A stretch of DNA of 64,000 nucleotides from an uncultured Muribaculaceae bacterium (GTDB taxonomy: Bacteria; Bacteroidota; Bacteroidia; Bacteroidales; Muribaculaceae), in assembly GCA_944321875.1 (NCBI GenBank), contig CALUMX010000004.1, positions 1 to 64,000 on the forward strand, written 5' to 3'. Made by a program: the position numbers and the translations under genes. Within the stretch, counting starts at the first letter, position 1, and every line of letters begins with the position of its first letter. Shown in pieces: positions 1 through 64,000 of this stretch. Under the pieces are notes generated by a model. It saw only the letters and a list, made by a program, of their open reading frames with translations, did not search any database and was not told the DNA's origin.

Positions 1-141
1 TCGAACTTTGCGCATGTACGTATAGGGCGAACTTTAAACATCGAATTTATTGATTGGCAACTTGCGGACATTCATATTTTATAATTGGTCTTTATGGTAA
101 GTTTTATGATAGAATCGGATGCTCCTGAATTTTAGATATTG

Positions 142-149
142 TATATTTG
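142..149 (+). promoter_or_regulatory. Candidate -7 box for the membrane-anchored regulator gene
   Basis: The octamer TATATTTG matches the Bacteroidota -7 consensus TAnnTTTG, 27 bases before the ATG at 176. No TTTG-like -33 element sits 19-21 bp upstream, so the assignment rests on one box only. The rest of bases 1-141 shows no gene and no clear repeat. Confidence 0.4.
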
Positions 150-175
150 CTATTGAATAACTGAATGCAAGTAAT

Positions 176-943
176 ATGAAACCAATAACGGCTCTTATTG
201 TTTTTTTCTCCTTGATGCTTCCGTCCTTAATTCTAAGCTATGGAAACTATACGACAACTAAGGAGTACATTATTGAGGATGTTAATCAAGCCTTGGCTCA
301 AACCATATTGTTAAAAAAATATGACCGGATTACAGCTGATACTCTCAAGGTATACCGGTCGAATTTGAAAATAGAACGATTGAGAGAAACGTCCTATTTG
401 TCAATGTGTACAGCGGAACCAAGTAAAATGTCCTTTTGCAGTGATACAATGTCTTACAAATATGGGACGGAAAGGTTGTATGTACGGGCATATCCGAATT
501 GTTCAAAAGCTGCAGTGTTTTACATGTCGGAGCAAACGGTTCCGGGTATCATGTTTTTAACCGCTATATTGTGGGGATTGTCGTCGGTGGTTTTCTTTCA
601 TAAAAAGAATCGAAAGGAATTGGCTGCCGGGTGTGACAGGCAGACTATGACTTTGGGCAACTTGTCTTTCTCAGAGCAACAGTCTTTATTCTTTGATGAT
701 AACGGAGATTCAATCTATTTTACTCCGATGCAATTGGCATTCATGAAAATATTGATGACAAGTGAATGCAAACGAGTACCTGTGGATGAAATATGTCATC
801 AACTTTGGCCGGGGAAGTATAACGCCCGGGAGTCGTTATATACTTTGGTCCGTAGGGTGAAACCCGTAGTAGAAAGCAGTAGCAATGTCCGGATTGTTGC
901 GGAAAAAGGAGGATATTATGCGCTTGTCGTAGGAAAAGGCTGA
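176..943 (+). CDS. Membrane-anchored winged-helix transcriptional regulator
   Basis: A 255-residue protein with a hydrophobic N-terminal segment (about 4-22), a region of about 100 residues with three cysteines (78, 88, 109), a second hydrophobic segment (about 123-141) followed by a basic HKKNRK stretch, and a C-terminal OmpR/PhoB-type winged-helix domain (about 175-252; the LVRRVKPVVE segment is the likely recognition helix, and the GGYY wing is visible). By the positive-inside rule the middle region should be periplasmic and the DNA-binding domain cytoplasmic. That is a one-component sensor with the reverse domain order of ToxR/CadC. The next gene, on the same strand, encodes an outer-membrane barrel and is the likely target (inference). 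There is no receiver domain or kinase. The domain call is solid; signal and regulon are unknown. Confidence 0.8.
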   Translation: MKPITALIVFFSLMLPSLILSYGNYTTTKEYIIEDVNQALAQTILLKKYDRITADTLKVYRSNLKIERLRETSYLSMCTAEPSKMSFCSDTMSYKYGTERLYVRAYPNCSKAAVFYMSEQTVPGIMFLTAILWGLSSVVFFHKKNRKELAAGCDRQTMTLGNLSFSEQQSLFFDDNGDSIYFTPMQLAFMKILMTSECKRVPVDEICHQLWPGKYNARESLYTLVRRVKPVVESSSNVRIVAEKGGYYALVVGKG

Positions 944-1016
944 TTGACAGCGTTTTGTTTGCGGAATGTCAGGATAATGTCAGTTGCTTGGTAGTTATAT
1001 TTCTTGTGCGGTAGCT

Positions 1017-1024
1017 TACTTTTG
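1017..1024 (+). promoter_or_regulatory. Candidate -7 box for the outer-membrane barrel gene
   Basis: TACTTTTG matches TAnnTTTG and lies 21 bases before the preferred ATG at 1046. The best upstream TTG-like element (CTTG at 987-990) is spaced about 26 bp, too far for a standard -33 box. That would fit a promoter needing an activator, such as the winged-helix protein encoded just upstream (inference). Confidence 0.4.
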
Positions 1025-1045
1025 CAAGAAAAGTTGCTACCTGTT

Positions 1046-3358
1046 ATGAGAAAATTTAGAACATTCTTTTTGTGGCTTTGCAGCCTGTTGTGTGCAGAGT
1101 CTGTTTGTGCTCAGCATGCAGTTTGGGGTGTTGTGAAGAATTTGAATGGAAAACCAGTCGCAGGTGCGGCTGTGACGGTAAGGTTACAGGCTGATTCCAC
1201 TGATTGTAAAGGAAGTGCGACAAATGGAAACGGGAAATTTGCCATAGAGGGACTTGTCGCCGGAGAGTATAGGATTGAAATCTCATTTTTAGGCTATACT
1301 GATTTTTGTCAGACGTTGATTCTGGACAAGAATTGTGATATAGGTGTGGTTTATTTGCAGGAAAAAGCGTTGGATTTGGAAGAAGTATCCGTTACGGCAA
1401 GCATGGTGAAAAGATTTGCCGATAAGAAAGAGTATAGATTAGCTGATAAGGAAAAGGAACAATACAGCAGTGTTTTGTCGGCGCTTGAAATTTTACCCAA
1501 AATTCAGGTCCTTGACCAAACTGTAACAGCGGTTGATGGTAAGGCGGTGAAGGTTCTAATAAATGGAATCCCGGCAACTCCTGCCGACTTGTCTGTAATG
1601 CCTTCAGAAAGTATTTCAAAAATAGATTACTATACACAGCCTCCTGTGCAATATTCCAATATGGGGTTAGGTGCGGTGATAAATATCGTAACGAAAGAAA
1701 AACAGAGGGGAGGAGTTGTTGGCATCAGTACACAAAATGCAATAACTACCGGATTTGGAAATAATGTTGTCAATCTTAAGTATAATTGGGGAAATTCGCA
1801 GATAGGAATAACCTACAATGTGAATTATCGGAGTTATGACAAGAGAGTGTTGGATGAAGAAATGAAGTATGCCGTAGGAGGAGTGGATTATGAGAAACGT
1901 AAGTGGGGTAAGCATAGCCCATATGCTTATGAGCAGCAGATGGCAGAAGTCAGTTTCAGCAATTCAAAGGCAGAGAACTATTTGTTTAGTGTAAAATTGG
2001 CTTTCCGTTCATTAAACCGAAGGCGTTCGTCAGTGCAGGATATTCTTTCCCGGGTTGATAAGGTGGAGATAAAGAAGACAGGGGAGAGTATGGATAAAGA
2101 TAAATACATAAGTCCGGTAATGGATATGTATTTCAGCAAAAACTTTGGAGTCCGTCATGGGTTTACAATGAACATTGTTGGTACCTATTACAATTCGGAC
2201 TATGACTATAAGTATGAAGAATTGACGGATGGTAAAACGGATTTTAGAACGGCAACAGTAATAAATACCAATAAGTATTCGTTTATTGGTGAGGTTTTAT
2301 ATCGCTATAAAATGAGAGCTGCCAATTTGTATGCCGGTTCCCGGTATATGTATAATAACAATGTCCAAAATCAGCATGTTGCCAACAATCGGATTGTTAC
2401 AAATGAAATCTATTCATATTTGGGGATTACTGGAATGCTTGCCGGAAAGTTTAATTACAGTATTAGTGCGGGAATGTGTAATCATATATTTACGACGATT
2501 GGGAATAAGAAATTTAAATTTCTATATTTTCGGCCTCAGGTAAAGCTGGGCTATTTTATAAATCAGGATTCGGAACTGATGTTTAATTATGAAGTGAATA
2601 CGGAAAATCCGTCAGTATCGTCATTGACTTATAATCCGTATTTCAAGGATTCGAATTATGTGTTTGTTGGCAATCCGGATTTAAAATCAGAAAATCATCA
2701 TGACTTCATGTTTTCGTATTTCAAGGGATTTAAGAAATTTGTGATGAATGCAGAATTGAAATATTCATTTATTAAAGAGGCCATAGCGCCGGTTTTTCAA
2801 TCAGACAATGCAAATGTTATTGAGACATTTGGCAATTTAGACAAAAGCCAGAATATGAAAGCCGATTTGTTTTTGCAGTATTATCCGTTGTCCAATAATA
2901 TGCTGCGGATGAGACTGTATGCGGAGATTTTTCATCAGAGGAATAAATGGGGTAACTCGGGATGGAGTCACACCGGTTATTCAATAATTCCGTCATTATT
3001 TTTTGTATATAAAAAATGGGGACTACAATTGCTTTATCAGACAGGCAAGAAGGTGCTTGACGGTCAAATCGTGAGGAGCATCCCAAACATGGCTTCCGTT
3101 GAGTTGTCTTACAAACCGATAAAGAATTTGTCTATTACAGGAGGAATAAGGTATCCGTTCTACGACGCATGGAAGCAAGTCTCATCGGTTGCAGGCACGA
3201 GCCTATTGCATCGGATAGAAGCAGAAAGAATTATGAACAATGCCAATATGGTTTATATAAATTTGGCATATAACATTTCATTTGGCAGGAATAGGCAGAT
3301 GGAGAAATTGAAAATAGAAAATGCAGATAAGGATACCGGAATACTTAACAGGTATTGA
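1046..3358 (+). CDS. Outer-membrane beta-barrel protein with carboxypeptidase-regulatory and TonB-plug domains
   Basis: From the ATG at 1046 the product is 770 residues. It starts with a signal peptide ending in ESVCAQ, which supports this start over an ATG at 1004 that adds 14 residues before the signal. Domains follow in order: a carboxypeptidase D regulatory-like beta-sandwich (about 25-105, GKPVAGAAVTV at its start), a TonB plug-like domain (about 120-215, ending MGLGAVINIVTKE), and a long region of alternating aromatic strands typical of the outer-membrane beta-barrel family 3 proteins of Bacteroidota. No SusD-like partner follows, so it is not a standard glycan-uptake pair. The upstream regulator gene ends 102 bp before this start. 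The substrate cannot be inferred; it may be a receptor, transporter or assembly barrel. Confidence 0.85.
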   Translation: MRKFRTFFLWLCSLLCAESVCAQHAVWGVVKNLNGKPVAGAAVTVRLQADSTDCKGSATNGNGKFAIEGLVAGEYRIEISFLGYTDFCQTLILDKNCDIGVVYLQEKALDLEEVSVTASMVKRFADKKEYRLADKEKEQYSSVLSALEILPKIQVLDQTVTAVDGKAVKVLINGIPATPADLSVMPSESISKIDYYTQPPVQYSNMGLGAVINIVTKEKQRGGVVGISTQNAITTGFGNNVVNLKYNWGNSQIGITYNVNYRSYDKRVLDEEMKYAVGGVDYEKRKWGKHSPYAYEQQMAEVSFSNSKAENYLFSVKLAFRSLNRRRSSVQDILSRVDKVEIKKTGESMDKDKYISPVMDMYFSKNFGVRHGFTMNIVGTYYNSDYDYKYEELTDGKTDFRTATVINTNKYSFIGEVLYRYKMRAANLYAGSRYMYNNNVQNQHVANNRIVTNEIYSYLGITGMLAGKFNYSISAGMCNHIFTTIGNKKFKFLYFRPQVKLGYFINQDSELMFNYEVNTENPSVSSLTYNPYFKDSNYVFVGNPDLKSENHHDFMFSYFKGFKKFVMNAELKYSFIKEAIAPVFQSDNANVIETFGNLDKSQNMKADLFLQYYPLSNNMLRMRLYAEIFHQRNKWGNSGWSHTGYSIIPSLFFVYKKWGLQLLYQTGKKVLDGQIVRSIPNMASVELSYKPIKNLSITGGIRYPFYDAWKQVSSVAGTSLLHRIEAERIMNNANMVYINLAYNISFGRNRQMEKLKIENADKDTGILNRY

Positions 3359-3381
3359 TGGGACGGATTGTTGGCTTTTAA

Positions 3382-3423
3382 AAACCGTGTCAGATGTCAA
3401 GCTATTGGCATCTGACACGGTTT
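3382..3423. terminator. Bidirectional terminator between the barrel and nitroreductase genes
   Basis: A perfect 15-bp inverted repeat (AAACCGTGTCAGATG and its complement) with a 12-nt loop lies between two convergent stop codons. It has A runs on the left arm and T runs on the right, as expected for termination in both directions. Confidence 0.85.
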
Positions 3424-3434
3424 GTGAGATTGTA

Positions 3435-4187
3435 TTATTCTGGAAGTTTGAATCCTGATTCAACCATGAAATCGTGAAGGACTTTGGAGAAATACTCGTT
3501 GTTGGCTTTGGTGTAGCGTACGTCTGTGAATACTTGTGCCAAATGGGTTTTCCCATTTTCTTCAACGAATTTTTTATTGATTTCCAGCTCTTCCTTTTCC
3601 TTGTGGAGTCGTTCGATGTCGGCTGTTGAATAATCGTGGTAGGTTTCCATGTGGATAACTGCCTCAACCGGGAGTCGCTCGCATTGGGGCGATTCTCCGT
3701 CAGGAATGCCGAGCGTCAAAGTGATGATGGGAACGACAAATTTGGGAAGATGCAATATTTTCGCTATTTGCGGGGCGTTGTAGTTGGTCGTTCCGAGGTG
3801 GCAGCATCCATAGCCGTTTAATTCTGCAATTGTGTTGAATTGGTGGGCATAGATTGACGCATCGATGGTTGCTGTCATAAACGATAGAAAGTTATCGTAA
3901 CCCGGTACGGCATTGCCGTATTCGCACCATTTGTTGAACCGGTTGAAATCGGCACAGAAGGTGATGACGACGGGAGCCTGCATCAATTGCGGCTGGTTGA
4001 AATGGCAGGGTGCGAGTTGTTGTTTGATTTCGTTGTCAGTAGTTATTATGGCACTGTAAAGTTGCATATTGCCGGTTGTCGGAGCACGCATGGCGTCCTC
4101 CAGCATTGACTTTACCTTGTCCATCGGGATAGCCTCGTTTTTGTACTTCCTGACGGTACGTCTGTTTTTAAAATATGACATGTCCAT
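3435..4187 (-). CDS. Nitroreductase family protein (FMN-dependent NAD(P)H oxidoreductase)
   Basis: A 250-residue flavoprotein of the nitroreductase fold. The N-terminal NRRTVRKY and the RAPTTGNMQ segments are the usual FMN phosphate/ribityl contacts, and the GYGCCHLGT segment with the later LTLGIPDGE is typical of the NfsA/Frp-like branch. The last 60 or so residues form a charged helix (HKEKEELEINKKF) and a tail containing DVRYTKANNEYFSKVL, as in other Bacteroidales members. Such enzymes reduce quinones, nitro compounds or flavins in the cytosol; the natural substrate is not evident. It is a single gene with its own consensus promoter and terminator. ATG at 4187 is used; a second ATG two codons on is equally possible. 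Confidence 0.9.
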   Translation of the reverse strand: MDMSYFKNRRTVRKYKNEAIPMDKVKSMLEDAMRAPTTGNMQLYSAIITTDNEIKQQLAPCHFNQPQLMQAPVVITFCADFNRFNKWCEYGNAVPGYDNFLSFMTATIDASIYAHQFNTIAELNGYGCCHLGTTNYNAPQIAKILHLPKFVVPIITLTLGIPDGESPQCERLPVEAVIHMETYHDYSTADIERLHKEKEELEINKKFVEENGKTHLAQVFTDVRYTKANNEYFSKVLHDFMVESGFKLPE

Positions 4188-4204
4188 TTTTTCAGTGTTT
4201 TATT

Positions 4205-4236
4205 CAAAGATAATGCAAATCGGAATCAAACGCAAA
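4205..4236 (-). promoter_or_regulatory. Promoter of the nitroreductase gene
   Basis: On the minus strand, TTTG (4236-4233) and TATCTTTG (4212-4205) are separated by exactly 20 bp, a perfect match to the Bacteroidota housekeeping promoter. The -7 box lies 17 bp before the start codon, so the leader would be very short. Confidence 0.8.
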
Positions 4237-4310
4237 ATCTGGCATTTGTTTTTAGTTAAATTTGAGGGAATATGACTGTCTTCCGGATAGGGGCTTTCTT
4301 TGCCGGGATG

Positions 4311-4324
4311 CCTTTGTACAAAGG
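4311..4324. repeat. 14-bp perfect palindrome upstream of nrdJ
   Basis: CCTTTGTACAAAGG reads identically on both strands. It lies about 75 bp upstream of the nitroreductase -33 box and 207 bp upstream of the nrdJ start. It has no T-run and no loop, so it looks like a dimeric-regulator operator rather than a terminator (inference). Confidence 0.5.
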
Positions 4325-4530
4325 ATTTTGAAGCGAAAATCATATGTGAAAATTAATGCCTGATTTTTCATTTTGGAAAACAATTTTGAGTACTAATTTC
4401 TATAATATGTTGGTAGTTAGTGATTTAAATTTTATTTTGGATAATTCTGTGTATTATATTTTGAGAATAGCTTTTTAATTCCGTTATTTGTAGAACGATT
4501 TAAAAGCAACTTATTAAAAATTACATTGAC

Positions 4531-7068
4531 GTGGAAAATTGCATCTATTCTTATGACGAAGCATTCGAAGCCTCCTCGAAATATTTTAAAGGGGATGAGC
4601 TGGCTGCCAGGGTTTGGGTCAACAAATATGCGCTGAAAGATTCTTTCGGTCACATATTCGAGAAGACCCCCGACGATATGCATCGCCGCCTGGCTCGGGA
4701 ATTGGCTCGTATTGAAAGTACGTACAATAATCCTATGACAGAGGATGAGATATTTGCTTTGTTGAAGGATTTCAAATATATTGTTCCTCAGGGTAGTCCG
4801 ATGGCTGGTATTGGTAACAATTATCAGGTCGGTTCGTTGTCGAACTGTTTTGTGATAGGCTTGGATGGAAGTCCGGACTCCTATGGCGGTATTATCAAGA
4901 TTGACGAAGAGCAAGTTCAACTGATGAAGCGGCGTGGTGGTGTCGGACATGACCTGTCGCACATCCGTCCGAAAGGTTCTCCTGTAAAGAATTCTGCTTT
5001 GACGTCAACCGGTCTGGTTCCGTTTATGGAGCGTTACTCCAATTCCACCAGAGAAGTGGCTCAGGACGGACGTCGCGGTGCGCTGATGCTGTCAGTAAGC
5101 ATTAAGCATCCGGATAGCGAGGCATTTATTGATGCCAAGATGACGGAAGGCCGTGTTACGGGTGCCAACGTTTCCGTACGAATTGATGATGACTTCATGA
5201 AAGCTGTCGAAGCTGGAACCGACTATGTTCAGCAGTATCCGATTGACAGCCACAACCCATGGGTGTCGAAGACAATCAATGCAACAGAATTGTGGAAGAA
5301 AATCGTGCACAATGCATGGCAAAGTGCTGAGCCGGGAGTGTTGTTCTGGGATACGATTATCCGTGAGTCAGTGCCGGACTGCTATGCCGATTTGGGATTC
5401 CGTACGATTTCTACTAACCCTTGTGGTGAGATTCCGTTGTGTCCGTACGATAGCTGCCGCTTGATTGCCATCAATCTCTACTCTTATGTAATTGACCCGT
5501 TCACGCCACAAGCGCGTTTCGATTTTGATTTGTTTGCTAAGCATGTAGGATACGCACAGCGTCTGATGGATGACATCATTGATCTTGAGATGGAGAAAAT
5601 CGACAAGATTATTGCTAAAATCGCGTCAGACCCGGAAACGGATGAGGTAAAGAATACCGAAGCTCATCTTTGGAATAAAATCCGCTCTAAAACGTTGGAA
5701 GGCCGCCGCACAGGTGTGGGAACAACCGGAGAAGGCGATATGATTGCTGCGATGGGTCTGTGCTATGGAACGGCAGAGGCGACAGAATTCTCTGTATCCG
5801 TCCATAAGGCTCTTGCTTTGGCAGCTTACCGCTCTTCTGTAAATATGGCAAAGGAGAGAGGTGCGTTTGCTGTGTTTGATGCAGAACGAGAGAAAAACAA
5901 TCCGTTTATCAACCGTATCAAGGATGCCGACCCTGAACTTTATGAGGATATGGTAAAATATGGTCGCCGCAACATTGCCTGCCTGACAATTGCTCCGACA
6001 GGAACGACGAGCCTTCTCACTCAGACGACTTCCGGTATTGAACCGGTGTTCATGCCAGTCTACAAGCGCCGTCGAAAAGTTAATCCTAACGACCCGAGCG
6101 TGAGAGTGGACTATGTGGATGAGACAGGCGATGCTTTTGAAGAATATATTGTATATCATCATAAGTTCCTTACTTGGATGGAGGTAAACGGCATCTCTAT
6201 TGATGACCATTGCACACAGGAGGAAATTGATGCTTTGGTAATGCAGTCGCCTTACTACAAGGCAACAGCCAATGACATCAACTGGCTTGAAAAGGTGAAA
6301 ATGCAGGGAGCTATCCAGAAATGGGTTGACCACTCCATCAGTGTGACCATCAATTTGCCTTCAGATGTCTCGGAGGATTTGATTAACGACCTCTATATGC
6401 AAGCATGGAAAGAAGGCTGTAAAGGTTGTACAGTCTATCGTGACGGCTCACGTTCCGGCGTATTGGTTGCAACACAGAAGGATAAGAAAAAAGCTCCGGC
6501 AACTCGCGAGAGCCGACCTCTTGTCTTGAAACGACCGATAGAACTGGAGGCAGATGTGGTGCGTTTCCAAAATAACAAGGAAAAATGGATTGCATTTGTC
6601 GGCTTGCTGGACGGCGCGCCTTATGAGATTTTCACCGGTCTTGCAGATGATGATGACGGTATCTTCTGTCCGAAGTCTGTCAATAAGGGTAAGATTATCA
6701 AGGCTGTGGATGAGTTTGGTAATAAGCGCTATGACTTCCAGTTCATCAACCGTCGTGGTTACAAGACAACGATTGAGGGCCTTTCAGACAAATTCAACCC
6801 TGAGTACTGGAATTATGCTAAACTGATTTCAGGAGTGCTTCGCTACGGCATGCCGATTGACCAGGTTATCAAATTGGTCGGCGGTCTGGAGCTGAACAGC
6901 GAGTCTATCAATACTTGGAAGATGGGTGTAGAGAGGGCATTGAAGAAATACTTGCCAAACGGAACGAAGGCAAGCGGTCAGACATGTCCTAACTGCGGTC
7001 AGGAAACGTTGATTTATCAGGAAGGATGCCTCATTTGCACTTCTTGTGGTACCTCACGTTGCGGATAG
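4531..7068 (+). CDS. nrdJ: Adenosylcobalamin-dependent (class II) ribonucleoside-diphosphate reductase
   Basis: An 845-residue cytosolic enzyme that makes deoxyribonucleotides using a B12-derived radical and therefore works with or without oxygen. The NPCGEIPL motif (296-303) carries the catalytic Asn296, thiyl-radical Cys298 and Glu300. Cys106 (in SLSNCFV) and Cys309 form the expected reducible pair. CKGCTVYRDGSR is the conserved C-terminal-lobe motif of this family. The C-terminus (TCPNCGQ then CLICTSCGTSRCG) supplies Cys pairs for re-reduction or zinc binding. The start is GTG at 4531, with no good Shine-Dalgarno site; the next in-frame ATG is far inside the conserved region. No nrdR or nrdAB neighbour is visible. 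malQ follows after 46 bp on the same strand. Confidence 0.96.
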   Translation: MENCIYSYDEAFEASSKYFKGDELAARVWVNKYALKDSFGHIFEKTPDDMHRRLARELARIESTYNNPMTEDEIFALLKDFKYIVPQGSPMAGIGNNYQVGSLSNCFVIGLDGSPDSYGGIIKIDEEQVQLMKRRGGVGHDLSHIRPKGSPVKNSALTSTGLVPFMERYSNSTREVAQDGRRGALMLSVSIKHPDSEAFIDAKMTEGRVTGANVSVRIDDDFMKAVEAGTDYVQQYPIDSHNPWVSKTINATELWKKIVHNAWQSAEPGVLFWDTIIRESVPDCYADLGFRTISTNPCGEIPLCPYDSCRLIAINLYSYVIDPFTPQARFDFDLFAKHVGYAQRLMDDIIDLEMEKIDKIIAKIASDPETDEVKNTEAHLWNKIRSKTLEGRRTGVGTTGEGDMIAAMGLCYGTAEATEFSVSVHKALALAAYRSSVNMAKERGAFAVFDAEREKNNPFINRIKDADPELYEDMVKYGRRNIACLTIAPTGTTSLLTQTTSGIEPVFMPVYKRRRKVNPNDPSVRVDYVDETGDAFEEYIVYHHKFLTWMEVNGISIDDHCTQEEIDALVMQSPYYKATANDINWLEKVKMQGAIQKWVDHSISVTINLPSDVSEDLINDLYMQAWKEGCKGCTVYRDGSRSGVLVATQKDKKKAPATRESRPLVLKRPIELEADVVRFQNNKEKWIAFVGLLDGAPYEIFTGLADDDDGIFCPKSVNKGKIIKAVDEFGNKRYDFQFINRRGYKTTIEGLSDKFNPEYWNYAKLISGVLRYGMPIDQVIKLVGGLELNSESINTWKMGVERALKKYLPNGTKASGQTCPNCGQETLIYQEGCLICTSCGTSRCG

Positions 7069-7114
7069 AAATAAAAGAAAAAATGATTCACTAATACTTT
7101 AATATTTAATCCAG

Positions 7115-9787
7115 ATGAAAATAACGTTTAATATCGCCTATAATACTGCATGGGGCGAAAACTTATTCATTGTTGGCGACATCAGTGAGCTTGGAGCAGG
7201 ACTCGAGGAGGCTGCATTGCCGTTGTCATACAGCAACGGCCGTTGGAGCGCTTCAATAGAGGTAAGCTCTAAACTTCAGGAGTTTTCCTACTCTTACTTG
7301 GTTAAGAACGGAGACAGCGTAATCCGTCGGGAGTGGGGTAAGGCTCGCCGTGTCAGAACAGCCGATGTGAACTGCCCGATGGAGCTGTTTGACCAATGGT
7401 CAGACCAACCGACTGACAAGTCGTTCTATTCATCGATGTTCACGGAGGCCGTGTTCCGCAGAGAAAACCGTATGCCGGAAATGCCGGTGCGTAGCGGCTC
7501 TCTGACGTTGAAGGTGTTCGCTCCGTCTGTTCGTCCGAATGAAGAGTTGTTGATTGTTGGCAGCTGTCCCGAATTGGGAGAGTGGGACGAACGGAAGGCT
7601 GTGCGTCTGAGCGATGCCAATTATCCGGAATGGTCTGTGACTCTTCCGTTGCATCGAGGCGTGAAAATGCCTATGGAGTATAAGTTTGTCAAGAGGAATT
7701 TGACAACCAATCAGGTGTTCTGGGATTATTGTGAGAACAGAACTTTGAATGTGGAGGCAACTCAGTCGGCGGTCGTCGTGTCAGGTTTGCGTTTCTGTGA
7801 TTCAGAAAAGCCGTGGCATGGCGCGGGTACTGCAATTCCTGTCTTCTCCATTCGTACAGAAGAGGATTTTGGTGTAGGTGATTTCCTCAGTCTGAAGAAA
7901 ATGGTTGACTGGTTGGCGCAAACCGGACAAAAGGTGTTGCAGATACTCCCAATCAACGACACAACGATGACCAAGACTTGGGAGGATTCCTATCCATATA
8001 ATGCAAATTCGACATTCGCATTGCATCCGATGTATCTTAACTTGAAGGCTGTCGGAGAACTGCGAGATGGCGGACTCCGCGACTATTACAACCACCTGGC
8101 CGGTGAGCTCAACGCTCTTCCGGAGGTGGACTATGAAAGAGTCAATAATGCAAAAAATGAATATGTGCATGAGATTTTTGCCGAGGTAGGGGATGCAACT
8201 CTTGAAAGTGATGAATTCAAAACTTTCTTGGCTAAGAATGAATTCTGGCTTAAAAATTATGCAGCATTCTGTTTGTTGCGTGACCAATTCGGTACTCCGG
8301 ATTTCTCTCAATGGGGTGCGTATGCCCGTTTTGAGGCTAAGGCAATCGACCAGCTTTGCGCTGACCACCGCCGGGAGATTTCTGAAATCTATTTTGTGCA
8401 GTACCATCTGGATAAGCAATTGAGAGAAGTGAGAAACTATGCTCATGCGCACAACGTGGTGTTGAAGGGTGATATTCCTATCGGAATCAGCCGTACGAGC
8501 GCGGATGCATGGGTAGACCCTGACTTGTTCAATATGGATTGCCAGGCAGGTGCTCCGCCGGATGATTTCTCCGTGCTTGGACAGAATTGGGGATTCCCGA
8601 CCTACAATTGGGAAAAGATGCAGGAGGATGGTTTCCAATGGTGGAAAAACCGCATGCGCAAGATGGCGGAATATTTCGATTTGTATCGAATTGACCATAT
8701 TTTGGGCTTCTTCCGTATCTGGCAGATTCCGATGAGTGCCGTTCATGGTTTGCTGGGAACATTCAATCCGGCATTGCCATTCTCTCCAGACGAGATGCGC
8801 AACAACTATGATTTCTGGATTGATGTCGATTTGCATACCAATCCTTACATCATGGGATATTTCCTGACTGATTTCTTTGGAGAGTACACAGAAGAGGTTA
8901 GAAATACGTTCTTGGAAGAGATTGTCTACGGCCGTTATCGTTTGAAGGATTTTGTCAACACTCAGCAGAAGGTGGTGGCTTACTTCAAGACTCAGGTGCA
9001 GAATGAGAAGAACAAACGGATAGAGCAGGCTTTGCTTGGTCTGATAGACGATGTGCTGTTTATTGAGGACCCTGTCCAGAAGGGAAAATATCATCCGAGA
9101 ATTTCCGCGCAGCACACCTACGTATACCGCTCGCTCAATGACTATGAGCGTTGGTGCTTTAATCGTTTGTACAATGATTTCTTCTATCACAGACACAATG
9201 ATTTCTGGTATCATAAGGCCATGATGAAATTGCCCGCGCTGGTAGACTCTACGGATATGCTGGTGTGTGGTGAGGACTTGGGTATGATTCCGGATTGTGT
9301 GCCAGCGGTAATGGCTCAGTTGCAGATTCTGTCTTTGGAGATACAGCGCATGTCAAAGGACCCGAGTGTCGAATTCGGAAATCCGTATCACTATCCTTAT
9401 ACATCGGTATGTACGACTTCAACTCACGATATGGGCGGCGTGCGTCAATGGTGGGAAGAAAACCGCGACAAGACGCAGCGTTTCTTCAACCAGATGTTGT
9501 GTCAGCAAGGAGAGGCTCCTGTCTATGCGGAACCTTGGATTTGCGACATCATCATCAGCCAGCACTTGGAATCTCCGGCCATGCTGACAATTCTGCCGCT
9601 CCAGGATTGGTTGTCAATTGATGGTTCGCTACGCAGACAGAATCCGCATGAGGAGCAGATTAACATTCCTGCCATTTCCCGTCACTATTGGAGATACCGC
9701 ATGCATCTTACTGTAGAGAAGTTATTAGCGGAAACTGTATTCAATGACAATGTTAGAGGCAAAATAGAGCGCACAGGACGTCTATAA
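7115..9787 (+). CDS. malQ: 4-alpha-glucanotransferase (amylomaltase, GH77) with two N-terminal CBM20 domains
   Basis: An 890-residue enzyme that transfers alpha-1,4-glucan segments in glycogen/maltodextrin metabolism. Two starch-binding CBM20-like domains come first (about 1-110 and 125-230; both contain the LFIVG/LLIVG..ELG signature), then the GH77 catalytic barrel (about 245-870). The nucleophile is Asp527 in LYRIDHILGFFR and the acid/base is Glu720 in CGEDLGMIPD; STHDMGG and SYPYNANSTFALHP are also family motifs. This architecture matches plant DPE2 and the Bacteroidetes enzymes rather than the shorter E. coli MalQ (about 694 residues). There is no signal peptide, so it is cytosolic. It may be co-transcribed with nrdJ (46-bp gap), which would be coincidental in function. 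Confidence 0.95.
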   Translation: MKITFNIAYNTAWGENLFIVGDISELGAGLEEAALPLSYSNGRWSASIEVSSKLQEFSYSYLVKNGDSVIRREWGKARRVRTADVNCPMELFDQWSDQPTDKSFYSSMFTEAVFRRENRMPEMPVRSGSLTLKVFAPSVRPNEELLIVGSCPELGEWDERKAVRLSDANYPEWSVTLPLHRGVKMPMEYKFVKRNLTTNQVFWDYCENRTLNVEATQSAVVVSGLRFCDSEKPWHGAGTAIPVFSIRTEEDFGVGDFLSLKKMVDWLAQTGQKVLQILPINDTTMTKTWEDSYPYNANSTFALHPMYLNLKAVGELRDGGLRDYYNHLAGELNALPEVDYERVNNAKNEYVHEIFAEVGDATLESDEFKTFLAKNEFWLKNYAAFCLLRDQFGTPDFSQWGAYARFEAKAIDQLCADHRREISEIYFVQYHLDKQLREVRNYAHAHNVVLKGDIPIGISRTSADAWVDPDLFNMDCQAGAPPDDFSVLGQNWGFPTYNWEKMQEDGFQWWKNRMRKMAEYFDLYRIDHILGFFRIWQIPMSAVHGLLGTFNPALPFSPDEMRNNYDFWIDVDLHTNPYIMGYFLTDFFGEYTEEVRNTFLEEIVYGRYRLKDFVNTQQKVVAYFKTQVQNEKNKRIEQALLGLIDDVLFIEDPVQKGKYHPRISAQHTYVYRSLNDYERWCFNRLYNDFFYHRHNDFWYHKAMMKLPALVDSTDMLVCGEDLGMIPDCVPAVMAQLQILSLEIQRMSKDPSVEFGNPYHYPYTSVCTTSTHDMGGVRQWWEENRDKTQRFFNQMLCQQGEAPVYAEPWICDIIISQHLESPAMLTILPLQDWLSIDGSLRRQNPHEEQINIPAISRHYWRYRMHLTVEKLLAETVFNDNVRGKIERTGRL

Positions 9788-9811
9788 AGCCTTGGTGACA
9801 GATACAGGCAA

Positions 9812-9845
9812 AAGGCCGGCAGCATTCGTTGCCGGCCTTATTTTA
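9812..9845 (+). terminator. Intrinsic terminator after malQ
   Basis: AAGGCCGGCA and its complement (9830-9839) form a 10-bp GC-rich stem with an 8-nt loop, followed by TATTTTAT. It lies 25 bp after the malQ stop. Confidence 0.85.
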
Positions 9846-9859
9846 TTCGTATGAAAACG

Positions 9860-9896
9860 AAAGGAGCCGACCTCGATTCGAGGTCGGCTCCTTTTT
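9860..9896. terminator. Bidirectional terminator between malQ and rpoD
   Basis: AAGGAGCCGACCTCGA and its complement form a long, nearly loopless hairpin with a T-run on the plus side and an A-run on the left arm. It can end rpoD transcription (minus) and back up the malQ terminator (plus). Confidence 0.85.
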
Positions 9897-9928
9897 CTTC
9901 TTTTCCGTCATTGAGTTGATATCAATGA

Positions 9929-10789
9929 TTAATCTCCTAAATAAGATTTTAATAAACGACTTTTTTGTCCTTTAAGTTTTCTGATCGCCTTTTCTTTAAT
10001 TTGGCGGACACGTTCGCGAGTCAAATCAAATTTTGCACCAATCTCTTCGAGTGTCATTTCCTGGCAACCGATACCGAAGAACATTTTAAGAATTTCGCGT
10101 TCCCGGTCTTGAAGTTGGTTGAGTGCGCGGTCCACTTCTTTTGAGAGGGATTCCTGGTTGAGAGAGCTGTCGGCCATTGGAGAATCATCGTTTGTCAATA
10201 CGTCAAGAAGACTGTTGTCCTCACCTTCAACAAACGGTGCATCCATTGAGATGTGACGTCCGGAAACTTTCAGTGTGTCTGAAATTTTGTCTACCGGAAT
10301 GTCAAGCTGGCTGGCAAGCTCTTCCGGTGACGGCCGGCGTTCGTTTTCCTGCTCGAATTTGGAAAGGGCCTTGCTGATTTTGTTCAAAGAACCAACTTGG
10401 TTAAGCGGGAGGCGAACAATTCTCGATTGTTCTGCCAATGCCTGCAGGATGGATTGGCGGATCCACCATACTGCGTAGGAAATGAATTTGAATCCACGAG
10501 TCTCATCAAATTTCTGAGCTGCTTTAATCAAGCCTAAATTACCTTCATTAATCAAGTCGGGCAGACTTAATCCCTGATTTTGGTACTGCTTTGCTACAGA
10601 AACGACGAAACGAAGATTCGCACGAGTCAATTTATCCAATGCCACCTGGTCGCCGTTACGTATTCGCTGAGCAAGTTCAACTTCTTCTTCAACTGAAATA
10701 AGATCTTCACGTCCAATCTCCTGCAGATACTTGTCGAGCGAGGCACTTTCGCGATTGGTAATTGATTTGGTAATCTTTAATTGTCTCAT
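9929..10789 (-). CDS. rpoD: Primary RNA polymerase sigma factor (RpoD/SigA)
   Basis: A 286-residue primary sigma factor. It lacks region 1.1 and the non-conserved insertion of the E. coli protein, as in the characterised Bacteroides sigma-ABfr. Region 1.2 is at about 17-50; regions 2.1-2.4 at about 60-130 ([28 protein letters not shown] for -7 box recognition and melting); region 3 at about 130-205; region 4 at about 222-278 with the helix-turn-helix [22 protein letters not shown]. This protein is expected to read the TTTG/TAnnTTTG promoters found throughout the window. The gene is monocistronic, with its own consensus promoter at 10824-10855 and a strong terminator. Confidence 0.97.
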
Positions 10790-10823
10790 TTATTTCCTAA
10801 AACTTAAAAACACGTTTTAAATG

Positions 10824-10855
10824 CAAAGATAGCGCTTTTCGTCAGCATTTGCAAA
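10824..10855 (-). promoter_or_regulatory. Promoter of rpoD
   Basis: On the minus strand TTTG (10855-10852) and TATCTTTG (10831-10824) are spaced by 20 bp, a perfect match to the consensus the encoded sigma factor should recognise, implying autoregulation. The box ends 34 bp before the ATG. Confidence 0.85.
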
Positions 10856-10941
10856 AAAATGTCGCTTTTATTAGCGAGGAACATAATGCAGAATACTTTT
10901 GGAAACGGCTTTCCATGCATTTGGATTATCGTAAATATAAC

Positions 10942-10978
10942 AATCGGGTAGAAGCATTGGTTCAGCTTCTACCCGATT
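10942..10978 (-). terminator. Terminator after the Deg protease gene
   Basis: A 14-bp perfect inverted repeat (AATCGGGTAGAAGC) with a 9-nt loop lies 23 bp beyond the stop of the minus-strand protease gene and upstream of the rpoD promoter. Confidence 0.8.
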
Positions 10979-11000
10979 TTATTTAAGAATTCTTTGTGAT

Positions 11001-12470
11001 TTATTCTTCGTCAGTCAGCGGTACGGCAATGTATGTTCGTTTCCCATTTGGTTGGATACCCTTGATGAACATAACTTTGTCGGACGACTTGTCGCGCATG
11101 ATGCTTTCGTAGATGAATTCAACATCGCTCTGAGAGTTGACCGGATTGCCGTTGATTTCTACAATGACAAATCCGTTTTTGATGCCGGCAGCCTTGAATC
11201 GGCCCTCTGTAAGGCCTTTGACTTGTACTCCGTTGCTAATGTGGAGCGATTCTTTAGTGCTGTCAGACAACTTCATGAAGGCGCATCCCAAAGCGGTGAA
11301 ATCATCGTTCTTTGTAATTTTCGTATTGCCTTGTGAGTTGCGGAATACGACTGATACTTCCTGCGTCTTACCATCGCGAACAAATTTGATGGTTGATTTG
11401 TCGCCAGGAGAGAAGCGGCTGACTGCTTCCTGCAGACTTGCGGAGTTCTTCACTTTCTTATCGCCGATTTGGATAATGACATCACCTGTCTTTAATCCGG
11501 CTTCGTCTGCAGCGCTGTTGTTTTCTACTTGAACAACGTATACACCTTCAGTTACACCGGTAATCTTTTCTTTTTCTCGCAATTCAGGCGTGAGTTCCGT
11601 GAATGTCACACCGAGCATTGCACGTTGTACCTGTCCGTATTGACGGAGGTCTGTGACAACTTTCTTGACAATGGAAGAAGGGATGGCAAATGCATATCCG
11701 CTATAGTCGCCTGTGCGGGAATAAATGAGCGTATTGATACCGATGAGTTCGCCTCTTGTGTTGACCAAAGCTCCGCCACTATTGCCTTGGTTGACAACGG
11801 CATCCGTCTGAATGAAGGATTCGATACCCATTTGCTGGCTGTGGGTAATGGAGGAGATGTTACGAGCTTTCGCGCTGATGATACCTGCTGTAACTGTTGA
11901 CGTAAAGCCAAACGGGTTACCCACGGCAAGAACCCATTCGCCAACTTTAAGTTTGTCGGAGTCTCCGAAGGTGATAAACGACAGGTCTTCCGCATCAATC
12001 TTGAGCAAGGCGAGGTCAGTAGCCGCGTCGGCTCCGATTACCGTTGCATTGTATGTGGAATTGTCGTTGAGCGTGATTTCTAACTTTTCAGCTCCTTCGA
12101 TAACGTGATTGTTGGTTATGATATAGCCGTCAGCGCTGATGATAACACCAGAGCCTAAGCCCAGCGGCTGAGGTTCCGCATTGCGTTGCGGACGTTGTTG
12201 ACGGCTGGGTCCGAAGAAGAATTCGAAAAGTGGGTCGTTGAATTCAGACATGCGGCTTTGGCGGGGAGTCGCAAAGCTTTTGATGCTGACAACGCAGTTG
12301 ATTGTGCTTTCGGCTGCAGTCGTGAAATCAGTGGGTGCCGATGATGTCGACACTGCCTGAATAAAATTCCCTGAATCAGAAACGGAGTTGTTGCCAGCCT
12401 CTGCACATGAGGTGGCGAACAAGGTAGCCGCAAGGGCTAACACCAATGTTTGTTTCTTGTACTTATCCAT
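11001..12470 (-). CDS. degP: Do/HtrA-family serine endopeptidase (DegP/DegQ-like), lipoprotein
   Basis: A 489-residue envelope quality-control protease. A type II signal with lipobox ATSC predicts lipidation at Cys22, so it is probably membrane-tethered rather than free in the periplasm. The trypsin-like domain carries the triad His122 (TNNHVIEG), Asp152 (TDLALL) and Ser231 (GNSGGAL). A Phe/Gly/Gln/Arg-rich LA-loop-like segment (about 80-100) precedes it. Two PDZ domains follow (about 275-365 and 385-485), the usual DegP/DegQ plan. The gene stands alone; its upstream region holds a long inverted repeat and no standard housekeeping promoter, which would fit stress-sigma control (inference). 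Confidence 0.95.
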   Translation of the reverse strand: MDKYKKQTLVLALAATLFATSCAEAGNNSVSDSGNFIQAVSTSSAPTDFTTAAESTINCVVSIKSFATPRQSRMSEFNDPLFEFFFGPSRQQRPQRNAEPQPLGLGSGVIISADGYIITNNHVIEGAEKLEITLNDNSTYNATVIGADAATDLALLKIDAEDLSFITFGDSDKLKVGEWVLAVGNPFGFTSTVTAGIISAKARNISSITHSQQMGIESFIQTDAVVNQGNSGGALVNTRGELIGINTLIYSRTGDYSGYAFAIPSSIVKKVVTDLRQYGQVQRAMLGVTFTELTPELREKEKITGVTEGVYVVQVENNSAADEAGLKTGDVIIQIGDKKVKNSASLQEAVSRFSPGDKSTIKFVRDGKTQEVSVVFRNSQGNTKITKNDDFTALGCAFMKLSDSTKESLHISNGVQVKGLTEGRFKAAGIKNGFVIVEINGNPVNSQSDVEFIYESIMRDKSSDKVMFIKGIQPNGKRTYIAVPLTDEE

Positions 12471-12518
12471 ATTGTAAAAGTTAAATTACATCTATATTAA
12501 TATTTTAAACTGTTAAAA

Positions 12519-12578
12519 TTAACGGTTTGCTGTCCCTAATATACTGCTAAATTTTTTAGGAAAACAACAAACCGTTAA
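12519..12578. repeat. Inverted repeat between the DUF695-like gene and degP
   Basis: An 11-bp perfect inverted repeat (TTAACGGTTTG at 12519-12529 and its complement at 12568-12578) encloses a second 5-bp stem (CCTAA 12535-12539 with TTAGG 12556-12560). On the minus strand it could be a terminator for the upstream gene, with an AT-rich tail, or a structured element in the degP leader 49 bp before the start codon. The sequence alone does not decide. Confidence 0.55.
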
Positions 12579-12679
12579 TTATTTAAGTTTAATTAAATGT
12601 AGCCATTTTCTGATAATTGAAAATGTAAACTATATCTAATTTCTATCACATTGTATTAATGTAAGTGTGTTAATTTAAC

Positions 12680-13132
12680 TTATTCTTCGTCGCACTCAAT
12701 TTCAGTGAGGTTTTTCATTTCGAGATACTCTTCCCATTCCGGGTCTTTTTCTGCATATATCTCGAGCGGGAGCAACTCAAAAGAGGCGAGGGCTTCGTTC
12801 ATCATGAACTGGAATTTGCGGGGATTCAGTGTGTAGAAAATCCAATTGCGCTCGCCGTTGCCGGTGTAGATTCCTGTCATGATGGCGGCTGGGTCCTTAA
12901 CGAATGCATTTTGTAAGGCATCAGTTACGGCTTCCATTGTCGTGGAGGTCGCAAAGTCGGGCATGCCGTTCTTGTCGGGTGTATAGCGCCAGGTTATTTC
13001 AATACGGTCTGTGTACTTGCCTGTTGCGATGACCGGTTCAACCCCTTTGCGCCCTGTGACGATAATCGTTTCTCCATTATCGCCTTCGGCAGGCGATGTC
13101 CACCATTCGTTTCCTATTTTTAATTTTGCCAT
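12680..13132 (-). CDS. DUF695-like cytosolic protein of unknown function
   Basis: A 150-residue soluble protein with no signal peptide or membrane segment. The second half (NWIFYTLNPRKFQFMMNEAL, then EIYAEKDPEWEEYLEM) resembles the C-terminal part of DUF695 domains, where a Trp/Tyr-rich strand, a helix with NEAL and a DPEW motif are conserved. The first half has two strands around VTGRKGVEPVIATGKY. The assignment is by motif recollection, not search. It is divergent from rmuC (134 bp between starts) and upstream of degP on the same strand, 209 bp away. No function is proposed. Confidence 0.75.
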   Translation of the reverse strand: MAKLKIGNEWWTSPAEGDNGETIIVTGRKGVEPVIATGKYTDRIEITWRYTPDKNGMPDFATSTTMEAVTDALQNAFVKDPAAIMTGIYTGNGERNWIFYTLNPRKFQFMMNEALASFELLPLEIYAEKDPEWEEYLEMKNLTEIECDEE

Positions 13133-13266
13133 AATTCAATTTTTTATGTAGTCTAAGTTACGGACATTCCGTGAGATGGCAAAATTTTGGCTTTGCTTTT
13201 TCGGAACAGTGCATTTCGGGATGTCGAATTAATATTGTAATTTTACAGAAACAAGCTATTATAAAG

Positions 13267-14559
13267 ATGACATTATTGAATATTGTATTGGTCATTGCGG
13301 CTATCGCGATGGCTGTATTGTTTTTTCTTCAAAAACAAAAAACAGCAGTTTTAAAGAATGAGAATGCCGGCCGTCAGCTGACGATAGAAGGCCTTGAACG
13401 TCAAATTGCCGGTAACCAGGCAAAAATCACGGCACTGGAGGCGGAGATCTCCGGCTTGCGTCGTGAGTTGACTGACCGACAGGTTGAAAATGCGAGACTG
13501 GCAGAGAAGATACAGAACCTGGATTTATTCAACGCTACCATTCAGAAGGAGGCGGAAACAAAATTCAAGGTTTTGGCGGGTGAGATTTTTGCTCATCAGA
13601 GCAAGGACAGCGAGCGTCGGTTGGGAGAACTGCTGCAACCGTTGCGGGAGAATATTGCTGATTTCAAAAAGACGGTAACTGACGCCTATATCTCGGAAGC
13701 AAAGGAACGGAGTGCATTGGGACAGCACATTCAGGGACTGATGGAGTTGAACCGTTCTATTGGAAAAGAAGCGAGAGAGCTGACGGAAGCCTTGACCGGA
13801 AATACGAAAGTGCAGGGTGATTGGGGCGAAATGGTGCTTCAGACCATTCTTGAGAAGTCGGGGTTGGTTGAGAATGAGAATTTTTTTGTTCAGAATACGC
13901 GTCACGAGGATGGTAGCGTCTATGTTGGCGAGAACAATCGTCGGTTGCGCCCTGATGTCGTGGTAATTTTGCCGGATAAGAAGTTTGTCGTAATTGACTC
14001 GAAAGTCTCCTTGACCGCTTATGTGGATTATGTCAACGCCGATACGGAAGAAAAGAGAGAAAGCAGCGGCCGACGCCATCTGCAGTCGATAAGAGCGCAT
14101 TTGAAAGAGTTGGAGACTAAGAAATATCAGGATTATGTCGGACCGAGCAATGAGAGCCGTTTGGATTATGTACTGATGTTTATCCCTAACGAGCATGCCT
14201 ATATGACGGCTATGTCGCTTGACAATCAGTTGTGGATGGAGGCTTACGAAAAACGTGTAGTGATAATCAGTCCTGTTCACGTTATGTCGACATTGCGGTT
14301 GATTGCTCAATTATGGACCCGTGACCGCCAGACGAAAAATGCGCTCAAGATAGCGGAGGAGGGCGGTCGGTTGTACGATAAGTTTGTCGGATTTGTTTCC
14401 GACATGGATGCAATCGGACAAGGAATGGATAAAGCGAGAGATGCTTATGATAAAGCGATGAACAAGTTGAAATCAGGTAATGGCAATCTTATTTCCAAGA
14501 CCGCCCGGTTACGGGAATTGGGTGCAAAAACTGAGAAAATGCTGCCGGAAGCTGATTAA
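13267..14559 (+). CDS. rmuC: DNA recombination protein RmuC homolog
   Basis: From the ATG at 13267 the product is 430 residues. An N-terminal membrane anchor (about 2-20, LLNIVLVIAAIAMAVLFFLQ) is followed by a long coiled coil (about 25-130, Glu/Gln/Lys rich) and the RmuC nuclease-like domain (about 150-400) with GNTKVQGDWGE, LRPDVVVILPD and VIDSKVSL, the PD-(D/E)xK-like core of the family. In E. coli RmuC limits recombination between short inverted repeats; its biochemistry is unsettled. An earlier in-frame ATG at 13171 adds 32 residues lacking conservation and would place sequence before the membrane anchor, so it is rejected. The gene ends just before a perfect bidirectional terminator shared with fmt. 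Confidence 0.93.
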   Translation: MTLLNIVLVIAAIAMAVLFFLQKQKTAVLKNENAGRQLTIEGLERQIAGNQAKITALEAEISGLRRELTDRQVENARLAEKIQNLDLFNATIQKEAETKFKVLAGEIFAHQSKDSERRLGELLQPLRENIADFKKTVTDAYISEAKERSALGQHIQGLMELNRSIGKEARELTEALTGNTKVQGDWGEMVLQTILEKSGLVENENFFVQNTRHEDGSVYVGENNRRLRPDVVVILPDKKFVVIDSKVSLTAYVDYVNADTEEKRESSGRRHLQSIRAHLKELETKKYQDYVGPSNESRLDYVLMFIPNEHAYMTAMSLDNQLWMEAYEKRVVIISPVHVMSTLRLIAQLWTRDRQTKNALKIAEEGGRLYDKFVGFVSDMDAIGQGMDKARDAYDKAMNKLKSGNGNLISKTARLRELGAKTEKMLPEAD

Positions 14560-14573
14560 ACTATTATGTATGA

Positions 14574-14620
14574 TAACAAGAAACCGGCCTCAAATTCTTT
14601 TTGAGGCCGGTTTCTTGTTA
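14574..14620. terminator. Bidirectional terminator between rmuC and fmt
   Basis: A perfect inverted repeat of about 20 bp (TAACAAGAAACCGGCCTCAA and its complement) with a short loop sits between two convergent stop codons. Its A-rich left and T-rich right ends serve both genes. Confidence 0.9.
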
Positions 14621-14629
14621 TATTGGATA

Positions 14630-15589
14630 TTACTCTAACGTGACTTTGTCGAGGTTGAATCCTCTTAGGAAGTCGGCTGAATCCATCCGTTTCTTTCCTG
14701 AAAGTTGGAGAGAGAGGATTTCAAGCAATCCGTCTGCGCATTGGCAGTAAAGGTGTCCGTTCTCCACTTTTACGAGACCCGGACTGGTTGTTGTGGCAGA
14801 TATTGGCAGTGACGTCTCAAAAATTTTTATCTGGAATGTTTTCCCATCTTTTGAGAATTCGCTCCATGCTGCGGGATAGGGTGACAATCCGCGAATATGG
14901 TTGTAGACATCCATTGCAGGACGATTGAAGTCAATGTGGCAGGTGTCCTTGAATATTTTCGGTGCGGGAGTCGGAATCTCGCCTTTGAGAATGTCGTCTT
15001 GAGGAATTGTCTTGACTGTTCCGGCCAAAATGTCATCGACGGTCTCTATGACCATATCTGCGCCGAGATACATCAGTTTGTCGTGAACGATTCCCACATT
15101 GTCCGTAATTTCGACAGGAACACTGCGTTGTTGGATAATATCGCCTGTGTCAATTTCGTGTTTGAGGAAGAAGGTTGTGACTCCGGTTGTCGTGTCACCA
15201 TTAATCACGGCCCAGTTGATGGGGGCTGCTCCACGGTATTTGGGTAGTAGGGATGCATGGAGATTGAATGTGCCGAGTCGCGGCATGCCCCAAACCACTT
15301 CCGGAAGCATGCGGAACGCAATGACGATAAACAGGTCTGCGTTAATTTCGCGCAAGCGGTTGACAAATCCCTCGTCCTTCAGTTTCTCCGGTTGCAGTAG
15401 CGGAAGATTATGCTCGACGGCGTATTTCTTTACGTCGGATTGAATCATGTGGTGTCCGCGACCGGCTTGCTTGTCGGGCATTGTTACGACGGCTGCAATA
15501 TTGTAGCCTCCGTCGACCAAACGGGAAAGGCTGGTTACGGCAAATTCGGGTGTGCCGAAAAATACAATCTTTAAATCTTTCTTATCCAT
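14630..15589 (-). CDS. fmt: Methionyl-tRNA formyltransferase
   Basis: A 319-residue cytosolic enzyme that formylates initiator Met-tRNA using 10-formyl-tetrahydrofolate. The N-terminal Rossmann-like formyltransferase domain contains FFGTPEFAV at the start and the catalytic block FNLHASLLPKYRGAAP (Asn/His) followed by HEIDTGDII with the catalytic Asp. A C-terminal OB-like tRNA-binding domain covers about 210-319. Length matches E. coli Fmt (315). It is the last gene of the minus-strand run tsaC - sugar transferase - ClC - fmt, 27 bp after the ClC stop, and ends at a strong terminator. Confidence 0.97.
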   Translation of the reverse strand: MDKKDLKIVFFGTPEFAVTSLSRLVDGGYNIAAVVTMPDKQAGRGHHMIQSDVKKYAVEHNLPLLQPEKLKDEGFVNRLREINADLFIVIAFRMLPEVVWGMPRLGTFNLHASLLPKYRGAAPINWAVINGDTTTGVTTFFLKHEIDTGDIIQQRSVPVEITDNVGIVHDKLMYLGADMVIETVDDILAGTVKTIPQDDILKGEIPTPAPKIFKDTCHIDFNRPAMDVYNHIRGLSPYPAAWSEFSKDGKTFQIKIFETSLPISATTTSPGLVKVENGHLYCQCADGLLEILSLQLSGKKRMDSADFLRGFNLDKVTLE

Positions 15590-15616
15590 AAATTGGTAGT
15601 TTTTGCGAGTTTTGGA

Positions 15617-17431
15617 TTAATCGTCGGAATAGTGGCGCAATACCCGACGATAGGAGTTGAATATTTTTGACTTGGAGACAAAACCGATATATTTCCCGTT
15701 TTCTACCACCGGTAGGTTCCAGGCATTGGTTTTGTCAAAGAGATTCATCACGTTTTCCATATTGTCTCCGATTTCGATTTTGGCAGGAGGCATGCACATG
15801 AATTTCCGCACATACATTTTGTCGTAAAGCGCAGGGCGGAACATGATATTACGGATGTCGTTGAGCAACACTACACCGAGAAGCGTGCCTTTGCTGTCGG
15901 TTACAGGGAAGAGATTGCGTTGCGACTCGGATATGACCTGTACCATCTCGCGCAGGCTCATTTCCGGGTGTACCTCAATAAAATCCTTCTCAATGACACT
16001 ATCCATCTTCAGCAGCGTGAGCACGGCCTTATCCTTGTGGTGCGTGAGCAATTCACCGCGTTTGGCAAGACGCATGGTGTAAATGCTGTAGGAGAGGAAC
16101 ATGCGGATGGTGAAATAGGAGATGGCGGAAACCATCAGCAACGGCAGGAACAGTTGATAGCCTCCGGTCATTTCTGCCGTTAAGAAGATGCCCATCAACG
16201 GAGCGTGCATAACTCCGGACATAACGCCGGCCATTCCCATCAGGGCAAAATTCTTGCACGACAACTCCATTCCGGGGAATAGTCCCAGCGTGTTGACAAG
16301 GTAGGCAAAGAAGAATCCGGTCATACATCCCACATAAAGAGAGGGTGCAAATGTACCGCCGACACCGCCGGACCCGTTGGTCGCGCTGGTAGCGAATACC
16401 TTGGTGAGGATAATCATCAACATGAACAACAATACAAACCAGACATTATTGTGGAAGCTGTAGAACACACTGCCGTCGAGCAGCGTAGCCGGGTCACCGT
16501 TCAAGAGATTGGTAATGGCTTCGTAGCCTTCTCCGTAGAGCGGAGGGAAACAGAAAATCAGTCCGCTAAGGATGGCAGAGCCGATGGCAAATTTTACCCA
16601 ACGTTTTTTTATTTTGGAGAGGAAGCCCTCAAAATAACCAATCATTTTGGTAAAGTAGAGGGAGGTGAAGCCACAAACAATACCCAAAATAATAACATAA
16701 GGGATGTTGTTGGTGATAAAAGCCTCGCTCTGGTCGAATGTAAATTCCGGACTGTAGCCGGTAAATATGTAGGATACGGTTGCTGCGGTTATCGACGATA
16801 CAAGCAGAGGCATCACGGATACGGTCGTGAGGTCAATCATCAGCACCTCGATGGCAAAAAGCATTCCGGCAATCGGGGCTTTGAAAATGCCGGCAACACC
16901 GGCAGCCGCGCCACTTCCGACCAGCATCATCAGAATCTGCGGGGAAAGGCGGAAAAGGCTTCCCAGATTGGAACCGATAGCCGCTCCTGTGTTGACAATC
17001 GGGCCTTCGGCTCCGACGGAACCTCCGAATCCGATGGTGATGGAGCTGGCAACTACAGAGGTGTAGGTGTTGTGAAATTTCAACCGGCTCTTGTTTTGTG
17101 ATATGGCGTAGAGCACACGGGTAACACCGTGCGAAATATTGTCCTTAACGACATATCTTACATAAAGGCTGACAATCAGAATGCCGATTACCGGATAAAG
17201 CAGGTAGAGGTAGTTGGCTCCTGAAATCGTGAAATGATTGGTCAGCATGGAGGCAATGGCATGTATCAGAAATTTCAGCAACAAGGCTGCGAATCCGGAA
17301 AATATGCCAATGAAGAAAGCCAGAATCAACAAAAAGGTTTTTTCGCTGATGTGGGCTTCCCGCCATTGCAGTACCTGCATGAGAAGCGCATTGGCTTTTT
17401 CCTGCAGCTGTGGTTTTGTTAAGATGTTCAT
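15617..17431 (-). CDS. ClC-family chloride channel/transporter with C-terminal CBS pair
   Basis: A 604-residue membrane protein: about 10-12 ClC helices (25-440) then two CBS domains (about 460-600; VIEKDFIEVHPEMSLREMV and KFMCMPPAKIEIGDNMENV begin them). The gating-Glu loop reads GGSVGAEGPIV, with Ala in place of the usual Arg, and the later loop is GVGGTFAPSLYVG, close to the canonical GxFxPxL filter. The Ser-containing GSGIP motif is absent; SHGVTRVL stands in its place. CBS domains often sense adenine nucleotides. Transport mode (channel or antiporter) cannot be told. It starts 3 bp after the sugar-transferase stop and precedes fmt. It is clearly distinct from the fluoride-type ClC at 20574. 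Confidence 0.92.
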   Translation of the reverse strand: MNILTKPQLQEKANALLMQVLQWREAHISEKTFLLILAFFIGIFSGFAALLLKFLIHAIASMLTNHFTISGANYLYLLYPVIGILIVSLYVRYVVKDNISHGVTRVLYAISQNKSRLKFHNTYTSVVASSITIGFGGSVGAEGPIVNTGAAIGSNLGSLFRLSPQILMMLVGSGAAAGVAGIFKAPIAGMLFAIEVLMIDLTTVSVMPLLVSSITAATVSYIFTGYSPEFTFDQSEAFITNNIPYVIILGIVCGFTSLYFTKMIGYFEGFLSKIKKRWVKFAIGSAILSGLIFCFPPLYGEGYEAITNLLNGDPATLLDGSVFYSFHNNVWFVLLFMLMIILTKVFATSATNGSGGVGGTFAPSLYVGCMTGFFFAYLVNTLGLFPGMELSCKNFALMGMAGVMSGVMHAPLMGIFLTAEMTGGYQLFLPLLMVSAISYFTIRMFLSYSIYTMRLAKRGELLTHHKDKAVLTLLKMDSVIEKDFIEVHPEMSLREMVQVISESQRNLFPVTDSKGTLLGVVLLNDIRNIMFRPALYDKMYVRKFMCMPPAKIEIGDNMENVMNLFDKTNAWNLPVVENGKYIGFVSKSKIFNSYRRVLRHYSDD

Positions 17432-17434
17432 GAC

Positions 17435-18865
17435 TTACATTCCTTTTCCTGTGAAAATAGTGCGAATCGTGTAGATGATGATTTTCATATCTACGGCGAG
17501 TGTCATATTTTCAATATAAACTAAATCGTATTTCAAGCGCTCTATCATTTGGTCTACGTTGGTAGCATAGCCGAATTGCACCATGCCGAGCGAAGTGATG
17601 CCGGGTCTTACCTGGTAAACCAGGGTATAATAGGGGGCTTTTTCTATAATCTGACGGGCAAAGAACTCACGTTCAGGTCGGGGGCCGATAATAGACATAT
17701 CACCCTTGATGACATTCCAGAACTGAGGGGTTTCGTCAATTCGGTATTTCCGAAGGACATTGCCGATGCGCGTGATGCGCGTGTCGTTAGTCTGCGTCAG
17801 TTGTGGAGTTCCTGAGAGTTCGGAATCGGTGCGCATGGTGCGGAATTTGTAAATGGTAAACTTCTTGCCATGTTTGCCGATGCGTTCCTGTTTGTAGAGG
17901 ATAGGGCCTTTTGAGTCCTTTTTGATGAGTATTGCCACTGTGATGAAAACCGGAGTGAGCAGGATTAAGGCAAGGGATGACATAACAATGTCAAAAAAGC
18001 GTTTGGTGCTTTTCTGCCATTCCGGCATGCTGTTCTGCGACAGGTCAATATAGGATTCTGAACCTACGTTGATGTTGCGGATACGGGACGTGAGAATATT
18101 GAAAACTTCCGGTGCAATTTTGATGGGAATATCCAAATGGAACAGCTTATTGGCGGTTCTCAATATCTCTTCATTGCTGATTTTGTCGGGAACAATCAGA
18201 ATGTTCTGAATGTTGTGCTCTTTGCAGACCTTGTCTGTTTCCTCCAGGCTGTAGATGGGGTACTGGTCCATCTTTACCGAGTCATCCTCTCCCGGGAACG
18301 GGATAACGGCCCGGATGATGTATCCGGTGGTCTTTTCTGTCTTGCGCAGTTGTCTCGCCGCGTTCAAGGCCGCTTTGTTTCGTCCGATTATCAAGGTGTT
18401 GAACTGAATTCTGCCGTCCTGAATTTTCCGATAGATGCTTTTGGTGGTGATGCGTCTCACCAGATAGGTGACAAGGAAACAGATGCTCCACAAAGCCGCT
18501 ATCAGCTCATAATTGCGCAGTCGCTCAACGAAATTGTCATTAATCAGAATGATGAAATAGACAATCAGCGTAGTGACAAAGGTGGAAAAAGCAGTAGACA
18601 GAATCTCGCCCAATCGGGTTTTATGATAGACAACATTGTAGTATCCCGACAGATAGAAGACGAGCATCATGAGCAGTGGAAAGCAAACTTGCCCCAGCAT
18701 GACATCCGTAAACTTGTAATAGGTAATAACGGATTCCACATGACGCAGGCTTTCCGAATCTCGTGTCAGGAAAAAACGGATAGCAATGAAGATAAGCCAT
18801 GCCAGGCACACGGCGAAGTAGTCACCCAGCACGTACTGTAGGCGTAATCTGTTGGTCCTGCTCAA
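17435..18865 (-). CDS. Polyprenyl-phosphate sugar-1-phosphate transferase (WcaJ-like initiating glycosyltransferase)
   Basis: A 476-residue membrane enzyme that should transfer a hexose-1-phosphate onto undecaprenyl phosphate to start capsule, exopolysaccharide or glycoprotein-glycan assembly. Four N-terminal membrane helices (about 10-135), a Rossmann-like cytosolic region (about 140-260, TLIIGRNKAALNAARQL), one re-entrant helix (about 290-315, KRFFDIVMSSLALILLTPVF) and the PNPT catalytic domain are seen. The latter holds YKQERIGKHGKKFTIYKFRTM, RKYRIDETPQFWNVIKGDMS and GPRPE. The start is TTG, overlapping the tsaC stop (TTGA); no ATG occurs before residue 54, so coupled TTG initiation is likely. 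No other polysaccharide gene is nearby. Confidence 0.92.
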   Translation of the reverse strand: MSRTNRLRLQYVLGDYFAVCLAWLIFIAIRFFLTRDSESLRHVESVITYYKFTDVMLGQVCFPLLMMLVFYLSGYYNVVYHKTRLGEILSTAFSTFVTTLIVYFIILINDNFVERLRNYELIAALWSICFLVTYLVRRITTKSIYRKIQDGRIQFNTLIIGRNKAALNAARQLRKTEKTTGYIIRAVIPFPGEDDSVKMDQYPIYSLEETDKVCKEHNIQNILIVPDKISNEEILRTANKLFHLDIPIKIAPEVFNILTSRIRNINVGSESYIDLSQNSMPEWQKSTKRFFDIVMSSLALILLTPVFITVAILIKKDSKGPILYKQERIGKHGKKFTIYKFRTMRTDSELSGTPQLTQTNDTRITRIGNVLRKYRIDETPQFWNVIKGDMSIIGPRPEREFFARQIIEKAPYYTLVYQVRPGITSLGMVQFGYATNVDQMIERLKYDLVYIENMTLAVDMKIIIYTIRTIFTGKGM

Positions 18866-19425
18866 GGTCTCAGTATTTTAACGACGTTGTCAGGTGAAAG
18901 CATCACCACGCTGGATGGCTGGTGGGGAGTCGTGTCGTCCTGACGGTATGAAACGATATAGTCGACAGCCTGCTTGATTTCGTCGGAAATCTCTGCAAAA
19001 AACGCAGCAGAGGGTGCGCCGCTGACATTGGCCGATGTGGAGACTATCGGACGGCGGAGTTGTCGGCAAAGTTCTTGTGTAAACGGCTCGCGGGAAATGC
19101 GGATGCCCACGCTGTGATTGTCGCCGAGCAGTTCGGGAGCGACACCGGTTACATTGTTGTAGATGATAGTGATGGGCTTCTCGCTCAATTCATTGAGGTC
19201 GTAGGCCATGCTCGGAATGTTGTCTACATACTTGTCAAGCTCCGTCATGCTGTCGAGCAGTACAAGCATAGCTTTGTTTTCCGCACGGTGCTTTATCTCG
19301 TATATGCGTTTGACTGCGGCGGAATTGGTGGCGTCACAGCCGATGCCCCAAATCGTATCGGTCGGGTAGAGGATTACCCCTCCCTTTCGCAGCACTTCTA
19401 TTGCTTTCTTAATGTCTTCATTCAT
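18862..19425 (-). CDS. tsaC: L-threonylcarbamoyladenylate synthase (TsaC/Sua5 family)
   Basis: A 187-residue cytosolic enzyme making threonylcarbamoyl-AMP from Thr, bicarbonate and ATP for the t6A37 tRNA modification. Visible motifs are the N-terminal GGVILYPTDTIWGIGCDATN, KHRAENKAML (substrate-binding KxR) and RPIVSTSANVSGAP. Length matches TsaC rather than the longer Sua5, which has an extra C-terminal domain. The ATG at 19425 is chosen because the family starts with an amphipathic helix such as MNEDIKKAIEVLRKGG; a longer frame to 19515 adds a Cys/Pro-rich stretch without conservation. It is the first gene of a four-gene run with fmt at the end; both ends of the run act on tRNA. Confidence 0.95.
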   Translation of the reverse strand: MNEDIKKAIEVLRKGGVILYPTDTIWGIGCDATNSAAVKRIYEIKHRAENKAMLVLLDSMTELDKYVDNIPSMAYDLNELSEKPITIIYNNVTGVAPELLGDNHSVGIRISREPFTQELCRQLRRPIVSTSANVSGAPSAAFFAEISDEIKQAVDYIVSYRQDDTTPHQPSSVVMLSPDNVVKILRP

Positions 19426-19524
19426 GATTGTTCGTATTTTTAGTTTGTGAAAGGTGGCTGCGGGGCATAGGCATACGGAACTGCAGTCTGCGTATTTGGC
19501 CATGCCGGGCGGCATCTATCTATA

Positions 19525-19532
19525 CAAAGATA
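19525..19532 (-). promoter_or_regulatory. Candidate -7 box for the tsaC operon
   Basis: TATCTTTG on the minus strand matches TAnnTTTG, about 100 bp before the tsaC start. A TTTG lies only 15 bp further upstream, shorter than the usual 19-21, so the -33 element is uncertain. Confidence 0.55.
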
Positions 19533-19591
19533 ATGAATTTTAATCTACAAAGAAAAAAATAGGAAATAAACGACGAATTTTCACCAAATGT

Positions 19592-19623
19592 TTTGTGTAT
19601 GAATTTAAATAGTTGTACCTTTG
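19592..19623 (+). promoter_or_regulatory. Promoter of rpsP
   Basis: TTTG (19592-19595) and TACCTTTG (19616-19623) are spaced by exactly 20 bp. The -7 box ends 41 bp before the rpsP ATG. Confidence 0.88.
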
Positions 19624-19664
19624 CACCCGATAACTTAATACAAAATTATTTAAACTAAATTTTA

Positions 19665-20225
19665 ATGGCAACAAAAATTAGATTGCAACGTCATGGCCGC
19701 AAGCGCTATGCGTTTTATCCAATTGTTATCGCTGATAGCAGGGCACCACGAGATGGTAAATTTATTGAAAGGATAGGTTCATATAATCCGAACACTAATC
19801 CTGCTACAATAAGTTTAAATTTCGAAAGAGCTTTGTATTGGGTTGGTGTTGGTGCACAACCTACAGATACAGTTCGCCGTATCCTTTCTAACGAAGGCGT
19901 ACTGTTGATGAAGCACTTGATGGGTGGTGTAAAGAAGGGTGCTTTCACTGAAGAGGAAGCAAAGCGCCGTTTCGAGGCTTGGAAGCAAAACAAGGAAGCT
20001 CAAGTTAGCGCTACTAAGGCTAAGTTAGCTGACGACAAGAAACAAGCCGCAAGCCAACGCTTGGAGGAAGAGAAGGCTAAGAATGCTGCAAAGGCAGAAG
20101 AAGTAGCTAAGAAGAAAGCTGAACTCGCAGCTGCTGAGGCTGCAAAGAAGGCTGAAGAAGCTGCCGCTGCTGAAGCTGCCGCTGCTGAAGCAGAAGCTGC
20201 AACAGAAGAAGCTGCTGCAGAATAA
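19665..20225 (+). CDS. rpsP: 30S ribosomal protein S16 with long Ala/Glu/Lys C-terminal tail
   Basis: A 186-residue protein. Residues 1 to about 80 are a canonical S16 ([34 protein letters not shown]), which stabilises the body of the 30S subunit. E. coli S16 is 82 residues. Here an intermediate helix (about 80-110) leads into a tail of about 70 residues made almost only of Ala, Glu and Lys, predicted to be a long charged helix. Extended S16 proteins are usual in Bacteroidota, but the role of the tail is not known to me. The gene has its own consensus promoter and terminator and stands alone, not in the rpsP-rimM-trmD-rplS operon of E. coli. Confidence 0.96.
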
Positions 20226-20246
20226 TCTTTCGCTAAAAAATGATTT

Positions 20247-20281
20247 AGAGGTTGCATCAACAGGTGCAACCTCTTTTTTTA
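20247..20281 (+). terminator. Intrinsic terminator after rpsP
   Basis: AGAGGTTGCA and its complement (20265-20274) form a 10-bp stem with an 8-nt loop followed by a run of T residues, 22 bp after the rpsP stop. Confidence 0.92.
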
Positions 20282-20370
20282 TTCACGTTGGTAAGAGGCG
20301 AGCGGTCGCAAAAAAGAGAGATTGCTATCAAAAACAATCAAAGGAGCTTGCGTGAATATTGCAGAATACG

Positions 20371-20402
20371 TTTGTGTAAATTGGATAATAGTGCTATTTT
20401 TG
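20371..20402 (+). promoter_or_regulatory. Promoter of the fluoride-riboswitch/CLC-F transcript
   Basis: TTTG (20371-20374) and TATTTTTG (20395-20402) are separated by exactly 20 bp. Transcription should start near 20407-20410, immediately before the riboswitch aptamer at 20416. Confidence 0.88.
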
Positions 20403-20415
20403 CACGTTCTTAAAA

Positions 20416-20470
20416 GGGAATGGGACTTCCCTGTTATAAACCGCTGAATAAACAGCTGATAGTTCCTGTT
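20416..20470 (+). promoter_or_regulatory. Fluoride riboswitch (crcB motif) aptamer
   Basis: The RNA folds as in the Thermotoga fluoride aptamer. A first stem GGGA (20416-20419)/UCCC (20428-20431) closes an 8-nt loop AUGGGACU. A second hairpin GCUG (20443-20446)/CAGC (20453-20456) has a 6-nt loop. A pseudoknot pairs GGGACU (20422-20427) with AGUUCC (20461-20466), one G-U included. Key unpaired positions are kept: A20420 and U20421 (A6, U7), U20457 (U38), UGAU before the pseudoknot strand, A20459 with U20467 (the A40-U48 linchpin) and the AAAC linker before the second hairpin. It lies directly after a consensus promoter and upstream of a CLC-F-type transporter, the known regulon of this riboswitch. 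Comparison is from memory; a covariance-model search would confirm it. Confidence 0.85.
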
Positions 20471-20532
20471 GTGAGTTGGTTCTTTGACAAGAGAATTAAC
20501 AGGAGCTATCGCATCTTGTTCTTGTCTTTCTC
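20458..20532 (+). promoter_or_regulatory. Probable expression platform (competing terminator-like hairpin) of the fluoride riboswitch
   Basis: Bases 20458-20470 (GATAGTTCCTGTT) can pair with 20498-20510 (AACAGGAGCTATC): 13 pairs with one G-U. This helix uses the same AGUUCC strand the aptamer needs for its pseudoknot, so the two folds exclude each other. The 3' arm is followed by a U-rich stretch (TTGTTCTTGTCTTTCTC). A logical reading is that without fluoride the hairpin forms and terminates, while with fluoride the pseudoknot holds the strand and transcription continues. The U-tract is interrupted, so termination strength is uncertain. Confidence 0.65.
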
Positions 20533-20573
20533 TGTCAGGCTGCCTTCGTTGATTTTTATTATTAGAGAGATAT

Positions 20574-21854
20574 ATGAAAGAGAAGATTAGAAATTACATT
20601 CGTCAGACAAGGTTCGAACAAATTATTTTCGGATATATTCTTAAATGGATTCTCATTACGGCTGTTGTGGGCGCCTTGATTGGCTCCGCTTCCGCATTGC
20701 TGTTGTCATCGCTTAACTGGGCGACCTCCTATCGGGAAAGTCACATGTGGATTATTGCTCTTTTGCCAATAGCCGGACTGATTATCGGATTGATGTATCA
20801 TTATCTGGCCGGAACGGCGGTAAGAGGCAACAACTTTCTGATAGAGGAAATACATAGTGCTCACAATATCATACCATTTAAAATGGCACCACTGGTATAT
20901 GTCGGTACTGTTTTGACTCATCTGTTCGGAGGCTCGGCGGGTCGTGAGGGTACCGGCGTGCAGATGGGAGGAGCCATTGCCGATTTCATGTCCCGTATTT
21001 TCAAAATGCATCCTTACGACCGGAAAATAATGATACAGATTGGAATCGGGGCCGGATTCGCCTCCGTCTTTGGAACGCCTCTTGCCGGTGCTGTATTTGC
21101 ATTGGAGGTGATTATTGTCGGCCGGATGAGATACGATGCCATACTTCCTATTTTTTTAGCTTCATTTTTTGCCAACTATGCCTGTCATGCTTGGGGAATC
21201 CAACATACGATATACAGCATAACACAAGTCCCGCAACTTGGGGTGGATGTGCTTCTGTGGGTTTTGCTTGCCAGTCTGTTTTTCGGATTGACTGCCCGGT
21301 TGTTCTCCCGTTCCATCGAGTTTTGGGGTAGGGTGTCGAAAAAGTATGTGTCCTATGCTCCCTTCAGGCCTTTGTTGGGTGGCGTGTGTATTGCATTGTG
21401 CGTATGGTTGATGGGGACGACTAAATATATTGGCCTTGGTGTGCCGGTTATTGTCAGTTCCTTTACGGAGACGCAAATGTGGTATGATTTTCTGCTCAAA
21501 CTGATTCTTACGACGTTTACCATCGGAGTCGGATTCAAGGGCGGAGAGGTGACCCCGTTGTTCTTTGTTGGTGCAACCTTGGGTAGCGCTTTGTCTGCCA
21601 TCATCCCATTGCCTCTTTCGTTTATGGCAGGGATTGGCTTTGTGGCCGTGTTTGCCGGAGCTACCAATACGCCGATTGCCTGCACATTGATGGGTATCGA
21701 GCTTTTTGGCGTTGAAGCCGGCATGTATTTGGGTATAGCGTGCGTGGCTTCCTATTTGTTCTCCGGACATACCGGGATCTATACGGCGCAGATTGTGGGT
21801 AGTCCGAAACATATAGCCTATTGGAAATCGAAGAAGGGAACAACGATAGAATAA
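20574..21854 (+). CDS. CLC-F type fluoride/proton antiporter (ClC family)
   Basis: A 426-residue ClC-fold membrane protein without CBS domains. Its signature loops are those of the fluoride-specific CLC-F branch: RGNNFLIEEIH replaces the Ser-containing GSGIP anion-site motif, the gating-Glu loop is GGSAGREGTGVQMGG (Thr in place of the Pro of GREGP), and the later loop is GFKGGEVTPLFFVGATLGS instead of GGIFAPSL. CLC-F proteins expel F- from the cytosol in exchange for H+. Translation starts at ATG 20574 behind AGAGAGA. The 5' leader carries a fluoride-type riboswitch, which strongly supports the substrate. Monocistronic; a 240-bp gap separates it from carA. Confidence 0.92.
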   Translation: MKEKIRNYIRQTRFEQIIFGYILKWILITAVVGALIGSASALLLSSLNWATSYRESHMWIIALLPIAGLIIGLMYHYLAGTAVRGNNFLIEEIHSAHNIIPFKMAPLVYVGTVLTHLFGGSAGREGTGVQMGGAIADFMSRIFKMHPYDRKIMIQIGIGAGFASVFGTPLAGAVFALEVIIVGRMRYDAILPIFLASFFANYACHAWGIQHTIYSITQVPQLGVDVLLWVLLASLFFGLTARLFSRSIEFWGRVSKKYVSYAPFRPLLGGVCIALCVWLMGTTKYIGLGVPVIVSSFTETQMWYDFLLKLILTTFTIGVGFKGGEVTPLFFVGATLGSALSAIIPLPLSFMAGIGFVAVFAGATNTPIACTLMGIELFGVEAGMYLGIACVASYLFSGHTGIYTAQIVGSPKHIAYWKSKKGTTIE

Positions 21855-21870
21855 AATTGGCGTGTGGGCT

Positions 21871-21898
21871 TTGGTGTGGATAGGAGTTGGTGTGGATA
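21871..21898 (+). repeat. Direct repeat of a 12-mer downstream of the CLC-F gene
   Basis: TTGGTGTGGATA occurs at 21871-21882 and again at 21887-21898, a 16-bp period. It follows the CLC-F stop by 17 bp. No hairpin forms; the role is unknown. Confidence 0.55.
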
Positions 21899-21977
21899 AA
21901 GGTGGAATGAGCCGAATTTGACCGATATTTACAGCACAGTCAGCCATTCGGAAGGCATTTTTGCGGTTAAAATTACC

Positions 21978-22000
21978 TATTTCAAAAAAATATTGAAATA
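21978..22000. repeat. Inverted repeat upstream of carA
   Basis: TATTTCAA (21978-21985) and its complement TTGAAATA (21993-22000) are perfect 8-bp arms with an A-rich 7-bp spacer, about 95 bp before the carA ATG. Shape and place suit an operator (inference). A weak promoter follows: TTTG at 22033-22036 and TAATCTTG at 22054-22061, with 17 bp between. Confidence 0.4.
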
Positions 22001-22094
22001 AGTAAGGGAGGATTAGGGGAAAATCACTAATTTTGTATGGTTTTCTCGATCGTAATCTTGCAAACCCTGAATCTGTAAGTAATCACTAAGAAAT

Positions 22095-23165
22095 ATGAGA
22101 GAAACAAAGAAAGCTATCCTAACCTTAGAAGATGGTACTATCTTGGAAGGAAAATCGTTCGGATACGAAAAGGCGTGCTCGGGCGAAGTCGTGTTTAATA
22201 CAGCTATGTCCGGTTATCCGGAGAGCTTGACCGACCCATCTTATGAAGGTCAAATTCTTGTTACAACTTTTCCACTGATTGGTAATTATGGTGTTCCGCC
22301 CAGAACGGAGCAGAATGGTTTGGCCACTTATTTAGAGAGTGAGTGCATCCATTGCGAGGCAATTATTTGCCAGGATTATTCATGGGAGTATAGCCATTGG
22401 CTCGCGGAGCAAAGCCTTTCCGATTGGCTCAAGTCGGAAAAGATTGTTGGTATTTATGGAATTGACACGCGTGCGTTGACCAAGCGGTTGAGAGAAAAAG
22501 GCTCAATGCTTGGCCGTATTTTTATAGAAGGCGGCGAAGAAGTCGGTTTCTATGACCCGAATAAGGAGAACCTGGTGGCTAAGGTGAGCTGTAAGGAGGT
22601 AATTACTTACGGTGAGGGAGAAAAGACTGTCGTGTTGGTGGACTGTGGTACAAAAAACAACATCATCCGTTGTCTGGTAAACAGAGGCGTGAAAGTGGTG
22701 CGTGTGCCATGGGATTATGATTTCAACACATTGGAATATGACGGCCTGTTTATCTCAAACGGTCCTGGCGACCCGGATATGGCCGATGTTACGGTTGAGC
22801 ATTTGAAGGTGGCATTGAACGGTGACAAGCCCATCTGCGGTATCTGTATGGGTAACCAGTTGCTCGCTAAGGCAGCAGGAGCCAAGACATACAAATTGAA
22901 ATATGGACACCGTAGCCATAACCAGCCGGTAAGAAAGGTGGGAACCAACCAATGCTTCATCACATCGCAGAATCATGGTTTTGCCGTTGACAACGATACG
23001 CTTTCCGGAGACTGGGAACCGCTGTTCATCAACATGAATGACGGAACAAACGAGGGTATCCGTCACAAGACAAAACCGTTCTTCTCCGCTCAGTTCCACC
23101 CGGAAGCTTGCAGCGGACCGCTCGATACGGAGTTCATTTTCGATGATTTTATTAAAATGTTGTAA
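22095..23165 (+). CDS. carA: Carbamoyl-phosphate synthase small (glutaminase) subunit
   Basis: A 356-residue subunit that hydrolyses glutamine and channels ammonia to CarB for arginine and pyrimidine synthesis. The N-terminal CPSase_sm domain (about 5-140) contains FNTAMSGYPESLTDPSY. The class I glutamine amidotransferase domain (about 180-350) has nucleophile Cys251 in GICMGNQLLA and the His335/Glu337 pair in FHPEA. ATG 22095 is preceded by a purine-rich stretch. carB begins 18 bp after the stop. Confidence 0.98.
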   Translation: MRETKKAILTLEDGTILEGKSFGYEKACSGEVVFNTAMSGYPESLTDPSYEGQILVTTFPLIGNYGVPPRTEQNGLATYLESECIHCEAIICQDYSWEYSHWLAEQSLSDWLKSEKIVGIYGIDTRALTKRLREKGSMLGRIFIEGGEEVGFYDPNKENLVAKVSCKEVITYGEGEKTVVLVDCGTKNNIIRCLVNRGVKVVRVPWDYDFNTLEYDGLFISNGPGDPDMADVTVEHLKVALNGDKPICGICMGNQLLAKAAGAKTYKLKYGHRSHNQPVRKVGTNQCFITSQNHGFAVDNDTLSGDWEPLFINMNDGTNEGIRHKTKPFFSAQFHPEACSGPLDTEFIFDDFIKML

Positions 23166-23183
23166 TTTCAAAACTTTTAATCG

Positions 23184-26100
23184 ATGACACAATCAGCAGA
23201 CCAAAAGATAAACAAGGTATTATTACTTGGCTCAGGAGCTTTGAAAATCGGAGAAGCCGGCGAGTTTGACTATTCTGGCTCTCAGGCTTTGAAAGCGCTG
23301 AAAGAAGAGGGGATTGAAACAATCCTAATCAACCCCAACATCGCAACAGTACAGACATCGGAGGGAATTGCCGACCGAATTTACTTCTTGCCGGTTACGC
23401 CATTCTTCGTCGAAAAGGTGATTGCCAAGGAAAAGCCTCAGGGCATTTTGCTTGCGTTCGGCGGTCAGACGGCGCTTAACTGTGGTGTGGAGTTGTATCA
23501 GTCGGGTGTTTTGGAAAAATACAACGTGTCTGTATTGGGTACTCCGGTACAGGCTATCATGGACACGGAAGACCGTGAGTTGTTTGTCAAGAAACTTGAT
23601 GAAATCAACGTAAAGACTATTAAGAGCGAGGCTGTCTCTACGATTGAGGATGCTATCGTAGCAGCAGATAAACTGGGATATCCGGTAATTGTCCGCGCAG
23701 CTTATGCTTTGGGTGGTCTTGGTAGCGGCTTCTGTGACACTAAGGAACAATTGGTGGCTCTTACAGAGAAGGCTCTCTCATTCTCTCCTCAGGTTTTGGT
23801 GGAAAAATCACTGAAAGGCTGGAAGGAAGTCGAGTATGAAGTAGTGCGCGACCGCTTTGACAACTGTATTACGGTATGTAATATGGAAAACTTCGACCCG
23901 CTGGGTATTCACACGGGTGAAAGTATTGTTGTCGCTCCTTCTCAGACATTGTCGAACGATGACTACCACCTGCTCCGCAAACTTGCCATCAAGATTATCC
24001 GTCATATCGGCATCGTAGGTGAATGTAACGTGCAGTATGCTTATGACCCGATGTCTATGGACTATCGCGTCATTGAGGTGAATGCTCGTCTGAGCCGTAG
24101 TTCGGCTCTTGCTTCGAAGGCTACGGGCTATCCTTTGGCATTCATTGCTGCCAAACTGGGATTGGGTTATGGCCTGTTCGATTTGAAGAACGCTGTGACA
24201 AAACAGACTTCCGCATTCTTCGAGCCGGCGTTGGACTACGTAGTATGTAAGATTCCGCGTTGGGATTTGGGTAAGTTCCAAGGTGTGAAGAAGGAAATTG
24301 GCTCGTCGATGAAATCAGTCGGAGAGGTTATGGCTATCGGACGTACGTTTGAAGAAGCCATTCAAAAGGGTCTTCGTATGATTGGTCAGGGCATGCACGG
24401 CTTTATCGAGAACAAGGCGTTGAGCGTACCGGACATCGACAAGGCGTTGAAGGAGCCAACCGACAAGCGAATTTTCGTGATTGAGACTGCGTTCCGTCAC
24501 GGTTATAGCGTGGATAAAATCCATGAGCTTACAAAGATTGACAAGTGGTTCCTTGATAAACTCTATAATTTGCAGAAGACAGCAGAGGAACTTGAAGGAT
24601 ACACTGAATTGAAGAGTGTACCGGTAGAGTTGATTCGCCTTGCCAAGCAGCAGGGATTCTCTGACTTCCAGATTGCACGTGCCGTGCTCAAGCAGGGCAT
24701 GACAGATGCGGAAGGAGCAAACCGCGCTGTCCGCAGCTTGCGTAAGGAATACGGCATTCTGCCGGTAGTGAAGCAGATTGACACATTGGGTGCGGAATAT
24801 CCGGCACAGACCAACTACTTGTATCTCACTTACAACGGAACGGAGCACGACATCGTTTACGAAAATGACCAGAAATCAGTTGTCGTGTTGGGTTCTGGTG
24901 CTTACCGCATCGGTAGCTCTGTTGAATTTGACTGGTGTAGCGTCAACGCTCTTCTGACAGTCAAGAAAGAGGGATGGCGTTCGGTAATGATTAACTACAA
25001 CCCGGAAACCGTATCTACTGACTATGACATGTGTGACCGCTTGTATTTCGACGAGTTGACTTATGAGCGTGTTATGGATATTATCGACTTGGAGACACCT
25101 CACGGTGTAATCCTGTCAACCGGCGGCCAGATTCCGAACAACCTAGCTACCCGCTTGGATGAGGACGGTGTGAACATCCTCGGTACGTCGGCTACAAGCA
25201 TCGATAACGCAGAGGACCGTCACAAGTTCTCTTCCATGCTTGACCGTCTCGGCATCGACCAGCCTCGCTGGAGAGAGTTGACATCTATGACTGACATTCA
25301 CGAATTCGTCGAAGAGGTTGGCTATCCTGTATTGGTGCGTCCGTCTTACGTCTTGTCGGGTGCAGCCATGAACGTATGCTCCAACGATGACGAGTTGGAA
25401 CGCTTCCTGAAGCTTGCAGCCAACGTGTCAAAACAACACCCGGTTGTCGTTACGGAGTTCATCGAGCATGCCAAGGAAATTGAAATGGATGCCGTTGCTC
25501 AAAATGGAGAGATTAAGGTATATGCCATCTCTGAGCACATCGAGTTTGCCGGTGTACACTCTGGTGACGCTACCATCCAGTTCCCGCCGCAAAAACTTTA
25601 TGTGGAAACTGTTCGCCGCATTAAGAAAATCTCCAGCCAGATTGCAAAGGCGCTGAACATTTCAGGTCCGTTCAACATTCAGTATCTTGCAAAGAACAAC
25701 GATATTAAGGTGATTGAGTGTAACCTTCGTGCTTCGCGCAGCTTCCCGTTTGTATCCAAGGTTTTGAAATTGAACTTCATTGACCTTGCTACAAAGGTGA
25801 TGTTGGGTAAGCAGGTTGAAAAGCCAAATAAGAGCGCATTCGATTTGGATTATGTAGGTATCAAGGCTTCTCAATTCTCATTCTCACGTCTTCAGGGAGC
25901 AGACCCTGTGTTGGGCGTAGACATGTCTTCAACAGGAGAGGTTGGCTGTATCGGTGATGATACTTCGGAGGCAATTCTGAAGTCAATGCTTTCCGTTGGC
26001 TATAAGATGCCTAAGAAGGCCGTATTGCTCAGCACCGGTTCAGCTAAGCAGAAAGCCGACATGCTTGACGCTGCTGCTGCCTTGTATGAGAACGGCTACA

Positions 26101-26417
26101 AGCTTTATGCTACGGCTGGAACATACAAGTATTTGACGGACAACAATATTCCGGCAATTCATGTGTATTGGCCAAGTGAAGAAGGTCAGCATCCGCAGGC
26201 ATTGGATATGCTTCACAACAAGGAAATCGATTTGGTTGTGAACATTCCGAAGAACCTCAGCAGCCGAGAATTGAGCAATGGCTACAAGATTCGCCGTGCG
26301 TCTATCGACTTGAACATTCCATTGCTGACCAATGCGCGTCTTGCTTCTGCTTTTGTGGATGCAATCTGCAAATACTCAATGGATGATATTGAAATTAAAT
26401 CTTGGGACGAATATTAA
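23184..26417 (+). CDS. carB: Carbamoyl-phosphate synthase large subunit
   Basis: A 1077-residue synthetase with the expected internal duplication. Each half begins with a pre-ATP-grasp motif (VLLLGSGALKIGEAGEFDYSG near 13; VVVLGSGAYRIGSSVEFDW near 568) and carries an ATP-grasp domain with VIEVNARLSRSSALASK in the first and VIECNLRASRSFPFVSK in the second. The oligomerisation domain lies at about 400-550. The C-terminal MGS-like allosteric domain (about 940-1077, KAVLLSTGS and TAGTYKYL) would bind UMP or ornithine. Length matches E. coli CarB (1073). It lies downstream of carA and 12 bp before the next gene. Confidence 0.98.
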   Translation: MTQSADQKINKVLLLGSGALKIGEAGEFDYSGSQALKALKEEGIETILINPNIATVQTSEGIADRIYFLPVTPFFVEKVIAKEKPQGILLAFGGQTALNCGVELYQSGVLEKYNVSVLGTPVQAIMDTEDRELFVKKLDEINVKTIKSEAVSTIEDAIVAADKLGYPVIVRAAYALGGLGSGFCDTKEQLVALTEKALSFSPQVLVEKSLKGWKEVEYEVVRDRFDNCITVCNMENFDPLGIHTGESIVVAPSQTLSNDDYHLLRKLAIKIIRHIGIVGECNVQYAYDPMSMDYRVIEVNARLSRSSALASKATGYPLAFIAAKLGLGYGLFDLKNAVTKQTSAFFEPALDYVVCKIPRWDLGKFQGVKKEIGSSMKSVGEVMAIGRTFEEAIQKGLRMIGQGMHGFIENKALSVPDIDKALKEPTDKRIFVIETAFRHGYSVDKIHELTKIDKWFLDKLYNLQKTAEELEGYTELKSVPVELIRLAKQQGFSDFQIARAVLKQGMTDAEGANRAVRSLRKEYGILPVVKQIDTLGAEYPAQTNYLYLTYNGTEHDIVYENDQKSVVVLGSGAYRIGSSVEFDWCSVNALLTVKKEGWRSVMINYNPETVSTDYDMCDRLYFDELTYERVMDIIDLETPHGVILSTGGQIPNNLATRLDEDGVNILGTSATSIDNAEDRHKFSSMLDRLGIDQPRWRELTSMTDIHEFVEEVGYPVLVRPSYVLSGAAMNVCSNDDELERFLKLAANVSKQHPVVVTEFIEHAKEIEMDAVAQNGEIKVYAISEHIEFAGVHSGDATIQFPPQKLYVETVRRIKKISSQIAKALNISGPFNIQYLAKNNDIKVIECNLRASRSFPFVSKVLKLNFIDLATKVMLGKQVEKPNKSAFDLDYVGIKASQFSFSRLQGADPVLGVDMSSTGEVGCIGDDTSEAILKSMLSVGYKMPKKAVLLSTGSAKQKADMLDAAAALYENGYKLYATAGTYKYLTDNNIPAIHVYWPSEEGQHPQALDMLHNKEIDLVVNIPKNLSSRELSNGYKIRRASIDLNIPLLTNARLASAFVDAICKYSMDDIEIKSWDEY

Positions 26418-26429
26418 GAATAAAACGAT

Positions 26430-27623
26430 ATGAAAAATAGTTATAAATTAGCGTCTATCATGCTCGCAGCTGCATTCTCAATGAATGCAGCCGAGCCTGT
26501 CGATACTTGTTTCCAGTTTACCGACATCAAGGTAAACAAGACAACTTCCGTAAAAGACCAGAACAAATCGGGTACATGCTGGAGCTTCTCCGGTATCTCA
26601 TTCATGGAGGATGAATTGCTGAAAGCCGGTAAGGGCGAATACGATTTGTCTGAAATGTTTGTTGTGCGTCAGTGCTATATCGATAAGGCTATCAGCTATG
26701 TACGCTATTACGGACAGGCAAATTTCGGAGAGGGTGCAGGTTTGATTGACGTGCCTTATGTATATGACAAGTACGGTATGCTTCCAGAAGAAGTTTATAC
26801 CGGATTGCAATATGGTGAGGACAAGCACAACCATGGAGAGCTTGCTGCCGTATTGAAGGCTTATCTGGATGAGATTGTGAAGAATCCGAACAAGAAGCTT
26901 TCGACAGCTTGGCTGAAGGGTTATATCGGAATTCTGGATGCTTATCTCGGTGAGGTGCCTGAGTCATTTACATATAAAGGCAAAACCTACACACCGCGTA
27001 GCTTCGCTGATATGTTGGGCTTGAACATGAGTGATTATGTGCCTTTGACATCTTACACGCATCATGACTTTTATAAGCCATTTGTGCTTGAGGTACCCGA
27101 TAACTGGATGCACGGTCAATTCTACAACTTGCCGTTGAACGAGTTCAAGCAGGTAGTGGATGAAGCGATTGACAAGGGTTATACAGTACTTTGGGCTGCT
27201 GATGTCAGCGAAAAAGGTTTCAAGTGGTATGATGGAGTAGCACTTATGCCGAAGGTTGACGAAAGCAAGAGCATGGAAGGTACAGAACTTGACAAATGGG
27301 TGAAGCTCAGCTCAAAGGAACGTGAGGACAAGCTGTATGATTTCTCCGGTCCGGTAGAAGAGATTGAGGTAACACCGGAAGTTCGTCAGCAGGGCTTCGA
27401 TAATTACCAGACAACGGATGACCACGGTATGGTAATTGTAGGCAAGGCTAAAGACCAGAAAGGCAATCTGTACTACAAGGTGAAGAACTCTTGGGACGAC
27501 GATCAGGTCTACAAAGGCTACTTCTATGTGTCTGAACCGTATTTCCTGGCAAAGACAATGAGTATCATGGTGAACAAAAATGCCATGTCTAAAGCCACTA
27601 AGGAAAAATTAGGATTGCAATAA
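26430..27623 (+). CDS. pepC: Bleomycin hydrolase/aminopeptidase C-like cysteine peptidase (C1B) with signal peptide
   Basis: A 397-residue papain-fold peptidase. The catalytic triad is Cys50 (SGTCWSFSG), His332 (DDHGMVIVG) and Asn353 (VKNSWD), with Gln44 completing the oxyanion hole. Lactococcal PepC and bleomycin hydrolase are cytosolic hexameric aminopeptidases of about 440-450 residues. This protein instead begins with an apparent Sec signal (residues 1-21, cleavage near MNAAEP) and is shorter, so it is probably exported to the periplasm. It follows carB by 12 bp and precedes an ABC-F gene by 7 bp, suggesting co-transcription. The substrate is not known. Confidence 0.88.
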   Translation: MKNSYKLASIMLAAAFSMNAAEPVDTCFQFTDIKVNKTTSVKDQNKSGTCWSFSGISFMEDELLKAGKGEYDLSEMFVVRQCYIDKAISYVRYYGQANFGEGAGLIDVPYVYDKYGMLPEEVYTGLQYGEDKHNHGELAAVLKAYLDEIVKNPNKKLSTAWLKGYIGILDAYLGEVPESFTYKGKTYTPRSFADMLGLNMSDYVPLTSYTHHDFYKPFVLEVPDNWMHGQFYNLPLNEFKQVVDEAIDKGYTVLWAADVSEKGFKWYDGVALMPKVDESKSMEGTELDKWVKLSSKEREDKLYDFSGPVEEIEVTPEVRQQGFDNYQTTDDHGMVIVGKAKDQKGNLYYKVKNSWDDDQVYKGYFYVSEPYFLAKTMSIMVNKNAMSKATKEKLGLQ

Positions 27624-27630
27624 CCCGACT

Positions 27631-29559
27631 ATGATTTCTATTCAGGATTTAAGTGTAGAATTTAATAGTACTGCAATATTCAAGGATGTAAATTACGTCA
27701 TCAATAAAAAAGATAAAATTGCACTTGTTGGTAAAAACGGAGCCGGCAAATCTACTATGTTGAAGATTATTGCCGGCCTGTTGGAGCCGACAACGGGAGT
27801 GGTCGCGATTCCGAAAGGTCTGACTATCGGCTATCTGCCGCAGCAAATGAATCTGACGGACGTGCGCACGGTCATCGAGGAGGTGCGCACCGTATTCGGC
27901 CATTTGGAAGAGATGAAAGCCAAATTGGACAGTCTGAATACGGAATTGGCTGAGCGGACCGATTACGAGTCGGAGGCTTATCAGGACCTGATAGAGCGCA
28001 TATCCAATCTGAATGACATAATACTTCTTGAACAAAGTGAAAACAGTGAGGCCGAGATGGAGAAAACTCTTCTTGGCCTTGGCTTTTTACGTAGCGACTT
28101 TACGCGTAACACGTCTGAGTTCAGCGGAGGATGGAGAATGCGTATCGAGTTGGCCAAACTATTGCTTCAACGGCCGGATGTGTTGTTGCTGGACGAGCCG
28201 ACCAACCATTTGGATATCGAATCCATTCAGTGGCTTGAGTCGTTTTTGAAGCAGAAGGCGAATGTTGTAGTACTTGTGTCGCACGACCGTGCTTTTATCG
28301 ATAATGTAACCAACCGGACTATTGAGATTTCCTGCGGAAAGATTTACGATTATCAGGTAAATTATTCGAAATACGTTGAGCTGCACGCGGAGCGCATTGA
28401 ACAGCAACGGCGCGCATACGAGAACCAGCAGAAGCAGATACAGGACACGGAGAGGTTTATCGAGCGTTTCCGCTACAAGGCTACAAAGGCCGTTCAGGTG
28501 CAAAGCCGCATCAAGCAGTTGGCAAAAATAGAGGAAATCGAAGTCGATGAAGTCGACAACAGCCGATTGAGCCTGAAATTTCCTCCGGCTCCCCGCTCGG
28601 GTGATTATCCGATTATCTGTGAAGGTTTGAGCAAGAGCTATGGTGACCATCTTGTATTCGCAAACGTAGATTTAATCGTTAAAAGAGGTGAAAAAGTAGC
28701 CTTGGTCGGTAAAAATGGCGAAGGAAAATCTACATTTGTGAAATGTATAATGAACGAAATACCCTATGATGGTGTTCTTAAAATAGGTCATAACGTAAAA
28801 ATTGGATATTTCGCTCAGAACCAAGCGTCATTGCTGAATGAGGATCTCACCGTATTCGATACGATTGACTTTGTCGCTACCGGAGATATCAGAACCAAGA
28901 TAAGGGACATTCTCGGGGCCTTTATGTTTGGAGGTGAAGCTTCGGAAAAGAAGGTGAAAGTACTGTCAGGCGGAGAGAGAACTCGTCTTGCAATGATTCG
29001 GTTATTGCTGGAGCCTGTCAATCTGCTGATTCTGGACGAGCCGACCAACCATCTTGACATGAGAACGAAAGACATTCTCAAGCAGGCCATAAAGGATTTT
29101 GACGGTACGGTGATTGTCGTATCCCACGACCGAGACTTCCTTGACGGACTGGTAGAGAAAGTTTACGAGTTTGGAGGTGGACGAGTGAGAGAGCACTTGG
29201 GCGGAATCTACGATTTCCTGCAGAACAAGCAAATTGAATCGTTGAAAGAGCTTGAACGGCAGAAAACTGTGGAGAATGACCGTCAGGAAAGTGTTGTTGA
29301 GAACTCGGGACGACTTAGCTATGAAGAGAAAAAAGAGCATGAGCGTCAGGTACGGAAAGCAGAAAAGAAACTGAAAGAAGCCGAAGACACAGTTGCTCGC
29401 TTGGAAAATGAATTGAAAGAAATCGAATCTCGTTTGGCTGCAGGCGAAGTTGACAATGAGCTTTTTGCCGCACACGGTGAAAAGCAAAAGGAACTGGATG
29501 CCGCTATGGAAGCATGGGAAGAGGCCACGATGGAATTGGAACAACTTTCTATTACATAA
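27631..29559 (+). CDS. ABC-F family ATPase (Uup/EttA-type translation factor)
   Basis: A 642-residue soluble protein with two ABC domains and no membrane segment. The first Walker A is GKNGAGKST (34-42) with signature FSGGWRMR and LLLDEPTNHLD; the second Walker A is GKNGEGKST with signature LSGGERTR and LILDEPTNHLD. A linker with RFRYKATKAVQVQSR lies between the domains, as in P-site tRNA-interacting motifs of ABC-F proteins. The last 100 residues are a charged coiled coil, resembling the Uup C-terminal extension. ABC-F proteins act on ribosomes during stalling or antibiotic stress. The 3' end lies 13 bp before the M13 peptidase start. Confidence 0.93.
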   Translation: MISIQDLSVEFNSTAIFKDVNYVINKKDKIALVGKNGAGKSTMLKIIAGLLEPTTGVVAIPKGLTIGYLPQQMNLTDVRTVIEEVRTVFGHLEEMKAKLDSLNTELAERTDYESEAYQDLIERISNLNDIILLEQSENSEAEMEKTLLGLGFLRSDFTRNTSEFSGGWRMRIELAKLLLQRPDVLLLDEPTNHLDIESIQWLESFLKQKANVVVLVSHDRAFIDNVTNRTIEISCGKIYDYQVNYSKYVELHAERIEQQRRAYENQQKQIQDTERFIERFRYKATKAVQVQSRIKQLAKIEEIEVDEVDNSRLSLKFPPAPRSGDYPIICEGLSKSYGDHLVFANVDLIVKRGEKVALVGKNGEGKSTFVKCIMNEIPYDGVLKIGHNVKIGYFAQNQASLLNEDLTVFDTIDFVATGDIRTKIRDILGAFMFGGEASEKKVKVLSGGERTRLAMIRLLLEPVNLLILDEPTNHLDMRTKDILKQAIKDFDGTVIVVSHDRDFLDGLVEKVYEFGGGRVREHLGGIYDFLQNKQIESLKELERQKTVENDRQESVVENSGRLSYEEKKEHERQVRKAEKKLKEAEDTVARLENELKEIESRLAAGEVDNELFAAHGEKQKELDAAMEAWEEATMELEQLSIT

Positions 29560-29572
29560 AACCTATAAAACT

Positions 29573-31588
29573 ATGAAATTTAAACATGGAGTTATGCTGT
29601 TGGCTTTAACAGGAGCAATGGCATTGAATGCAGAGCCAACTCGCACGGGAGCTCATCGCGAGAATCTTGATGAGTCAATCTCGCCGAAGACTGATTTCTA
29701 TCAGTATGCATGTGGTGGTTGGCAGAAAAAGAATCCGTTAAAGCCGGAATATTCTCGCTACGGTTCATTTGACGTATTGGGTGAGAACAACCAAAAGCAG
29801 TTGTTTGACCTGGTGGAATCACTGAGAGGAACTAAGCATGCCTACGGTACTGTGGCTCAGAAAATCAGCGACCTGTACACAATGGGTATGGACAACGAGA
29901 AGCTTGACAAGGAAGGTGCGGCTCCGATTGCTGCCGATATCAAGCGCATCGAGAACGCTCAGGCAGGCGACATCTCAGAGTTGATTGCATGGATGCACAG
30001 CTTCTCTTCTCCGTTCTTTGGTACGGGAGTGATGGCCGACATGATGAATTCCGATATGAATATCCTTTACTGGGGTGAAGGCGGACTCGGCTTGGGCAAC
30101 AGAGATTACTATACGGAGAACGACCCTCAGACAGTAAAAATCCGCTCAGCCTATAAGAATTTCATCGTGGAGCTTACAGAGTTGGCTGGTTTCAATGAGG
30201 AGCGTGCACAGCAAATCAGCAAGAACGTAATGAAGATTGAGACCGCTCTTGCGAAGGTGGCTATGACAGAGACCGAAAAGCGCGATTTGGCCGTTCAATA
30301 CAATATGTATACATTGGCTGATTTGCAGAAGGCTTGTCCGGCTATCGATTGGAGCACATATCTGAAAGGTGTTTATTTGCCGGTTGTTGATGACCTTTGC
30401 GTAATGCAACCGAAGTCACTCAGCAAAGTGAATGAATTGCTCTTGACATGCAATCTGCAGGAGATTAAGGACTATATGTTGTTCCACCTGATTAACTCCG
30501 CTTCTGACTATTTGGGCAACAACTTCCGCAAAGTGAACTTTGAGATGAGCCGTGTAATTTCCGGTGCAGAGGAAGATCAGCCGCAGTGGAAGCGCGCGTT
30601 GGCAGTGCCTAACGGTCTGCTTGGCGAGGCTCTCGGTCAGTTGTATGTAGAGAAATATTTCCCGGCAGAGTCTAAGCAGCGCATGCTTGAGTTGGTCGGC
30701 AATCTGCAGAAAGCTCTCGGTGAGCACATCCAGAACCTGACATGGATGAGCGACGCTACAAAGGCAAAGGCAATCGAGAAGTTGAACGCATTCTACGTTA
30801 AGGTTGGTTATCCTGACAAGTGGAAAGACTATTCTGGCATCGAGATTAACCCGAACTTGTCTTATTGGGCTAACGTAAAGGCTGCTTCATTGTTCCACAT
30901 GAAGGAGGCTAATGCGAAATACGGCAAAGAGGTTGACCGTTCAGAATGGGGTATGACACCGCAAACTGTCAATGCTTACTATAACCCGATGACTAATGAA
31001 ATCTGCTTCCCGGCAGGTATCCTTCAGGCTCCGTTCTTCTCACCTGACGCACTCGATGCTGACAACTATGGCGCAATCGGTGTGGTTATCGGCCACGAGA
31101 TGACTCACGGATTCGATGACATGGGCCGCAACTTCGACAAGAACGGTAACATGCAGAACTGGTGGGCAGAAGAAGATGCTGAGATGTTCAACAAGTTGGC
31201 TGACAAATTGGTCGCTCAGTTTGACAAAATCATCGTGTTAGGTGACCAGCATGCAAACGGCCGCTTCACTCTTGGTGAGAACATTGCAGACCAGGGTGGT
31301 CTGCGTCTGGCATGGACTGCTTATCAGAAGACTCAGGAGGCAAAGGAGAACAAGACTGTTGACGGCTTTACACCGGCTCAGCGTTTCTACTTGTCGTATG
31401 CACATGTATGGGCAGACAACATCCGCGATGCGGAAATTCTTCGCCGTACAACAACCGACCCGCACTCACTGGGCCGCTGGAGAGTAAATGCAACTTTGAA
31501 GAATATCGATACATTCTACAAAGCATTTGATATCAAGGAAGGTGATGCCATGTATCTGGCACCGGAAGACCGTGTGGTAATCTGGTAA
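29573..31588 (+). CDS. pepO: M13-family zinc metallopeptidase (neprilysin/PepO-like), exported
   Basis: From the ATG at 29573 the protein has 671 residues. A Sec-type signal (about 1-20, GVMLLALTGAMALNAEP) precedes the N-terminal PF05649-like domain (about 45-430) and the catalytic PF01431-like domain. The zinc site is His508-Glu509-x-x-His512 (GHEMTHGFD) plus Glu569 in GENIADQGGL; NAYYNP and AHVWADNIR are conserved substrate-site motifs. It should hydrolyse peptides in the periplasm or on the surface. A longer frame beginning at 29450 overlaps the ABC-F gene and would bury the signal peptide, so it is not used. It ends the carA-carB-pepC-ABC-F-pepO run at a strong terminator. Confidence 0.95.
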   Translation: MKFKHGVMLLALTGAMALNAEPTRTGAHRENLDESISPKTDFYQYACGGWQKKNPLKPEYSRYGSFDVLGENNQKQLFDLVESLRGTKHAYGTVAQKISDLYTMGMDNEKLDKEGAAPIAADIKRIENAQAGDISELIAWMHSFSSPFFGTGVMADMMNSDMNILYWGEGGLGLGNRDYYTENDPQTVKIRSAYKNFIVELTELAGFNEERAQQISKNVMKIETALAKVAMTETEKRDLAVQYNMYTLADLQKACPAIDWSTYLKGVYLPVVDDLCVMQPKSLSKVNELLLTCNLQEIKDYMLFHLINSASDYLGNNFRKVNFEMSRVISGAEEDQPQWKRALAVPNGLLGEALGQLYVEKYFPAESKQRMLELVGNLQKALGEHIQNLTWMSDATKAKAIEKLNAFYVKVGYPDKWKDYSGIEINPNLSYWANVKAASLFHMKEANAKYGKEVDRSEWGMTPQTVNAYYNPMTNEICFPAGILQAPFFSPDALDADNYGAIGVVIGHEMTHGFDDMGRNFDKNGNMQNWWAEEDAEMFNKLADKLVAQFDKIIVLGDQHANGRFTLGENIADQGGLRLAWTAYQKTQEAKENKTVDGFTPAQRFYLSYAHVWADNIRDAEILRRTTTDPHSLGRWRVNATLKNIDTFYKAFDIKEGDAMYLAPEDRVVIW

Positions 31589-31609
31589 TCACATATGACT
31601 TAAAGATAG

Positions 31610-31642
31610 AAGGCGTTGCGGACATCCGCAACGCCTTTTTTG
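31610..31642 (+). terminator. Intrinsic terminator after the M13 peptidase gene
   Basis: AAGGCGTTGCGGA and its complement (31625-31637) form a GC-rich hairpin followed by six T residues, 22 bp after the stop. It ends the whole carAB cluster. Confidence 0.9.
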
Positions 31643-31684
31643 TGTTATGAAACTCGGTTCTGCGATTTTTTTTGGCAGGAGCGC

Positions 31685-31716
31685 TTTGCCATTGTGCGTG
31701 ATTTGGCTTAACTTTA
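31685..31716 (+). promoter_or_regulatory. Promoter of trmN, placed for a leaderless transcript
   Basis: TTTG (31685-31688) and TAACTTTA (31709-31716, one mismatch to TAnnTTTG) have the usual 20-bp spacing. The -7 box ends 5 bp before the ATG at 31721, so the transcript should start at or next to the start codon. Confidence 0.7.
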
Positions 31717-31720
31717 CGTT

Positions 31721-32422
31721 ATGAATAAGGATATCTTTGAGTTTAAGCATTTCAAGGTACGTCAGGCTGACAGTGCCATGAAAGTGGGTACCGACGGAGT
31801 TCTGCTTGGTGCATGGGTGGACGTTTCTCATGCGACCTCCGCTTTGGACGTGGGATGTGGCACCGGATTGATTGCCTTGATGATGGCACAGCGCAACCCT
31901 GCATTGAGCATTGAAGGGGTGGAAATCGACCCTATTGCGGCAACAGAGGCTTCCGGAAACTTTGAGGCAAGTCCATGGTCGGAACGCTTGAGAGTAAGAA
32001 CCGGTGATTTTTTGGAAATGGCATTTGACAGAAAATATGATTTGGTTGTAACCAATCCTCCGTTTTTCAAGACCGGGCAGGCTGCTCCAGAGCAACGGCG
32101 TGCCATGGCCCGACACTCCGATACGCTGCCTTTTGAGAAGCTGTTGCGAAAAAGTGCGTCTTTGCTGAATGAGGGAGGCCGTTTTGTCCTGATTGCTCCT
32201 ATGGAGGTGAAAGAGGATATTGAGTTTTTTGCAGGAGAAGCAAACCTGTGGCTACGAACCCGATTACACGTCCATACATTGGCTCATAAACCGGTCAAAC
32301 GCCTTATTTGGGAGTATGTCAACATTCCCGCTGAGGCGGCAGACATCCATTTATGTCTACAGAAGTCGGGAGGTGACAGAAGTGATGCTTATGCGGAGAT
32401 GACAAAAGATTTCTATTTGTAA
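31721..32422 (+). CDS. trmN: tRNA1(Val) adenine-37 N6-methyltransferase (TrmN6/YfiC family)
   Basis: A 233-residue SAM-dependent methyltransferase. Motif I is LDVGCGTGLIALMMAQ, the acidic loop GVEIDP follows, and the catalytic motif NPPFF (N6-adenine type) is in DLVVTNPPFFKTG. The N-terminal FKHFKVRQADSAMKVGTDGVLLGAW matches the E. coli YfiC family, which methylates A37 of tRNA1(Val). Length is close to that enzyme (245). It is cytosolic and apparently monocistronic. No clear terminator follows; the AT-rich 347-bp region at 32423 does. Confidence 0.94.
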   Translation: MNKDIFEFKHFKVRQADSAMKVGTDGVLLGAWVDVSHATSALDVGCGTGLIALMMAQRNPALSIEGVEIDPIAATEASGNFEASPWSERLRVRTGDFLEMAFDRKYDLVVTNPPFFKTGQAAPEQRRAMARHSDTLPFEKLLRKSASLLNEGGRFVLIAPMEVKEDIEFFAGEANLWLRTRLHVHTLAHKPVKRLIWEYVNIPAEAADIHLCLQKSGGDRSDAYAEMTKDFYL

Positions 32423-32769
32423 GCGAAATAATAATAAAAAAACAAAAAGGAAATGGATGTATAGTATTTCGTTCGATTTTTTTAATATCTTTGGATAAGA
32501 TAGGGGCAAATTTGAGAACTTCGGTTTCATCTGCGCTTTACGGTTGCTCTTTTGTTTTTCCGACTTAGGATGAAATCGCTTACGGTTCGGCAAAAAACAC
32601 CGTTGGGTTTTATGCTTCTCCGCTTGATGCTTGCTATCTTTGATCATGGAAGGGGAATTATGTTGATTATCCCCAATCTTGTTTAAATTGTGTTGAATTA
32701 GGACTATTTAAAGAGAAAATAATTAAACGAATTACATACAGATTTGTCTGATAATAAAAACCAAAGCAT
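32423..32769. other. Intergenic region with promoters and possible structured RNA
   Basis: This 347-bp gap has no convincing ORF. It contains two TATCTTTG octamers (32486-32493 and 32635-32642) that match the -7 consensus. Between them lie a 10-bp stem CGGTTTCATC (32521-32530)/GATGAAATCG (32568-32577; one G-U) and a short hairpin ACGGT (32582-32586)/ACCGT (32599-32603) followed by TGGGTTTT. A 5-bp GGGGA/TCCCC hairpin is at 32652-32674. The second -7 box is the better candidate for the downstream gene, leaving a 120-nt leader. Confidence 0.45.
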
Positions 32770-33843
32770 ATGAAGAAAACAAGTTTTTTACTATTACTAA
32801 GTATGTCGGCGGTGTTGCCTGTCGCAGCTCAAGATTACTACGACGATGATATTTACTATGATCCGTCGAAGGCGAAGGTTGAGAAACAGGAAAAGGTTGA
32901 CAAAACCAGAGAAGTGGCCGATTTTGAAGAGCCTACTTATCAGGTCTATAATACATCGCCGAGAGATGTGGACGAATATAACCGTCGTGGCGGACAATAC
33001 GCCATGAGGGGAGACAGTCTGCAGGCTGAACCGGCTGCCAATGCCGACGTGTTTGCCTATACGGAGCAAATTGAACGCTTTGATAACCCTGATATTGTCA
33101 AAGGTTCGACAGATGAGCGTTTGAAGGAACTGTATTATGCTGACGATGTCAACATTTACATAGGGGTTCCTACGACGAGCGTTTCTTTCAGTTTGTTCTC
33201 TCCGTGGGATAGCTGGTATTATCCGGGATGGTATACATCGTGGTATTCTCCATGGTATTATTCTTCCTGGTATTCTCCTTTCTATCCGTATTACGGATGG
33301 AACAACTGGTACTGGGGCTCGTATTGGGGACCTTACTGGGGATGGCATCATTATTTCGACCCATGCTGGTATCCTTACCATCACGGATACTATGGCCATT
33401 ACTATGCGTCGACACATCGCTATTCAAACAACAGCCGCCGTCCGTTCGGCGGAAATTCCGGTTCTGTAGGCAGCCCGGGTCGCCGACCGTCTTCAGGGAG
33501 CTACAATAGTTTGGGAACGACAGGCCGTCGGCCATCCTCTTCATCCTACACACGTCCCGCTAACCGCCGTCCGACAACGACAAACGGTTACCGTGGCTCT
33601 GAATTCGGACGCGGAGGAAGCAACGGATTCAATAGCAACCGTGGTTCTTCGGATCTTCCGTTCTATAACAATAACAGCCGTCCATCCTACAACAATAACA
33701 ATCAAAACAGGATGCCGTCATACAACAACAATTCCAACCGTGGTTCATCGTTCAATAGCGGCCGTTCCTCCATGGGAGGCAGCCGAGGCTCGTTCGGTGG
33801 CGGTAGCCGTGGTGGAGGCGGCGGACGCGGTGGAAGACGCTAA
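32770..33843 (+). CDS. Secreted low-complexity protein rich in Tyr, Trp, Gly, Asn and Ser
   Basis: A 357-residue protein of unknown function. A signal peptide (about 1-20, LLLLSMSAVLPVAAQ) is followed by an acidic segment (20-130), a segment of about 70 residues dominated by Trp, Tyr, Ser and Pro in repeats such as WYSPWYYSSW and WGSYWGPYWG (about 145-205), a His/Tyr patch, and a long Arg/Ser/Asn/Gly tail (about 220-357) ending in a glycine-arginine run. The aromatic block and disordered tail resemble adhesive, prion-like or phase-separating sequences by composition only. It precedes a FadL-like porin gene by 24 bp and is probably co-transcribed with it. I do not recognise a named domain. Confidence 0.85.
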   Translation: MKKTSFLLLLSMSAVLPVAAQDYYDDDIYYDPSKAKVEKQEKVDKTREVADFEEPTYQVYNTSPRDVDEYNRRGGQYAMRGDSLQAEPAANADVFAYTEQIERFDNPDIVKGSTDERLKELYYADDVNIYIGVPTTSVSFSLFSPWDSWYYPGWYTSWYSPWYYSSWYSPFYPYYGWNNWYWGSYWGPYWGWHHYFDPCWYPYHHGYYGHYYASTHRYSNNSRRPFGGNSGSVGSPGRRPSSGSYNSLGTTGRRPSSSSYTRPANRRPTTTNGYRGSEFGRGGSNGFNSNRGSSDLPFYNNNSRPSYNNNNQNRMPSYNNNSNRGSSFNSGRSSMGGSRGSFGGGSRGGGGGRGGRR

Positions 33844-33867
33844 CCTTATTAATGAAAGGAAATAATC

Positions 33868-35484
33868 ATGCAAAAGACAAATAAATTTCTGATTGCCGCA
33901 TCCTTGTGTATGGTTGCGGGCGTAGCGGAGGCACAAAGTGCGTTCGACCTGTATTCAATCTCCCAATCCGATCTTCGCGGCTCTGCACGATTTATGTCGA
34001 TGGGTGGTGCTTTCGGTGCATTGGGAGGCAATGTGTCTACGTTGTCGCAAAATCCGGGTGGTATCGGCGTTTACCGCAGCTCTGAAATCGGTTTCTCTTT
34101 AGGATGGAACTTAAAGAACGCGGAAGTTGCCGATGGTCAGGATGTAACACGGGTGAAGAATACAAACTTCAATTTTGATAATTTCGGCTATGTCGGTTCC
34201 ATCTCTACAGGCAGCCGCGATGTGCCAATCTTCAATTGGGGTTTCTCGGTGGATAATAAAGTCTCGTTCAACCGTCATTATTCGGGCCGGATGTCAAATA
34301 TCGGCAACTCGATGACCAATTATGTGGCCAACCAGACAAACGGTTGGTATGCGGATGATTTGGGCGCTGTTGCCGGTTCCTACAATCCATATCAGCAGTC
34401 GTATGCTCCATGGATGAGCATCCTGGCCTATAATTCCTATTTAATCAATCCGACGAATCCGGAAGGCACGTCATACACTGGATTGTTCCAGAACGGTACG
34501 ACAGGATTTAGTGAGTTTGATGTCGTAGAGACAGGACAGGTCTATGAATACAATCTGGCTTTCGGTGGTAATGCCCGGGAATTCCTGTACTGGGGTGCGA
34601 CATTGGGCATCACAGATTTGGAATTTAATCAGTATTCGTACTATGGAGAAGCTTTGGAAAAAGCTTATGTACCGTATGCTCAAAATGACAACCTCTACTA
34701 TGGTGACGGAACTGCCTCTTGGGGAATGGAGAATCATTTGCGGTTGTCAGGAACAGGTGTCAACTTTAAGATGGGTGTGATTTTGAAACCGGTAAACGAA
34801 CTTCGTATCGGATTTGCATTCCATACACCGACATTCTATTCCGTACGGGCTGAAAGTTATGCCAGCACCTCCTACGCTTATCAGCCGTATGACCAACGTC
34901 TGGTAAATTCCAACATTCAAGGTACAGCGGAAACTGACGAAGGCTATGTAGCCGTTACAGACTTTAATGCAAAGACACCTTGGCGTTTCATAGGAAGTGT
35001 GGCAGGCGTATTTGGTGGCCGTTGCATCTTGAGTATGGATTATGAGCGTATAATGTATGACGGAATGCGGGTTTCCTATAGCGGAACAGAAGACTCCGAC
35101 GTGGCAGACCAGGTTGGTATGTATTTTAAGCCCAGCAATATTATCCGTGTGGGTGGAGAATTCAAAGTGACACCACAATTTAGTCTCCGTGCCGGATATT
35201 CGCTGCAAACATCGCCTGTAACATCCGATATAAAGGATGACCAGATAGATGTTATCACAGCAGGTACTACGTTGTCATACGGGCTGGATACGAAGACCCA
35301 ATATATTACAGCCGGTTTGGGTTATCGCTACCGTAGTTTCTACATCGATATGGCCTATGTGCATAAGAATAGAAACAGTGATTACCACGCTTTCTCTTCA
35401 GAAGCAGACACGCCACTGCCTCCGATGGCTACGGTAAAGGATAGCAATAATGAAATCGTCCTTTCAGCCGGATTTAGATTCTAA
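33868..35484 (+). CDS. OmpP1/FadL-type outer-membrane transport protein
   Basis: A 538-residue outer-membrane barrel. The signal peptide ends near GVAEAQ. The mature N-terminus (LRGSARFMSMGGAFGALGGNVSTLSQNPGGIGVYRSSEIGF) matches the conserved start of the Toluene_X/FadL-like family, where the N-terminal hatch carries GGA..GA..N and the NPA/NPG turn. The protein ends with the aromatic strand EIVLSAGFRF, with terminal Phe as expected for BAM insertion. Family members pass hydrophobic molecules across the outer membrane; Bacteroidota copies are sometimes called hemin receptors without firm evidence. It lies downstream of the low-complexity secreted protein and ends at a perfect 24-bp terminator. 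Confidence 0.88.
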   Translation: MQKTNKFLIAASLCMVAGVAEAQSAFDLYSISQSDLRGSARFMSMGGAFGALGGNVSTLSQNPGGIGVYRSSEIGFSLGWNLKNAEVADGQDVTRVKNTNFNFDNFGYVGSISTGSRDVPIFNWGFSVDNKVSFNRHYSGRMSNIGNSMTNYVANQTNGWYADDLGAVAGSYNPYQQSYAPWMSILAYNSYLINPTNPEGTSYTGLFQNGTTGFSEFDVVETGQVYEYNLAFGGNAREFLYWGATLGITDLEFNQYSYYGEALEKAYVPYAQNDNLYYGDGTASWGMENHLRLSGTGVNFKMGVILKPVNELRIGFAFHTPTFYSVRAESYASTSYAYQPYDQRLVNSNIQGTAETDEGYVAVTDFNAKTPWRFIGSVAGVFGGRCILSMDYERIMYDGMRVSYSGTEDSDVADQVGMYFKPSNIIRVGGEFKVTPQFSLRAGYSLQTSPVTSDIKDDQIDVITAGTTLSYGLDTKTQYITAGLGYRYRSFYIDMAYVHKNRNSDYHAFSSEADTPLPPMATVKDSNNEIVLSAGFRF

Positions 35485-35498
35485 CTAAATTGAATGGA

Positions 35499-35552
35499 AG
35501 TAGCAAAGAAGCCTTCCTCGAATTTCTTCGAGGAAGGCTTCTTTGCTACTTA
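35499..35552 (+). terminator. Long terminator hairpin after the FadL-like gene
   Basis: A perfect 24-bp inverted repeat (35499-35522 and 35527-35550) with a TTTC loop, 15 bp after the stop. The arm includes GAAGCCTTCCTCGAA. Confidence 0.9.
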
Positions 35553-35568
35553 TTAAACTTTGCTTTCG

Positions 35569-35600
35569 CTTGTCTCTGCGCTTGCCTTTCACTATCTTTG
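35569..35600 (+). promoter_or_regulatory. Promoter of the small lipoprotein gene
   Basis: CTTG (35569-35572) and TATCTTTG (35593-35600) are separated by 20 bp. The start codon at 35699 implies a leader of about 95 nt. Confidence 0.75.
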
Positions 35601-35698
35601 TTGTCAGATGAATGGAGCAAGGGATAGAGCCTTTCTGTTTATTAATTATATAGGAACGAAAATCATATTAACAAAAACTACTATTAACGATGGAATCA

Positions 35699-36199
35699 AT
35701 GAAAAAAATTATTGCTATTTCATTCATGACACTGTGTCTTGCAGCGTGTTCTGAACCAGAAGAAAACAAGAACAATGAAAACGGCACAACTGACAAACTC
35801 ATATATGAGGTGACTTATGCTGGAGGTAAGGAGAATAGTGATAACTTTTTGTTCTATGACATGAAAGTATCGTATAAGGATGCTGACGGTAATGTTGTTG
35901 AAGAAGCCGTAACTGAGTATCCTTTTACCAAAACAATTTCAGGAATAGAGGCCCCATACACTGCTGAGATTACACCTACATATACTCTTAAAGACATTGA
36001 GGATATTCACAGTGATAAAGATAGGTTCACTATTGTGGGACTAAACATGACAATAAGCGCTGTGTCCAGCGATGGGTCGATAAAGAATACGACCTCTTCC
36101 TCATCGACCATGACCCTGCCTTTGGAAAAAGCCTATGAGGCTATCAAACGTGACATGGAAAAGAATAATGGCAAAACAGTGTCATTGAAGTTAGAGTAG
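35699..36199 (+). CDS. Small lipoprotein of unknown function
   Basis: From the ATG at 35699 the product has 166 residues. The type II signal peptide has lipobox LAAC with Cys17, followed by an acidic, Asn-rich linker (SEPEENKNNENGTTD). The rest looks like a beta-rich domain of about 130 residues (YEVTYAGG, NFLFYDMKVSYKDADGN, YTAEITPTYTL), plausible as an immunoglobulin-like or fasciclin-free extracytoplasmic fold, but I do not recognise a family. An ATG three codons upstream (35690) is possible; the later ATG is preceded by GGA at a suitable distance and gives a typical MKK start. Confidence 0.85.
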   Translation: MKKIIAISFMTLCLAACSEPEENKNNENGTTDKLIYEVTYAGGKENSDNFLFYDMKVSYKDADGNVVEEAVTEYPFTKTISGIEAPYTAEITPTYTLKDIEDIHSDKDRFTIVGLNMTISAVSSDGSIKNTTSSSSTMTLPLEKAYEAIKRDMEKNNGKTVSLKLE

Positions 36200-36227
36200 C
36201 ATTATTTTGAAAAAACACAGAAAAAAT

Positions 36228-36269
36228 AAGGGTGACCCTTCAAAGTGCTGAACTTTGGGGTCACCCTTT
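36228..36269. terminator. Bidirectional terminator between the lipoprotein gene and hisS
   Basis: AAGGGTGACCC pairs with GGGTCACCCTT around an inner CAAAGT/ACTTTG stem, giving a hairpin between two convergent stop codons with A and T runs on its flanks. Confidence 0.88.
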
Positions 36270-36292
36270 ATATGTAGCCGCAATCTGATGAA

Positions 36293-37651
36293 TTAGAATT
36301 TTTCGATTGCTTGTTCGATTGTCACTTCAGACTGTTCGCCGGTTTCCATGCATTTCAACATCATTGTGCCGTTGGCCAATTCTGTCTCGCCAATAATGGC
36401 AACATAAGGAATCTTATTATCATTGGCGTATCCCATCTGCTTTTTCATCTTGGCTGTCTCAGGATACAGTTCACAAGAAATACCGGCAGCGCGCATTTGC
36501 TTGATGTATTTCATAGCCTGTGCGCCTTCCTTCTCTCCGAAGTTGACAAACAATACCGTAGTGCCGGATTGAGTGTCAGAAGGGTAGAGCTCAAGTTGAT
36601 TCAAGACGTCATAGATACGGTCAGCTCCAAAGGATATTCCAACACCTGAAACGCCGTCCAGACCAAACACACCCGTAAGGTTGTCGTAGCGGCCGCCACC
36701 TGTGATACTACCGATTTGAACATCGTTGGCCTTAACCTCGATGATTGTACCTGTATAGTAGTTCAAACCACGGGCCAGGGAAACGTCCAAGTCGAGCACG
36801 GCTTCGATACCGATTTCGTCGGTGTGGCTAATAACATAGCGAAGCTCCTCGATACCCTTCATGCCGATTTCAGAAGATGCCAGAAGTTGCTCGAGGCTTG
36901 TGAGTTTCTCCTCGTTGGTTCCTGAGAGAGTCAGCAGCGGCTGAAGCATGTCAACTGCTTCCTGGCTGATGCCTTTCTCAAGCAATTCGGCATTGACGTT
37001 CTCTATCCCGATTTTGTCAATCTTATCGATTGCTACCGTAATGTCAACAATCTTTTCAGGAGCACCGATGATTTCCGCAATACCGCTGAGTACTTTACGG
37101 TTGTTCAACTTAATGGTAATATTGATACCAAAACGACGGAATACCTCGTCGATAATCTGCAGCAAGTCAATTTCGTTAAGCAAGGAATCCGTTCCGATAA
37201 CGTCGGCGTCACATTGGTAGAACTCGCGGTAGCGGCCTTTCTGCGGACGGTCGGCGCGCCATACGGGCTGAATCTGGAAACGCTTGAACGGGAATTGCAA
37301 CTCGTTGCGATGTTGAACGACGAAGCGTGCGAAGGGCACGGTCAAATCGTATCTCAAACCTTTCTCTGACAAGGCTGATGTCAGTTTCTGACAATTGCGT
37401 GCGAGCAGTTGCTCGTCAGACGCATTTTTCAAGAAGTCACCGGAATTGAGAATTTTGAACAGCAGTTTATCGCCTTCTTCTCCGTATTTACCCATCAGAG
37501 TTGATAGATTCTCCATTGCCGGAGTCTCAATCTGACGGTAACCGTGAAGAGCAAAAACTTCCTTGATTGTATCGAATATATAATTGCGCTTCGCCATTTC
37601 GGTTGGCGTAAAGTCGCGTGTACCCTTTGGAATTGACGGTTTTTGTGCCAT
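36293..37651 (-). CDS. hisS: Histidine-tRNA ligase
   Basis: A 452-residue class II aminoacyl-tRNA synthetase. Motif 2 is [26 protein letters not shown], the histidine-specific motif [12 protein letters not shown] is present, and [10 protein letters not shown] plus GISFGADRI (motif 3) follow. The C-terminal anticodon-binding domain (about 355-452) has [12 protein letters not shown] and the SELANG-like strand. The N-terminal PKGTRDFTP is canonical. Length matches the Bacteroidales enzymes. It lies 53 bp after the YugP-like gene on the same strand, with a possible internal promoter in the gap. Confidence 0.98.
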
Positions 37652-37676
37652 TTTATCAGAAAATTTAATACTGTTG

Positions 37677-37684
37677 CAAAATTA
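37677..37684 (-). promoter_or_regulatory. Candidate -7 box for hisS
   Basis: TAATTTTG on the minus strand matches TAnnTTTG, 25 bp before the hisS ATG. No TTTG is found 19-21 bp upstream, where the coding end of the YugP-like gene lies. Confidence 0.4.
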
Positions 37685-37704
37685 CTGCAAAAAATTCATA
37701 TATC

Positions 37705-38379
37705 CTATTCTTCATTACGTCCTGTGAAGATAATAATGTAATATATGAGGGTCGCGAGACTTGATAATGCAGCCACCACATAAGTGTAGGCGGCAGAACG
37801 AAGTGCATCCTTTGCCTGTTCATGCTGCTCGCCATAGGTAATGCCGGCAGAGCCCAGCCAAGCAATGGCTCTTCGGCTGGCGTCAATCTCGACGGGAAGT
37901 GTTACGAACGAGAACAGTGTCGTGATTGCGAACAATATGATACCAATCAGCATCAGTTGCGGGAATACGCTCAGCGTTAGGATACCGCCGAGAAGTACCC
38001 ACGGCAACAGGTTGGAGGCGAAATTTACAGCCGGAACCAGATTGGACCGCAGTTGCAGAAAACTGTAGTTGGTTGCATGCTGAATGGCGTGACCACATTC
38101 GTGAGCCGCTACGGCTGCAGCGGCAACGCTGCTTCCATAATATACGTCACGGCTTAAATTGACAGTTTGATTGGTAGGATTGTAGTGGTCGGTCAACATG
38201 CCGTCAACCTGGGTAATTCTTACGTTGTAGATGCCATTCGCATACAGCATCCGCTCGGCAACCTCTGCTCCGGTGAGGCCACCAATCGGTACCTTGGAGT
38301 AGCGTTTGAACTTACTTTGAAGAGAGTGCTGTACGACATAGCTGATAATAGCGATGGCAATAAATAAAACAAAATACAT
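37705..38379 (-). CDS. YugP-like zinc metallopeptidase, membrane protein
   Basis: A 224-residue integral membrane protein of the Zn_peptidase_2 (YugP) family. An N-terminal helix (about 1-17) precedes the zinc motif His93-Glu94-Cys-Gly-His97 (AAAVAAHECGHAIQH). Three hydrophobic segments follow (about 112-150, 155-170 and 195-215). The motif AEVAERMLYANGIYNV and the DHYNP segment before the active site are family-typical. The physiological substrate is unknown. It lies upstream of hisS on the same strand, with no clear promoter match in the 266 bp before it. Confidence 0.92.
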   Translation of the reverse strand: MYFVLFIAIAIISYVVQHSLQSKFKRYSKVPIGGLTGAEVAERMLYANGIYNVRITQVDGMLTDHYNPTNQTVNLSRDVYYGSSVAAAAVAAHECGHAIQHATNYSFLQLRSNLVPAVNFASNLLPWVLLGGILTLSVFPQLMLIGIILFAITTLFSFVTLPVEIDASRRAIAWLGSAGITYGEQHEQAKDALRSAAYTYVVAALSSLATLIYYIIIFTGRNEE

Positions 38380-38550
38380 AGTCTAATTCAGTTTTGGTTA
38401 TTATATCTATGAAGTTTGCAAAAGCCGTGCCAACCGGTCGGTTGTCATGGTATTGAAAATTTAATTAAGCATAATGATGGTGAATAGGGCCGTTTAGCCC
38501 ATATAGGGGTGGCGATGGAGACGGCTGTCCGATTTCTGCAGAAAATTTCG

Positions 38551-38558
38551 TAACTTTG
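38551..38558 (+). promoter_or_regulatory. Candidate -7 box for the DAHP synthase gene
   Basis: TAACTTTG matches TAnnTTTG, 88 bp before the start at 38646. The best -33-like element (TTTC, 38533-38536) is too close. The remaining intergenic sequence holds only a short GGGC/GCCC hairpin near 38487-38500. Confidence 0.5.
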
Positions 38559-38645
38559 CCATTGCGGAAATTCTCTCACCGTGTTCCCACAATTGGAGAA
38601 GGAGAGAACGCTGCGTTAAACTGAGACAGATAGAAGGATTAAATT

Positions 38646-39710
38646 ATGATGGAAGATATACAGCCTTTAATTCCGGCAGATTTTGGCAGACCGTTGGTAA
38701 TTGCCGGTCCCTGCAGTGCAGAAACAGAGGAGCAGGTGATGATTACGGCCACCGAGCTGGCTCAATTCGGAATAAAGATTTTCAGAGCCGGAATCTGGAA
38801 GCCCCGCACGAAACCCGGTGGTTTTGAAGGGGTCGGAGTGGAAGGTTTGGAGTGGCTTCGTCGTGTCAAGCAGGAGACGGGAATGCTTGTAGCCACGGAA
38901 GTAGCTACGCATCAACATGTGGTGGAAGCCTTGTCGGCCGGCATTGACATCCTCTGGATTGGAGCTCGTACGTCAGCTAACCCGTTTGCCATGCAGGAAA
39001 TAGCGGATGCGTTGTCCGGAGTGGATATCCCCGTTCTTGTAAAAAATCCTGTTAATCCGGATTTGGATTTGTGGATTGGTGGCATTCAGCGACTTTATAA
39101 TGCCGGTATTCGCCGTCTGGCTGCCATTCACCGTGGGTTCAGCGCGTATGGCAAACACATGTACAGGAACATGCCACAGTGGCATATCCCTATCGAATTG
39201 CACCGCCGCATTCCACAAATGCCCCTTATCTGTGACCCTTCACATATCGGAGGCAAACGGGATTTGATTGCCCCTTTGTCGCAGCAGGCGATGGATATGG
39301 GATATAGCGGTTTAATCATTGAGACGCACTGTGCCCCGGATTGTGCCTGGAGCGATAAGGCTCAGCAGATAACACCGGAGACATTGCACGATATTCTGCA
39401 ATCTCTTGTTGTTCGGGATATTTCACAAAGTACGGAGAATTTGTCGTTGTTGCGCCGTGAGATTGACGCTATTGATGCGGAAATTATCGAGGCATTGAGC
39501 AAACGGATGAGGATTTCACGAGAAATCGGACAATACAAAAAAGAACATAACATGCCGGTGGTGCAGACCGGACGCTACGACGATGTGCTGAATACAAGAG
39601 CTAAGGTAGCGGAAGAGATGGGTATGAGCAGTGATTTTGTGAAAGAGGTGTATCAGGCCATCCACGAAGAATCCGTCCGTCAGCAACTTGAAATTCTTAA
39701 CAGAAAATAA
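38646..39710 (+). CDS. Bifunctional DAHP synthase (type I-beta)/chorismate mutase
   Basis: A 354-residue fusion. Residues 1 to about 262 are a KDO8P-synthase-like DAHP synthase (VIAGPCSAETEEQV, FRAGIWKPRTKPGGFEG, HRGFSAYGK, CDPSHIGGKR), the first step of the shikimate pathway. Residues about 268-354 are an AroQ-type chorismate mutase (LLRREIDAIDAEIIEALSKRM, EIGQYKK), which makes prephenate. In other such fusions the mutase domain gives feedback control by chorismate or prephenate. There are two adjacent ATG codons at the start; either is possible. No other aromatic pathway gene is adjacent here. It is convergent with rlmH. Confidence 0.95.
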   Translation: MMEDIQPLIPADFGRPLVIAGPCSAETEEQVMITATELAQFGIKIFRAGIWKPRTKPGGFEGVGVEGLEWLRRVKQETGMLVATEVATHQHVVEALSAGIDILWIGARTSANPFAMQEIADALSGVDIPVLVKNPVNPDLDLWIGGIQRLYNAGIRRLAAIHRGFSAYGKHMYRNMPQWHIPIELHRRIPQMPLICDPSHIGGKRDLIAPLSQQAMDMGYSGLIIETHCAPDCAWSDKAQQITPETLHDILQSLVVRDISQSTENLSLLRREIDAIDAEIIEALSKRMRISREIGQYKKEHNMPVVQTGRYDDVLNTRAKVAEEMGMSSDFVKEVYQAIHEESVRQQLEILNRK

Positions 39711-39720
39711 CCGATGTCAG

Positions 39721-39757
39721 AAACGAGCCTTATTCATGATGATAGGGCTCGTTTTTC
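39721..39757 (+). terminator. Terminator after the DAHP synthase gene, overlapping the 3' end of rlmH
   Basis: AAACGAGCC (39721-39729) pairs with GGCTCGTTT (39746-39754) and is followed by T residues. The loop and right arm include the rlmH stop codon (39730-39732) and its last codons, so terminator and opposing coding sequence share bases. Confidence 0.8.
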
Positions 39758-40203
39758 ATAATGGTAAATGCCCGGTAAAGCTGTTCGGTGAAGATAAGGC
39801 GGATTAGGTCGTGAGGAAATGTCATTTTTGATAAAGATATTTTCTCGTTTGCCCGTTCATAAACTTCCTCGGAAAAACCATAAGGACCTCCAACGACAAA
39901 GACCAGCCGTTTGGCTACCGTCTGCATTTTTTTCTCTATGTAACTTGAAAACTCCATGGATTTAAACTCCTTTCCATGCTCGTCAAGCAATACGACATAA
40001 TCGGATTTCTCAAAGGCACTCAGCAGATTCTGTCCCTCAGCCGTTTTTTGCTGTTGTTGTGACAGGTTTTTGGTGTTTTTTGCATCCGCTATGTACTGGA
40101 TGGAAAACGGCACATAAAAATTAATCCGCTTCGTGTAGTCATCGATGCCCGGAGACAGGTAGTTATGGTTGGTTTTACCAACAACAAAAAGACATATTTT
40201 CAT
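39730..40203 (-). CDS. rlmH: 23S rRNA pseudouridine-1915 N3-methyltransferase
   Basis: A 157-residue SPOUT-class methyltransferase that modifies helix 69 of 23S rRNA on the 70S ribosome. The C-terminal knot is evident: FVVGGPYGFSEEVYERA, then SLSKMTFPHDLIRLIFTEQLYRAFTI and the final YHHE. Length matches E. coli RlmH (155). The ATG at 40203 is chosen, giving MKICLFVVGK, the family start; the longer frame to 40248 would include the -7 promoter box. A perfect promoter lies 43 bp upstream of this ATG. Confidence 0.96.
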   Translation of the reverse strand: MKICLFVVGKTNHNYLSPGIDDYTKRINFYVPFSIQYIADAKNTKNLSQQQQKTAEGQNLLSAFEKSDYVVLLDEHGKEFKSMEFSSYIEKKMQTVAKRLVFVVGGPYGFSEEVYERANEKISLSKMTFPHDLIRLIFTEQLYRAFTIMKNEPYHHE

Positions 40204-40234
40204 GTGAGAAAGATGATTTTTCTTTGTATATTTG
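40203..40234 (+). promoter_or_regulatory. Candidate promoter of nadC
   Basis: TGTG (40203-40206) and TATATTTG (40227-40234) have the usual 20-bp spacing. The -7 box is a perfect consensus match; the -33 box is a 3-of-4 match and overlaps the rlmH start codon. It faces the rlmH promoter, with only 11 bp between the two -7 boxes. Confidence 0.55.
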
Positions 40235-40245
40235 CATTTGGTTGG

Positions 40246-40277
40246 CAAAGTTAGTGTATTGGAACATAAATGTCAAA
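40246..40277 (-). promoter_or_regulatory. Promoter of rlmH
   Basis: On the minus strand TTTG (40277-40274) and TAACTTTG (40253-40246) are spaced by exactly 20 bp. Confidence 0.82.
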
Positions 40278-40348
40278 CATCGCGGCATGGATTTGTCCAG
40301 AATGAATTTGTCAACATCGAAGATGAATATTAACTCAACAACTTGCAT

Positions 40349-41203
40349 ATGAAGACAAAAGATGAATTAATTGATGATCTGTTGAACCTGGCGTTTGCAG
40401 AAGATATCGGTGACGGCGACCATACAACCCTTTGCTGTATTCCTGACGACGAGTACGGCAAACAACATTTGCTTGTAAAGGAAGAGGGTATAATTGCCGG
40501 TGTGGACATTGCAGTGAAGGTGTTCCACAAATTTGACCCGACATTGAAAGTCACCGTTTTCATTCAGGACGGTACGCATGTCAAACCGGGCGATATTGCT
40601 TTCGTTGTAGAAGGAAAGGTACGCTCTCTGTTGCAGACTGAACGCTTGATGCTTAATATCATGCAGCGCATGAGTGGTATCGCAACGATGACCAACAGGT
40701 ATATGCAGGAGTTGAAAGGACTCAAGACAAAAGTGCTTGACACCCGCAAGACTACTCCGGGATTGCGTATGCTTGAAAAGGAAGCCGTACGTATCGGTGG
40801 CGGTATGAACCACAGAATCGGTTTGTTTGACATGATTTTGCTCAAGGATAACCACGTAGACTTTGCCGGTGGTATCGAGAAGGCAATCCTCAAAGCAAAC
40901 CAATACATTAAAGACAACCATAAGGACGGCATGAAGATTGAGATTGAGGTACGTAACTTCGATGAATTGGAGCAAGCCCTGTCAACCGGTCATGTTGACC
41001 GCATCATGCTTGACAATTTCAACACAGAGGATACGAAGAAGGCTGTGGAAATTGTCAACGGACGTTGTGAGCTTGAGTCATCGGGTGGTATTACATTCGA
41101 CACTTTGCGTGCTTATGGCGAGTGTGGTGTCGACTATATCTCTGTAGGAGCGCTTACTCACTCTGTCAAGGGTCTTGATATGAGCTTCAAAGCCTGCGAA
41201 TAA
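40349..41203 (+). CDS. nadC: Nicotinate-nucleotide pyrophosphorylase (carboxylating), quinolinate phosphoribosyltransferase
   Basis: A 284-residue enzyme converting quinolinate and PRPP to nicotinate mononucleotide in de novo NAD synthesis. Family motifs are AEDIGDGDHTT (N-terminal), LLNIMQRMSGIAT-like residues, KVLDTRKTTPGLRMLEKEAVRIGGGMNHR, LLKDNH, and the C-terminal SSGGIT..VDYISVGALTHS. The ATG at 40349 is used; an in-frame TTG two codons earlier is unlikely. nadA and nadB are not adjacent. It ends before a large hairpin terminator. Confidence 0.97.
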   Translation: MKTKDELIDDLLNLAFAEDIGDGDHTTLCCIPDDEYGKQHLLVKEEGIIAGVDIAVKVFHKFDPTLKVTVFIQDGTHVKPGDIAFVVEGKVRSLLQTERLMLNIMQRMSGIATMTNRYMQELKGLKTKVLDTRKTTPGLRMLEKEAVRIGGGMNHRIGLFDMILLKDNHVDFAGGIEKAILKANQYIKDNHKDGMKIEIEVRNFDELEQALSTGHVDRIMLDNFNTEDTKKAVEIVNGRCELESSGGITFDTLRAYGECGVDYISVGALTHSVKGLDMSFKACE

Positions 41204-41227
41204 TTGATTCCAACAATAGGACAGAAT

Positions 41228-41280
41228 AAACGGAGGGTGGAAGTTGTTTTTCGAAAACAGCTTTTGCTCTCCGTTTCTTG
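41228..41280 (+). terminator. Terminator after nadC
   Basis: AAACGGAG (41228-41235) pairs with CTCCGTTT (41269-41276), with an inner helix around GTTTTTCGAAAAC, followed by CTTG. It lies between nadC and the Sel1-repeat gene. Confidence 0.7.
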
Positions 41281-41297
41281 ATTACAATTGATAATTT

Positions 41298-42389
41298 ATG
41301 ATACAACAACTGGAGATACAAAGCGAGAAAACACTTGATATTGATGCTTTTTTACAGGAATTGGACGTCACACTGACACTGGAGGCGGAGGGAACCGATG
41401 CAGAAGCTGCCTATTACTACCTGCGTCGACCTGATTATTCGACTTCACTCTTTCTGATTGTAGACAATCGGGACGGGCAATTTATCGTATGTATGGACCA
41501 GTTGGCAACTTACGACGATTATCGCTTTTTCCCTTATTTAGCTGATTGTCTTAACTACCATTTGTCAGGACAGCGACTGACCGTGGACGGTCGTTCCGTT
41601 TACGAATATTGCAGTGAGGACTGGGCTGCTCAATGCATAGGCGATGAAATTGCCCTGCTGAAATCCACACTTTCGGTTTTCCCTAAGTATTACCAAGTGT
41701 TGCCTGCCGTGGATGGCACTTATTTTACAAAGGAACAGTTGGCTGCCTACGGAGTCGGGATGACTTCGTCAACTCCCCGGATACATGGTTATATTCAATA
41801 TATGTTGCGCAATGGAGACATCCGCACTTCAACGGCAGAAGAAATGGCAGCTGAGATGGAACGCTATTCCCGAAAGGAAATAGTGGTAGACGTGCCGCAA
41901 CACCAATCAATCGGAAGGGTTAAATCCTGGCAACTTGACGGCTCAGAGACATGGGAAAGCTATTCGCGTGAAGATGTAGACATGCTGCTCGCATTGGGTG
42001 AGGACTATAAGCAAGGGCGGAAGGTCGCCGGCGTCGTTCTGAACGATATCGGGACACTGTATCAGGAAGGTATAGGCGTAGATATCAGTGGGGAATTAGC
42101 AGAATATTGGTTTACCGAAGCTATCCGACAGGGTGACCGGCTTTATGCCGCCAGCAACTTAGGTGACCTTTACAGAAAAGGGTGTGGCAATCTGCCTGTC
42201 TCGTTGGAAAAAGCCTTGGTTGCCTATCGTCAGTCGGCCGATCCCTATGCATTTTATCGTATTGGACAAGCCTATGAAGAAGGGTGGGACGGTAACGCAC
42301 CTGATTTGACAAAAGCATTTACTTGGTATCGCATGGCGGCTGATAAAGGGCATCATTTAGCACTGAAGAGGCTAAATGAGCGACGGTAA
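41298..42389 (+). CDS. Sel1-repeat protein with unassigned N-terminal domain
   Basis: A 363-residue cytosolic protein. The C-terminal third holds Sel1-like repeats (about 245-363): LNDIGTLYQEGIGVD..AEYWFTEAIRQGD, SNLGDLYRKGCGN..ALVAYRQSA and YRIGQAYEEGWDG..AFTWYRMAADKG, the A-Y-W/alpha-helix pairs of the family, which act as protein-binding scaffolds. The first 135 residues (a Leu-rich helix, then LFLIVDNRDGQFIVCMDQ and a Tyr/Asp-rich helix) weakly recall YbjN/secretion-chaperone-like folds, but this is a guess. No signal peptide is present. It is downstream of the nadC terminator; partners are unknown. Confidence 0.8.
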   Translation: MIQQLEIQSEKTLDIDAFLQELDVTLTLEAEGTDAEAAYYYLRRPDYSTSLFLIVDNRDGQFIVCMDQLATYDDYRFFPYLADCLNYHLSGQRLTVDGRSVYEYCSEDWAAQCIGDEIALLKSTLSVFPKYYQVLPAVDGTYFTKEQLAAYGVGMTSSTPRIHGYIQYMLRNGDIRTSTAEEMAAEMERYSRKEIVVDVPQHQSIGRVKSWQLDGSETWESYSREDVDMLLALGEDYKQGRKVAGVVLNDIGTLYQEGIGVDISGELAEYWFTEAIRQGDRLYAASNLGDLYRKGCGNLPVSLEKALVAYRQSADPYAFYRIGQAYEEGWDGNAPDLTKAFTWYRMAADKGHHLALKRLNERR

Positions 42390-42548
42390 GCTGTTGATTC
42401 TATCGCTTATCCGCTATTTAGAAACAAGGGACAGCAGACATCATGTTTGCTGCAATGTGATTATGCTTTTCAGACAATAATATTCATAAACCGAAATCCG
42501 GGTAAATAGTTCGATAATCTGTATACCATTACTCCCTATTGCATTTTC

Positions 42549-42556
42549 TAATTTTG
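42549..42556 (+). promoter_or_regulatory. Candidate -7 box for the DUF3737 gene
   Basis: TAATTTTG matches TAnnTTTG, 60 bp before the start at 42617. No TTTG occurs at the standard distance upstream. Confidence 0.45.
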
Positions 42557-42616
42557 CGATGGAAGAATGAGTCATATCGTTACACGATTAAATCAGCTAA
42601 TAAAAGAGGTTATTAT

Positions 42617-43465
42617 ATGAATATTATCGAGAATGTAGAATTTGGAGGTGAGCGTCCGCTATTTGCCTCCCATGATTTGCAGTTGGAAAATGTAACTATT
42701 CATGCCGGAGAGTCAGCCATCAAGGAGTGCCGGAATATTGTTGCCGTCAATTGCCGTTTTGAGGGGAAATATCCGTTTTGGCATGTGGATGGATTTACGG
42801 TGAAGAACTGTCTTTTCACAGAAGGCGCCCGTGCCGCATTATGGTATTCCCGCAATCTGACTATGGCAGACACGCGCGTGGAGGCTCCGAAAATGTTTCG
42901 TGAAATGGAAGGTGTGCGACTTGAGAACGTACAGATTCCTGACGCGCAGGAAACGTTATGGCATTGCCGCGACGTGGCATTGAAAAATGTATGTGTGCAG
43001 CATGCTGATTATCTCTTCCTGCACAGTGAAAACATCCGGATTGAGGACTATACTCAGGACGGCAATTATTCCTTCCAATATTGCAGAAACGTAGAGATAC
43101 ATAATGCTGTAATCAATTCCAAAGATGCCTTCTGGAATGCTGAAAATGTCACAGTCTATGATTCTGAAATCAATGGAGAGTACTTGGGATGGCACTCCCG
43201 GAACTTGCGCCTCGTCAATTGTCGGATTTCAGGTACGCAGCCTTTGTGCTATGCACATAACCTGGTGATGGAAAATTGCACCATGGCCGATGACTGTGAT
43301 TTGGCGTTTGAATACAGCAGTGTCCAGGCAACTATCCTCAGTCCGGTCCATAGCGTCAAGAACCCGTGCAGTGGAAGCATTACAGCCGAGAGTTTCGGAG
43401 AGATTATTATTGACGTACACATCAAGGCTCCCGGTGATTGCAAACTGAATCTTTGGGACAACTGA
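42617..43465 (+). CDS. DUF3737 family protein, predicted right-handed beta-helix
   Basis: A 282-residue cytosolic protein (no signal peptide) made of short repeats of about 20-25 residues, each ending in an Asn/Cys/Val pattern (LENVTIHAGESAIKECRNIVAVNC, VKNCLFTEGARAALWYSRNL, LENVQIPDAQETLWHCRDV). This regular spacing is that of a right-handed parallel beta-helix, as in pectate lyases, and matches DUF3737. Function is unknown. The ATG at 42617 is preferred to one 26 codons earlier, because the repeats begin at once and the extra segment lacks conservation and covers the candidate promoter. The PLP lyase gene starts 22 bp after the stop, suggesting an operon. Confidence 0.88.
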   Translation: MNIIENVEFGGERPLFASHDLQLENVTIHAGESAIKECRNIVAVNCRFEGKYPFWHVDGFTVKNCLFTEGARAALWYSRNLTMADTRVEAPKMFREMEGVRLENVQIPDAQETLWHCRDVALKNVCVQHADYLFLHSENIRIEDYTQDGNYSFQYCRNVEIHNAVINSKDAFWNAENVTVYDSEINGEYLGWHSRNLRLVNCRISGTQPLCYAHNLVMENCTMADDCDLAFEYSSVQATILSPVHSVKNPCSGSITAESFGEIIIDVHIKAPGDCKLNLWDN

Positions 43466-43487
43466 ACCTGTTTTGACGATTAGCTTT

Positions 43488-44672
43488 ATGAGAAAATATA
43501 ACTTCGATGAAATTATACCCCGTCGCTGTACCAATTCCTACAAATGGGACAGCATTCCGGAGGGTAAAGGAGACGTATTACCTTTTTGGGTGGCGGATAT
43601 GGATTTCCGTACCGCTCCTGAAATAATTGAGGCTTTGGAGCGGCGTGTCCGCCATGGAGTTTTTGGTTACACACTTGTGCCGGATACATATTATGACGCA
43701 GTTGTCAAATGGTTTGAACGACGTCATAGTTGGGAAATCAAGAAGGAATGGATAATCTATACATCCGGAGTTGTTCCGGCTATTTCAGCCGTCATCAAAG
43801 CACTGACAAAACCGGGCGATGGCGTAGTGGTGCAGACACCCGTTTATAATTGTTTCTTCTCTTCCATCCGCAATAATGGCTGTCGTATTGTCACAAATCC
43901 GCTGATATATGAAGACCACACGTACCATATAGATTTTGAGGATTTAGACCGCAAAACGGCTGATTCGGGAGTTAAACTTTTACTTCTTTGCAATCCGCAT
44001 AATCCGGCAGGCCGTGTGTGGACGCGTGAAGAATTGTGTCGGATTGGGGCTATTTGTGAGAGAAACCAAGTGACAGTCGTTGCTGACGAAATTCATTGCG
44101 AACTGGTCTTCCCGGGACATTCATATATACCGTTTGCTTCCGTCAGTGAGCAGCATTTGAAAAATTCAGTTACCTGCATTTCACCAAGCAAGGCATTCAA
44201 TATTGCAGGATTGCAGATAGCCAATATTGTAGCGTGTGATGAGTCGGTTCGGCAGCGGATAAACAGAGCCATCAATATCAACGAAGTGTGTGATGTAAAT
44301 CCGTTCGGTATTGAGGCAACCATCGCGGCATATAACAAAGGAGAGGAGTGGCTCTTGCAGTTACTGGCTTATCTGAATGATAATTATGAGTGCATGTGCC
44401 GTTTCTTTCACTCTAATCTTCCCCAGATTCCGGTAACTCGTTTGGAAGGAACTTATCTTGCCTGGACTGATTGCCGGGCACTACGTTTGTCATCTGACAT
44501 TCTGCAAACTCGTCTGCTTGATGGAACGGGGTTATGGCTCAACAGCGGCACGATGTATGGGGAGAATGGCGAAGGCTTCCTGCGCTGGAATCTTGCCTGT
44601 CCACGTCAAATATTGCAGGAAGCTTTGGCCCGCTTCAAGCGCTTTGTCTCATCACTGTCAAGGTCGGAATAA
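43488..44672 (+). CDS. MalY/PatB-family PLP-dependent aminotransferase/cystathionine beta-lyase
   Basis: A 394-residue fold-type I PLP enzyme. FWVADMDFRTAPEIIEAL is the diagnostic N-terminal block of the MalY/PatB branch. The PLP lysine is Lys235 in SPSKAFNIAGLQIAN, and ADEIHCELVFPGH holds the Asp that contacts the pyridine nitrogen. Enzymes of this branch cleave C-S bonds of cystathionine or cysteine conjugates. It should be cytosolic. The ATG at 43488 gives the typical MRKYNFDEII start. It follows the DUF3737 gene by 22 bp. A weak 6-bp hairpin at 44675-44699 may end transcription. Confidence 0.93.
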   Translation: MRKYNFDEIIPRRCTNSYKWDSIPEGKGDVLPFWVADMDFRTAPEIIEALERRVRHGVFGYTLVPDTYYDAVVKWFERRHSWEIKKEWIIYTSGVVPAISAVIKALTKPGDGVVVQTPVYNCFFSSIRNNGCRIVTNPLIYEDHTYHIDFEDLDRKTADSGVKLLLLCNPHNPAGRVWTREELCRIGAICERNQVTVVADEIHCELVFPGHSYIPFASVSEQHLKNSVTCISPSKAFNIAGLQIANIVACDESVRQRINRAININEVCDVNPFGIEATIAAYNKGEEWLLQLLAYLNDNYECMCRFFHSNLPQIPVTRLEGTYLAWTDCRALRLSSDILQTRLLDGTGLWLNSGTMYGENGEGFLRWNLACPRQILQEALARFKRFVSSLSRSE

Positions 44673-44793
44673 AACTCTTGCAGCTCTATTTAAAAGAGTA
44701 AATTACTGACAAATAATAATTAAGAATAAATATTTATAACTATATTAGGGCAATAATTCCAAGCCTATAGTCATCAATTAATACCGATTGGAT

Positions 44794-45774
44794 ATGAGAA
44801 CAACATTTGTAACATTATTAATGGCTGCCTTATTTACAACTTTAGGATTCGCACAAACACGTGACAGCCAGAGATTGTCGACGCAACAGGCGGAGCTTCC
44901 TGCAAAAAATCTTCCGAAAGTATTCCTGTATAAGGAAATATCGCCAGAAAATCTGGTGAAAATCTACGAAGCCCTTGGTCGGGAAGCAAAGGGAAATGTT
45001 GCGGTGAAATTATCAACGGGAGAGCCCGGAGGTAATAATTTTCTGCAACCGGCTTTAATTAAAGATTTGGTGCAGAAAGTGAACGGAACTATCGTAGAAT
45101 GCAATACTGCTTACGGTGGTGGTCGCTCCAATACGGAAAGCCATTTGAAAGCGGCTGCTGACCATGGGTTTACGGCGATTGCAACCGTTGACATCATGGA
45201 TGCGGAAGGGGAAACGGAACTCCCAGTTACGGGTGGCAAACATCTGACACGCGATATTGTAGGCAAGAATTTTCTTAATTATGATTTTGTTATCATTCTT
45301 TCTCATTTTAAAGGTCATGCCATGGGTGGATTTGGAGGTGCTATCAAGAACATGGCGATTGGTATCGCTTCTTCCAATGGTAAGCGTCTGATTCATTCTG
45401 CAGGAACCAGCACTACAAGTTGGGGAAATCCGGCACAGGATGATTTTCTGGAATCAATGGCAGAAGCCGCCAAAGCCATCGCTGACCATTGTGGAGAAAA
45501 CATTCTTTATATCAGTGTTGCCAATAATCTTTCGGTAGATTGTGATTGTGATTCATCACCGGCCGACCCGGAAATGGGTGATATCGGTATTCTTGCTTCA
45601 CTCGACCCTGTAGCTCTTGACAGAGCTTGTACTGATTTGGTCCGTTCATCTGAGGACCATGGCAAAATTCATCTGATTGAACGCATAGATTCCCGACACG
45701 GCATGCACACGCTTGACCATGCGGAAGCGCTGGGTGTCGGTTCTCAAAAGTATGAACTGGTGGAACTTGATTAA
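44794..45774 (+). CDS. Exported DUF362-domain protein
   Basis: A 326-residue protein with a Sec signal (about 1-20, LLMAALFTTLGFAQ) and one DUF362 domain. Family features are KLSTGEPGGNNFL, ECNTAYGGGRSNTESHLKAA, the central FVIILSHFKGHAMGGFGGAIKNMAIGIAS and a C-terminal DPVALDRACTDLV. Many DUF362 proteins carry a C-terminal 2[4Fe-4S] ferredoxin; here there is none, only a DCDCD stretch near residue 252. The biochemical role of DUF362 is not established. The ATG at 44794 is used; an in-frame TTG at 44788 is less likely. A long AT-rich leader precedes it, without a clear promoter match. Confidence 0.88.
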   Translation: MRTTFVTLLMAALFTTLGFAQTRDSQRLSTQQAELPAKNLPKVFLYKEISPENLVKIYEALGREAKGNVAVKLSTGEPGGNNFLQPALIKDLVQKVNGTIVECNTAYGGGRSNTESHLKAAADHGFTAIATVDIMDAEGETELPVTGGKHLTRDIVGKNFLNYDFVIILSHFKGHAMGGFGGAIKNMAIGIASSNGKRLIHSAGTSTTSWGNPAQDDFLESMAEAAKAIADHCGENILYISVANNLSVDCDCDSSPADPEMGDIGILASLDPVALDRACTDLVRSSEDHGKIHLIERIDSRHGMHTLDHAEALGVGSQKYELVELD

Positions 45775-45804
45775 AATGGATTTGTTAGTCCAGATAAACA
45801 GAAA

Positions 45805-45846
45805 AGAGAGGCAGCCTTCATTTGTGAAAGCTGCCTCTCAGTATTT
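45805..45846. terminator. Bidirectional terminator between the DUF362 gene and trxB
   Basis: GAGAGGCAGC (45806-45815) pairs with GCTGCCTCTC (45830-45839), with an inner TTCA/TGAA stem, between convergent stop codons. Confidence 0.88.
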
Positions 45847-45860
45847 AAAGTTCGTATGTC

Positions 45861-46799
45861 TTAGTGTTCGAGAATGAAACGTTCAGCATCAATTGCTGCC
45901 TTACATCCCATGCCTGCGGAAGTGATTGCCTGACGATAGGTCGGGTCGGCAACGTCGCCTGCTGCAAATACTCCCGGCACGTTAGTGGCAGTTGAGAAGC
46001 CGTTTGTCTTTATATATCCGTTCTCATCCAACTCGATGAAATCTTTGAAAATGTCAGTATTTGGTTTGTGTCCGATTCCAAGGAAGAATCCATCAATATC
46101 GATGTCAAAGAATTCCTCTTTGTCGGTTCCTTTGAAACGAACCAAATGAGCTTTCTCCACCTTACCGTCACCGCTCAAACCGACAGTGTTCGTGTTGAAG
46201 AGCACCTCTATCTTCTCGTTGGCAAATACGCGCTCTTGCATAACCTTAGATGCTCGGAGATAATCCTTACGTACAATCATGTAAACCTTAGAGGCAAGAT
46301 TGCTCAGGTAGTTAGCCTCCTCACAAGCTGTATCGCCACCACCTACGACTGCCACCACTTTCTTGCGGTAGAAAAAGCCATCGCAAGTAGCGCAGGCTGA
46401 TACACCCATTCCTGCATATTTCTTCTCATCGTCAAGTCCCAGATATTTAGCTGAGGCACCTGTCGCGATAATAACGGTGTCTGCAGTAATTTCTGTACCA
46501 TTGTCACTGACCAATTTGAACGGGCGCTGTGAGAAATCGACTTTGTCAATTGTACCATCGCGAAGATCTGCTCCGAAGCGAGCAGCCTGCTGACGGAGTT
46601 CGTCCATCATATCTGGACCGGAGATACCATCCGGATAACCGGGGAAATTCTCAATTTCAGTTGTCGTAGTAAGTTGTCCTCCGGGTTGCATTCCTTCATA
46701 GAGGACAGGGGAGAGGTTGGCTCTGGACGCATAGATGGCAGCGGTATAGCCGGCAGGTCCGGAACCGATAATCAGGCATTTTGTCTTTAGTGATTCCAT
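45861..46799 (-). CDS. trxB: Thioredoxin-disulfide reductase
   Basis: A 312-residue FAD/NADPH flavoprotein that reduces thioredoxin. FAD-binding GSGPAGYTAAIYASRA is at 12-27, the redox-active pair Cys136/Cys139 is in SACATCDG, NADPH-binding GGGDTACEEA follows, and the C-terminal FAAGDVADPTYRQAITSAGMGCKAA completes the FAD site. Length is the low-molecular-weight bacterial type. It is the last gene of ftsK-lolA-trxB, 14 bp after the lolA-like stop. Confidence 0.98.
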   Translation of the reverse strand: MESLKTKCLIIGSGPAGYTAAIYASRANLSPVLYEGMQPGGQLTTTTEIENFPGYPDGISGPDMMDELRQQAARFGADLRDGTIDKVDFSQRPFKLVSDNGTEITADTVIIATGASAKYLGLDDEKKYAGMGVSACATCDGFFYRKKVVAVVGGGDTACEEANYLSNLASKVYMIVRKDYLRASKVMQERVFANEKIEVLFNTNTVGLSGDGKVEKAHLVRFKGTDKEEFFDIDIDGFFLGIGHKPNTDIFKDFIELDENGYIKTNGFSTATNVPGVFAAGDVADPTYRQAITSAGMGCKAAIDAERFILEH

Positions 46800-46813
46800 A
46801 GAGTATTCGTTTT

Positions 46814-47431
46814 TTATCTTAAATCTATAACAGGGGTACCTGCAGGTACCATTTTTTTATCATAAACAAATAAAGAGGCAGGGAAGTTCGCACCCGTCTG
46901 ATATTGACTCAGCGAAATGGAAAATACAGAATTATCCTTCATCGTGAATACAATCTTTGACGGCAGGTAAGAACTTTCTGCCACTGTCATGACAACCGAT
47001 TTTACATCTGAACCGGCCGAAGACTTCGGAGTCAGCTTGACCTCCAGGGACGCATTGTTGCGGGAAGTGAGCAACGATGCATTGTAAGCGTTCTGAAAGT
47101 TGCTGATAATGGAGAAAGGGTTGACTATCTGGAGTTCCTCGTTTGTCGGTTCCATAATGTTTACTTCTCCGCTCATGGTGCTGTAGCTCCATTGCGTCTT
47201 ACCGTTGTACCAGCACAACAAATCCGACGAAGCCATACGGAATTTGTCGCCTTGCATGACGATAGAACCTTTGCTCCTTCCGTCCTGTGCGACAATGGTG
47301 TAGTTCGCCGCTATTCCTTTCGATGATTTATAGGTTTGAATCATCTTGTTGAGCACTTCGTTGCCGGTCAGAGAGAACGCGGACAACGACATGATACAAA
47401 GTAGCGATATGAGTAGGCTGAATCGTTTCAT
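46814..47431 (-). CDS. lolA: LolA-like periplasmic lipoprotein carrier
   Basis: A 205-residue protein with a signal peptide (about 1-22) and a LolA/LolB-like half-barrel: KMIQTYKSSKGIAANYTIV, GSIVMQGDKFRMASSDLLCWYNGKTQWSYSTMSGEVNI and the late SLSQYQTGANFPASLFVYDKK. LolA ferries lipoproteins from the LolCDE complex to the outer membrane. Position between ftsK and trxB matches E. coli, where lolA follows ftsK. It begins 13 bp after the ftsK stop. Confidence 0.9.
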   Translation of the reverse strand: MKRFSLLISLLCIMSLSAFSLTGNEVLNKMIQTYKSSKGIAANYTIVAQDGRSKGSIVMQGDKFRMASSDLLCWYNGKTQWSYSTMSGEVNIMEPTNEELQIVNPFSIISNFQNAYNASLLTSRNNASLEVKLTPKSSAGSDVKSVVMTVAESSYLPSKIVFTMKDNSVFSISLSQYQTGANFPASLFVYDKKMVPAGTPVIDLR

Positions 47432-47444
47432 AATTGAAAATCCA

Positions 47445-50078
47445 TTATTTGTTGTTTAATATGCTTGCCAAGCCGATAGAGTCGACCAATACCTGACGGG
47501 GCTTTCCTCCTTGACTCGGACCGACGATGCCGGCAGCTTCCAACTGGTCCATGATTTTTCCTGCACGGTTGTAGCCAATGGAGTAACGGCGCTGCAATGA
47601 CGATGTGGATGCTGTCGAACTTGAGACAATGAAGGCTGCTGCCTCCTCAAACAGCGTATCACGGTCGGAAATGCTGCCGAGAGAACCCACGCCGTTTCCA
47701 TCAGAGGCTTCCGGTGTGTATTCGGGAAGAGGGTAGGCCTCCTCAAAGCCAACCTGCTCGCCGATATAATTGGCGATGGCTTCTACTTCCGGGGTATCAA
47801 CAAAAGCACATTGTACGCGTGTCAGTTCGTTGTTGTAGCTGATAAGCATATCGCCCCGGCCGATAAGTTGCTGTGCGCCGGAACGGTCAAGGATGGTTCG
47901 GCTGTCGACCATCTGCGCCACTCGGAATGCCATACGCCCCGGACAGTTGGCTTTAATGATACCGGTAATGACATCGGTTGACGGACGTTGCGTTGCCAGA
48001 ATCATGTGTATACCGACGGCACGCGCTTTTTGCGTAATACGAGAAATCGGAGTTTCTACTTCCTTGCGTCCGATGTTCATAATCAAATCCGCAAGCTCAT
48101 CAATAATCACAACGATGTAAGGCATGAATTTATGACCTTTTTCGGGATTCAGATGACGGGCAAGGAATTTGTCATTGTACTCCTTGATGTTGCGCACATT
48201 CGCATTGCGGAGAAGTACCAGACGGTTTTCCATTTCTACTACCAGAGAGTTCAATGTACTCACCGCTTTTGTCATGTCGGTAATAATGGGCTCTTCCTCA
48301 GTCTCCACTTTGGCAAGGTAGTGATATTCCAACTTAGAATACATGCTGAATTCCACCATTTTGGGGTCAACCATTACGAATTTCAGTTCTGACGGATGCT
48401 TTTTATAAAGCAGTGACGTGATGATGGCATTCAAGCCGACCGATTTACCTTGACCGGTCGCACCGGCAACAAGAATGTGCGGCATTTTGGTAAGGTCGGC
48501 AATAAACACCTCGTTTGAAATGGTGCAGCCCATTGCTATCGGGAGCTCGTAGTGGCAATTCTGGAAGCGTTTGGATTCGATAATGGACTTCATGGATACC
48601 GTGCGCTTGTCCTTATTCGGCACTTCGATACCGATTGTTCCGCGGCCAGGTATCGGAGCGATGATACGTATTCCCAAAGCCGCAAGGCTAAGTGCAATAT
48701 CATCTTCCAGATTTTTGATATGAGATATACGAACACCTTCTGCCGGAATAATCTCATAGAGCGTAACCGTAGGACCAACGCAAACCTCTATGCTTTTAAT
48801 TGCGATTTTATAATTACTCAGGGTTTTGGTAATACGCTCCTTGTTCTCTTCTTGTTCCTGGATATCGACACTGGGTTTTCCGCTGTCGATATCATGAAGG
48901 AGGGATAGGGGAGGGAACTTGTAGCGTGACAGTTCTGCTGTCGGGTCAAGCGGCTTTTCCTTGATTGTTTCCGCTTTCTCTATTTCGCCTTGCGTAATGT
49001 TCATGACAACCTCTGTCTCTCCAACTTCTCCAGCGTTTTCAACTTCCGTTTCATACACATCAGGTGTTGAAGAGGGCAGTTCAACGGTAGAAGACGCAAT
49101 AGGGAACTCTTCTTCGTCCTCATTCATTTCCTCGGCCTCTTCCTTCTCATCCTGGATTGGCTCTCGCAATGTAAAAGAATTTGTTGGATGCACTGCCTTT
49201 TCTTTCACAATAACCGGAGGTTGCAGTGGTCGGATATGCTCGTCGGTAATCTCTTTTTCATTCTGATTGAATACGATGTCTGCACTTGCCGCTTTTTGGG
49301 GAGCGACCGGTTCCGGCTTAGCGTAATGAGATTCATCAAACGTATTTCTCTTGAGCTCCTGTTCCTTTTTCATCTCTTCCATTTTGCGGAGCTTTCGCTC
49401 GTTCATGATGCGCTTATAGAAATTATATACCCGCATAAGGGAATTGATAGTCAGGGCTACCAGTATTGCGATAAGCAGCAAATTGAATGCAAGGCATCCC
49501 AGCGTACCTGCGACACTGGTCATGAACTGCGTCAATGAACGGCCGTGTGCTCCTCCAAGTGCAAAAAAGGAGGTGCTGTCAGTTGCATATTCGTAGAAAC
49601 CCAGAACCGAGGATACGGTAATGGTGGCAACCAGAGAAATCAAAACGGTAGAGGAGGTGCGGTATTTAAAATATCCGATACATTTGAGTCCGATAGCACC
49701 AAACATATAAAGCAGGCAGAACGCACCGATACCGAACCCCTGATTGAAAAGGAACTCAGACACAGCAGCGCCCAGCGGTCCGATAGGATTTTTGATTTCC
49801 TGGGTTTCCGCATTTTGCAGAATCGTATTCTTCTCTATCAAGCTTTGGTCGGCAGCTCCTGTCGAGAAATAGGAGATACTGGAAATCAAGGCTAATAATA
49901 CCATCAGAAGAATCGCAAATCCTGCCACATATCTCACGCGCTTATCGGAGAATATTTTAGGAGTTTTCAATAAGGGCTTTGACTCTCTTGGCTCTTTGAC
50001 CGCTTTAACCTTTTTCGCTTTTTTCCCTGTTTTCTTGTCGGGCTCCGGCTTTTCTGAAGTCGGAGAACCCATGTCCAT
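47445..50078 (-). CDS. ftsK: FtsK/SpoIIIE DNA translocase
   Basis: An 877-residue septal DNA pump from the ATG at 50078. Four membrane helices follow a Lys-rich cytoplasmic start (the first at about residue 30-50). A charged linker of about 150 residues (Glu/Pro rich) leads to the alpha and beta motor domains, with Walker A GATGQGKSVGLN and Walker B FMPYIVVIIDELADL. The gamma winged helix ends the protein (SLQRRYSIGYNRAGKIMDQLEAAGIVG), which reads KOPS-like sequences. ATG 50078 has GGAGG 11 bp upstream; a GTG at 50144, adding 22 residues, is the alternative. It follows trkH by about 100 bp. Confidence 0.95.
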   Translation of the reverse strand: MDMGSPTSEKPEPDKKTGKKAKKVKAVKEPRESKPLLKTPKIFSDKRVRYVAGFAILLMVLLALISSISYFSTGAADQSLIEKNTILQNAETQEIKNPIGPLGAAVSEFLFNQGFGIGAFCLLYMFGAIGLKCIGYFKYRTSSTVLISLVATITVSSVLGFYEYATDSTSFFALGGAHGRSLTQFMTSVAGTLGCLAFNLLLIAILVALTINSLMRVYNFYKRIMNERKLRKMEEMKKEQELKRNTFDESHYAKPEPVAPQKAASADIVFNQNEKEITDEHIRPLQPPVIVKEKAVHPTNSFTLREPIQDEKEEAEEMNEDEEEFPIASSTVELPSSTPDVYETEVENAGEVGETEVVMNITQGEIEKAETIKEKPLDPTAELSRYKFPPLSLLHDIDSGKPSVDIQEQEENKERITKTLSNYKIAIKSIEVCVGPTVTLYEIIPAEGVRISHIKNLEDDIALSLAALGIRIIAPIPGRGTIGIEVPNKDKRTVSMKSIIESKRFQNCHYELPIAMGCTISNEVFIADLTKMPHILVAGATGQGKSVGLNAIITSLLYKKHPSELKFVMVDPKMVEFSMYSKLEYHYLAKVETEEEPIITDMTKAVSTLNSLVVEMENRLVLLRNANVRNIKEYNDKFLARHLNPEKGHKFMPYIVVIIDELADLIMNIGRKEVETPISRITQKARAVGIHMILATQRPSTDVITGIIKANCPGRMAFRVAQMVDSRTILDRSGAQQLIGRGDMLISYNNELTRVQCAFVDTPEVEAIANYIGEQVGFEEAYPLPEYTPEASDGNGVGSLGSISDRDTLFEEAAAFIVSSSTASTSSLQRRYSIGYNRAGKIMDQLEAAGIVGPSQGGKPRQVLVDSIGLASILNNK

Positions 50079-50175
50079 ATTGTCGTTATCCTCCGGTTGA
50101 TTTTCGCGGTAGACCGGAGTGTAGTTATTGAAATTTACGCCCACTGTATTTAATTTTTAAGTAATTATTACCTTA

Positions 50176-51648
50176 TTATTTACTCCAGAACGACTTGGAA
50201 AACAGAACCATTACGGTAAATATTTCCAAACGGCCAATCAGCATTAGCGCTGACATGACCCACTTGCTTATGTCGTTCAATCCGGCATAGCTGACACTTG
50301 TGAATCCCCAACCTAAACCGTTGTTGCAGATGCACGACAGCGATGCGAACAAGCCATCCTGCAGGTTCAAGCCCGACAGCGTCAGAACAATCATCCCCAG
50401 GATAGTCGACAGAACGAAAAGCAAAAGGAAGGCTGACACCTTCAGTACATGCTCTGGTCCTAAGATTTTGCCGTTTATTCTCAAAGGCAACACCGTATTG
50501 GGGTGAAGCAACTTATGCAGTTCGTTCTTGAGATTCTTGCATATCAGGACAACTCTGTCAATTTTAATACCGCCCGCTGTAGAGCCGGCACATGAACCCA
50601 TAATCATACCCAGTATCAGAACGATAATTGAAGCATGTTGCCAGGCCGTGAAATTGGTGGCATTGAATCCCGTAGAAGTGATACTTGACACAATCTGGAA
50701 CGGAATGTCAATCAACATCTGCGGCAGGCGGGAGAAATCCGGATTCTCAAGCAATTCTATTCCGATAACAGCCAAAATCAAAATGATGATTGCTCCAATA
50801 TACCATCGGGTTATATCACTTTTTATCAGTGATTTGATGTCTCCATGAACCAAGTGATAGAACAACGAGAAGTTGATTCCGGCAAGAAACATGAATATCG
50901 TTATGACAATCTTGACATAATTGGAGTCAAATGCAATAATACTGTCATTTCTTGTGGAGAATCCACCGGTTGCTATCGTTGAGAACGAGTGACAAATCGC
51001 CTCAAACAAGTTCATCGGACCTATCCATAATGCAGCTATCAGCAGAATGTTCAGAATTATATAGATAAGCCACAGCGTTTTTGCGGTGTGACTGATACGC
51101 GGTCTTACCTTTTCATGTGTAATACCCGTTACTTCTGCATTAAACAGCTGGATACCGCTCTGCTTATTCAACATCGGGATGATAGCCAGGGTAAACAGAA
51201 TGATTCCCATACCGCCAATGAAATGGGTTATGGCACGCCACAATAGGATTCCATGAGGCATCGCTTCCACACTGGCAATGGTAGAGGCTCCCGTCGTAGT
51301 TAATCCGGACATCGTTTCAAAGAAGGCCGATGCAACATTCAGGCCGGTGTCGTAGAATAGAAAAGGAAGCATTCCAAAAAAGGAGAATACCACCCACGTA
51401 AGTCCGGTTAGAAGGAATCCTTCCCGCTTTCCCATCTCATGGGATTCAGTCTTGCAAAACAATCCAAGTAGTCCAACGACCACCGTAATCAGAATGGAAA
51501 GGCCGAATGATTTTGCTGTTTCCAATTCTTCGTAAAGAAAGCAAACTGCAAAAGGAACAAGCATAAATGCTGCTTCAATAAGAAGCAGTATCCCCAAAAG
51601 GCGAGCAATGATAGCGAAGTTGAGAATTTTACGCTTCTTGATATACAT
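50176..51648 (-). CDS. trkH: Trk-type potassium uptake protein, membrane subunit
   Basis: A 490-residue membrane protein of the SKT superfamily. Four M1-P-M2 repeats each carry a filter glycine: TGASTIAS, TGGFSTRN, TGFNATN and NGLGWG. It conducts K+ under control of the cytosolic TrkA ring. The ATG at 51648 is used; a TTG two codons earlier is the alternative. It starts 12 bp after trkA, as expected for the pair. Confidence 0.95.
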   Translation of the reverse strand: MYIKKRKILNFAIIARLLGILLLIEAAFMLVPFAVCFLYEELETAKSFGLSILITVVVGLLGLFCKTESHEMGKREGFLLTGLTWVVFSFFGMLPFLFYDTGLNVASAFFETMSGLTTTGASTIASVEAMPHGILLWRAITHFIGGMGIILFTLAIIPMLNKQSGIQLFNAEVTGITHEKVRPRISHTAKTLWLIYIILNILLIAALWIGPMNLFEAICHSFSTIATGGFSTRNDSIIAFDSNYVKIVITIFMFLAGINFSLFYHLVHGDIKSLIKSDITRWYIGAIIILILAVIGIELLENPDFSRLPQMLIDIPFQIVSSITSTGFNATNFTAWQHASIIVLILGMIMGSCAGSTAGGIKIDRVVLICKNLKNELHKLLHPNTVLPLRINGKILGPEHVLKVSAFLLLFVLSTILGMIVLTLSGLNLQDGLFASLSCICNNGLGWGFTSVSYAGLNDISKWVMSALMLIGRLEIFTVMVLFSKSFWSK

Positions 51649-51660
51649 TTCCAACAGAAA

Positions 51661-53001
51661 TTAATTGAAATATTTCTCAATTTTGTGAATTGCACCCGAC
51701 AGGCAGAATACAAGAACGTGGTCTCCGGGTAAAATCTGTGTGTTACCGTTGACAAGCATTCCTTTTCCGTCTCGGATGAGTCCACCCAGTGTCATGTCGT
51801 GAGGCAGGCTCAAATCTTTTACCGGAGCTTTGGTTATCTTCGATTTTTCCTTTGCTACAATTTCCGCCACTTCGGCATCCGTCAAGGCAAGACATTTTGA
51901 ATTGGAGGAGTCGAAATCCAACAGTATCTGGAAAATCTTGCTGGAAGCCAGCAGTTTTTTATTGATAACGGTTCCAATATTCAGGTTCTCGGCTTCAGCG
52001 ATGAACTGAATATTCTCGACTTCCGCAATTGTCTTACTTACGCCAAACTCTTTGGCTGTCAAGCAGGCCAGGATATTTGTCTCAGAGCTGTCAGTCAGAG
52101 CTATAAAGGCATCGTAATCTTCAATCTGTTCTTCGCGTAAAAGCTCAATGTCGCGGCCATCACCGTGGATGACCTTGCAGTTGTCACCGACTTTATCAAG
52201 CATTTTCAAACATTTATCACCGTCAGACTCGATAATCTTGATCTTGTAATGCGGATCAAGCATGTTTACCAATTGGATGGCGATACGGCTACCGCCGACA
52301 ATCAGAATGCGCTTAATCGGCTTCTTGATGGTTTTGCCACAGATGTCAATGACGTAGGGGATGGATTCATCCTGGGTGATAATATAGGCAATATCTCCCT
52401 CCTCCAAATGGTCGTCACCTCGTGGGATAATGGTCTCGTGCCGGCGCTTGATGGCACAAATGTGGAACGGGTGTCCGCTCATTGCAATATCTTTCAGTTG
52501 GCGTCCGACAATGGATGCGTTTTTTCGGAGCTTCACACCTGTCAGAATCAACTCACCATCGTAAAGTTCAAACCAATTCCGTACCCAGGAGTGGTTGATG
52601 GCTGTGATAATCTCTTCGGAAGCAAACTTCTCCGGATAAATCAGCTCATCGATACCCATTCCCAGAAAATATTGACGGTATTCGGGCTTAATAAATTCAT
52701 AATTGTCGATACGTGCCACCGTTTTCCCTGCTCCGAGTTTTTTTGCAAAGGAGCAAGCCACAAGATTGGCGGTTTCAAAGGGTGTTACGGCAATAAACAG
52801 GTCACAACCGGCTACATTTGAATCCTTGAGAACCTTGAATGAAATCGGGCTGCCCGTGAGTGTCATCAGATTATAGTTGGCGTCAATGGCCTGTAATTTT
52901 GACTCTTCCGGGTCAATTAATATGATGTCGAGCCCTTCCTTGGAAAGAAGTTTGGCAAGGTGCGTTCCCACTTCCCCGGCTCCAGCTATGACAATTTTCA
53001 T
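51661..53001 (-). CDS. trkA: Trk potassium system regulatory subunit
   Basis: A 446-residue cytosolic protein with two RCK_N/RCK_C units. The first nucleotide-binding motif is [19 protein letters not shown] (start), the second [17 protein letters not shown] (about 230). The RCK_C parts are at about 140-215 and 365-446. It binds NAD(H)/ATP and gates TrkH. Its ATG overlaps the dxs stop by 4 bases, so dxs, trkA and trkH are one transcription unit. Confidence 0.96.
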
Positions 53002-54917
53002 TGTTTCGAGTTTTTAATCAGTCTTATTATCTCATTTTTTATCGACTCGGAATCCATGCCGCACTCCTTATAGAGCTCAGCTACCGAGCCTTGTTTCACA
53101 AAACGGTCGGGCATACCCATCCGTACGGTTCTTACCGCAAAATCGTTGTCGTTGAACCATTCGGTTACGGCAGTACCCATTCCTCCGGATTTTACTCCGT
53201 CCTCAATGGTGATAACGGTCTTGAATTTCGAGCCGACTTCTTGCAGTAATTCCGCATCCAGCGGCTTCGCATAAATCATATCGTAATGGGCCACACTTAC
53301 GTTAGCCTCCGCTTCGGCGTCATTGATTGCTTTTTGGGCAATATTACCTATCGTGCCAATGGAAAGGACTGCCAACATCGTTCCATCCTTGAGTTTGCGG
53401 CCTTTACCTACGGGTAACTCCACCATCGGACTTTGCCAGTCCTCATGTTCGCATTTTCCACGAGGATAGCGAATGGCAAACGGATAATCCTGTTTCAACG
53501 ACGTGAACATCAGGTTGCGAAGGTCGTGCTCATCCATCGGAGCGGCAACAATCATATTCGGAATTGTCCGCAAGTATGCCAGGTCGAATGCTCCGTGATG
53601 GGTCGCGCCATCCTCTCCTACGATACCCGCACGGTCCAGACAGAACGTAACCGGCAAATGCTGCAATGCCACGTCATGAATCATCTGGTCATAGGCACGC
53701 TGAAGGAAGGTGGAATAAATGCAGCAGAACGGACGGACTCCGTCTTTTGCCAGACCACCGGAGAACGTAACGGCGTGACCTTCTGAAATGCCGACATCAA
53801 ACGTGCGCTTAGGGAAACATTCCTGCATGTACGTCATCGAACAGCCAGTAGGCATTGCCGCCGTGATACCCACGACACGCTTGTCTTTTTCTGCCAGTTC
53901 GACCAGTGTCTTGCCAAATACATCCTGATACTTGAGGCGCTTGTCGCCAGTGTTTGATTTGATAATCTCGCCTGTTTCCTTGTTGAACAGTCCGGGAGCG
54001 TGCCAAACGCTGGGCATTCGCTCCGCAGCCGGGTATCCTTTACCTTTGACCGTTCTCAAATGAAGAATTCGAGGACCTTCCATGTCACGGATATCGGAGA
54101 GTACCCTTACAAGACGGATGACATCATGACCGTCATACGGGCCAAAGTACCGTATGTTAAGCCCCTCGAAGATATTCTGCTGACGGGCAATCAGCGATTT
54201 CAGGCTGTTATTGAAACGCAGAATGATGCCTCTGTGCTTTTCCGTGATAAGGTGCATCTTATGGAGCACATTGTAGGCCTTGTATCGAAGTGTATTGTAA
54301 CTTTTTGACGTGTTGATGTTGACCAGGTACTTGTTGAGCGAGCCAACGTTCCTGTCAATTGACATGTCGTTATCATTCAGAATGATAAGAAGGTCGTTTT
54401 TAGTCGATGCCGCATTGTTAAGTCCTTCGAAGGCCAAACCTCCGGCTATTGAAGCATCGCCAATGACCGCTACGACTTTTCTGTTTCCCTCCTCTTCTAT
54501 CTGAGAGGCAATCGACATGCCAAGTGCGGCAGAAATCGAGTTGGAAGCGTGTCCGGCGACAAAGCTGTCATAAACACTTTCCTCCGGGTTAGGGAAGCCG
54601 CTAAGCCCTTTATATTTTCTGTTAGTGTGAAATGAATCACGCCGACCTGTAAGGATTTTATGTCCGTAAGCCTGGTGTCCCACATCCCACACGATTCTAT
54701 CCTCCGGTGTATTAAAGACATAGTGCAGAGCAACTGTCAGCTCGACAGTTCCCAGATTGGAAGCAAAGTGGCCGGGATTTTTCGACAATGAGTCGATAAT
54801 AAAAGAGCGCAGCTCCCGGCATACATCCGGGAGTGCATCTATCGGCAATCGCTTTAAATCGGCAGGGCTGTCAATTTTTGATAGAAGAGGATATGTTTCC
54901 GAATTATCTTTTTTCAC
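52998..54917 (-). CDS. dxs: 1-deoxy-D-xylulose-5-phosphate synthase
   Basis: A 639-residue thiamine-diphosphate enzyme, the first step of the MEP isoprenoid pathway. The ThDP motif [18 protein letters not shown], the earlier [15 protein letters not shown] and the C-terminal [18 protein letters not shown] are clear. The GTG at 54917 gives the usual [15 protein letters not shown] start; a TTG 11 codons upstream adds [10 protein letters not shown] and is unlikely. The start lies inside the last codons of a small upstream membrane-protein gene (14-bp overlap), suggesting translational coupling. trkA overlaps the 3' end by 4 bp. Confidence 0.96.
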
Positions 54918-55077
54918 GTTTGTATTTTTTATAGATAGGAACAAAAACAATAATTCCAGAGGCTATTATTGAAAAAACAGCCATAAAGTCAAGACCACGG
55001 CGAGATATCATGATATAGCATAAACCAAGCCATAACAGAAGTACACAAATAAATCGAAAAATATTGTAACTGTTCAT
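54904..55077 (-). CDS. 57-residue two-helix membrane protein overlapping dxs
   Basis: An ATG preceded by AAGGAAGG at ideal spacing opens a 57-codon frame on the minus strand ending at TAA 54906-54904. The product has two hydrophobic segments: [18 protein letters not shown] (about 7-24) and [19 protein letters not shown] (about 31-49). A basic SRR turn lies between them and the tail is KKYKREKR. The strong Shine-Dalgarno site, rare in this genome, the consensus promoter 23 bp upstream and the overlap with dxs support it as a real gene. No family is recognised; small YqjF-, MpsC- or holin-like roles cannot be told apart. Confidence 0.75.
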
Positions 55078-55099
55078 CCTTCCTTTTGTTTCTTATATG

Positions 55100-55131
55100 C
55101 AAATATAATAATGTTTTTAGGATAAACCTAA
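55100..55131 (-). promoter_or_regulatory. Promoter of the small membrane protein-dxs-trkA-trkH operon
   Basis: On the minus strand TTAG (55131-55128, 3 of 4 bases) and TATATTTG (55107-55100) are spaced by 20 bp, 23 bp before the small gene. Confidence 0.65.
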
Positions 55132-55168
55132 CTACATTCTTACAAATATATCGGGATTGCAGAGAATA

Positions 55169-55189
55169 CTATTGGATAAAATCCAATAG
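55169..55189 (-). terminator. Candidate terminator or operator after lysO
   Basis: CTATTGGAT and its complement flank a 3-nt AAA spacer, a perfect 9-bp inverted repeat 11 bp beyond the lysO stop. The T-tract on the minus strand is weak, so a regulatory site for the downstream dxs operon is also possible. Confidence 0.5.
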
Positions 55190-55199
55190 AACAGTCACT

Positions 55200-55826
55200 T
55201 TAAAAAGAGGCGAAAAATGACACCAGGAACGGCACGGAAAGATCTACGAGAATTCCGTGGAAGATGGAGAGAATGACGATGTCCTGTCCGGAAACTTGTG
55301 TGATAATGGGAAGGGTAGTGTCCATTGTTGTTGCTCCACCGGCGCTGATAGGTGCGAATTTTCCAAAATACCGGGCAAAGAAAGGTGCGCCGACGAGGGC
55401 TATAAGTTCTCTGACAATATTGGAAATCAAAGCGATGGCACCCAATTGGGAGGCTACCGCTGCACCGGCGACAGGCGTCTTTAACTGCATTATCAGAATG
55501 GATGACAACGAATAATAGGCCATGCCGCTACCGACAGCCAGACAGTCCCAGACGGTCCATTGGGGAAGAATCAACGCCGCAAGGGCAGAAAAACTGAGCG
55601 TTCCGACGATGGTCGACAATGGAAGAAGCAACAACTGCGGACGTACAAATTTGATAATCTCCTTAATCTTTCCATCGCAACCGATACCAGCTCCTACAAG
55701 AAACATCAGAACGTAAAGCACATAAGAGGATATATCCGTAAGGTTGATGCTATCCGGAATTTCAAAAATAAGACCGGAGATACAACCGAGAATAAAAAAC
55801 GAGACGATAACCAGACTTCCTTTCAT
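55200..55826 (-). CDS. lysO: Lysine exporter LysO, C-terminal membrane subunit
   Basis: A 208-residue membrane protein matching the larger part of the LysO/DUF340 family, which exports L-lysine. Helices are at about 5-20, 33-50, 70-95, 105-125, 130-165 and 185-205. Motifs are MFLVGAGIGCDGKI near the start, GSGMAYYSLSSILIMQL, and GGATTMDTTLPIITQVSG near the end. Its ATG overlaps the stop of the preceding small gene (ATGA), which encodes the N-terminal part of the E. coli protein; the two together total 300 residues, the length of E. coli LysO (299). See the finding on the split. Confidence 0.9.
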   Translation of the reverse strand: MKGSLVIVSFFILGCISGLIFEIPDSINLTDISSYVLYVLMFLVGAGIGCDGKIKEIIKFVRPQLLLLPLSTIVGTLSFSALAALILPQWTVWDCLAVGSGMAYYSLSSILIMQLKTPVAGAAVASQLGAIALISNIVRELIALVGAPFFARYFGKFAPISAGGATTMDTTLPIITQVSGQDIVILSIFHGILVDLSVPFLVSFFASF

Positions 55827-56101
55827 TTTTTCACCTGCTTACTGAAAACAAATCGATAGACACACCATGCCGCCAACACACTGCCGAATGTCGCCAAAGC
55901 GGCAATTACAAAGCCTTGCCAACCTAACTGGAGAAAGTCGGCAATGATTTTTTTATCCGAACCGATGTTCATTCCCATAGTGAAAAGGAGAATGATAATC
56001 ACATACTTTACCTGAGCACTTATTTTATGAATGAAAGACTTTTTTTTCAACAGATGGCCGACAAGTATGCCTGCACACATGATTAGGACAATCTTTAGCA
56101 T
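55823..56101 (-). CDS. lysO: Lysine exporter LysO, N-terminal membrane subunit
   Basis: A 92-residue membrane protein with three hydrophobic segments (about 2-17, 35-47, 58-84). IVLIMCAGILVGHLL and LLFTMGMNIGSDKKII match the N-terminal section of LysO. The ATG at 56101 is chosen; the longer frame to 56188 adds a polar, Cys-containing stretch without conservation. The stop overlaps the next ATG by 4 bases, so the two genes are translationally coupled and should form one transporter. Confidence 0.85.
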   Translation of the reverse strand: MLKIVLIMCAGILVGHLLKKKSFIHKISAQVKYVIIILLFTMGMNIGSDKKIIADFLQLGWQGFVIAALATFGSVLAAWCVYRFVFSKQVKK

Positions 56102-56177
56102 AGCGTTTAAAAAATTTCTGCAAAAGTAGTCTTTTTCTCCGATTCTCCCAAAAGCGTGCCCGACTGAGAAAAAAATG

Positions 56178-56209
56178 AGCGCCGTCACCTTTCGAAAGGT
56201 GACGGCGCT
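56178..56209 (-). terminator. Palindromic terminator after cydB
   Basis: A 32-bp perfect palindrome (arms AGCGCCGTCACCTTTC) lies 25 bp past the cydB stop; on the minus strand it is followed by CATTTTTTTCT. It also separates cydB from lysO. Confidence 0.9.
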
Positions 56210-56233
56210 TTATCGACAGAGACTCTGCGTCAA

Positions 56234-57379
56234 TTAATATTTATCGGAGTCTGCTGTTTCAGCCATTTCTTTTGCTGTGATTTTCGTACGGTCCAATGAC
56301 CACCAGGCATAAACGATATACGCAAGGACAAAAGGAATCAGCAGCGATACGATGCTCATTGCCGATAGCGTAAACTCGCTGGATGAACTGTTATGGATAG
56401 TCAGAGAATTCTCGACGTTAAGCAACGACGGGTAATAAGCCGTGTTGTTGTAGCCGGCAATAAAGAACAAACACAATACCACCAGAGCTGCACCGAATCC
56501 GCTGAACCAAATGCCTTTCTTGTAGTCAGCGATAAACAGCGTCGCTGCAATTCCGCCCAAAACGAGCAAAACCCCTACAAGGAAAATAACCAGCACCCAC
56601 CACATGCTGAGCAGATTGCTGAGATATTTATATTCCACCCACTTCATCTGTCCGTCGGCGCTGACTTCAACTCCGGATGATGTCAGGAGGAAGAAGGCAA
56701 AGAGCAGGAAGAAGACGACAAAAACGACACTGTTGGCAAGCAAAGTTTTTTTCTGGGATGCATAAACCTCCTTGTCGTCGATATTATTGATAAAATAGAG
56801 TGATGCCAATACGCGGGCAAGGAACAGCACCGTAAAGCCCAACACAAGGTTGCGGAAGTTGAAAATGGCCTCCAGTCCGTGCAACGGTCCCCATTGAGAG
56901 ATGGTGGCCGCCTCTACATTTAGAATGTTGGTTTTGTTGACAGTAAACTCTGCGCCGAAGAACATCATGCCAACGGCAACACCGAGCAAAATAGGAGCGA
57001 TATAGCCATTAATGCTCAGAAATATGTCGTAAGTACGCATGCCATAGACATTGCCCTCCTTGTTACGGTACTTGTAGGATATGGCCTGAACAATAAACGT
57101 AAAGAGGATGAACATCCACAACCAGTATGCTCCGCCAAAACTGGTGGAGTAGAACAACGGGAAGGATGCGAAAAATGCACCTCCGAAAACGACCAACGAA
57201 GTGAATGTCAACTCCCATTTCCGTCCCAGGGAATTTATCATCATCGAACGTACTGACGGATTCTTGGCTGACGCAATCATGGATTGTCCACCTTGCACAA
57301 ACAGCATGAACACCAAAATAGCTCCGAGCAGGGAAATCAGCAGCCACCAGTAATTTTGGAGAAATTCGTATGTTATCAT
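56234..57379 (-). CDS. cydB: Cytochrome bd quinol oxidase subunit II
   Basis: A 381-residue inner-membrane protein with about eight to nine helices. FVQGGQSMI near the start, GRKWELTFTSLVVFGGAFFASFPLFYSTSFGGAYWLWM and LLGVAVGMMFFGAEF correspond to the conserved helices of CydB. It pairs with CydA in the high-affinity terminal oxidase that lets Bacteroides use and detoxify nanomolar oxygen. It follows cydA by 3 bp. Confidence 0.97.
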   Translation of the reverse strand: MITYEFLQNYWWLLISLLGAILVFMLFVQGGQSMIASAKNPSVRSMMINSLGRKWELTFTSLVVFGGAFFASFPLFYSTSFGGAYWLWMFILFTFIVQAISYKYRNKEGNVYGMRTYDIFLSINGYIAPILLGVAVGMMFFGAEFTVNKTNILNVEAATISQWGPLHGLEAIFNFRNLVLGFTVLFLARVLASLYFINNIDDKEVYASQKKTLLANSVVFVVFFLLFAFFLLTSSGVEVSADGQMKWVEYKYLSNLLSMWWVLVIFLVGVLLVLGGIAATLFIADYKKGIWFSGFGAALVVLCLFFIAGYNNTAYYPSLLNVENSLTIHNSSSSEFTLSAMSIVSLLIPFVLAYIVYAWWSLDRTKITAKEMAETADSDKY

Positions 57380-57382
57380 AAC

Positions 57383-58960
57383 TTAGAGTTTTGCAGAGTC
57401 CAGATTTTCTTTTGATTTTTTTGAGATTTGCTTTCGCATGATGCAGATGTCGGCAATGAGCAACGTCGTGAAAATTACGGCAAAGATAAAGAATGTGGTT
57501 TGCACGTAACCGGCATTGATATCGGAGATTGCCACATGGTTCGGCATCAGGTCCTGAATGGTCCAGGGCTGACGGCCAACTTCGGCTACAACCCAACCGC
57601 TTACGCTACACAGGTAGACTAACGGGATGCAGAGAATAGCAAGACGGTAGAACCACTTCTCCCATGATTTGCCCTCAAGCAAATGACGCTTATATGCAAA
57701 GACCAATGCAGCAAGCAGGAACACGAACAAGAGGCCGCCGATGACCACCATTACGCGGAACGAATAGAACGTAAGCGGAACATTGGGAACAATGTCTTCC
57801 GGCTTATCGAAGAATCCATAACCGAAATATTGGAAATCATTCTTTAATACCATGCGGAGACTGTCGGCCGTTGCCTGATTGCCCGCCTCACGAGCTTCAT
57901 TGAAAAGCTTCAGCGTCTGCTGTGCCTGTTTTCCTCTCGCAATCCGTTCGGCATAGGATACGGTATTGACAGGTGTTCCGTCAGGAGTGAACGAACGTCC
58001 CTCAATCAGGTCGTTGATACCGGGAACGAATGCATTCGGGTCGTGAGTGGCCAGAACTGAAAGTCCGTAAGGAATGGAAATCTCGAAATGATAAGGTTCA
58101 ATGTTATCGCCCGGAACCTTGTCGGCATTAAGAATGCCAACAGCCACCAAATCCTGTCCATGATTGCCATCATACAAACCTTCCAGAGCAGCCAGTTTCA
58201 TCGGTTGATGACGAGCCACGGTAATTGCTGAACCGTCACCGGTCAGAATAGTGATGAGAATACCGGCAAAACCGACAGCCGCACCCACTTTGAGACTACG
58301 GAAGCTATGCTCAACATTGCGCTTTTTCAGAAGCATCCAGCCGCTGATACCGACAACAAACACTCCGGCAAGCGCCCAACCGCTGAATACAGTGTGGAAA
58401 AACTTATAAACGGCCATCGGAGAAGTGACAATTGCCCAGAAATCCACCATTTCGTTACGCATCGTCTCCGGGTTGAATTCCATGCCTACCGGATGCTGCA
58501 TCCATGCGTTGGCAACCAGAATCCACAAAGCGGAGATGGAAGCTCCTATGGCCGTCAGCCAAGTGGAGGCCAAGTGAAATTTCGGACTTACCTTTTTCCA
58601 TCCGAAGAACATGACGGCGATAAATGTCGATTCCATGAAGAAGGCGAGAATACCCTCAATGGCCAGCGGCGCACCGAAAATGTCACCGACAAACCAACTG
58701 TAATTGGACCAGTTAGTTCCAAATTCAAATTCCAAGATAATACCGGTTGCTACGCCAATCGCGAAATTAATACCGAAAAGCAGCATCCAAAACTTCGTCG
58801 TAGCAAGCCACTTCTCGTCGCGTGACTTCCAGTAAATGGTTTCCATTATGGCTACAATAATGCCCAAGCCCAAGGTGAGCGGCACAAACAGCCAATGGTA
58901 AATGGCCGTCAGGGCAAATTGCGCCCTCGACCAATCTACTACATTAATTAATTCTTCCAT
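57383..58960 (-). CDS. cydA: Cytochrome bd quinol oxidase subunit I
   Basis: A 525-residue inner-membrane subunit that binds hemes b558, b595 and d. His22 in AIYHWLFVPLTLG is a heme ligand. KFFHTVFSGWALAG supplies the b558 His, and the Q-loop region spans about 245-390 with LNADKVPGDNIEPYHFEI. VSGWVVAEVGRQPWTIQ is the near-C-terminal motif. It is preceded by DUF4492 (23-bp gap), the standard Bacteroidota arrangement. Confidence 0.98.
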   Translation of the reverse strand: MEELINVVDWSRAQFALTAIYHWLFVPLTLGLGIIVAIMETIYWKSRDEKWLATTKFWMLLFGINFAIGVATGIILEFEFGTNWSNYSWFVGDIFGAPLAIEGILAFFMESTFIAVMFFGWKKVSPKFHLASTWLTAIGASISALWILVANAWMQHPVGMEFNPETMRNEMVDFWAIVTSPMAVYKFFHTVFSGWALAGVFVVGISGWMLLKKRNVEHSFRSLKVGAAVGFAGILITILTGDGSAITVARHQPMKLAALEGLYDGNHGQDLVAVGILNADKVPGDNIEPYHFEISIPYGLSVLATHDPNAFVPGINDLIEGRSFTPDGTPVNTVSYAERIARGKQAQQTLKLFNEAREAGNQATADSLRMVLKNDFQYFGYGFFDKPEDIVPNVPLTFYSFRVMVVIGGLLFVFLLAALVFAYKRHLLEGKSWEKWFYRLAILCIPLVYLCSVSGWVVAEVGRQPWTIQDLMPNHVAISDINAGYVQTTFFIFAVIFTTLLIADICIMRKQISKKSKENLDSAKL

Positions 58961-58983
58961 AAATAAAAAATAGGGGATAGTTG

Positions 58984-59220
58984 TTAAGTTCTTTGTATAA
59001 ATTCATTGCGCACATAAGAGGCTTTCCCTTCTTCCGTGTCACTTTGGGAACTCAGGAAGTCAGGGAAAAAGAACAGTTTCAGAATGGCAAACATGATGAA
59101 CAATTTGATTAGAATAATTGCCCATAGTGTTTTGCCAACTGTCATGTTCTTGAATCCATCGGCATAGAATAGCCAAATTCTCTGAAATAGATTTTTTTTA
59201 AGGTTAGTTGCCGGTTTCAT
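58984..59220 (-). CDS. DUF4492 small membrane protein associated with cytochrome bd
   Basis: A 78-residue protein with one hydrophobic segment (about 31-47, LWAIILIKLFIMFAILKLF) after a conserved amphipathic region (NLFQRIWLFYADGFKNMTVGKTLWA). DUF4492 genes sit directly upstream of cydA in Bacteroidota and Campylobacterota, so an assembly or accessory role in cytochrome bd is plausible (inference). The ATG at 59220 is used; a TTG 8 codons earlier would overlap the -7 box. Confidence 0.93.
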   Translation of the reverse strand: MKPATNLKKNLFQRIWLFYADGFKNMTVGKTLWAIILIKLFIMFAILKLFFFPDFLSSQSDTEEGKASYVRNEFIQRT

Positions 59221-59241
59221 ACGTATATTTTTATATGAAAA

Positions 59242-59273
59242 CAAATGTAGCGAATAGGGTTAAAAGTTCCAAA
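59242..59273 (-). promoter_or_regulatory. Promoter of the DUF4492-cydA-cydB operon
   Basis: On the minus strand TTTG (59273-59270) and TACATTTG (59249-59242) are spaced by exactly 20 bp. A perfect dyad TCCAAA-TT-TTTGGA (59268-59281) overlaps the -33 box and could be an operator. Confidence 0.82.
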
Positions 59274-59330
59274 TTTTTGGAGTGAATTCGTTCCAAAATT
59301 GTGTTTATTTCAAAATTTGGTTGATTTTCG

Positions 59331-59350
59331 GCTATACAAAGCTATACAAT
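59331..59350 (+). repeat. Tandem 10-bp repeat between the cyd operon and DUF4494
   Basis: GCTATACAAA is followed directly by GCTATACAAT. The 10-bp period places the two copies on the same helical face. It lies between the two divergent promoters. Confidence 0.55.
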
Positions 59351-59436
59351 GTCAAATAAGGCTCAGTATCGAAGCAAATTGGACAATTTTGTACATTTTT
59401 TTGTTGATTTTAGCCTTCCCATAGAACTTTTTTTAA

Positions 59437-59444
59437 TAATTTTG
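59437..59444 (+). promoter_or_regulatory. Candidate -7 box for the DUF4494 gene
   Basis: TAATTTTG matches TAnnTTTG, 25 bp before the ATG at 59470. The nearest TTTG-like element (TTAG at 59410-59413) is spaced 23 bp. Confidence 0.5.
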
Positions 59445-59469
59445 CCATCAAATTAATTTATGAAAATCT

Positions 59470-59922
59470 ATGGCAACTTGGTTTGAATGTAAAGTAAAAT
59501 ACGATAAATTGAACGAAAACGGTCAACAGAAAACAGTAACAGAACCCTATTTGGTTGACGCGTTATCGTTTACGGAGGCAGAGGCCCGCATTATAGAAGA
59601 AATCACTCCGTTTATCTCCGGAGAGTTTAAGGTAACAGCGGTAAAACGCACCAATATCGCCGAAATTTTCTGGAATGAAGATGGAGACAGATGGTATAAA
59701 GTCAAGGTGAACTTCATAACCATCGACGAGAAGACAGCCGTGGAGAAAAAAACGGCTAATTACATCATTGTTCAGGCAAGTGATTTCAAATCGGCATACG
59801 ACAACTTCATGGAAGGCATGAAGGGTACAATGTCAGATTTTGAAATTGCCCAAATTAACGAGACACCGCTGATGGACGTCTACAAGGAAGACCTCGGTGG
59901 TGATAAAGAAACAAAAGAGTAA
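59470..59922 (+). CDS. DUF4494 family protein
   Basis: A 150-residue soluble protein matching DUF4494. It begins ATWFECKVKYDK, and contains EPYLVDALSFTEAEARIIEE, FKVTAVKRTNIAEIFWNEDGDRWYKVKVNFIT and a helical C-terminus. No signal peptide; no function is established. Its stop overlaps the YggS ATG by one base (TAATG), so the two are translated together. Confidence 0.92.
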   Translation: MATWFECKVKYDKLNENGQQKTVTEPYLVDALSFTEAEARIIEEITPFISGEFKVTAVKRTNIAEIFWNEDGDRWYKVKVNFITIDEKTAVEKKTANYIIVQASDFKSAYDNFMEGMKGTMSDFEIAQINETPLMDVYKEDLGGDKETKE

Positions 59923-60593
59923 TGACTGCTATATCACAGGCTATCCATACGCTGCAAGGCTCACTCCCCAAGGGGGTGGACCTTGTTGCCGTTTCAAAAT
60001 TCCATCCGGTGGAAGCATTGATGGAAGCCTATAATGCCGGGCAACGGATTTTTGGAGAGAGCAGGGCTCAGGAACTTATCAAGAAAGTCCCGGAAATGCC
60101 GGATGATGTGGAATGGCATTTTATCGGCCATCTGCAGACCAATAAGGTGAAATCCATTATTCCTATTGTATCTTTGATTCACAGTATTGATAGCGAGAAG
60201 CTCCTGCGGACGGTAGACGAGGAAGCCGGAAAAGCCGGACGAATTGTCGATGTACTGCTTGAGCTGCATGTGGCGCAAGAGGAGTCAAAATTTGGCTTCA
60301 CGCCGGAAGATTGTCTGCGCCTGGCCGGTGACGGCACTTTCGCCTCTTTGAAGAATGTCCGGATACGGGGTGTCATGGGAATGGCAACCAATACGGAGGA
60401 CGAGGCGGAAATTGCAAAAGAATTCCATGCAATAAGAGCTGTGTTTGACACCCTCAAACAAGGAGCGATGTCGGCCAATCCTGAATTTAGCATTGTCAGC
60501 ATGGGAATGAGCGACGACTATGAGATTGCCATCGCGGAAGGGAGCACGATGGTACGTGTCGGCAGCAAAATCTTTGGACCAAGACAATATTAA
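59922..60593 (+). CDS. YggS/PLPBP-family pyridoxal phosphate-binding protein
   Basis: A 223-residue cytosolic protein homologous to the N-terminal barrel of alanine racemase. PLP-binding Lys26 is in LVAVSKFHP; FGESRAQEL, WHFIGHLQTNKVKSI and IRGVMGMAT are conserved; SMGMSDDYEIAIAEGSTMVRVGSKIFG binds the phosphate. Family members keep free PLP and vitamer levels in balance rather than catalysing a known reaction. It overlaps DUF4494 by one base. Confidence 0.96.
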   Translation: MTAISQAIHTLQGSLPKGVDLVAVSKFHPVEALMEAYNAGQRIFGESRAQELIKKVPEMPDDVEWHFIGHLQTNKVKSIIPIVSLIHSIDSEKLLRTVDEEAGKAGRIVDVLLELHVAQEESKFGFTPEDCLRLAGDGTFASLKNVRIRGVMGMATNTEDEAEIAKEFHAIRAVFDTLKQGAMSANPEFSIVSMGMSDDYEIAIAEGSTMVRVGSKIFGPRQY

Positions 60594-60627
60594 TAAGTAA
60601 AAATATTAACCTAACTATTAAACAATT

Positions 60628-61914
60628 ATGGAACAAGAAAAGAAAAACTACGCATTGCCTATTGTGGTAATGTTCTTTTTGTTTGCAATGATTTCTTTCG
60701 TGACCGGATTCCAGAATCCATTTGGAATTATCCTGAAAGAGCAATTGACTCTGTCAAACTTCGAGTCTCAGCTGGGTAACGCAGCCAACTTTATCGCTTA
60801 TGCCTTCATGGGATTTCCTGCAGGTATGATTCTTCAAAAGAAGGGATACCGTTTCTCTGCCATCGCTGCAGTATTGGTAGGTCTTGTAGGTGTAGCATTG
60901 ATGTTCCTGTCCAGCTGCATTGAGTCAGGCGTATTTGCCGTATACTTGATTGGCGCGTTTGTGGCAGGTTTCTCCATGTGTATGTTGAATACGGTAGTAA
61001 ACCCGATGCTCAACACTCTTGGCGGTGGTGGCAAGAAGGGTAACCAGCTCATCCAATTTGGTGGTGCGACCAACTCTTTGGCAGCAACCATCTGCCCGGT
61101 ATTGGTCGGTTATCTGATGGGTTCCAACATCAAGGAATGTACATTGGTTGACGCACAGGCAGCTCTGTGGATTGCGATGGGTATCTTTGCTTTGGCATTG
61201 GTTGTCCTCCTGCTCTCCAAGCTTCCGGAGCCTATCCTCGAAGAGCTCAGAGCCAACAAAGGCAAGAAAGAAGAGCAATTGCCGGTTAGCGGCGTATTCA
61301 AGTACAGCCATTTCGTAGGCGGTATCGTTGCTATCTTCCTTTATGTAGGTATTGAGGTAGGTATTCCAAACATGGCCAACCTCTACATGACTAACGAACT
61401 TGGCATTGAGGCTTCTGTAGCAGGCTCATTGGTAGGTATGTATTGGTTGCTGATGCTCGTAGGCCGTCTTGTTGGTGGTGCTATCGGTGGTAAGATTTCC
61501 AGCCGTGTTATGCTTACAGCCGTATCTTCAGTGGCTTTGATTTTCCTGGTTGCTGCCATTATGACTTCACCGGAAGTTAAGGTTTCTGTACCGGGTTTCT
61601 CTTCAGACCTCTCATTTATGACTGTTCAGGCTCCGTTGAGCATCCTGTTCCTCATCCTTTGTGGTATCTGTACTTCAATTATGTGGGGTGGTATCTTCAA
61701 CCTTGCAGTTGAAGGTCTCGGCAAGTACACAGCGGTAGCTTCCGGCTTGTTCATGGTGATGGTTTGCGGTGGTGGTATCCTCCCGTTGATTCAAGGTGCG
61801 GTTGCCGATGCAGCCGGCTACCTCTCCAGCTATTGGGTATTGGTTATTGCCGTAGCTTACCTGTTGTTCTATGCATTGGTAGGCAGCAAGGTTGTAAAAA
61901 GAGCAGACCGATAA
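60628..61914 (+). CDS. Sugar MFS transporter (FHS family, FucP/GluP-like)
   Basis: A 428-residue major facilitator with about 12 helices. FVTGFQNPFGIILKEQLTLSNFESQLGNAANFIAYAFMGFPAGMIL matches the first two helices of the fucose/glucose-galactose branch, and the loop LMVLLKKKGYRFS-like KKGYRF is typical. NPMLNTLGGGGKKGNQLIQFGGATNSLAATI contains the conserved Asn/Gln pore residues. A proton- or Na+-coupled hexose symport is likely; the sugar is not determined. It starts 34 bp after the YggS gene and ends at a strong terminator. Confidence 0.92.
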   Translation: MEQEKKNYALPIVVMFFLFAMISFVTGFQNPFGIILKEQLTLSNFESQLGNAANFIAYAFMGFPAGMILQKKGYRFSAIAAVLVGLVGVALMFLSSCIESGVFAVYLIGAFVAGFSMCMLNTVVNPMLNTLGGGGKKGNQLIQFGGATNSLAATICPVLVGYLMGSNIKECTLVDAQAALWIAMGIFALALVVLLLSKLPEPILEELRANKGKKEEQLPVSGVFKYSHFVGGIVAIFLYVGIEVGIPNMANLYMTNELGIEASVAGSLVGMYWLLMLVGRLVGGAIGGKISSRVMLTAVSSVALIFLVAAIMTSPEVKVSVPGFSSDLSFMTVQAPLSILFLILCGICTSIMWGGIFNLAVEGLGKYTAVASGLFMVMVCGGGILPLIQGAVADAAGYLSSYWVLVIAVAYLLFYALVGSKVVKRADR

Positions 61915-61934
61915 ATAAGCACATTATAATACTA

Positions 61935-61966
61935 AAGGGCGCCATTCCTATGGTGCCCTTTTTTTG
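61935..61966 (+). terminator. Intrinsic terminator after the sugar transporter gene
   Basis: AAGGGCGCCA pairs with TGGTGCCCTT (one G-U) and is followed by a run of T residues. Confidence 0.9.
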
Positions 61967-62045
61967 TTCGGGATTTAAAAACCGTGACATGGTCCAAAGT
62001 ATTGTTTTGGAACATGTTTTCGATTTGTTCTTTTTTAGCATTCGG

Positions 62046-62077
62046 TTTGAAAATGTAAAACATTTTTATTAATTTCG
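62046..62077 (+). promoter_or_regulatory. Promoter of the transketolase gene
   Basis: TTTG (62046-62049) and TAATTTCG (62070-62077, one mismatch) are spaced by exactly 20 bp, 28 bp before the ATG at 62106. Confidence 0.72.
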
Positions 62078-62105
62078 CAGTAGTAAAAAATCAACTTCCC
62101 AAAAT

Positions 62106-64000
62106 ATGTCAATGAACGCACAACAAATGAGTAAAGTGGCAGACAACCTCCGAATTTTGGAGGCTGCGATGGTCGAAGCTGCTAAATCCGGTCACCCCGG
62201 AGGATCTATGAGTGGAACAGACTATGTTAACACTTTGTATTCTAAATATCTAATCTATGACCCCGATGATGCCGCATGGTTCGGAAGGGACCGCTTCTAT
62301 TTGGACCCAGGACACATGTCTCCGATGCTGTATGCAGTGCTTGCCATGTGTGGCAACTATACCATCGAGGATTTAAAGAGTTTCCGCCAATGGGGAAGCC
62401 GTACTCCCGGCCATCCTGAATTGGATTTCACACGTGGAATTGAGAATGGCTCTGGTCCATTGGGACAAGGTCATGTCATGGCTGTCGGTTCTGCCATTGC
62501 GGAGCGTTTCATTGCATCGCGTTTCGGTGAAGTGATGGCTCATAAAACCTATGCTTTCATTTCCGATGGCGGTATTCAGGAAGAAATTTCACAAGGCGCC
62601 GGTCGTATTGCCGGCTATCTGGGCTTGAGCAACCTTATCATGTTCTATGACAGCAACAAGGTACAGCTTGCCACAATGGTAGACCAGGTTTCTGCTGAAG
62701 ACACAGCGGCTAAATACCGTGCATGGAACTGGAATGTCATCGAAATCGACGGTAACAATTCCGACGAAATATCAGCCGCCATTGAGGCTGCCTTGAAAGA
62801 AGACAAACGCCCGACGTTGATTATCGGTAATACGATTATGGGTAAGGGATGTGTTGACGCAGAAGGCAACAATTTTGAATTCCGTTGCAGCACTCACGGT
62901 AACCCAATCAGCAAGTCCGGCGCAAGCTATGAGAAAACAGTGGAAAATCTCGGTGGTGACCCGCAAGACCCATGGAAGATTTTCGACGAAACAAAACAAC
63001 TCTATGCAGAGCGTCGTGCAGCTTTGGTTGAGATTGTTAAAGAAAGAAAGGCAAAATATGCGGCTTGGGCAGCAGAAAACCCGGAAAAGGCTGCAGAACT
63101 TCAATCTTGGATTGACGGTAAGTTGCCGGCTATCGACTATTCAAAAATTGAGCATAAGGCAAACATCGCAACACGTACGGCATCTGCCAACGTGCTGACG
63201 GCTTTGGGTGAGGCATTGGACAACATGATTGTTTCATCTGCCGACTTGTCCAACAGTGACAAGACTGAATCGTTTGTCAAGAAGGTAGGTGGTTTCATTA
63301 CACCAGATAACTTAGGTGGCAAATTCCTGCAATCAGGTGTTGCCGAGTTGACAATGGCTTCTATTATGAATGGTATCGCCCTTCACGGAGGTTTGCAATG
63401 CGCATGCGGTACGTTCTTCGTATTCTCTGACTACATGAAGCCGGCAATTCGTATGACAGCGCTGATGCGTCTTCCGGTTAAGTTCGTATGGACTCACGAC
63501 TCATTCCGCGTAGGAGAGGACGGTCCGACTCACGAACCGGTTGAACAGGAAGCTCAAATCCGTCTGCTTGAGGAACTCAAAAACCACCTTGGCAAGAACA
63601 GCATGCTCGTGCTTCGTCCGGCAGACAGCGCAGAAACAACTATTGCCTGGAAGATGGCCATGGAGAATACCGACACTCCAACAGGTCTTATTCTGACCCG
63701 TCAGGATGTGGAAGACCTCCCATCAGCATCCGGCAACCGTTATGCAGATGCATTGCAGATGGAAAAGGGTGGTTACGCAGTTGTTGAATGTGAAAATCCG
63801 GATATCGTATTGGTTGGTAATGGTTCTGACGTATTGCTGCTCGTGAAATCAGCAGAACAATTGAAAGCTGAGGGTATCAATGCCCGCGTCGTTTCTGTTC
63901 CTTCTATCGGTTTGTTCATGGAGCAACCGGAAGAATACCGCAAGTCACTCATTCCAGACAATAAGCCGGTTTACGGAAAGACTTCAGGCATCGCATCCAC
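62106..64000 (+). CDS. tkt: Transketolase (3' end beyond the window)
   Basis: 631 codons are visible and the frame stays open at the window edge; a full-length protein of about 670 residues is expected. KSGHPGGSMSG carries the catalytic His near the N-terminus. The ThDP motif reads SDGGIQEEISQGAGRIAGYLGLSNLIMFYDSNK, with GDGC of the E. coli enzyme replaced by SDGG, as in other Bacteroidales. The pyrimidine domain contains FVFSDYMKPAIRM and THDSFRVGEDGPTHEPVEQ. The enzyme moves two-carbon units in the non-oxidative pentose phosphate pathway. Confidence 0.97.
   Translation, partial: MSMNAQQMSKVADNLRILEAAMVEAAKSGHPGGSMSGTDYVNTLYSKYLIYDPDDAAWFGRDRFYLDPGHMSPMLYAVLAMCGNYTIEDLKSFRQWGSRTPGHPELDFTRGIENGSGPLGQGHVMAVGSAIAERFIASRFGEVMAHKTYAFISDGGIQEEISQGAGRIAGYLGLSNLIMFYDSNKVQLATMVDQVSAEDTAAKYRAWNWNVIEIDGNNSDEISAAIEAALKEDKRPTLIIGNTIMGKGCVDAEGNNFEFRCSTHGNPISKSGASYEKTVENLGGDPQDPWKIFDETKQLYAERRAALVEIVKERKAKYAAWAAENPEKAAELQSWIDGKLPAIDYSKIEHKANIATRTASANVLTALGEALDNMIVSSADLSNSDKTESFVKKVGGFITPDNLGGKFLQSGVAELTMASIMNGIALHGGLQCACGTFFVFSDYMKPAIRMTALMRLPVKFVWTHDSFRVGEDGPTHEPVEQEAQIRLLEELKNHLGKNSMLVLRPADSAETTIAWKMAMENTDTPTGLILTRQDVEDLPSASGNRYADALQMEKGGYAVVECENPDIVLVGNGSDVLLLVKSAEQLKAEGINARVVSVPSIGLFMEQPEEYRKSLIPDNKPVYGKTSGIAS

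Follow-up and report, generated by a model that had tools for sequence, protein, structure and literature searches.

A predicted fluoride-responsive riboswitch upstream of a horizontally acquired clcF gene in an uncultured Muribaculaceae bacterium

Does a short RNA encoded near position 20,400 of a 64,000-nucleotide stretch of Muribaculaceae DNA (the window) sense fluoride, and by what means would it control the gene that follows? An earlier note, made from the sequence letters, had proposed a promoter, a fluoride aptamer and an alternative helix acting as a terminator. Our analysis makes it very probable that the element is a fluoride-ON riboswitch controlling a CLC-F exporter, in which a pseudoknot is set against a competing helix, and that the whole unit was acquired from a Phocaeicola-like donor; we infer the direction of switching and the binding of fluoride from the known class. 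The switch itself is well known; the tail of its expression platform is unusual here, and the history of transfer is clear.

In the mechanism that we favour, RNA polymerase would start just before the aptamer, and fluoride together with Mg2+ would lock the pseudoknot between 20422-20426 and 20462-20466, keeping strand 20458-20470 out of the competing helix and allowing expression of clcF. Without fluoride, strand 20458-20470 would be drawn out of the pseudoknot to pair with 20498-20510 in the competing helix, and expression would fall. Silencing at low fluoride may proceed by termination, as expected in the Bacteroides relatives that carry a U-tract, or at a later step. Transcriptional fluoride riboswitches of RF01734 (crcB motif), such as that of Bacillus cereus crcB, share the aptamer fold, the pseudoknot and the linchpin positions, and in them, too, the pseudoknot strand is captured by a hairpin further downstream (PMC11077080). 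Unlike those systems, the window carries no U-tract after the hairpin, and about 107 nt separate the pseudoknot strand from the start codon. Among the papers searched, none dealt specifically with a Bacteroides fluoride riboswitch.

Promoter, aptamer and exporter gene

The cmscan search proposed in the earlier note returned RF01734 at 43.4 bits, above the gathering score of 34 (E-value 6e-11 with 401 bases searched, 1e-8 for the 64-kb window). It is the sole Rfam family above its gathering score in the window, and a search of the host genome found one copy. As analysed here, the element is a genuine fluoride riboswitch and a member of RF01734, with fluoride binding predicted from the class. 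The two hairpins, the pseudoknot and the five bases named beforehand (A20420, U20421, U20457, A20459 and U20467) are all present; in our reading of the covariance model (CM) alignment, the linchpin candidates A20459 and U20467 stand at the positions of A40-U48, the linchpin of the fluoride riboswitch class (PMC11077080). The promoter also lies where it had been placed and is of Bacteroidota type: TTTG and TATTTTTG are spaced by 20 nt, and TATTTTTG fits the second element of the consensus TTTG / TAnnTTTG (PMC7366714). Most Phocaeicola-type relatives retain this -7 element at the aligned position. The coordinates of all features are collected in Table 1.

The exporter gene expected downstream was found as the next gene, starting about 100 nt after the aptamer. 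Its product is nearest to the solved CLC-type fluoride/proton antiporters 6D0J, 6D0K and 6D0N (E 1e-64; ClcA, E 2e-8), contains a GREGTG motif with the gating Glu, and matches PF00654 alone, with no CBS domain found. The closest solved structure, 6D0J, is that of a riboswitch-controlled CLC-F (EriC-F) and shares with the window protein the gating Glu in GREG(T/V), the GGEVTPLF motif and the upstream riboswitch, while its Met in the QGMN stretch is replaced by Asn in the window protein, as read from the alignment. Judged by its sequence, the product is a CLC-F antiporter rather than a chloride CLC, and fluoride export is predicted. On the opposite strand, 3 kb before the clcF unit (15617-17431, -), lies the gene for another CLC protein, which has two CBS domains. 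It is a different protein, probably of the chloride type, tied to clcF by family alone.

Table 1 Features of the riboswitch-clcF locus (window coordinates)
Feature	Position	Strand	Basis or remark
Promoter, Bacteroidota sigma-ABfr type	20371..20402	+	-33 TTTG 20371-20374, -7 TATTTTTG 20395-20402; sequence
Fluoride riboswitch aptamer, RF01734	20407..20475	+	cmscan
P1 hairpin	20415-20419 with 20428-20432	+	CM structure
Second aptamer hairpin	20443-20446 with 20453-20456	+	GCUG/CAGC in window; relatives mostly GCUA/UAGC
Pseudoknot	GGGAC 20422-20426 with GUUCC 20462-20466	+	sequence; one G-U pair
Competing helix	20458-20470 with 20498-20510; inner hairpin 20479-20485/20490-20496	+	MFE fold, covariation in 16 leaders
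Tail after helix	20511..20535	+	U/C-rich, no U-tract (GCAUCUUGUUCUUGUCUUUCUCUGU)
Candidate second competing helix 2:3	20478-20506 with 20518-20544	+	MFE with pseudoknot strand withheld; weak in window
Candidate start-proximal helix 3:4	20523-20531 with 20564-20572	+	p 0.10 in window
CLC-F fluoride/proton antiporter gene, 426 aa	20574..21854	+	Pfam PF00654, best PDB matches

Origin of the unit

The window CLC-F shares 91% identity with its counterpart in Phocaeicola (Bacteroides) mediterraneensis and 83% with the one in P. barnesiae; the neighbouring CarA is 77-79% identical to its counterparts in congeners and 68% to those of the two Phocaeicola species. Within the host family, RF01734 scored above the cut-off in two of 347 genomes, the window genome included; the family labels f1 and f20 are what place the host in a different family from the Bacteroides genomes. 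Among 60 relatives, no full CLC-F-like match to the window protein was found, the long matches having at most 30% identity, and one member of another family (G047) contains a short fragment 53% identical to it.

The borders of the unit are visible from both sides. In two congeners (G002 and G003; loci L106 and L105) rpsP directly precedes carA and there is no clcF, and their homology with the window stops at about 20227 and resumes at about 22021, leaving 20227-22020 as the rpsP-carA junction, empty in these congeners and filled in the window by the promoter-riboswitch-clcF unit. Homology with Phocaeicola takes in the promoter, the riboswitch and the gene (some 1.5 kb), from about 20371-20387 to about 21854-21860, and begins at 20371 in P. 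barnesiae; over the 200 bases upstream, no Phocaeicola homology was detected, a forced alignment giving 49%. Among plasmid records, none covers as much as 80% of the cassette. P. mediterraneensis (L009/L096) and P. barnesiae (L008/L097) carry direct relatives of the unit, with the same promoter, aptamer, helix and order of promoter, aptamer and clcF; by comparison, the window helix is longer by the GAUAG/CUAUC pairs and the neighbours, rpsP and carAB, differ. These sequence comparisons clearly indicate that the unit was acquired horizontally and inserted between rpsP and carA. The donor was most likely Phocaeicola-like, because the unit is present in several Phocaeicola species and rare in the host family, and we infer the direction of transfer from this distribution. 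A complete fluoride sensor-plus-pump unit has moved between Bacteroidales, and its site is empty in congeners. Some Phocaeicola of the caecigallinarum group (L010, L011, L012 and L013) have a close clcF, at 75-77% identity, although their genomes give no match to RF01734; in these the riboswitch was either lost or never joined the gene.

The competing helix and its tail

Both the pseudoknot and the competing helix can be written for the window RNA, and the strand GUUCC is common to the two; the 13-bp alternative helix proposed earlier exists and takes the pseudoknot strand. The minimum free energy (MFE) structure of 20409-20540 is the competing fold (-38.8 kcal/mol, z -2.97), and none of 200 shuffled sequences folded as well. 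MFE z-scores for the 3' part of the leader alone were uninformative. To compare leaders, 16 of the Bacteroidaceae type were taken from whole-genome searches and aligned without gaps through the shared strand. The inner 8 bp of the helix (columns 56-63 with 94-101) are kept in all 16, with both sides changed in four sequences at one pair and in six at another; examples are CCUGUU/AACAGG, CCUGCC/GGCAGG and CCUACU/AGUAGG. The helix scores 0.300 for covariation, compared to 0.197 +/- 0.017 for shuffled and at most 0.150 for slid alignments, and RNAalifold recovers the helix unprompted. The earlier note had looked to covariation in both folds, which was borne out for the inner helix; the pseudoknot pairs are kept in 16/16 leaders, with G-U/A-U variation at one pair, and as the aptamer hardly varies its own covariation is slight, P1 showing one compensatory change. 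The outer 5 bp are particular to the window and not conserved as a helix, the same columns holding the U's of the U-tract in relatives.

The same riboswitch arrangement precedes clcF, eno and crcB genes, and the competing fold is common among Bacteroidaceae-type leaders. Transcriptional fluoride riboswitches are known to be built in this way, with a hairpin overlapping the 3' strand of the pseudoknot (PMC11077080), and published work also describes covariation across entire fluoride riboswitches, including their platforms (PMC13273304). The competing fold is therefore ordinary rather than new.

The Bacteroides-type leaders before eno-clcF or crcB (L054, L067, L069, L070 and L072) have a near-identical aptamer and an orthologous competing helix. 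They differ from the window in a real U-tract, such as UUUUUAUAUUU, with T-scores of 2.4-4.6 (the value of 1.1 for the eno leader L076 is to be ignored, its tail having been misplaced by the scoring script), and in the eno leaders tested no downstream segment complements the competing strand. The stretch after the window helix, earlier called U-rich, does hold 14 U in 25 nt (20511-20535) but begins with GCAUC and is not a canonical U-tract: the T-score is 0.55 both for GCUAUCGCAUCUUGU after the inner helix and for GCAUCUUGUUCUUGU after the full helix, with two and three U, respectively, in the first 8 nt. Of the two marks of a terminator platform, the window has the overlapping hairpin and lacks the U-tract directly behind it. 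The simple terminator scan has no bearing on the competing helix, as that scan is limited to loops no longer than 8 nt.

The composition of the tail led us to reject a canonical terminator call for this helix, and any intrinsic termination here looks weak from the sequence. Rho-dependent termination found no consistent support (13 C versus 10 G in the first 60 nt after the inner helix of the window; of six relatives from the same group that were counted, three have more G than C). It is nevertheless possible, at somewhat less than an even chance, that the helix works as an intrinsic terminator despite its poor tract, with RNA polymerase stalled or released in the U/C-rich 20513-20535, perhaps through pausing or Rho. 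The abundance of U in the tail, the stability of the helix (-24.7 kcal/mol with the outer pairs) and the good U-tracts behind its orthologues in Bacteroides-type leaders speak for such termination. Against it stand the low T-score and the few U directly after the helix, the T-score of 3.1 for the rpsP terminator 200 nt upstream, by which a canonical U-tract does occur elsewhere in this genome, and the absence of a good tract from all seven Phocaeicola-type relatives as well (0.15-1.6). A platform that decayed after transfer, so that the RNA still binds fluoride while clcF is expressed near-constitutively, is improbable: it would account for the missing U-tract and for the divergence from P. 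mediterraneensis outside the aptamer (leader 75%, gene 79%, aptamer 96% conserved), but neither the aptamer nor the inner competing helix has been damaged, and outer pairs have even been added to the helix. We retain the fluoride-ON riboswitch as the preferred reading, in which the off-state may act by termination or later, since the U-tract is absent in the window and in the Phocaeicola-type relatives. The earlier proposal that fluoride stabilises the pseudoknot and blocks a terminator is supported for the aptamer, the clcF gene and the covarying competing helix; its termination step is doubtful, with the U-tract missing. Close relatives bearing the same aptamer on platforms with and without a U-tract provide a natural series for a change of control mode.

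Candidate helices downstream and related leaders

A later step could involve two further helices. In all eight Phocaeicola-type clcF leaders a downstream segment could form some 30 nt of pairing with the competing hairpin, at its loop and its 3' strand (helix 2:3), and this pairing and the anti-aptamer helix are mutually exclusive. Against shuffled sequences the duplex has p 0.06 in the window and 0.004-0.044 in the seven relatives; in five Bacteroides-type eno leaders the complementary segment is absent (p 0.16-1.0). As a group, own partners beat swaps between species (matched by 2 of the 5040 permutations, p 0.0004), although strand 3 of the window pairs better with strand 2 of other species. 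The p-values given here for 2:3 and 3:4 are all optimistic, the analyses having been chosen after the sequences were seen and the sequences being related. For the start-proximal helix 3:4, single-sequence p-values are suggestive (0.02-0.23 in six relatives), the group permutation test was not significant (p 0.07-0.11), and our models predict a start region nearly as open in one state as in the other; 3:4 was set aside on these grounds as a start-codon sequestering helix. Helix 2:3 was likewise set aside as a terminator, which the runs of U4-5 after it in four relatives (L098, L100, L101 and L102) would suit, as fluoride would then switch the exporter off.

From these pairings a relay acting once transcription has passed the helix can be drawn, which we consider doubtful for the window: fluoride would hold strand 1 (20458-20470) in the pseudoknot, strand 2 (20478-20510) would pair with strand 3 (20518-20544), and strand 4 (20564-20572) by the start codon would be freed for translation, whereas without fluoride 1:2 and 3:4 would form and translation would be blocked. 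The restriction of the complementary segment to the Phocaeicola-type clcF leaders and the preference for own partners favour it, as do the overlap of the 2:3 and 3:4 strands in each of the seven leaders with a candidate 3:4 and the coincidence of U-tract loss with the same group. Opposed to it are the lack of specificity of 2:3 in the window, the group result for 3:4, the nearly unchanged start openness and the U runs behind 2:3, which would fit a terminator of the wrong sign. The relay is a lead hinted at chiefly in the relatives, with the evidence weakest in the window. The broader proposal, that in Phocaeicola-type clcF leaders, the transferred copy included, a terminator platform has turned into a relay of mutually exclusive helices 1:2, 2:3 and 3:4 controlling a later step, probably translation, while the aptamer stayed unchanged, we regard as slightly less probable still. 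If true, a transcriptional riboswitch would have been converted to another control mode with the same aptamer.

Further leaders were observed alongside. The Bacteroides-type riboswitch precedes the gene for enolase (eno), a fluoride-sensitive enzyme, in L054, L066, L067, L068, L069 and L070, and a conserved GCUCAUGCA...UGCAUGGGC-like hairpin lies upstream of eno in leaders of this type; in three genomes (G341, G433 and G404) clcF is found about 1.5 kb from the riboswitch, after eno. In other Bacteroidales families, outside Bacteroidaceae, several RF01734 leaders (L002, L040, L049 and L050) carry, right at the start codon, a segment like AGGAGUUAUG that complements the AACUCCU strand of the pseudoknot, a layout suggestive of translational platforms in which the start codon is occluded.
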